Assembly: GCA_013695115.1 (NCBI GenBank)
Contig: JACDBD010000413.1
Span: forward strand, 1-14,643
Origin: Actinomycetota bacterium
GTDB taxonomy: Bacteria; Actinomycetota; Acidimicrobiia; IMCC26256; JACDBD01
Length of the DNA stretch: 14,643 nt
Direction of reading: 5' to 3'
The position numbers and the translations under genes were made by a program. The notes under the pieces were generated by a model. That model did not search any database. It had not been told where the DNA came from and worked only from the letters and a program-made list of their open reading frames with translations. Positions 1-14,643 of the stretch are shown piece after piece; the first letter of the stretch is position 1, and every line of letters begins with the position of its first letter.

Positions 1-367
<367 letters not shown>

Positions 368-410
368 TAGCTTGGCACTCTCCCCCCGAGACTGCAAGTT
401 CGCGGCGGGG

Positions 411-1001
411 TCAGGTCACCGTGAAGCTGATCACCATCCCCTCCTTGAGGTGGACATGGCCCTCCTCTTCCTCGACCACGTTGCAGGCCAGCGTGTACTC
501 GCCCGGGCTCAGCTCGAAGGTCCCGTCGCAGGTCTCGCCGGCCGGGAACGGCTCGATCTCGCCGACCAGGGCCCCGCCCAGGAGCCGGTCCTCGTCGAGG
601 GCGCCCTCGTCGTCGAGCGGGAGGTCGGCGGCCGGGCCCCGGACGATCACAAGCTCGTGGGGCTCCTCGCCGGTGTTCTCGGCCACGAACGCGACGGGAC
701 CCGCGGAGGCGGTCGCGGTGCTGGGCACGATCGCCCACTCATTCAGCTCGACGTCGACGGTGATGGCGGCAGTGCTCATGTCGCCGACCGGCCGGCACTC
801 GATCTCGCCGCCCTCGCCCGAGCCTGAACCCGAGCCGGACCCGGAGCCGCTGCCGGACCCGGAGCCACTGCCGGACCCGGACCCGGAACCGGATCCGCCG
901 CCCACCTCGCGGACGCCGCCGCCGTCGTCGGCGCCGCATCCGGTGAACGCCGGCATCGCCAGCGCGACCAGGCCGACGGTCAGGACGGTACGAGTTCGCA
1001 T
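411..1001 (-). CDS. Cupredoxin-domain lipoprotein with a Ser-Gly repeat linker
   Basis: A 196-residue exported blue-copper-like protein. Residues 1-22 form a lipoprotein signal ending AFTGC, with Cys22 as the likely lipidation site. Residues 37-62 are 13 Ser-Gly dipeptides, a flexible tether to the membrane. A cupredoxin fold follows at about 75-196, with a type-1 copper ligand set visible: His115 in EPHEL, Cys173, His182 or His184, and Met189. By comparison with cupredoxins having a C-x(3-4)-H loop, the Cys-to-His loop is lengthened by an acidic VEEEEG stretch. The His184-x4-Met189 spacing is ordinary. The start at 1001 has GGAGG 7 bases upstream; longer in-frame extensions are Arg/Pro-rich shadow sequence. 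The first 22 bases overlap the end of the upstream membrane-protein gene. The likely role is electron transfer or copper binding on the outer face of the membrane; the partner is unknown. Confidence 0.85.
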   Translation of the reverse strand: MRTRTVLTVGLVALAMPAFTGCGADDGGGVREVGGGSGSGSGSGSGSGSGSGSGSGSGSGSGEGGEIECRPVGDMSTAAITVDVELNEWAIVPSTATASAGPVAFVAENTGEEPHELVIVRGPAADLPLDDEGALDEDRLLGGALVGEIEPFPAGETCDGTFELSPGEYTLACNVVEEEEGHVHLKEGMVISFTVT

Positions 1002-2404
1002 GGTGGTGCCTCCCTGCGTTCGGGTTCGGGTTCGAGTTTCGGTTGGACCTGGGTCGATGGAGCCTGCCGTACCGAGCGCAGCCCGGTGAGCGCGAGGAGA
1101 AGGAGCGCGCCGTACCAGAGCGCCGAGAGCCCGGCGGTGCCCGCCGGGAGCCGGCCGTCGGGGAGCAGGTGTCGCGCCAGCCGGTAGACCGGGGCGGTGC
1201 TCGTCTCGAAGTCGTCGACGAGGGTGAGCCCGGCCAGACCCTCCACCACCAGCCACGCGAACGTGAGCGCGCCGAGCACGGCGCCGGCCGCGAGCCACGG
1301 CCGGACCGCTTCGACGCGCCCGGCCCACCAGGCGACCGCGAGCACGAGGCATGGGATCACGACCACCAGCTGGCGCCCGGGCCAGGCCCACTCGTGCATG
1401 GACAACGCGACGAACGTCGCGGTCAACCAGCCCGCCGTCAGCGGCGCGGCCAGCGCGCTCCAGCCCCGCGGGCGGCGGCGGACGAGGGCGGCGAACGCCG
1501 GCACCGCGAGCAGGAACGCCGGCTGCCACGCCGCCAGGCCGAAGCTCCGATCTACGAGCAGCCCCGTCAACCGGTGCGCCCGCCCCCCGTAGTCGGGGGC
1601 GAAACCGACGGCAGTGAACTCACCGTTCACGAAGTGGTCGCCGGCGGAATAGGCGGTCCACCCCCCGTACCACGCCTGGTGGGCGACGAGGTAGACGGCG
1701 GCGGCCGCGCCGAGGCCCACGGCGAAACCGGTGAGGGCGCGCCGGTCCCGGGGCCAGAGCCGGGATGCACCCACGGCGACGAGTGCGGCCGCGATCGGCA
1801 GGTACTTCACCGCCAGCCATGGCAGGCCAACGACGGCCACGCTCAGCAGCACGACGGCGCGCCGGTCGAGCGGGGCGGCGAGCGCGCCGATCGCGACGGT
1901 CACCGCCAGCGCGGCCGGCAGCTCGGGATAGACGTGCGTCCCGTACACCGCGAGCGGCGCCGCCAACGAGTACGTCGCGACCGCCAACACCGCCACCGAA
2001 AGCGGCACATCGAAGCGGCGTACCGCGACCCAGAGCATCGCCGCCGCCAACGCGCCCGCGGTCACGGCCAGCGCGAGCTTCGCTGCGATCCAGCCCCCGA
2101 GGAGCGTCGGGACCGCCAGGAGCGCGGGGAGCAGCGGGTCGTGGGGGCTCACTCGGCTCCCGTCGGACCGCAGCTCCTCCTGGAGCGGGAGCCCTGACTC
2201 GTGGAAGTCGCGGTGGCGCCCGGCGGCGCGCTCGTCGCGCACGTCGAGGCTGTGGTCCTCACCGAGGCTGAGCGCGGTCAGCAAGTACTGGGGTTCGTCG
2301 GCGGTGGTGCGCTCGCCGTCGGTCGCCCGCACCGCGGTGAGCGGCGCGGTCCACACCACCACGCCCGCACCGAGGAGGAGCATCGCCTTCGTCAGCCGGC
2401 TCAT
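980..2404 (-). CDS. Multi-spanning membrane protein, GT-C-like glycosyltransferase
   Basis: A 474-residue integral membrane protein with roughly ten hydrophobic segments. The first helix (7-25) is followed by an exported loop carrying TTADEPQY, with Asp36-Glu37. This is the place where GT-C enzymes of the GT39/GT83 type keep their catalytic acidic residues. That layout suggests a polyprenyl-phosphate-sugar-dependent mannosyl- or arabinosyltransferase-like enzyme, but I do not recognise a named family. The C-terminus ends in a charged tail with a PKLEPEPERRE stretch. The ATG at 2404 overlaps the permease stop codon as ATGA, which favours this start over in-frame extensions running back into the permease gene. 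The gene appears to be translationally coupled to the iron permease, and its end overlaps the start of the cupredoxin gene. Confidence 0.75.
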   Translation of the reverse strand: MSRLTKAMLLLGAGVVVWTAPLTAVRATDGERTTADEPQYLLTALSLGEDHSLDVRDERAAGRHRDFHESGLPLQEELRSDGSRVSPHDPLLPALLAVPTLLGGWIAAKLALAVTAGALAAAMLWVAVRRFDVPLSVAVLAVATYSLAAPLAVYGTHVYPELPAALAVTVAIGALAAPLDRRAVVLLSVAVVGLPWLAVKYLPIAAALVAVGASRLWPRDRRALTGFAVGLGAAAAVYLVAHQAWYGGWTAYSAGDHFVNGEFTAVGFAPDYGGRAHRLTGLLVDRSFGLAAWQPAFLLAVPAFAALVRRRPRGWSALAAPLTAGWLTATFVALSMHEWAWPGRQLVVVIPCLVLAVAWWAGRVEAVRPWLAAGAVLGALTFAWLVVEGLAGLTLVDDFETSTAPVYRLARHLLPDGRLPAGTAGLSALWYGALLLLALTGLRSVRQAPSTQVQPKLEPEPERREAPPCELVPS

Positions 2405-4047
2405 GCGTCGAGACGTTCCAGGCGCCGGATCGTGAGCAGCCAGGTCAGGACGCCCGAGAGGGCGACCAGCGCGAGCGCGCTGAGCCCGGCGCGGGCGAAG
2501 TAAGCGCTCTCGGTCGCGCTCCAGATGCGGGTGGCGAGGGTGTCGAAGCCGGTGGGCGCGAGCAGCAGGGTCGCGGGCAGCTCCTTCATCGTCGACAGCA
2601 GCACCAGCCCGGCGCCGGCGCCCAGGCCCGGCAGCATCAGCGGCAGGTCCACCGTGCGCAGCCGGCGCCACCGACCCGACCCGAGCGAACGGGCGGCGTC
2701 ACCCAACCGGCGGGGCACGCCGCTCACCGCGACCTGGGACGCCCGCATCGCCTGGGCGCCGAAGTGCACCACGTACGCGAACACTAGGAGCGGGAACGTC
2801 TGGTAGAGGCCGCCGACCAGAGGCGCCCGCAGCACCCAGAAGACGACCGCCAGCGCGATGACCAGCCCCGGCAGCGCGAAGCCGGCGACCACGAGCGCGT
2901 TGGCCACCGCGCCCACCCGGCTCTGGTGCCGGGTCGTCAGGTACGCCACCGGCAGCACGACGGCGACGGCGACGACCGCGGTCACGACGGCGATGCCGCC
3001 GGTATTGAGCAGGGGCTGCCACAGGTCCGACCACTCGACGCCTCGGGCGGCGCGGTCCTCGCCGAGGCCGCGCAGGGTCCACTGCGCCAACACCGCGACC
3101 GGGGCCACGAGCGCGATGCCCACGACGCCGACGACGAGGGCGAGCGCCGGCGCTTTCCATACCCCGAGCGGCGCCTGGAGCGGCCGCCGCCCCGCCGCCA
3201 CCGCCTCGGTGTTGACCCGCCGGCGCGACAGGCCGCGCTCCGACATCACCACCACCAGCGCGACCACGGCCAGCAGGAGCCCGAGCGCGAGCGCGGTGGG
3301 CGGGTCGAACAGCCGAGCCGACTCGATGCGGACGGTCAGGGTGTCGTAGCGCAGCAGCGAGACCGCGCCGAAGTCGCTGATGACGTAGAGGAAGACGAGC
3401 AACGCCCCCGCCGCGATCGCGCCAGTCGCCTGCGGGAGCACGAGCGACCGGAACACCTGCGCCGGCGACCGTCCCAGCGACCGGCCGGTCTCCTCGAGTG
3501 ACGGCGGGAGCGCCGAGAGGCGCGCCGCCACCGGCAGGTACACGTACGGGTACGACAGGAGCGTGAGGGTCGCGAACGCGGCCCAGTAGCCCCGGACGGG
3601 GGGGAGCGCGTCGAAGCCGAAGAGCTCGTCGAGCAGGCCACCGCGCGCAAAGGCGGCGATGAGCGCGAGGGCGCCGACGAACGACGGGATAACAAGCGGC
3701 AGCGCCACCAGCACCCGGAAGAGCCGGCGCAGGGGGAGGTCGGTGCGCATGACCAACCAGGCGAGGGTGGTGCCGAGGAGGGCGCAGGCAACCGCGGTGG
3801 TCGCAGCCAGGAGCAGCGTCCGCGTGAGCGGCCCGAGGGCGGTCTCCGAGCGCAGCACCTCGGGCGCGCCGCCCTCCTGGGCGGTCCGCACGACGAGGTA
3901 CACGAGCGGTCCGGCGAAGGCGGCCGCGACCACCAGGCTGACCGCGGCCAGTGAAGCCGGGGCTCGGCTCCGGAAGCGACGGGCGGGCGGAGCGGGAGGA
4001 AGCGGCGTCGGAGTGACGGGGCGGTCGGCGACAGTGGCGGTCGTCAT
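2401..4047 (-). CDS. fbpB: Ferric iron ABC transporter, fused double permease (FbpB type)
   Basis: A 548-residue inner-membrane permease made of two fused BPD_transp_1 domains, the form used by Fbp/Sfu/Afu-type Fe(III) importers. The first domain spans about 75-275 and carries the coupling loop EETGRSLGRSP at 185-195. The second spans about 335-540 and carries the loop RLGDAARSLGSGRW. These EAA loops dock on the ATPase. The N-terminus is a Pro/Ala-rich cytoplasmic extension before the first helix at about 33-53. The gene lies 7 bases after the binding-protein gene and overlaps the next gene by 4 bases (ATGA). Substrate choice rests on the paired binding protein with its Tyr-Tyr motif and on the nearby DtxR-type boxes; the permease alone could also fit thiamine or other anion importers. 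Confidence 0.92.
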   Translation of the reverse strand: MTTATVADRPVTPTPLPPAPPARRFRSRAPASLAAVSLVVAAAFAGPLVYLVVRTAQEGGAPEVLRSETALGPLTRTLLLAATTAVACALLGTTLAWLVMRTDLPLRRLFRVLVALPLVIPSFVGALALIAAFARGGLLDELFGFDALPPVRGYWAAFATLTLLSYPYVYLPVAARLSALPPSLEETGRSLGRSPAQVFRSLVLPQATGAIAAGALLVFLYVISDFGAVSLLRYDTLTVRIESARLFDPPTALALGLLLAVVALVVVMSERGLSRRRVNTEAVAAGRRPLQAPLGVWKAPALALVVGVVGIALVAPVAVLAQWTLRGLGEDRAARGVEWSDLWQPLLNTGGIAVVTAVVAVAVVLPVAYLTTRHQSRVGAVANALVVAGFALPGLVIALAVVFWVLRAPLVGGLYQTFPLLVFAYVVHFGAQAMRASQVAVSGVPRRLGDAARSLGSGRWRRLRTVDLPLMLPGLGAGAGLVLLSTMKELPATLLLAPTGFDTLATRIWSATESAYFARAGLSALALVALSGVLTWLLTIRRLERLDA

Positions 4048-4054
4048 CGCGGCG

Positions 4055-5077
4055 TCAGCCCTGCTCGAGGCCGCTCTGCTCGATGAGGTCCTTCGTGCGG
4101 ATCAGCTGGCCGCCCAGGCTGCTGAGGTCGAGGCTGGGCGACTCGATCTCGGACAGGCTCGGCAGGTCCTCGATCACGGGCTCGATGCCGGCCGCCAGCG
4201 GGTACTCCAGCGTCTCCCGAGCGTAGAACTCCTGCGCCTTGCGAGAGAGGAGGAAGCGCACGAGACGTGCCCCATCCTCCTGGCGGTCGCCGGCGGTGTC
4301 GAGCACGGCCGCCGCGGTCACCAGCACCAGGCTCCCGATATCGCCGTTCGGGAACAGGTAGTTCGCGCTGGGAGCGTCGGGGTCCTCGGCCAGGACTTCT
4401 TCGTTGTAGTAGTGGTTCACGAGCCCGAACGGGATCTCTCCCCGACCGACCGCCTCCACGATGGCGATGTTGTTGGCGTAGGTGGGTGCGCGGTTGGCCT
4501 CCATCCCTTCGAGCCAGGCGAACGTCCGGTCGTCGCCGGCGAGCTCGCGCATAGCGGTGACGAAGTCCTGGAACGACGCGTTCGTCGGCGCGATTGCGAC
4601 GTCGCCCTCGTAGCGCGGGTCAGTGAGGTCGAAGACCGACTGCGGAAGATCCGATGGGCTCACCGCATCGGTGTTGTAGACGAGCACGCGCACGCGGCCG
4701 GAGATGCCGACCCAACGACCGTCGCCGGAGCGGAACCGCGGCTCGACCTGGTCGAGCGCCTTGACGGGGAGTTGCTCGAGCCGACCGCCGGCGTCGAGGA
4801 ATCCGACGGCGCCCGGGCTCTGGGAGAGGAAGACGTCGGCCGGGGAGCGGTCGCCCTCCTCGTCGATGAGGAGGGCGAGGTCGGCCGAGTCGCCGTAGCG
4901 GACGTCGATCCCGATCCCGGTCTCGTCGGAGAAATCCTCGAGCAGCGGGGTGATCAGCTCCTCTTGGCGGCCCGAATAGATGGTGAGGCGGTCACCACCC
5001 CCGCTCGTCGAACAGCTTGCGAGGCCGGCCGTCAGCACAGCGGCGGCGAGCAGCGCGGCGACGCCCCGACGGAGCAT
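4055..5077 (-). CDS. fbpA: Ferric iron ABC transporter, substrate-binding lipoprotein (FbpA/FutA type)
   Basis: A 340-residue lipoprotein that captures ferric iron outside the membrane. The signal peptide ends LASC with Cys22 lipidated. The mature part opens with LTIYSGRQEEL (31-41), typical of this binding-protein family. NHYYN at 221-225 carries the paired Tyr223-Tyr224 that coordinate Fe(III) in FbpA and FutA proteins. Length is normal. No strong Shine-Dalgarno sequence precedes the ATG at 5077. The gene is separated by 98 bases from the upstream ATPase gene. That gap holds a GC-rich hairpin and a partial DtxR-type box, so the binding protein may also have its own metal-regulated promoter, as is common for the most abundant subunit of an importer. 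Confidence 0.93.
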   Translation of the reverse strand: MLRRGVAALLAAAVLTAGLASCSTSGGGDRLTIYSGRQEELITPLLEDFSDETGIGIDVRYGDSADLALLIDEEGDRSPADVFLSQSPGAVGFLDAGGRLEQLPVKALDQVEPRFRSGDGRWVGISGRVRVLVYNTDAVSPSDLPQSVFDLTDPRYEGDVAIAPTNASFQDFVTAMRELAGDDRTFAWLEGMEANRAPTYANNIAIVEAVGRGEIPFGLVNHYYNEEVLAEDPDAPSANYLFPNGDIGSLVLVTAAAVLDTAGDRQEDGARLVRFLLSRKAQEFYARETLEYPLAAGIEPVIEDLPSLSEIESPSLDLSSLGGQLIRTKDLIEQSGLEQG

Positions 5078-5112
5078 GGCCGTGAGCCTGACACGACCCC
5101 GGACGCTTGTAA

Positions 5113-5135
5113 AGTTGACCTAACCTTACCTATTG
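5113..5135 (-). promoter_or_regulatory. Partial DtxR/IdeR-like metal box before the binding-protein gene
   Basis: The plus strand reads TTGACCTAACCTTACCTAT within this stretch. Against the DtxR/IdeR consensus TTAGGTTAGCCTAACCTAA, 12 of 19 positions match, with one half (CCTtACCTA) strong and the other poor. The stretch lies about 40-55 bases upstream of the binding-protein ATG, in the right place to control a second promoter inside the iron operon. It is weaker than the 6247 box, so confidence is moderate. Confidence 0.5.
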
Positions 5136-5146
5136 CCTCGCTCGCG

Positions 5147-5169
5147 GCGGGCCCGGATACCCGGCCCGC
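5147..5169 (-). terminator. GC-rich hairpin after the ATPase gene
   Basis: GCGGGCC (5147-5153) and GGCCCGC (5163-5169) form a 7-bp stem that can extend inward by 2 bp past one C-C mismatch. It starts 7 bases after the ATPase stop codon. No U-run follows on the minus strand. It could attenuate read-through from the ATPase into the binding-protein gene or protect the 3' end; a full terminator is not demonstrated. Confidence 0.4.
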
Positions 5170-5175
5170 GGCCGC

Positions 5176-6240
5176 TCACTCGGACGCCAGGTCAGGTGTC
5201 AGCTCGTTGAGCGTGCCGCTTACGCGGAACGCGATGACCTCGCCGGTCACCGCCACCGAGACCCGGTCCCCGGGCTCGAACGCCCGGACGGGGCCCATCC
5301 GCGAGCGGACTCGCGCGCCGTCCTCCAACCCGACCTCCACCAGCTGGTCGTGGCCGAAGTAGGTGATGCCGCGCACGACGCCCTGGCCGGCACCGTCGAG
5401 GCGCAGGCTGACCCGCTCGGGGCGGAGCGCGACCGCGACGTCGCCGGAGAGGTCGCCGTTCGTCGTGGGCAACCGGCCCACCGCGGTCGTCACCGCGTCG
5501 CCGTCGGCCCGTCCCGGGAGCAGGTCGGCGTCACCCACGAACGTGGCGACGAAGCGGTCGGTGGGATGCGCGTAGAGCGTGCCGGGCTCGTCGACCTGGA
5601 GCACGCGCCCGGCACGCATCACCGCGATGCGGTCGGCGAGGCTGAGCGCCTCCTCCTGGTCGTGGGTCACGAACACCGCGGTCGCGGCCGCGTCGCACAG
5701 GATGGCCCGGACCTCGCCTCGCACCCGCACCCGGAGCGCGGCGTCCAGGTTCGAGAACGGCTCGTCCAGCAGGATCAGCGCAGGCTCGGGCGCCAGCGCC
5801 CGAGCGATCGCCACCCGTTGCTGCTGGCCGCCCGACAGCTCGTGGGGCAGGCGGGCCGCCTCCCCGGTCAGGCCGACGAGGTCGAGCATCTCGGCGACGC
5901 GGGCGTCGCGCGCGTTCCGGTCGCGGACCCCATACCCGACGTTATGGCCGACGGTCAGGTGCGGAAAGAGGGCGTAGTCCTGGAACACGACGCCGACGCG
6001 GCGCCGCTCGGGGGCGACGAAGCGGTCCGACCCCGCCACCTCCTCGCCGTCGAGCACGATGCGCCCGGCGTCGGGCCGCTCGAACCCGGCGACGAGCCGC
6101 AGCGTCGTCGTCTTCCCGCACCCACTGGGCCCGAGGAGGGCAAGGACCTCGCCCTCGCGGACGTCGAGGTCGACGCGGTCGACGGCTCGCACCGCCCCGA
6201 AGTCCTTGGTGAGCTCGCGCAACTCGACGATCGTGCGCAC
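5176..6240 (-). CDS. fbpC: Ferric iron ABC transporter, ATP-binding subunit (FbpC type)
   Basis: A 354-residue ATPase that powers the importer. All nucleotide-binding motifs are present: Walker A GPSGCGKTT at 37-45, Q-loop VVFQDYALFPHLT at 84-96, signature LSGGQQQR at 135-142, Walker B LILLDE at 155-160, and switch His193 in VTHDQEEAL. The last 110 or so residues form a TOBE-type regulatory domain, as in FbpC/PotA/MalK-like subunits. The start is GTG at 6240-6238, which puts the usual VELRELTKDFGAV at the N-terminus. No Shine-Dalgarno sequence lies at normal spacing, but TACCCT (6254-6249, minus strand) lies 8 bases upstream as a -10 box, so the message is probably leaderless. It is the first gene of the iron operon, divergent from the DtxR-family regulator. 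Confidence 0.93.
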   Translation of the reverse strand: MRTIVELRELTKDFGAVRAVDRVDLDVREGEVLALLGPSGCGKTTTLRLVAGFERPDAGRIVLDGEEVAGSDRFVAPERRRVGVVFQDYALFPHLTVGHNVGYGVRDRNARDARVAEMLDLVGLTGEAARLPHELSGGQQQRVAIARALAPEPALILLDEPFSNLDAALRVRVRGEVRAILCDAAATAVFVTHDQEEALSLADRIAVMRAGRVLQVDEPGTLYAHPTDRFVATFVGDADLLPGRADGDAVTTAVGRLPTTNGDLSGDVAVALRPERVSLRLDGAGQGVVRGITYFGHDQLVEVGLEDGARVRSRMGPVRAFEPGDRVSVAVTGEVIAFRVSGTLNELTPDLASE

Positions 6241-6246
6241 GAATAC

Positions 6247-6265
6247 TTAGGGTAGCCTTACCTCC
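6247..6265. promoter_or_regulatory. DtxR/IdeR-like metal box with divergent overlapping -10 boxes
   Basis: TTAGGGTAGCCTTACCT (6247-6263) matches 15 of the first 17 positions of the DtxR/IdeR consensus TTAGGTTAGCCTAACCTAA. The 25-base gap between the two divergent genes contains almost nothing else. A plus-strand -10 box TAGCCT (6253-6258) lies 7 bases before the regulator GTG. A minus-strand -10 box TACCCT (6254-6249) lies 8 bases before the ATPase GTG. A bound repressor would cover both. Expected behaviour is metal-dependent repression of iron uptake together with autoregulation. Confidence 0.85.
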
Positions 6266-6928
6266 GTGGCGGAGATGCACGACACCACCGAGGAGTACCT
6301 CGAGACCATCCTCGCCATCGAAGAGGAGGGCATCCCCCCGCTGCGCGCCCGGCTGGTCGAGCGCCTCGGGCTCTCCGCCGCCGCGGTCTCGGAGACCGTG
6401 AACCGGCTGGCCGCCCTGGGGTACACGGAGCTCCGGGACGACCGCACGATCCGCCTGACTGACAAGGGGCGCCAGCTCGCCACCACCGTCGTGCGCCGGC
6501 ACCGGCTGGCCGAGCGACTGCTCACCGACGTCATCGGGCTGGAGTGGGAGAAGGTGCACCGCGAGGCGGCCCGCTGGGAGCACGCGATCTCGGCCGACGT
6601 GGAGGAGAAGCTCGTCGAGCTGCTCGGCGACCCCGTGACCTGTCCGCACGGCAATCCGATCCCGGGCTCACGGAGAACGGCCAAAGCCACGCCGACCGTT
6701 CAGCTGGCGGCGGCCGAACCTGGTCGGGTGACGATCGCCCGCATCAGCGAGAAGCTCGAGCTCAACGACGACGGGCTGACGCTGCTCGCCCGCGCCCGCC
6801 TCATCCCGGGTGCGACCGCCACCGTCATCGAGCGGGGTGATGGCGGGGTCAAGGTGAAGACGTCGGCGGGCGAGCACACCGTCCCATCTGACGTCGCCGA
6901 GCAGATGTACGTCGCTACCGGCTCCTAG
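6266..6928 (+). CDS. DtxR/IdeR/MntR-family metal-dependent transcriptional regulator
   Basis: A 220-residue repressor that is expected to bind DNA when loaded with Fe(II) or Mn(II). It has a winged helix at 1-70 (LSAAAVSETVNRL is the recognition helix), a dimerisation and metal-binding domain at 71-140 ending CPHGNPIPG, and a C-terminal FeoA/SH3-like domain at about 145-220. With the GTG start at 6266 the numbering coincides exactly with DtxR. Ancillary-site residues His79, Glu83 and His98 and primary-site residues Glu105 and His106 are present. Met10 is replaced by Glu and Cys102 by Ala, so the primary site is altered. The GTG is likely leaderless; the in-frame ATG at 6275 would lose three residues. 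The gene is divergent from the iron importer and shares its metal box, so it is the probable local regulator. Fe versus Mn specificity is uncertain. Confidence 0.93.
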   Translation: MAEMHDTTEEYLETILAIEEEGIPPLRARLVERLGLSAAAVSETVNRLAALGYTELRDDRTIRLTDKGRQLATTVVRRHRLAERLLTDVIGLEWEKVHREAARWEHAISADVEEKLVELLGDPVTCPHGNPIPGSRRTAKATPTVQLAAAEPGRVTIARISEKLELNDDGLTLLARARLIPGATATVIERGDGGVKVKTSAGEHTVPSDVAEQMYVATGS

Positions 6929-6934
6929 CTCTCC

Positions 6935-7441
6935 TCAGCTGTCGTTGGGGAGGCGGCGCGCCCACCGCCTCCAGATCGCGGCGTACTCCTGCTCCAGCCG
7001 GTCGAGCCCGGCCTCGAGGGCGCTCACGTTCTCGTCCTCGGGCTCCTTGCCCCGAGCGCGTTTCAACGCCCACGAGATCGGGATCTGGCGCCGGATCTCC
7101 TCGATCTGCGCGTAGGTGGTCTCGGCCTCCTCCATGGCGGCGTCGTCGCGCACGCCCAGCGCCCGGCGCACCAATGCATAGGCGGCCGGCTCGATCCGAT
7201 CCGGCCCGAGCACGCCGCCCATTCGGTCGTCGAGGAGGAACAGCTGGCGGTGGAGGCGGCGCACGGTGCGACCGGCGGAGCGCCGGTCGACCTCGGCGAT
7301 GTCGGCGTACTTGCGGACCGCGAGCCGATGGGCGTGGTCCTGGCGGAGCCGGTGGGCCAGCCCTCGGTGGTCGGCGATCGCGTCCTCGTGGTTGTCGAGG
7401 AACAGCGCGACGACCTGATCAAGCCCGGAGGCTCCCGTCAC
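6935..7441 (-). CDS. Conserved-looking helical protein of unknown function, third gene of the SAM-riboswitch operon
   Basis: A 168-residue soluble protein that I do not recognise. It is rich in Arg, Asp, Glu and Ala, has no Cys, no signal peptide and no membrane segment, and looks almost wholly alpha-helical. A likely coiled coil lies at about 100-165 (EEAETTYAQIEEIRRQI and LEAGLDRLEQEYAAIWRRW). A His-rich stretch DHRGLAHRLRQDHAHR lies near residues 24-39. The GTG start at 7441 overlaps the stop of the sulfur-carrier gene as GTGA, so the two are translationally coupled and probably work together. The stop lies 6 bases from the convergent regulator gene. It could be a scaffold or helper for the sulfur-carrier/PLP pair, but nothing in the sequence proves this. 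Confidence 0.75.
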   Translation of the reverse strand: MTGASGLDQVVALFLDNHEDAIADHRGLAHRLRQDHAHRLAVRKYADIAEVDRRSAGRTVRRLHRQLFLLDDRMGGVLGPDRIEPAAYALVRRALGVRDDAAMEEAETTYAQIEEIRRQIPISWALKRARGKEPEDENVSALEAGLDRLEQEYAAIWRRWARRLPNDS

Positions 7442-7713
7442 CCGCCCGCCACCGCGGGGACGATGCTGACGGTCTGGCCGTCGGTGACCGCGGTGTCGAG
7501 ACCCTGGAGGAACCGGATGTCCTCGTCGGCGACGAAAACATTCACGAACCGCCGCAGCTCTCCGCTGTCGTCGTGGAGGCGCTCGGCGAAGCCGGGATGG
7601 CGCTCCTCGAGCGCCCCGAGGATCTCGGCCACGGTCTTGCCCTCGACCTGGATCTCGGACGCGCCGCCGGCGAGCTCGCGCAGCTGGGTTGGTATCCGCA
7701 CCGTGACAGCCAC
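7438..7713 (-). CDS. MoaD/ThiS/CysO-type sulfur-carrier protein
   Basis: A 91-residue beta-grasp ubiquitin-like protein ending in Gly90-Gly91, the tail that is adenylated and turned into a thiocarboxylate in this family. The N-terminal strand VTVRIPTQLRELAGG, the central helix VAEILGALEERHPG, and the C-terminal FVNVFVADEDIRF plus VSIVPAVAGG follow the MoaD/CysO pattern. The GTG start at 7713 is 5 bases after the stop of the PLP-enzyme gene, and that gene's last codons (GAGGAGTAG) supply the ribosome-binding site. Overlap with the next gene is GTGA. Position next to a fold-type II PLP enzyme recalls the mycobacterial cysO-cysM pair. No E1-like activating enzyme (MoeB/ThiF) is in the window. 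A role in molybdopterin synthesis is less likely because no moa genes are nearby. Confidence 0.9.
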   Translation of the reverse strand: MAVTVRIPTQLRELAGGASEIQVEGKTVAEILGALEERHPGFAERLHDDSGELRRFVNVFVADEDIRFLQGLDTAVTDGQTVSIVPAVAGG

Positions 7714-7718
7714 TGTTG

Positions 7719-8957
7719 CTACTCCTCGTCGATGTGATCTGGGTCGAACGCCTCGTGGAAGGCGTCGATGGTGGGACGGATCGTCGCGGTCGGTTCCGCC
7801 TCGACCGCGTCGAGCGTCTTGAGTCCCAAGCCGGTGATGTAGAGGACGACCCGCTCGTCGGGCGTCACGACACCCTCGTCGGCGAGGCGTTTGAGCGAGG
7901 CGACGGTGACGCCGCCGGCGGTCTCGGCGAAGATGCCCTCGGTGCGGGCGAGCAGCCGGATCCCCTCGACGACCTCGCCGTCGCTGACCGCGGCGAGGCC
8001 GCCTTCGGTCTGGCGGACCGCATCGAGGGCAAAGTAGCCGTCGGCGGGGTTTCCGATCGCCAGCGACTTGGCGATCGTGTCCGGCTTGACCGGGCGGATC
8101 GTGTCGGACCCCTCGCGCCAGGCGGTGGCGACCGGCGAACATCCGAGTGCCTGCGCGCCCGAGACCCGCACGTTCGGGGCGTGGTCGAGCAGGCCGACCT
8201 GGTGCAGCTCGTCGAACCCCTTGCGGATCTTCGTGAGCAACGAGCCGCTCGCGACAGGAACCACGACGTGGTCGGGCGTCTCCCACCCGAGCTGCTCGGC
8301 GGTCTCGTACGCGAGCGTCTTCGACCCCTCGGCGTAGAACGGCCGCACGTTGACGTTCACGAACGCCCACCGATACGTGCCCGCGAGCTCGGCGCACAGC
8401 CGGTTGACGTCGTCATAGTTCCCCTCGATGGCGACGACATTCCCGCCGTACACCGCGGTCGTGACGACTTTGGCCCGCTCCAGGTTCGACGGAATGAACA
8501 CGAAGCTCCGCAGCCCCGCCCGGGCGGCGTGAGCCGCGACGGAGTTGGCGAGGTTCCCAGTCGACGCGCACGCCGCCGTCTTGAACCCGAACTCGAGCGC
8601 CTTCGACAGCGCGACCGACGCGACCCGATCCTTGAACGAGTTGGTGGGGTTGAGCGTGTCGTTCTTCACCCACACCTCTCCCAGCCCGAGAGCAGCAGCG
8701 AGGCGGTCGGCCCGGACGAGGGGCGTGAAGCCCGCGCCCAGGTCGACGGCGTGGCCCCGGTCGACCGGCAGGAGGTCGGCGTAGCGCCAGATGCTGGCGG
8801 GACCGGCCGCGATTTGCTCGCGGCTGACCGCGGCGGCGACCGCGGCGTAGTCGTACGTGACCTCGAGCGGGCCGAAGCACCACTCGCACGTGTACACCGG
8901 GGCAATCTCGTACTCGCGCCCGCATTCCCGGCACCGAAGTCCTTGGACGTGCGCCAT
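7719..8957 (-). CDS. thrC: Threonine-synthase-like PLP enzyme with zinc-ribbon N-terminus, behind a SAM riboswitch
   Basis: A 412-residue fold-type II PLP enzyme of the threonine synthase family, which normally converts O-phosphohomoserine to threonine. Residues 9-27 carry two CxxC pairs (Cys9/Cys12 and Cys24/Cys27), probably a structural zinc ribbon. The Schiff-base lysine is Lys109 in NSFKDR, and the phosphate-contacting loop STGNLANS follows. I chose the ATG at 8957 because AGAGGAGG directly precedes it and the leader carries an exact complement to GGAGGAAC at this site; an in-frame ATG at 8981 adds 8 residues. The gene is followed after 5 bases by a Gly-Gly sulfur carrier. SAM control is unexpected for a pure threonine enzyme. 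A homocysteine-forming role using the carrier thiocarboxylate is an alternative that I cannot settle from sequence. Confidence 0.88.
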   Translation of the reverse strand: MAHVQGLRCRECGREYEIAPVYTCEWCFGPLEVTYDYAAVAAAVSREQIAAGPASIWRYADLLPVDRGHAVDLGAGFTPLVRADRLAAALGLGEVWVKNDTLNPTNSFKDRVASVALSKALEFGFKTAACASTGNLANSVAAHAARAGLRSFVFIPSNLERAKVVTTAVYGGNVVAIEGNYDDVNRLCAELAGTYRWAFVNVNVRPFYAEGSKTLAYETAEQLGWETPDHVVVPVASGSLLTKIRKGFDELHQVGLLDHAPNVRVSGAQALGCSPVATAWREGSDTIRPVKPDTIAKSLAIGNPADGYFALDAVRQTEGGLAAVSDGEVVEGIRLLARTEGIFAETAGGVTVASLKRLADEGVVTPDERVVLYITGLGLKTLDAVEAEPTATIRPTIDAFHEAFDPDHIDEE

Positions 8958-9035
8958 GTTCCTCCTCTGTACCCGAGCCATCCGGGCCCGGGCTCCTCGA
9001 CGCGCTCTCGAGCGCCTCGAGCGGAGGAACCGCTC
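8958..9035 (-). promoter_or_regulatory. Expression platform: anti-Shine-Dalgarno hairpin and sequestered RBS
   Basis: On the RNA strand GGAGGAAC (8965-8958) is the ribosome-binding site immediately before the ATG at 8957. Its exact reverse complement GTTCCTCC lies at 9030-9023. That anti-Shine-Dalgarno sequence is also the loop and flank of a hairpin, GAGCGG (9035-9030) pairing with CCGCTC (9024-9019). It can therefore either fold on itself, leaving the RBS free, or pair with the RBS and block translation. This implies control of translation start, not termination. Which fold goes with SAM is inference; the SAM-I norm is OFF when bound. Confidence 0.7.
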
Positions 9036-9042
9036 CGAAGCT

Positions 9043-9143
9043 GCTCATCGTTCAGGCATTGGCACCTGGTCTCGCCTCTGGCGGAGGCGGTGGCTGGTTG
9101 CCGCGGCGTCGTCGGGCCTGTCCCTCGGCCGCTCTTGATGAGC
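9043..9143 (-). promoter_or_regulatory. SAM riboswitch aptamer (SAM-I clan; lacks a P4 hairpin)
   Basis: On the minus strand the 101 bases carry the SAM-I core in order. P1 left arm GCTCATC (9143-9137) pairs perfectly with GATGAGC (9049-9043). Then come ATCAAGAG, GAGGGA (9126-9121), GGCCCGA, GGCAACC (9102-9096), a P3 hairpin CGCCTC/GAGGCG (9089-9084 with 9078-9073), and GGTGCCAA (9066-9059). P2 forms from CGGC and GCCG. Only 9 bases separate GGTGCCAA from the P1 right arm, so the usual P4 hairpin is absent. This resembles the SAM-I/SAM-IV variant class more than classic SAM-I. It controls the threonine-synthase-like and sulfur-carrier genes. Confidence 0.9.
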
Positions 9144-9156
9144 GCGTACCGGGGAC

Positions 9157-9162
9157 AAGATA
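9157..9162 (-). promoter_or_regulatory. Probable -10 box for the riboswitch operon
   Basis: TATCTT on the minus strand fits the TAnnnT -10 pattern and would place the start of transcription around 9150, just before the riboswitch P1 arm at 9143. I see no convincing -35 box at 16-19 bases. The stretch 9144-9210 is shared with the divergent gpgS promoter. Confidence 0.5.
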
Positions 9163-9198
9163 CCACCGGGAGCGCGTTTCGGCCGCTCGAACCGTGCA

Positions 9199-9204
9199 TA
9201 GGCT
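9199..9204 (+). promoter_or_regulatory. Probable -10 box of gpgS (leaderless)
   Basis: TAGGCT lies 6 bases before the GTG at 9211, and no Shine-Dalgarno sequence lies between them. This is the layout of leaderless actinobacterial transcripts, where transcription begins at the first base of the start codon. No clear -35 box is visible. Confidence 0.55.
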
Positions 9205-9210
9205 CGCGGC

Positions 9211-10134
9211 GTGCGTTCGTTCCGGGACAAGGAAAGGGCGGGGCTGCTGGCCCGGGCGAAGGCCCGCGAGGGCCTCACCGTTTCGGTGTGCATCCCGGCG
9301 CGGGACGAGGAGGCGACCCTCGGCGAGATCGTCACCACCATCCGCCGCGAGCTCGTGGAGGCCGTGCCGCTCGTCGACGAGGTCGTTGTGCTCGACGACG
9401 GCTCGCTCGACGCGACGGCGCGGGTCGCCGCCCGCGCCGGCGCACGCGTGTGGGCGGTCGACCAGGTGCCCGACGGGCTGCCCCCCGGTTCCGGGAAGGG
9501 CAACGCGCTCTGGAAGTCGCTGTTCGTCGCCGAGGGCGCCATCATCTGTTTCCTCGACGCCGACGTGCGGAACTTCGGGTCGCACTTCGTCTCGAGGCTC
9601 GTCGAGCCCCTGGTGGCGCGACCCGCGGTCGGCATGGTGAAGAGCTACTACCGCCGTCCGCTCTACGGCGAGCCCACCGGTGGCGGGCGCGTCACCGAGT
9701 TGATGGCGCGGCCGCTGCTCTCCCGGCTGTTCCCGGAGCTGGCCCACTTCGTGCAACCGCTCTCCGGTGAGTACGCGGCGCGGCGGGAGGTGCTGGAAGC
9801 GGTCCCGTTCGTGCAGGGATGGGGCGTGGAGGTCGGACTGCTCATCGACGTGGCCGAGCGCTTCGGGATCGACGCGATCGTCCAGGCCGACCTGGGTGCG
9901 CGCGAGCACCGCAACCGCCCGCTCGACGATCTCGGCCTGCAAGCTCTCGCGATCCTGGTCACCGGCCTGCGTCGGGCCGGCCTCGACCATGGCCAATCGG
10001 ATGGCGCGGCCGAGCTCGTCCGCTTCGGCGCTGCGCTCCAGCCCGAGCGCGCCGCGGTCGAGGTGCGCGAGCGACCGCCGATGCTCACGGTGCCGGCGTA
10101 CGTCGCCAAGTTCGGCCGCGAGCTCTCCGCCTAG
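9211..10134 (+). CDS. gpgS: Glucosyl-3-phosphoglycerate synthase (GT81)
   Basis: A 307-residue GT-A glycosyltransferase that joins glucose from an NDP-glucose to 3-phosphoglycerate. This is the first step toward glucosylglycerate and, in mycobacteria, methylglucose lipopolysaccharides. Visible features are VSVCIPARDEEATL at 25-38, DDGSLD at 62-67, GSGKGNALWKSL at 93-104, and the metal-binding DAD at 116-118. GGGRVTELMARPLL (157-170), QPLSGEYAA (182-190) and REHRNRP (231-237) with His233 are GpgS hallmarks, also found in M. tuberculosis Rv1208. Length is close to the family norm. The GTG start has no Shine-Dalgarno sequence but has a -10 box 6 bases upstream. The matching phosphatase (GpgP) is not in the window. 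The gene converges with a glycerate kinase gene, 2 bases apart. Confidence 0.93.
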   Translation: MRSFRDKERAGLLARAKAREGLTVSVCIPARDEEATLGEIVTTIRRELVEAVPLVDEVVVLDDGSLDATARVAARAGARVWAVDQVPDGLPPGSGKGNALWKSLFVAEGAIICFLDADVRNFGSHFVSRLVEPLVARPAVGMVKSYYRRPLYGEPTGGGRVTELMARPLLSRLFPELAHFVQPLSGEYAARREVLEAVPFVQGWGVEVGLLIDVAERFGIDAIVQADLGAREHRNRPLDDLGLQALAILVTGLRRAGLDHGQSDGAAELVRFGAALQPERAAVEVRERPPMLTVPAYVAKFGRELSA

Positions 10135-10136
10135 AG

Positions 10137-11165
10137 CTACTCACCGAGGGCGCGGCGGCCGGCCTCAAGCGCGGCCTCTTCCACCAGGACGGCGGCCCGC
10201 GAGAACGCCTCGCCCGCCTGCCACACCCGTTCGGTCAGCGCGAGCACGTGCACGTCGCCGAGCACCGAGAGCTCCTCGCGGGCATCGTCGGTGACCTGTC
10301 CCGCGATCACGGCGCGGTGGGCAATCCCCTCCTCGGCCGCCCACTCGAGGACGCCGCCCACGACCTTGCCCTCGAAGCTCGTGCGGTCGACCTTGCCCTC
10401 GCCGGTCACGACGAGGTCGACGTCTTCGAGCGCGTCTTCGAGTCCGGCCGCCTGCGCCACCACCTCGAAGCCGGGTTCGAGCGTCGCGCCGATGGCGGCG
10501 AGTCCGCCGGCGAGACCGCCGGCGGCTCCGCCCCCGTCGAGCTCGGTCACGTCGACGCCGGTGCGGCGCTCGTACTCCTCGGCCAGACGCCGGAGCCGGC
10601 GCGTCAGCAGGGACACCTGCGCTTCGGTCGCGCCTTTCTGGGGCGCGTAGACCGTGGCCGCGTCGAGGAACCTCGTGGCCACGTCGCAGGCGATGGTCAC
10701 TCGGAGCCCGCCCAGCGACCAGCCGAGCGCGTCCACGGCGCCGAGCCCGCCATCCGTCGTCGCGCTCCCTCCGACACCGACGATGATGCGGCGAGCGCCG
10801 CCGCGGGCGGCCGTCGCGATGAGCTCACCCGTCCCCCGGGTGCTGGCGCGCAAGGGATCGTTGCGTCCGGCGACGAGATCGAGGCCGCTGGCGCGCGCCA
10901 TCTCGACCACCGCGGTCCCGTCGGGCAGGAGCGCCCACTCGGCCTCGACCGGCTCACCCAACGGTCCGGTCACCCGCGCCGTCCGGATCGAGCCGCCCCG
11001 GGCAGCTACGAGCGCGTCGAGCGTTCCCTCGCCGCCGTCGGCCACCGGGAGCCGGCGCACCTCGGCGAAGCCCGCCGCGGCCAGACCCGCGGCCATGGCA
11101 TTGGCCGCCTCGGCGGCGGTGAGCGTCCCGCGGAACTTGTCAGGACACGCTAGGGCGGTGGGCAC
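10137..11165 (-). CDS. Glycerate kinase (GlxK/GarK-type)
   Basis: A 342-residue kinase of the Gly_kinase family that phosphorylates D-glycerate to a phosphoglycerate in the cytosol. Recognisable are CPDKFRGTLTA at 7-17, VADGGEGTLDAL, GVGGSATTDGGLGAVDALG, DGGGAAGGLAGGL, and TGEGKVDRTSFEGKVV near the C-terminus. It is slightly shorter than the usual 370-380 residues. The GTG start at 11165 gives the expected short lead-in to the PDKF motif; no Shine-Dalgarno sequence is visible, and the treT promoter region overlaps it on the other strand. Sitting between gpgS and the trehalose genes, it could recycle glycerate freed from glucosylglycerate, or supply phosphoglycerate to GpgS, depending on whether it makes the 2- or 3-phosphate. 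That cannot be read from the sequence. Confidence 0.92.
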   Translation of the reverse strand: MPTALACPDKFRGTLTAAEAANAMAAGLAAAGFAEVRRLPVADGGEGTLDALVAARGGSIRTARVTGPLGEPVEAEWALLPDGTAVVEMARASGLDLVAGRNDPLRASTRGTGELIATAARGGARRIIVGVGGSATTDGGLGAVDALGWSLGGLRVTIACDVATRFLDAATVYAPQKGATEAQVSLLTRRLRRLAEEYERRTGVDVTELDGGGAAGGLAGGLAAIGATLEPGFEVVAQAAGLEDALEDVDLVVTGEGKVDRTSFEGKVVGGVLEWAAEEGIAHRAVIAGQVTDDAREELSVLGDVHVLALTERVWQAGEAFSRAAVLVEEAALEAGRRALGE

Positions 11166-11171
11166 GCTGGA

Positions 11172-11177
11172 TAGATT
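11172..11177 (+). promoter_or_regulatory. Probable -10 box of treT (leaderless)
   Basis: TAGATT lies 7 bases upstream of the ATG at 11185, with no Shine-Dalgarno sequence between them. This favours the ATG as start over the in-frame GTG at 11158, which would place the -10 box inside the coding region. The box also lies just upstream of the divergent glycerate kinase start, so the two promoters overlap. Confidence 0.5.
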
Positions 11178-11184
11178 GCACCGA

Positions 11185-12432
11185 ATGCTCGAACGCGTCC
11201 CGTTGCTCGAGAAGGACCTCGACGCCTACAGCGAGATCGTCGGCACGGAGGTCGTCGCCCGCATCCGCGAGCTGGCCGAGCCCTTGCGCGGTGCCCGTGT
11301 TCTCCATGTCAACGCCACCGCCTACGGCGGCGGGGTCGCAGAGCTGCTCGCCACCCACGTACCCCTCTTGCGGAGCGCCGGCCTCGCAGCCGACTGGCAG
11401 GTGATCCGCGGGAGCGACGAGTTCTTCAAGGTCACCAAGTCGGTCCACAACGCGCTCCAAGGAGGCGACGTCGAGTGGACGCGAACCATGGAGGCCGCCT
11501 ACCTGGAGAATGTGCTCGACAACGCCCTCAGGCTCGAAGGTGCGTTCGACTTCGTCGTCGTCCACGATCCCCAGCCGGCCGCCCTACGCAGCTTCGTACG
11601 TGACCGCACCCTCAGGCACGAGGGGACGAAGTGGATCTGGCGCGGCCACATCGACCTCACCGACGCCGATCCCAAGGTGTGGGAGTTCTACCGGCCATTC
11701 GTCGAGCTTCACGATGCCGCGGTGTTCACCATGCCGGAGTTCGTGCCCGACACACTCGAGCTGGAGCCACTCGTGGCCCCGCCGTGCATCGATCCACTGT
11801 CGGTGAAGAACCTCGACCTACCCCGGCCCTTCGGCGAGGAGCTGTGCAAGCAATACGGGGTCGACGTGCGCCGTCCTTTCGTCTGTCAGGTGAGCCGTTA
11901 CGACCCCTGGAAGGATCCGATCGGCGTGATCGACGCGTTCCGGATCGTGCGCGAGAAGGTGACTGACGCGCAGTTGGTACTGGCCGGGTCCATGGCTACC
12001 GACGACCCCGAGGGCTTCCAAGTGTGGGAGGAAGTCCAGCAGGCGCGCGCTGACGACCCCGACATCCACCTCCTCTCGAACATCCAGCAAGTGGGGAACG
12101 TGCAGATCAACGCGTTCCAACGGCTGGCCGCCGTCGTTATCCAGAAGTCGATACGTGAGGGCTTCGGACTGACGGTGTCGGAGGCGCTCTGGAAGGGCCG
12201 CCCGGTTGTCGGCGGACGCGCCGGCGGCATCGTGCTCCAGATCCGCGACGGCTACGACGGCTACCTCGTCGACTCGGTCGAGGAGTGCGCCGCCCGCACG
12301 ATCGATCTGCTGGCCGACCCGGTCGGTGCCGACGCCATGGGCGCCCAGGGTCGCGAGCACGTGCGACAGAACTTCCTCTGCACCCGCGAGCTCGAGGACT
12401 GGCTGCGGCTGTTCACGCAGCTCCGGGCCTGA
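11185..12432 (+). CDS. treT: Trehalose glycosyltransferring synthase (TreT, GT4)
   Basis: A 415-residue GT-B enzyme that reversibly joins NDP-glucose and free glucose to trehalose. The N-terminal half carries HVNATAYGGGVAELL, the EFFKVTKSVHNALQG stretch and VVHDPQPAAL, all typical of TreT. The middle has WIWRGHIDLTDADPKVWEF and PPCIDPLSVKN. The C-terminal nucleotide-binding half has CQVSRYDPWKDPIGVIDAF and SIREGFGLTVSEALWKG, with Glu325 and Glu333 forming the GT4 E-x7-E motif. Length matches known TreT proteins. The start at 11185 is chosen for its -10 box 7 bases upstream and for alignment with family N-termini. The stop TGA directly abuts the ATG of otsA, so the two are one operon, giving two different trehalose-forming enzymes in a row. 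Confidence 0.92.
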   Translation: MLERVPLLEKDLDAYSEIVGTEVVARIRELAEPLRGARVLHVNATAYGGGVAELLATHVPLLRSAGLAADWQVIRGSDEFFKVTKSVHNALQGGDVEWTRTMEAAYLENVLDNALRLEGAFDFVVVHDPQPAALRSFVRDRTLRHEGTKWIWRGHIDLTDADPKVWEFYRPFVELHDAAVFTMPEFVPDTLELEPLVAPPCIDPLSVKNLDLPRPFGEELCKQYGVDVRRPFVCQVSRYDPWKDPIGVIDAFRIVREKVTDAQLVLAGSMATDDPEGFQVWEEVQQARADDPDIHLLSNIQQVGNVQINAFQRLAAVVIQKSIREGFGLTVSEALWKGRPVVGGRAGGIVLQIRDGYDGYLVDSVEECAARTIDLLADPVGADAMGAQGREHVRQNFLCTRELEDWLRLFTQLRA

Positions 12433-13812
12433 ATGCTCGTCGCGTCGCACCGCGGACCGAGCAGCTTCAGCGAGGCCGAAGACGGATCGTTCACGGTTCG
12501 GCGCGGTGCGGGAGGCGTCGTGAGCGCGCTCGAGCCGCTGCTGACCCGACCGGGCAACGAAACCCCCGCCACCTGGGTCGCGGCGGCGATAGGCGACGGT
12601 GATCGCGCCGCCGTGCGCGCCGGCGCCGCGACGGTCCCGGACCTCGACCTCCACCTGCTCGAGCTCGACCCGCACGCTCACCGGCTGCATTACGACCTGG
12701 TGTCCAACGCGGTGCTGTGGTTCCTCCACCACGGCCTGTTCGATCTCCCCCGCCGACCGAGATTCGACACCCGATTTCGGGAGGCATGGGACGCCTACAC
12801 CGCTGTCAACCGCGCCTTCGCCGACCACATCTCGGCGTGCGCGCCGTCCGAAGAGGTCGTGCTGGTGCAGGACTACCACCTCGCGCTCGTGCCCGGGTTC
12901 CTGCGCGCGTCCCGCCCCGACCTGCGCGTCACGCACTTCAACCACACGCCCTTCTGCGGGCCCACGTCGATCCGGGTGCTTCCCGACGCGGTCTCCAGCT
13001 CGATCTGCGAGTCGATGGCATCCGTCCCTTCGGGCTTCCACACCGCCCGCTGGGCGCGGGCCTACGAAGCGTCCGCGCACGAGGTACTGGGCGCCGACCG
13101 CCCGGTCGCGCCCGCCTTCGTCGCGTCGCTCGGGCCCGACGCCGACGATCTCGCCGCGACCGCGGCTTCACCCGAAGCGGCGGTGGCCGCCCGGACCCTC
13201 GAGGAGCAAGTCGGCGACCGCTCGCTCATCGTGCGCACCGACCGCGTCGAACCTTCGAAGAACATCGTGCGGGGGTTTCTCGCCTACGACCTGATGCTGT
13301 CGGAGCACCCCGAATGGCAGGAGCGCGTGACCTTCGTCGCGTTGGTCTACGCGTCCCGCGAAGGCCTACCCGAGTACCTCGCCTACCGCCAGGAGGTCGA
13401 GCAGGCCGCGGCGCGCGTCAACGAGCGCTGGGGACGCAGCGACTGGCAGCCGGTCGTCCTCGACACCCGGGACGACCACGCCCGCAGCATCGCCGGGCTG
13501 CTCCGCTACGACGTCCTCCTGGTGAACCCGATCAAGGACGGGCTCAACCTGGTCGCCAAGGAAGGTCCCCTCGTCAACCGACGCGACGGTGTGGTCTGTC
13601 TGTCACGGGAGGCGGGGGCGTTCGACGAACTGCGCGACGGGGTGGTGGCCGTCCACCCGTACGACCTCGCGCAGACCGCGTCGGCCCTTCAGGCCGCGCT
13701 CACGATGCCCGACGACGAACGGCGCGGCCGCGCCGCCCGTCTGCGATCGCTGGCGGCGGCCCGCACCCCGGCCGACTGGCTGAACGACCAGATCCGCGCC
13801 GCCGGCGGCTAA
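12433..13812 (+). CDS. otsA: Trehalose-6-phosphate synthase-like GT20 (OtsA)
   Basis: A 459-residue GT-B enzyme expected to transfer glucose from an NDP-glucose to glucose 6-phosphate, giving trehalose 6-phosphate. By E. coli OtsA correspondence the key residues are visible: Arg7 in ASHRGP, the glycine loop RRGAGG at 23-28, LVQDYHLALVP with Asp147, HFNHTPF with His171, TDRVEPSKN with Arg271 and Lys276, and NPIKDGLNLVAKEG with Asp369 and Glu377. The N-terminal ASHRGP and the SREAGAFDEL stretch mark the actinobacterial branch of the family. The ATG abuts the treT stop (TGAATG), so translation probably relies on ribosomes finishing treT; no separate ribosome-binding site stands out. A related acceptor other than glucose 6-phosphate cannot be excluded in this branch. 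Confidence 0.88.
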   Translation: MLVASHRGPSSFSEAEDGSFTVRRGAGGVVSALEPLLTRPGNETPATWVAAAIGDGDRAAVRAGAATVPDLDLHLLELDPHAHRLHYDLVSNAVLWFLHHGLFDLPRRPRFDTRFREAWDAYTAVNRAFADHISACAPSEEVVLVQDYHLALVPGFLRASRPDLRVTHFNHTPFCGPTSIRVLPDAVSSSICESMASVPSGFHTARWARAYEASAHEVLGADRPVAPAFVASLGPDADDLAATAASPEAAVAARTLEEQVGDRSLIVRTDRVEPSKNIVRGFLAYDLMLSEHPEWQERVTFVALVYASREGLPEYLAYRQEVEQAAARVNERWGRSDWQPVVLDTRDDHARSIAGLLRYDVLLVNPIKDGLNLVAKEGPLVNRRDGVVCLSREAGAFDELRDGVVAVHPYDLAQTASALQAALTMPDDERRGRAARLRSLAAARTPADWLNDQIRAAGG

Positions 13813-13869
13813 CCGACTTCCTGGATCGCGCTCGCTTCGCTCGCCGCTCCCGCGCAACCCTGACTGTCC

Positions 13870-13892
13870 GGGGGCCGGGGAACCCGGCCCCC
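13870..13892. terminator. Perfect GC hairpin between convergent genes
   Basis: GGGGGCCGGG (13870-13879) and CCCGGCCCCC (13883-13892) form a perfect 10-bp stem with a 3-base GAA loop. It sits in the 100-base gap between the otsA stop and the convergent otsB-like stop, so it can serve both strands. No T-run follows on either strand, as is frequent for high-GC actinobacterial hairpin terminators. The rest of the gap (13813-13869 and 13893-13912) shows nothing else beyond a CGCTCGCTTCGCTCGC-type repeat. Confidence 0.7.
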
Positions 13893-13912
13893 TCGTGGGC
13901 GGCCGGCGGGTC

Positions 13913-14563
13913 CTATCCCACCTCCGCGGCCAGCGCCTCGAGCAGAGCGGCCAGCGCTTCGGGACCGTCGACCACGATGTCGGATCGCGCCAGAAGCTCG
14001 GGGGGCGATTCGTCCGACGCCACCGCGATGCGGACCGCGTGTGTGAGCCGTCCCGCGTTCACCACCCGGTCGAGGGCGTCGAAGGCGGGGAGGTCGCCCC
14101 GATCGTCACCGGCGTAGCCGGCGGCGAAGAAGCCGGGCGCGAGCAGCGACTCGACCGCGGTCCCTTTGTCGACCGGAACCGGCGGCCGCAGCTCGCGGGC
14201 CATGCGGGTCGCATAGGTCACCAGGCCGTGGCGACGCGCCAGATCCTCGAGAAAAGCTGCCGCCTCGGCGTCACGCTCGGGCGCGGTCCGCCAGTGCACG
14301 GTGACCGCGACCCCCGCCTTCCGCTCGACGAGCAACCCGGGGAGCTCGCGCTCGGCCTCGTCGGCGGCGGCCGCCACCGCGTCGACGTACGGGGCCACGC
14401 GCTCGTCGACCACGGTCCGGCCGTCGACCCGGCGCTCGAGGCCGTACTGCCCGACGAGTTCAACCCCGTCGAGCGCGAGCGCGTCGGCGAGCACGTCCGG
14501 TGGGGCTTGGCTCCTCACGGCGCGGGCGTAGGCGGCCAGGGTGACGGTGCGGGCGGGGATCAT
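13913..14563 (-). CDS. otsB: Trehalose-phosphatase-like HAD protein lacking the catalytic N-terminus (OtsB-like)
   Basis: Residues from about 21 to 216 match trehalose-6-phosphate phosphatase: ELVGQYGLERR (35-45), KAGVAVTVHWR (82-92), ELRPPVPVDKG with Lys133, and AGDDRGDLPAFDAL with Asp153, Asp154 and Asp157, then DIVVDGPEAL. The first half of the HAD core is missing. No DxDGT nucleophile motif exists in this frame or in either other minus-strand frame up to the window edge. The usual VVSGRP motif reads VRSQAP, keeping the serine. At 216 residues it is about 40-50 short of the family norm. The ATG at 14563 overlaps the stop of an upstream reading frame as ATGA, which supports this start. As written it should be unable to form the phospho-aspartate intermediate. 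It may be a degraded gene, a non-catalytic partner, or the product of an assembly error. Confidence 0.75.
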   Translation of the reverse strand: MIPARTVTLAAYARAVRSQAPPDVLADALALDGVELVGQYGLERRVDGRTVVDERVAPYVDAVAAAADEAERELPGLLVERKAGVAVTVHWRTAPERDAEAAAFLEDLARRHGLVTYATRMARELRPPVPVDKGTAVESLLAPGFFAAGYAGDDRGDLPAFDALDRVVNAGRLTHAVRIAVASDESPPELLARSDIVVDGPEALAALLEALAAEVG

Positions 14564-14643
14564 GACGAGATCGTCCTTCGGGGTGCCGGTGCGGCGTACT
14601 CGTCCACGGCAGCCGCGTTCTCTGCGCCGTCCCGAAGGGCGTT
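14560..14643 (-). CDS. C-terminal tail of an unidentified protein (cut by the window edge)
   Basis: An open frame of 27 residues enters from the edge and ends at TGA 14562-14560, overlapping the next ATG as ATGA. It ends in YAAPAPRRTISS. Composition (Ala, Glu, Asp, modest Arg) looks more like real coding sequence than the Arg-rich alternative frames here. The 4-base overlap with the otsB-like gene is the same arrangement seen elsewhere in the window. Too short to assign to a family. Confidence 0.4.
   Translation of the reverse strand, partial: NALRDGAENAAAVDEYAAPAPRRTISS

Follow-up and report, generated by a model that had tools for sequence, protein, structure and literature searches.

What is a SAM riboswitch doing in front of a gene that would ordinarily be called a threonine synthase? 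The question is raised by a contig of 14,643 nucleotides from an Actinomycetota bacterium of the class Acidimicrobiia (JACDBD010000413.1; the whole of this stretch is referred to as the window), which forms part of a draft genome that is 88% complete and divided into 454 contigs. An initial annotation had recognized a SAM riboswitch on the minus strand and offered two readings of it, either that SAM tunes threonine flux, or that the enzyme is not a threonine maker.

The riboswitch is located in a 253-base gap between the gene in question, which we call metM-like (start 8957, minus strand), and gpgS (start 9211, plus strand):

9042..9144, minus strand: SAM-I riboswitch aptamer (RF00162), with P1, P2, P3 and the loop pseudoknot present and P4 absent

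When Rfam covariance models were run, as had been proposed, the element at 9144–9042 scored 66.1 bits (E 8e-14) against SAM (RF00162), for which the curated cut-off is 44.4, and the alignment spans the full model (1–108). The SAM-I-IV model (RF01725) gave 0 matches across the genome at E ≤ 1, and RF00162 was reported over SAM-IV (RF00634) at 9042–9144 by a clan scan that names the best family alone. Judged by its curated score, the element is a member of the RF00162 family, and we name it SAM-I-like without P4. The P1 strands, GCTCATC (9143–9137) and GATGAGC (9049–9043), pair without mismatch, and both GGCAACC and GGTGCCAA are found in the core, so that the perfect seven-base-pair P1 and the core sequences are exactly where the initial annotation had placed them. 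A CAGGC/GCCTG complementarity, read by eye, links the P2 loop to the stretch 3' of P3. No further RF00162 match was found in the 88% complete draft at E ≤ 0.001. CRISPR-repeat matches in the window fell below their cut-off and were taken as chance.

The pairing of this riboswitch with this gene recurs in related genomes. RF00162 is present in 38 of the 41 genomes of the order. Of 54 matches listed there, 30 loci were examined (the other 24 may precede different genes), and the leaders of these homologous loci bear out the pairing, with RF00162 running into a metM start in 29 of the 30 and the remaining one meeting a contig end. For 28 of the 30, MetM behind the switch is backed by tblastn (the window's own protein and 27 others at 73.6–84.9% identity). 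Across the phylum, MetM-class matches (52–100% identity, the other listed matches being at 44% or less) occur in at least 108 of 296 genomes, and in at least 58 of these 108 RF00162 is located 18–258 nt upstream on the same strand. The other 50 genomes divide, among the matches listed, into 22 with RF00162 elsewhere and 28 without it at E ≤ 0.001. We also collected the loci of the best 80 of at least 590 relatives (the named loci). At the curated cut-off, 27 of them have RF00162 no more than 500 nt upstream and 53 have none; 25 of the 27 are titled Actinomycetota or Chloroflexota and two otherwise, and no RF00162 was found upstream of the cyanobacterial, Nitrospirota- or Aquificota-titled loci among the 80. 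On these counts, the switch before metM is common but not universal.

The gene behind the switch is itself followed by a second gene on the same strand:

7719..8957, minus strand: metM-like gene, elsewhere annotated as threonine synthase, encoding 412 amino acids of PLP fold type II with an N-terminal C4 zinc ribbon

7438..7722, minus strand: metO-like gene, encoding a ThiS/MoaD-type sulfur carrier that ends in Gly-Gly, with a GTG start at 7722 or 7713

A start at 7722 would make the metO-like gene overlap the metM stop by 4 bases. Its 94-residue product has the C-terminus PAVAGG and scores 62 bits against PF02597 and 65 bits against NF041918. In 61 of the 80 named loci a MetO-like frame is present within 250 nt downstream of metM; in 12 it is found at 293–862 nt and in one at 2.7 kb (either strand), while in 6 it was not found near metM.

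Several neighbouring genes were also recorded. A 168-amino-acid frame (6935–7441, minus strand) overlaps the metO stop via GTGA; it has no Pfam or NCBIfam match and no tblastn match in stretches from 8 relatives, one of them of the same family, and seems to have joined the operon in this lineage only. Convergent with the operon is a gene for a DtxR/MntR-type metal regulator (6266–6928, plus strand); 7 of the 8 relatives looked at also have such a regulator on the metO side, at distances from 22 nt to 1.6 kb. Beside metM, positions 9211–13812 carry gpgS, glycerate kinase, TreT and OtsA-like genes, which look like a compatible-solute cluster; gpgS matches were found in 47 loci (window copies counted, in either orientation).

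Could the enzyme be a true threonine synthase, with SAM tuning the threonine branch? The threonine synthase of plants is activated by SAM, and the profile scores speak for this reading, the protein reaching 249 bits against PF00291, 308 bits against NF006050 (above cut-off) and 288.5 bits against TIGR00260, where the cut-off is 167.1. TIGR00260, however, fails to separate MetM from ThrC, giving 266 bits for a Streptomyces-type MetM and 309 bits for the genome's own ThrC. This canonical ThrC, encoded on another contig directly behind homoserine dehydrogenase, argues against the reading, and is 38% identical to the window MetM; in all, the genome contains four PALP-family matches besides the metM-like gene. 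A further match at E ≤ 1e-30 is likewise present in 104 of the 108 MetM genomes (counted by match, not case by case), and its absence from the other 4 is a point in favour of threonine synthesis. Also against it, a sulfur carrier adjoins metM in most named loci, and the draft has no second RF00162, though the hom-thrC contig begins 34 bases before hom and a switch there could thus be missed.

The residues of the enzyme point in the same direction. Counting as near-fixed those sites held by 27 or 28 of 28 MetM-class proteins and by 8 or 9 of 9 ThrC proteins, we found MetM/ThrC differences at positions 205 (R/N), 208 (Y/R), 212 (S/Q), 236–238 (ASG/GNA) and 349 (G/A), and the window protein carries the non-ThrC residues at all of them. 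By structure match and position count, its Y208 and S237 correspond to R160 and N188 of Thermus thermophilus ThrC, which we take to contact the substrate phosphate. The zinc-ribbon cysteines are kept in all 28 MetM-class proteins, and no ribbon was found before ThrC in the 9 examined, of which 3 are cut by the stretch end (the ThrC pieces in the residue comparison began at the match, so that their N-termini were inspected separately). The 9 ThrC proteins cluster apart from the 28 MetM-class proteins, with support of 0.999, in a tree that is unrooted and does not imply that MetM is monophyletic; the window MetM is 52–68% identical to ten distant relatives. Judged by these sequence characters, the switched gene is a member of a distinct subfamily and not the genome's ordinary threonine synthase, and we regard SAM control of a true threonine synthase as very unlikely.

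A different role for such a gene has been described in Streptomyces. In literature on SAM riboswitches or sulfur carriers together with threonine synthase or O-phosphohomoserine, and on MetM, the sole direct lead was PMC12172450. In the part of that paper available to us, Streptomyces MetM is cited as a homocysteine synthase that uses O-phosphohomoserine, with reference to work on Streptomyces albulus MetM/MetO (Hasebe et al. 2024, Appl Environ Microbiol 90:e01247-24); MetO is named alongside an annotation as sulfur carrier, and the text implies that a SAM riboswitch precedes metM in S. albulus. The same text reports that a cyanobacterial MetM homologue had threonine synthase activity in vitro and that there was no methionine rise in cells. 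Switch, metM and carrier also occur together in one of our loci that is of Streptomyces type, its protein sharing 94% identity with a named Streptomyces protein; the MetM encoded there and that of the window are 58% identical.

We consider it probable, at about 0.86, that metM and metO here form a SAM-repressed operon whose MetM makes homocysteine for methionine. This reading draws on the riboswitch, the gene order, the subfamily, the separate ThrC, the conservation of the arrangement and the matching of anti-Shine-Dalgarno to Shine-Dalgarno sequences described below. The reaction and the sulfur source would be those of the reported Streptomyces system, while the riboswitch class and related leaders suggest the OFF direction. 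In outline, the SAM-I-type aptamer in the leader would sense SAM; when SAM is plentiful, translation of metM and metO would be lowered, most likely via occlusion of the metM Shine-Dalgarno sequence, and when SAM is scarce both proteins would be made. MetO, presumably as the thiocarboxylate of its C-terminal glycine, would pass sulfur to MetM, and MetM would convert O-phosphohomoserine to homocysteine, which in turn would yield methionine and SAM. Of the two readings first offered, the one in which the enzyme is not a threonine maker is thus favoured by the separate ThrC, the distinct residues and ribbon, the carrier and the Streptomyces MetM, and the tuning of threonine flux by SAM is disfavoured.

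An intermediate arrangement would have MetM make homocysteine with MetO and also some threonine by hydrolysis, so that SAM repression shifts the O-phosphohomoserine branch point. The fold is the same as that of ThrC and the substrate probably is too. The switched enzyme may retain some threonine synthase activity, which is conceivable because of the in vitro activity of the cyanobacterial homologue mentioned in the available part of PMC12172450. Against this, the genome has a dedicated ThrC, and the MetM residues are unlike those of ThrC; we rate such a bifunctional enzyme as rather unlikely. It is still less likely, to a degree that we would call slight, that the carrier and its enzyme serve to make not homocysteine but cysteine or some other thio-product. 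The mycobacterial CysM/CysO pair works by the same logic, and on contig C269 of the same genome (L034, L197) a second MoaD/SAMP1-like carrier adjoins a CysM-like enzyme, so that the genome holds two pairs of carrier and PLP enzyme. The presence of that second pair, however, also means that a carrier-CysM pair is already available, control by SAM fits methionine, and the closest solved structure to MetM is a ThrC.

The methionine pathway of these organisms was surveyed for the enzymes that would otherwise be expected. In the window's own genome, an 88% complete draft, we found no MetX, no MetA, no full-length PF01053 enzyme, no homoserine kinase and no MetH (PF02574). A thrB match in this genome proved to be IspE and not homoserine kinase. 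Among the 41 genomes of the order, MetA is present in 3, the same 3 that are without the riboswitch, and near-full-length MetX in 22 (23 including one split gene). MetX was counted by TIGR01392 matches above 260 bits, because no genome, controls included, passes the TIGR01392 cut-off of 500 bits. Neither enzyme was found in 15 of the 41, all 15 of which carry the switch. Completeness reaches 90% or more, and contamination stays within 5%, in 7 of them, although genes can go missing from draft assemblies. The loci that were read through, in 9 of these 15 MetA/MetX-less genomes, have metM behind the switch. MetM would close the apparent methionine gap in such genomes. Across the phylum, 22 of 108 MetM genomes have MetX, as against 81 of the remaining 188 (p 8e-5 by Fisher's test, with no correction for kinship). 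With MetX also present in 22 of the 108 MetM genomes and 22 of the 41 order genomes, MetM is often not the sole route.

How the aptamer might act on its gene is suggested by the leader downstream of P1:

8996..9041, minus strand: conserved two-hairpin stretch 3' of P1, from an alignment of 16 leaders

8961..8967, minus strand: GAGGAGG, the Shine-Dalgarno sequence of metM

An anti-Shine-Dalgarno stretch is likely in the first of the two hairpins, GAGCGG-TTCCT-CCGCTC. Within this hairpin, GTTCCTCC is complementary to GGAGGAAC at the metM Shine-Dalgarno sequence, which lies 75 nt beyond the aptamer, and the minimum-energy fold pairs the two. Within the 3' stretch there is little covariation, both partners having changed in 1 of 14 pairs of a hand-drawn structure and in 2 of 14 of the RNAalifold one, so that the two hairpins rest mostly on sequence conservation. 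A simple scan of 8900–9260 revealed no intrinsic terminator and no sigma-70-type promoter; with no terminator found, translational control is likeliest, and the switch probably acts on translation.

We compared the anti-Shine-Dalgarno stretches with their own and with each other's targets. A start codon was assigned in 25 of the 30 order leaders, leaving out three near-copies, one that is cut and one with the Shine-Dalgarno sequence in P1; dropping four near-duplicates and two without a recognizable hairpin left 19, from which kinship is partly removed. The stretches fit their own Shine-Dalgarno sequences better (mean -17.2 kcal/mol) than those of other leaders (cross mean -14.7 kcal/mol), a difference reached in 0 of 20000 permutations. 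Corrected by letter shuffling, the values are z -1.24 for own and -0.45 for cross pairings (2 of 20000 permutations), with own z at or above -0.1 in 6 of the 19 (L002, L005, L007, L019, L020 and L028).

The direction of control is indicated by leaders with a simpler layout. In 12 of 51 leaders (of 57, the 6 without a recognizable ribbon being left out) the Shine-Dalgarno sequence starts inside the aptamer or at most one base past its 3' end, in or beside the P1 3' strand: L024, L117, L118, L119, L120, L121, L122, L124, L126, L128, L144 and L147. The first of these is the single case among 28 order leaders and the others are 11 of 23 named loci. A Shine-Dalgarno sequence directly in or near P1 is an arrangement described for SAM-I in the portion of PMC2258182 available to us. 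With this placement, P1 formation would hide the Shine-Dalgarno sequence, giving an OFF switch. The opposite possibility, a switch turned ON by SAM, finds some encouragement in the leader of the window, where the anti-Shine-Dalgarno stretch sits in a hairpin that competes with Shine-Dalgarno pairing. In addition, constrained equilibrium folding of 13 leaders with and without the SAM state shifted Shine-Dalgarno exposure by at most 0.08, which leaves the direction unfixed and the coupling of P1 to the Shine-Dalgarno/anti-Shine-Dalgarno pairing unexplained by equilibrium folding. However, the 12 leaders above, 1 of them from the order, point to OFF, and repression is expected for a gene that makes methionine; induction by SAM is therefore improbable.

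The aptamers of the order share an unusual feature. Helix P4 is deleted in the RF00162 alignment of the window aptamer and is missing in 29 of 30 order loci, as judged by spacing and, for L012, by eye. From GGTGCCA to the match end there are 17–18 nt in 28 of the 30; the exceptions are L012 (29 nt), in which the match end is set too far downstream and P4 is absent by eye, and L005 (34 nt), which has an insert. The same spacing is 30–58 nt in 30 high-scoring phylum-wide loci and 15–18 nt in 13 of 25 measurable named loci. P4 is peripheral to the SAM-I binding core, and aptamers that lack it represent a natural test of its role in SAM-I. A more speculative proposal, which we offer tentatively and with the odds against it, is that some Acidimicrobiia have O-phosphohomoserine as the sole branch point leading to threonine and methionine, as in plants, and that the split is set by a distinct SAM-I subtype in which P4 has been lost and the two-hairpin stretch both stabilizes the core and presents the anti-Shine-Dalgarno sequence.

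The surprising riboswitch target is thus most likely explained by a known, recently described pathway, here in a new bacterial group; the P4-less aptamer in the order and the genomes in which no acyl-homoserine route was found are possibly new details. The annotation 'threonine synthase', which is very common, is likely wrong for the MetM subfamily, whose titles among the best 80 of at least 590 relatives include Actinomycetota, Chloroflexota, Cyanobacteria, Nitrospirota, Aquificota and others.

Among known systems, ThrC (TIGR00260) is a fold type II PLP enzyme like MetM, and O-phosphohomoserine is probably the substrate of both; the window MetM differs from it in overall identity, in its residues at conserved sites and in the zinc ribbon, which was not found before the 9 ThrC examined, 3 of them cut. 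In the mycobacterial CysM/CysO system, a PLP enzyme is similarly fed by a thiocarboxylated carrier, but the product is cysteine and the substrate O-phosphoserine. The core, P1 to P3 and loop pseudoknot of SAM-I (S box, RF00162) are as in the window aptamer, which is without P4. SAM-IV, according to the accessible part of PMC6890682, also has no P4 and carries a hairpin after P1, as the window does; the window aptamer differs in that RF00162 scores best in the clan, and a SAM-IV-type PK-2 partner looks unlikely because, by eye, the 3' stretch hardly changes between leaders whose P3 loops differ. The closest counterpart is the S. albulus MetM/MetO system, which, as far as it is outlined in the available text of PMC12172450, likewise combines a ThrC-like enzyme, a sulfur carrier and an upstream SAM riboswitch. 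The candidate system in the window is set apart from that of Streptomyces by its class, Acidimicrobiia, by its P4-less aptamer, and by a distant Shine-Dalgarno sequence accompanied by an anti-Shine-Dalgarno hairpin.
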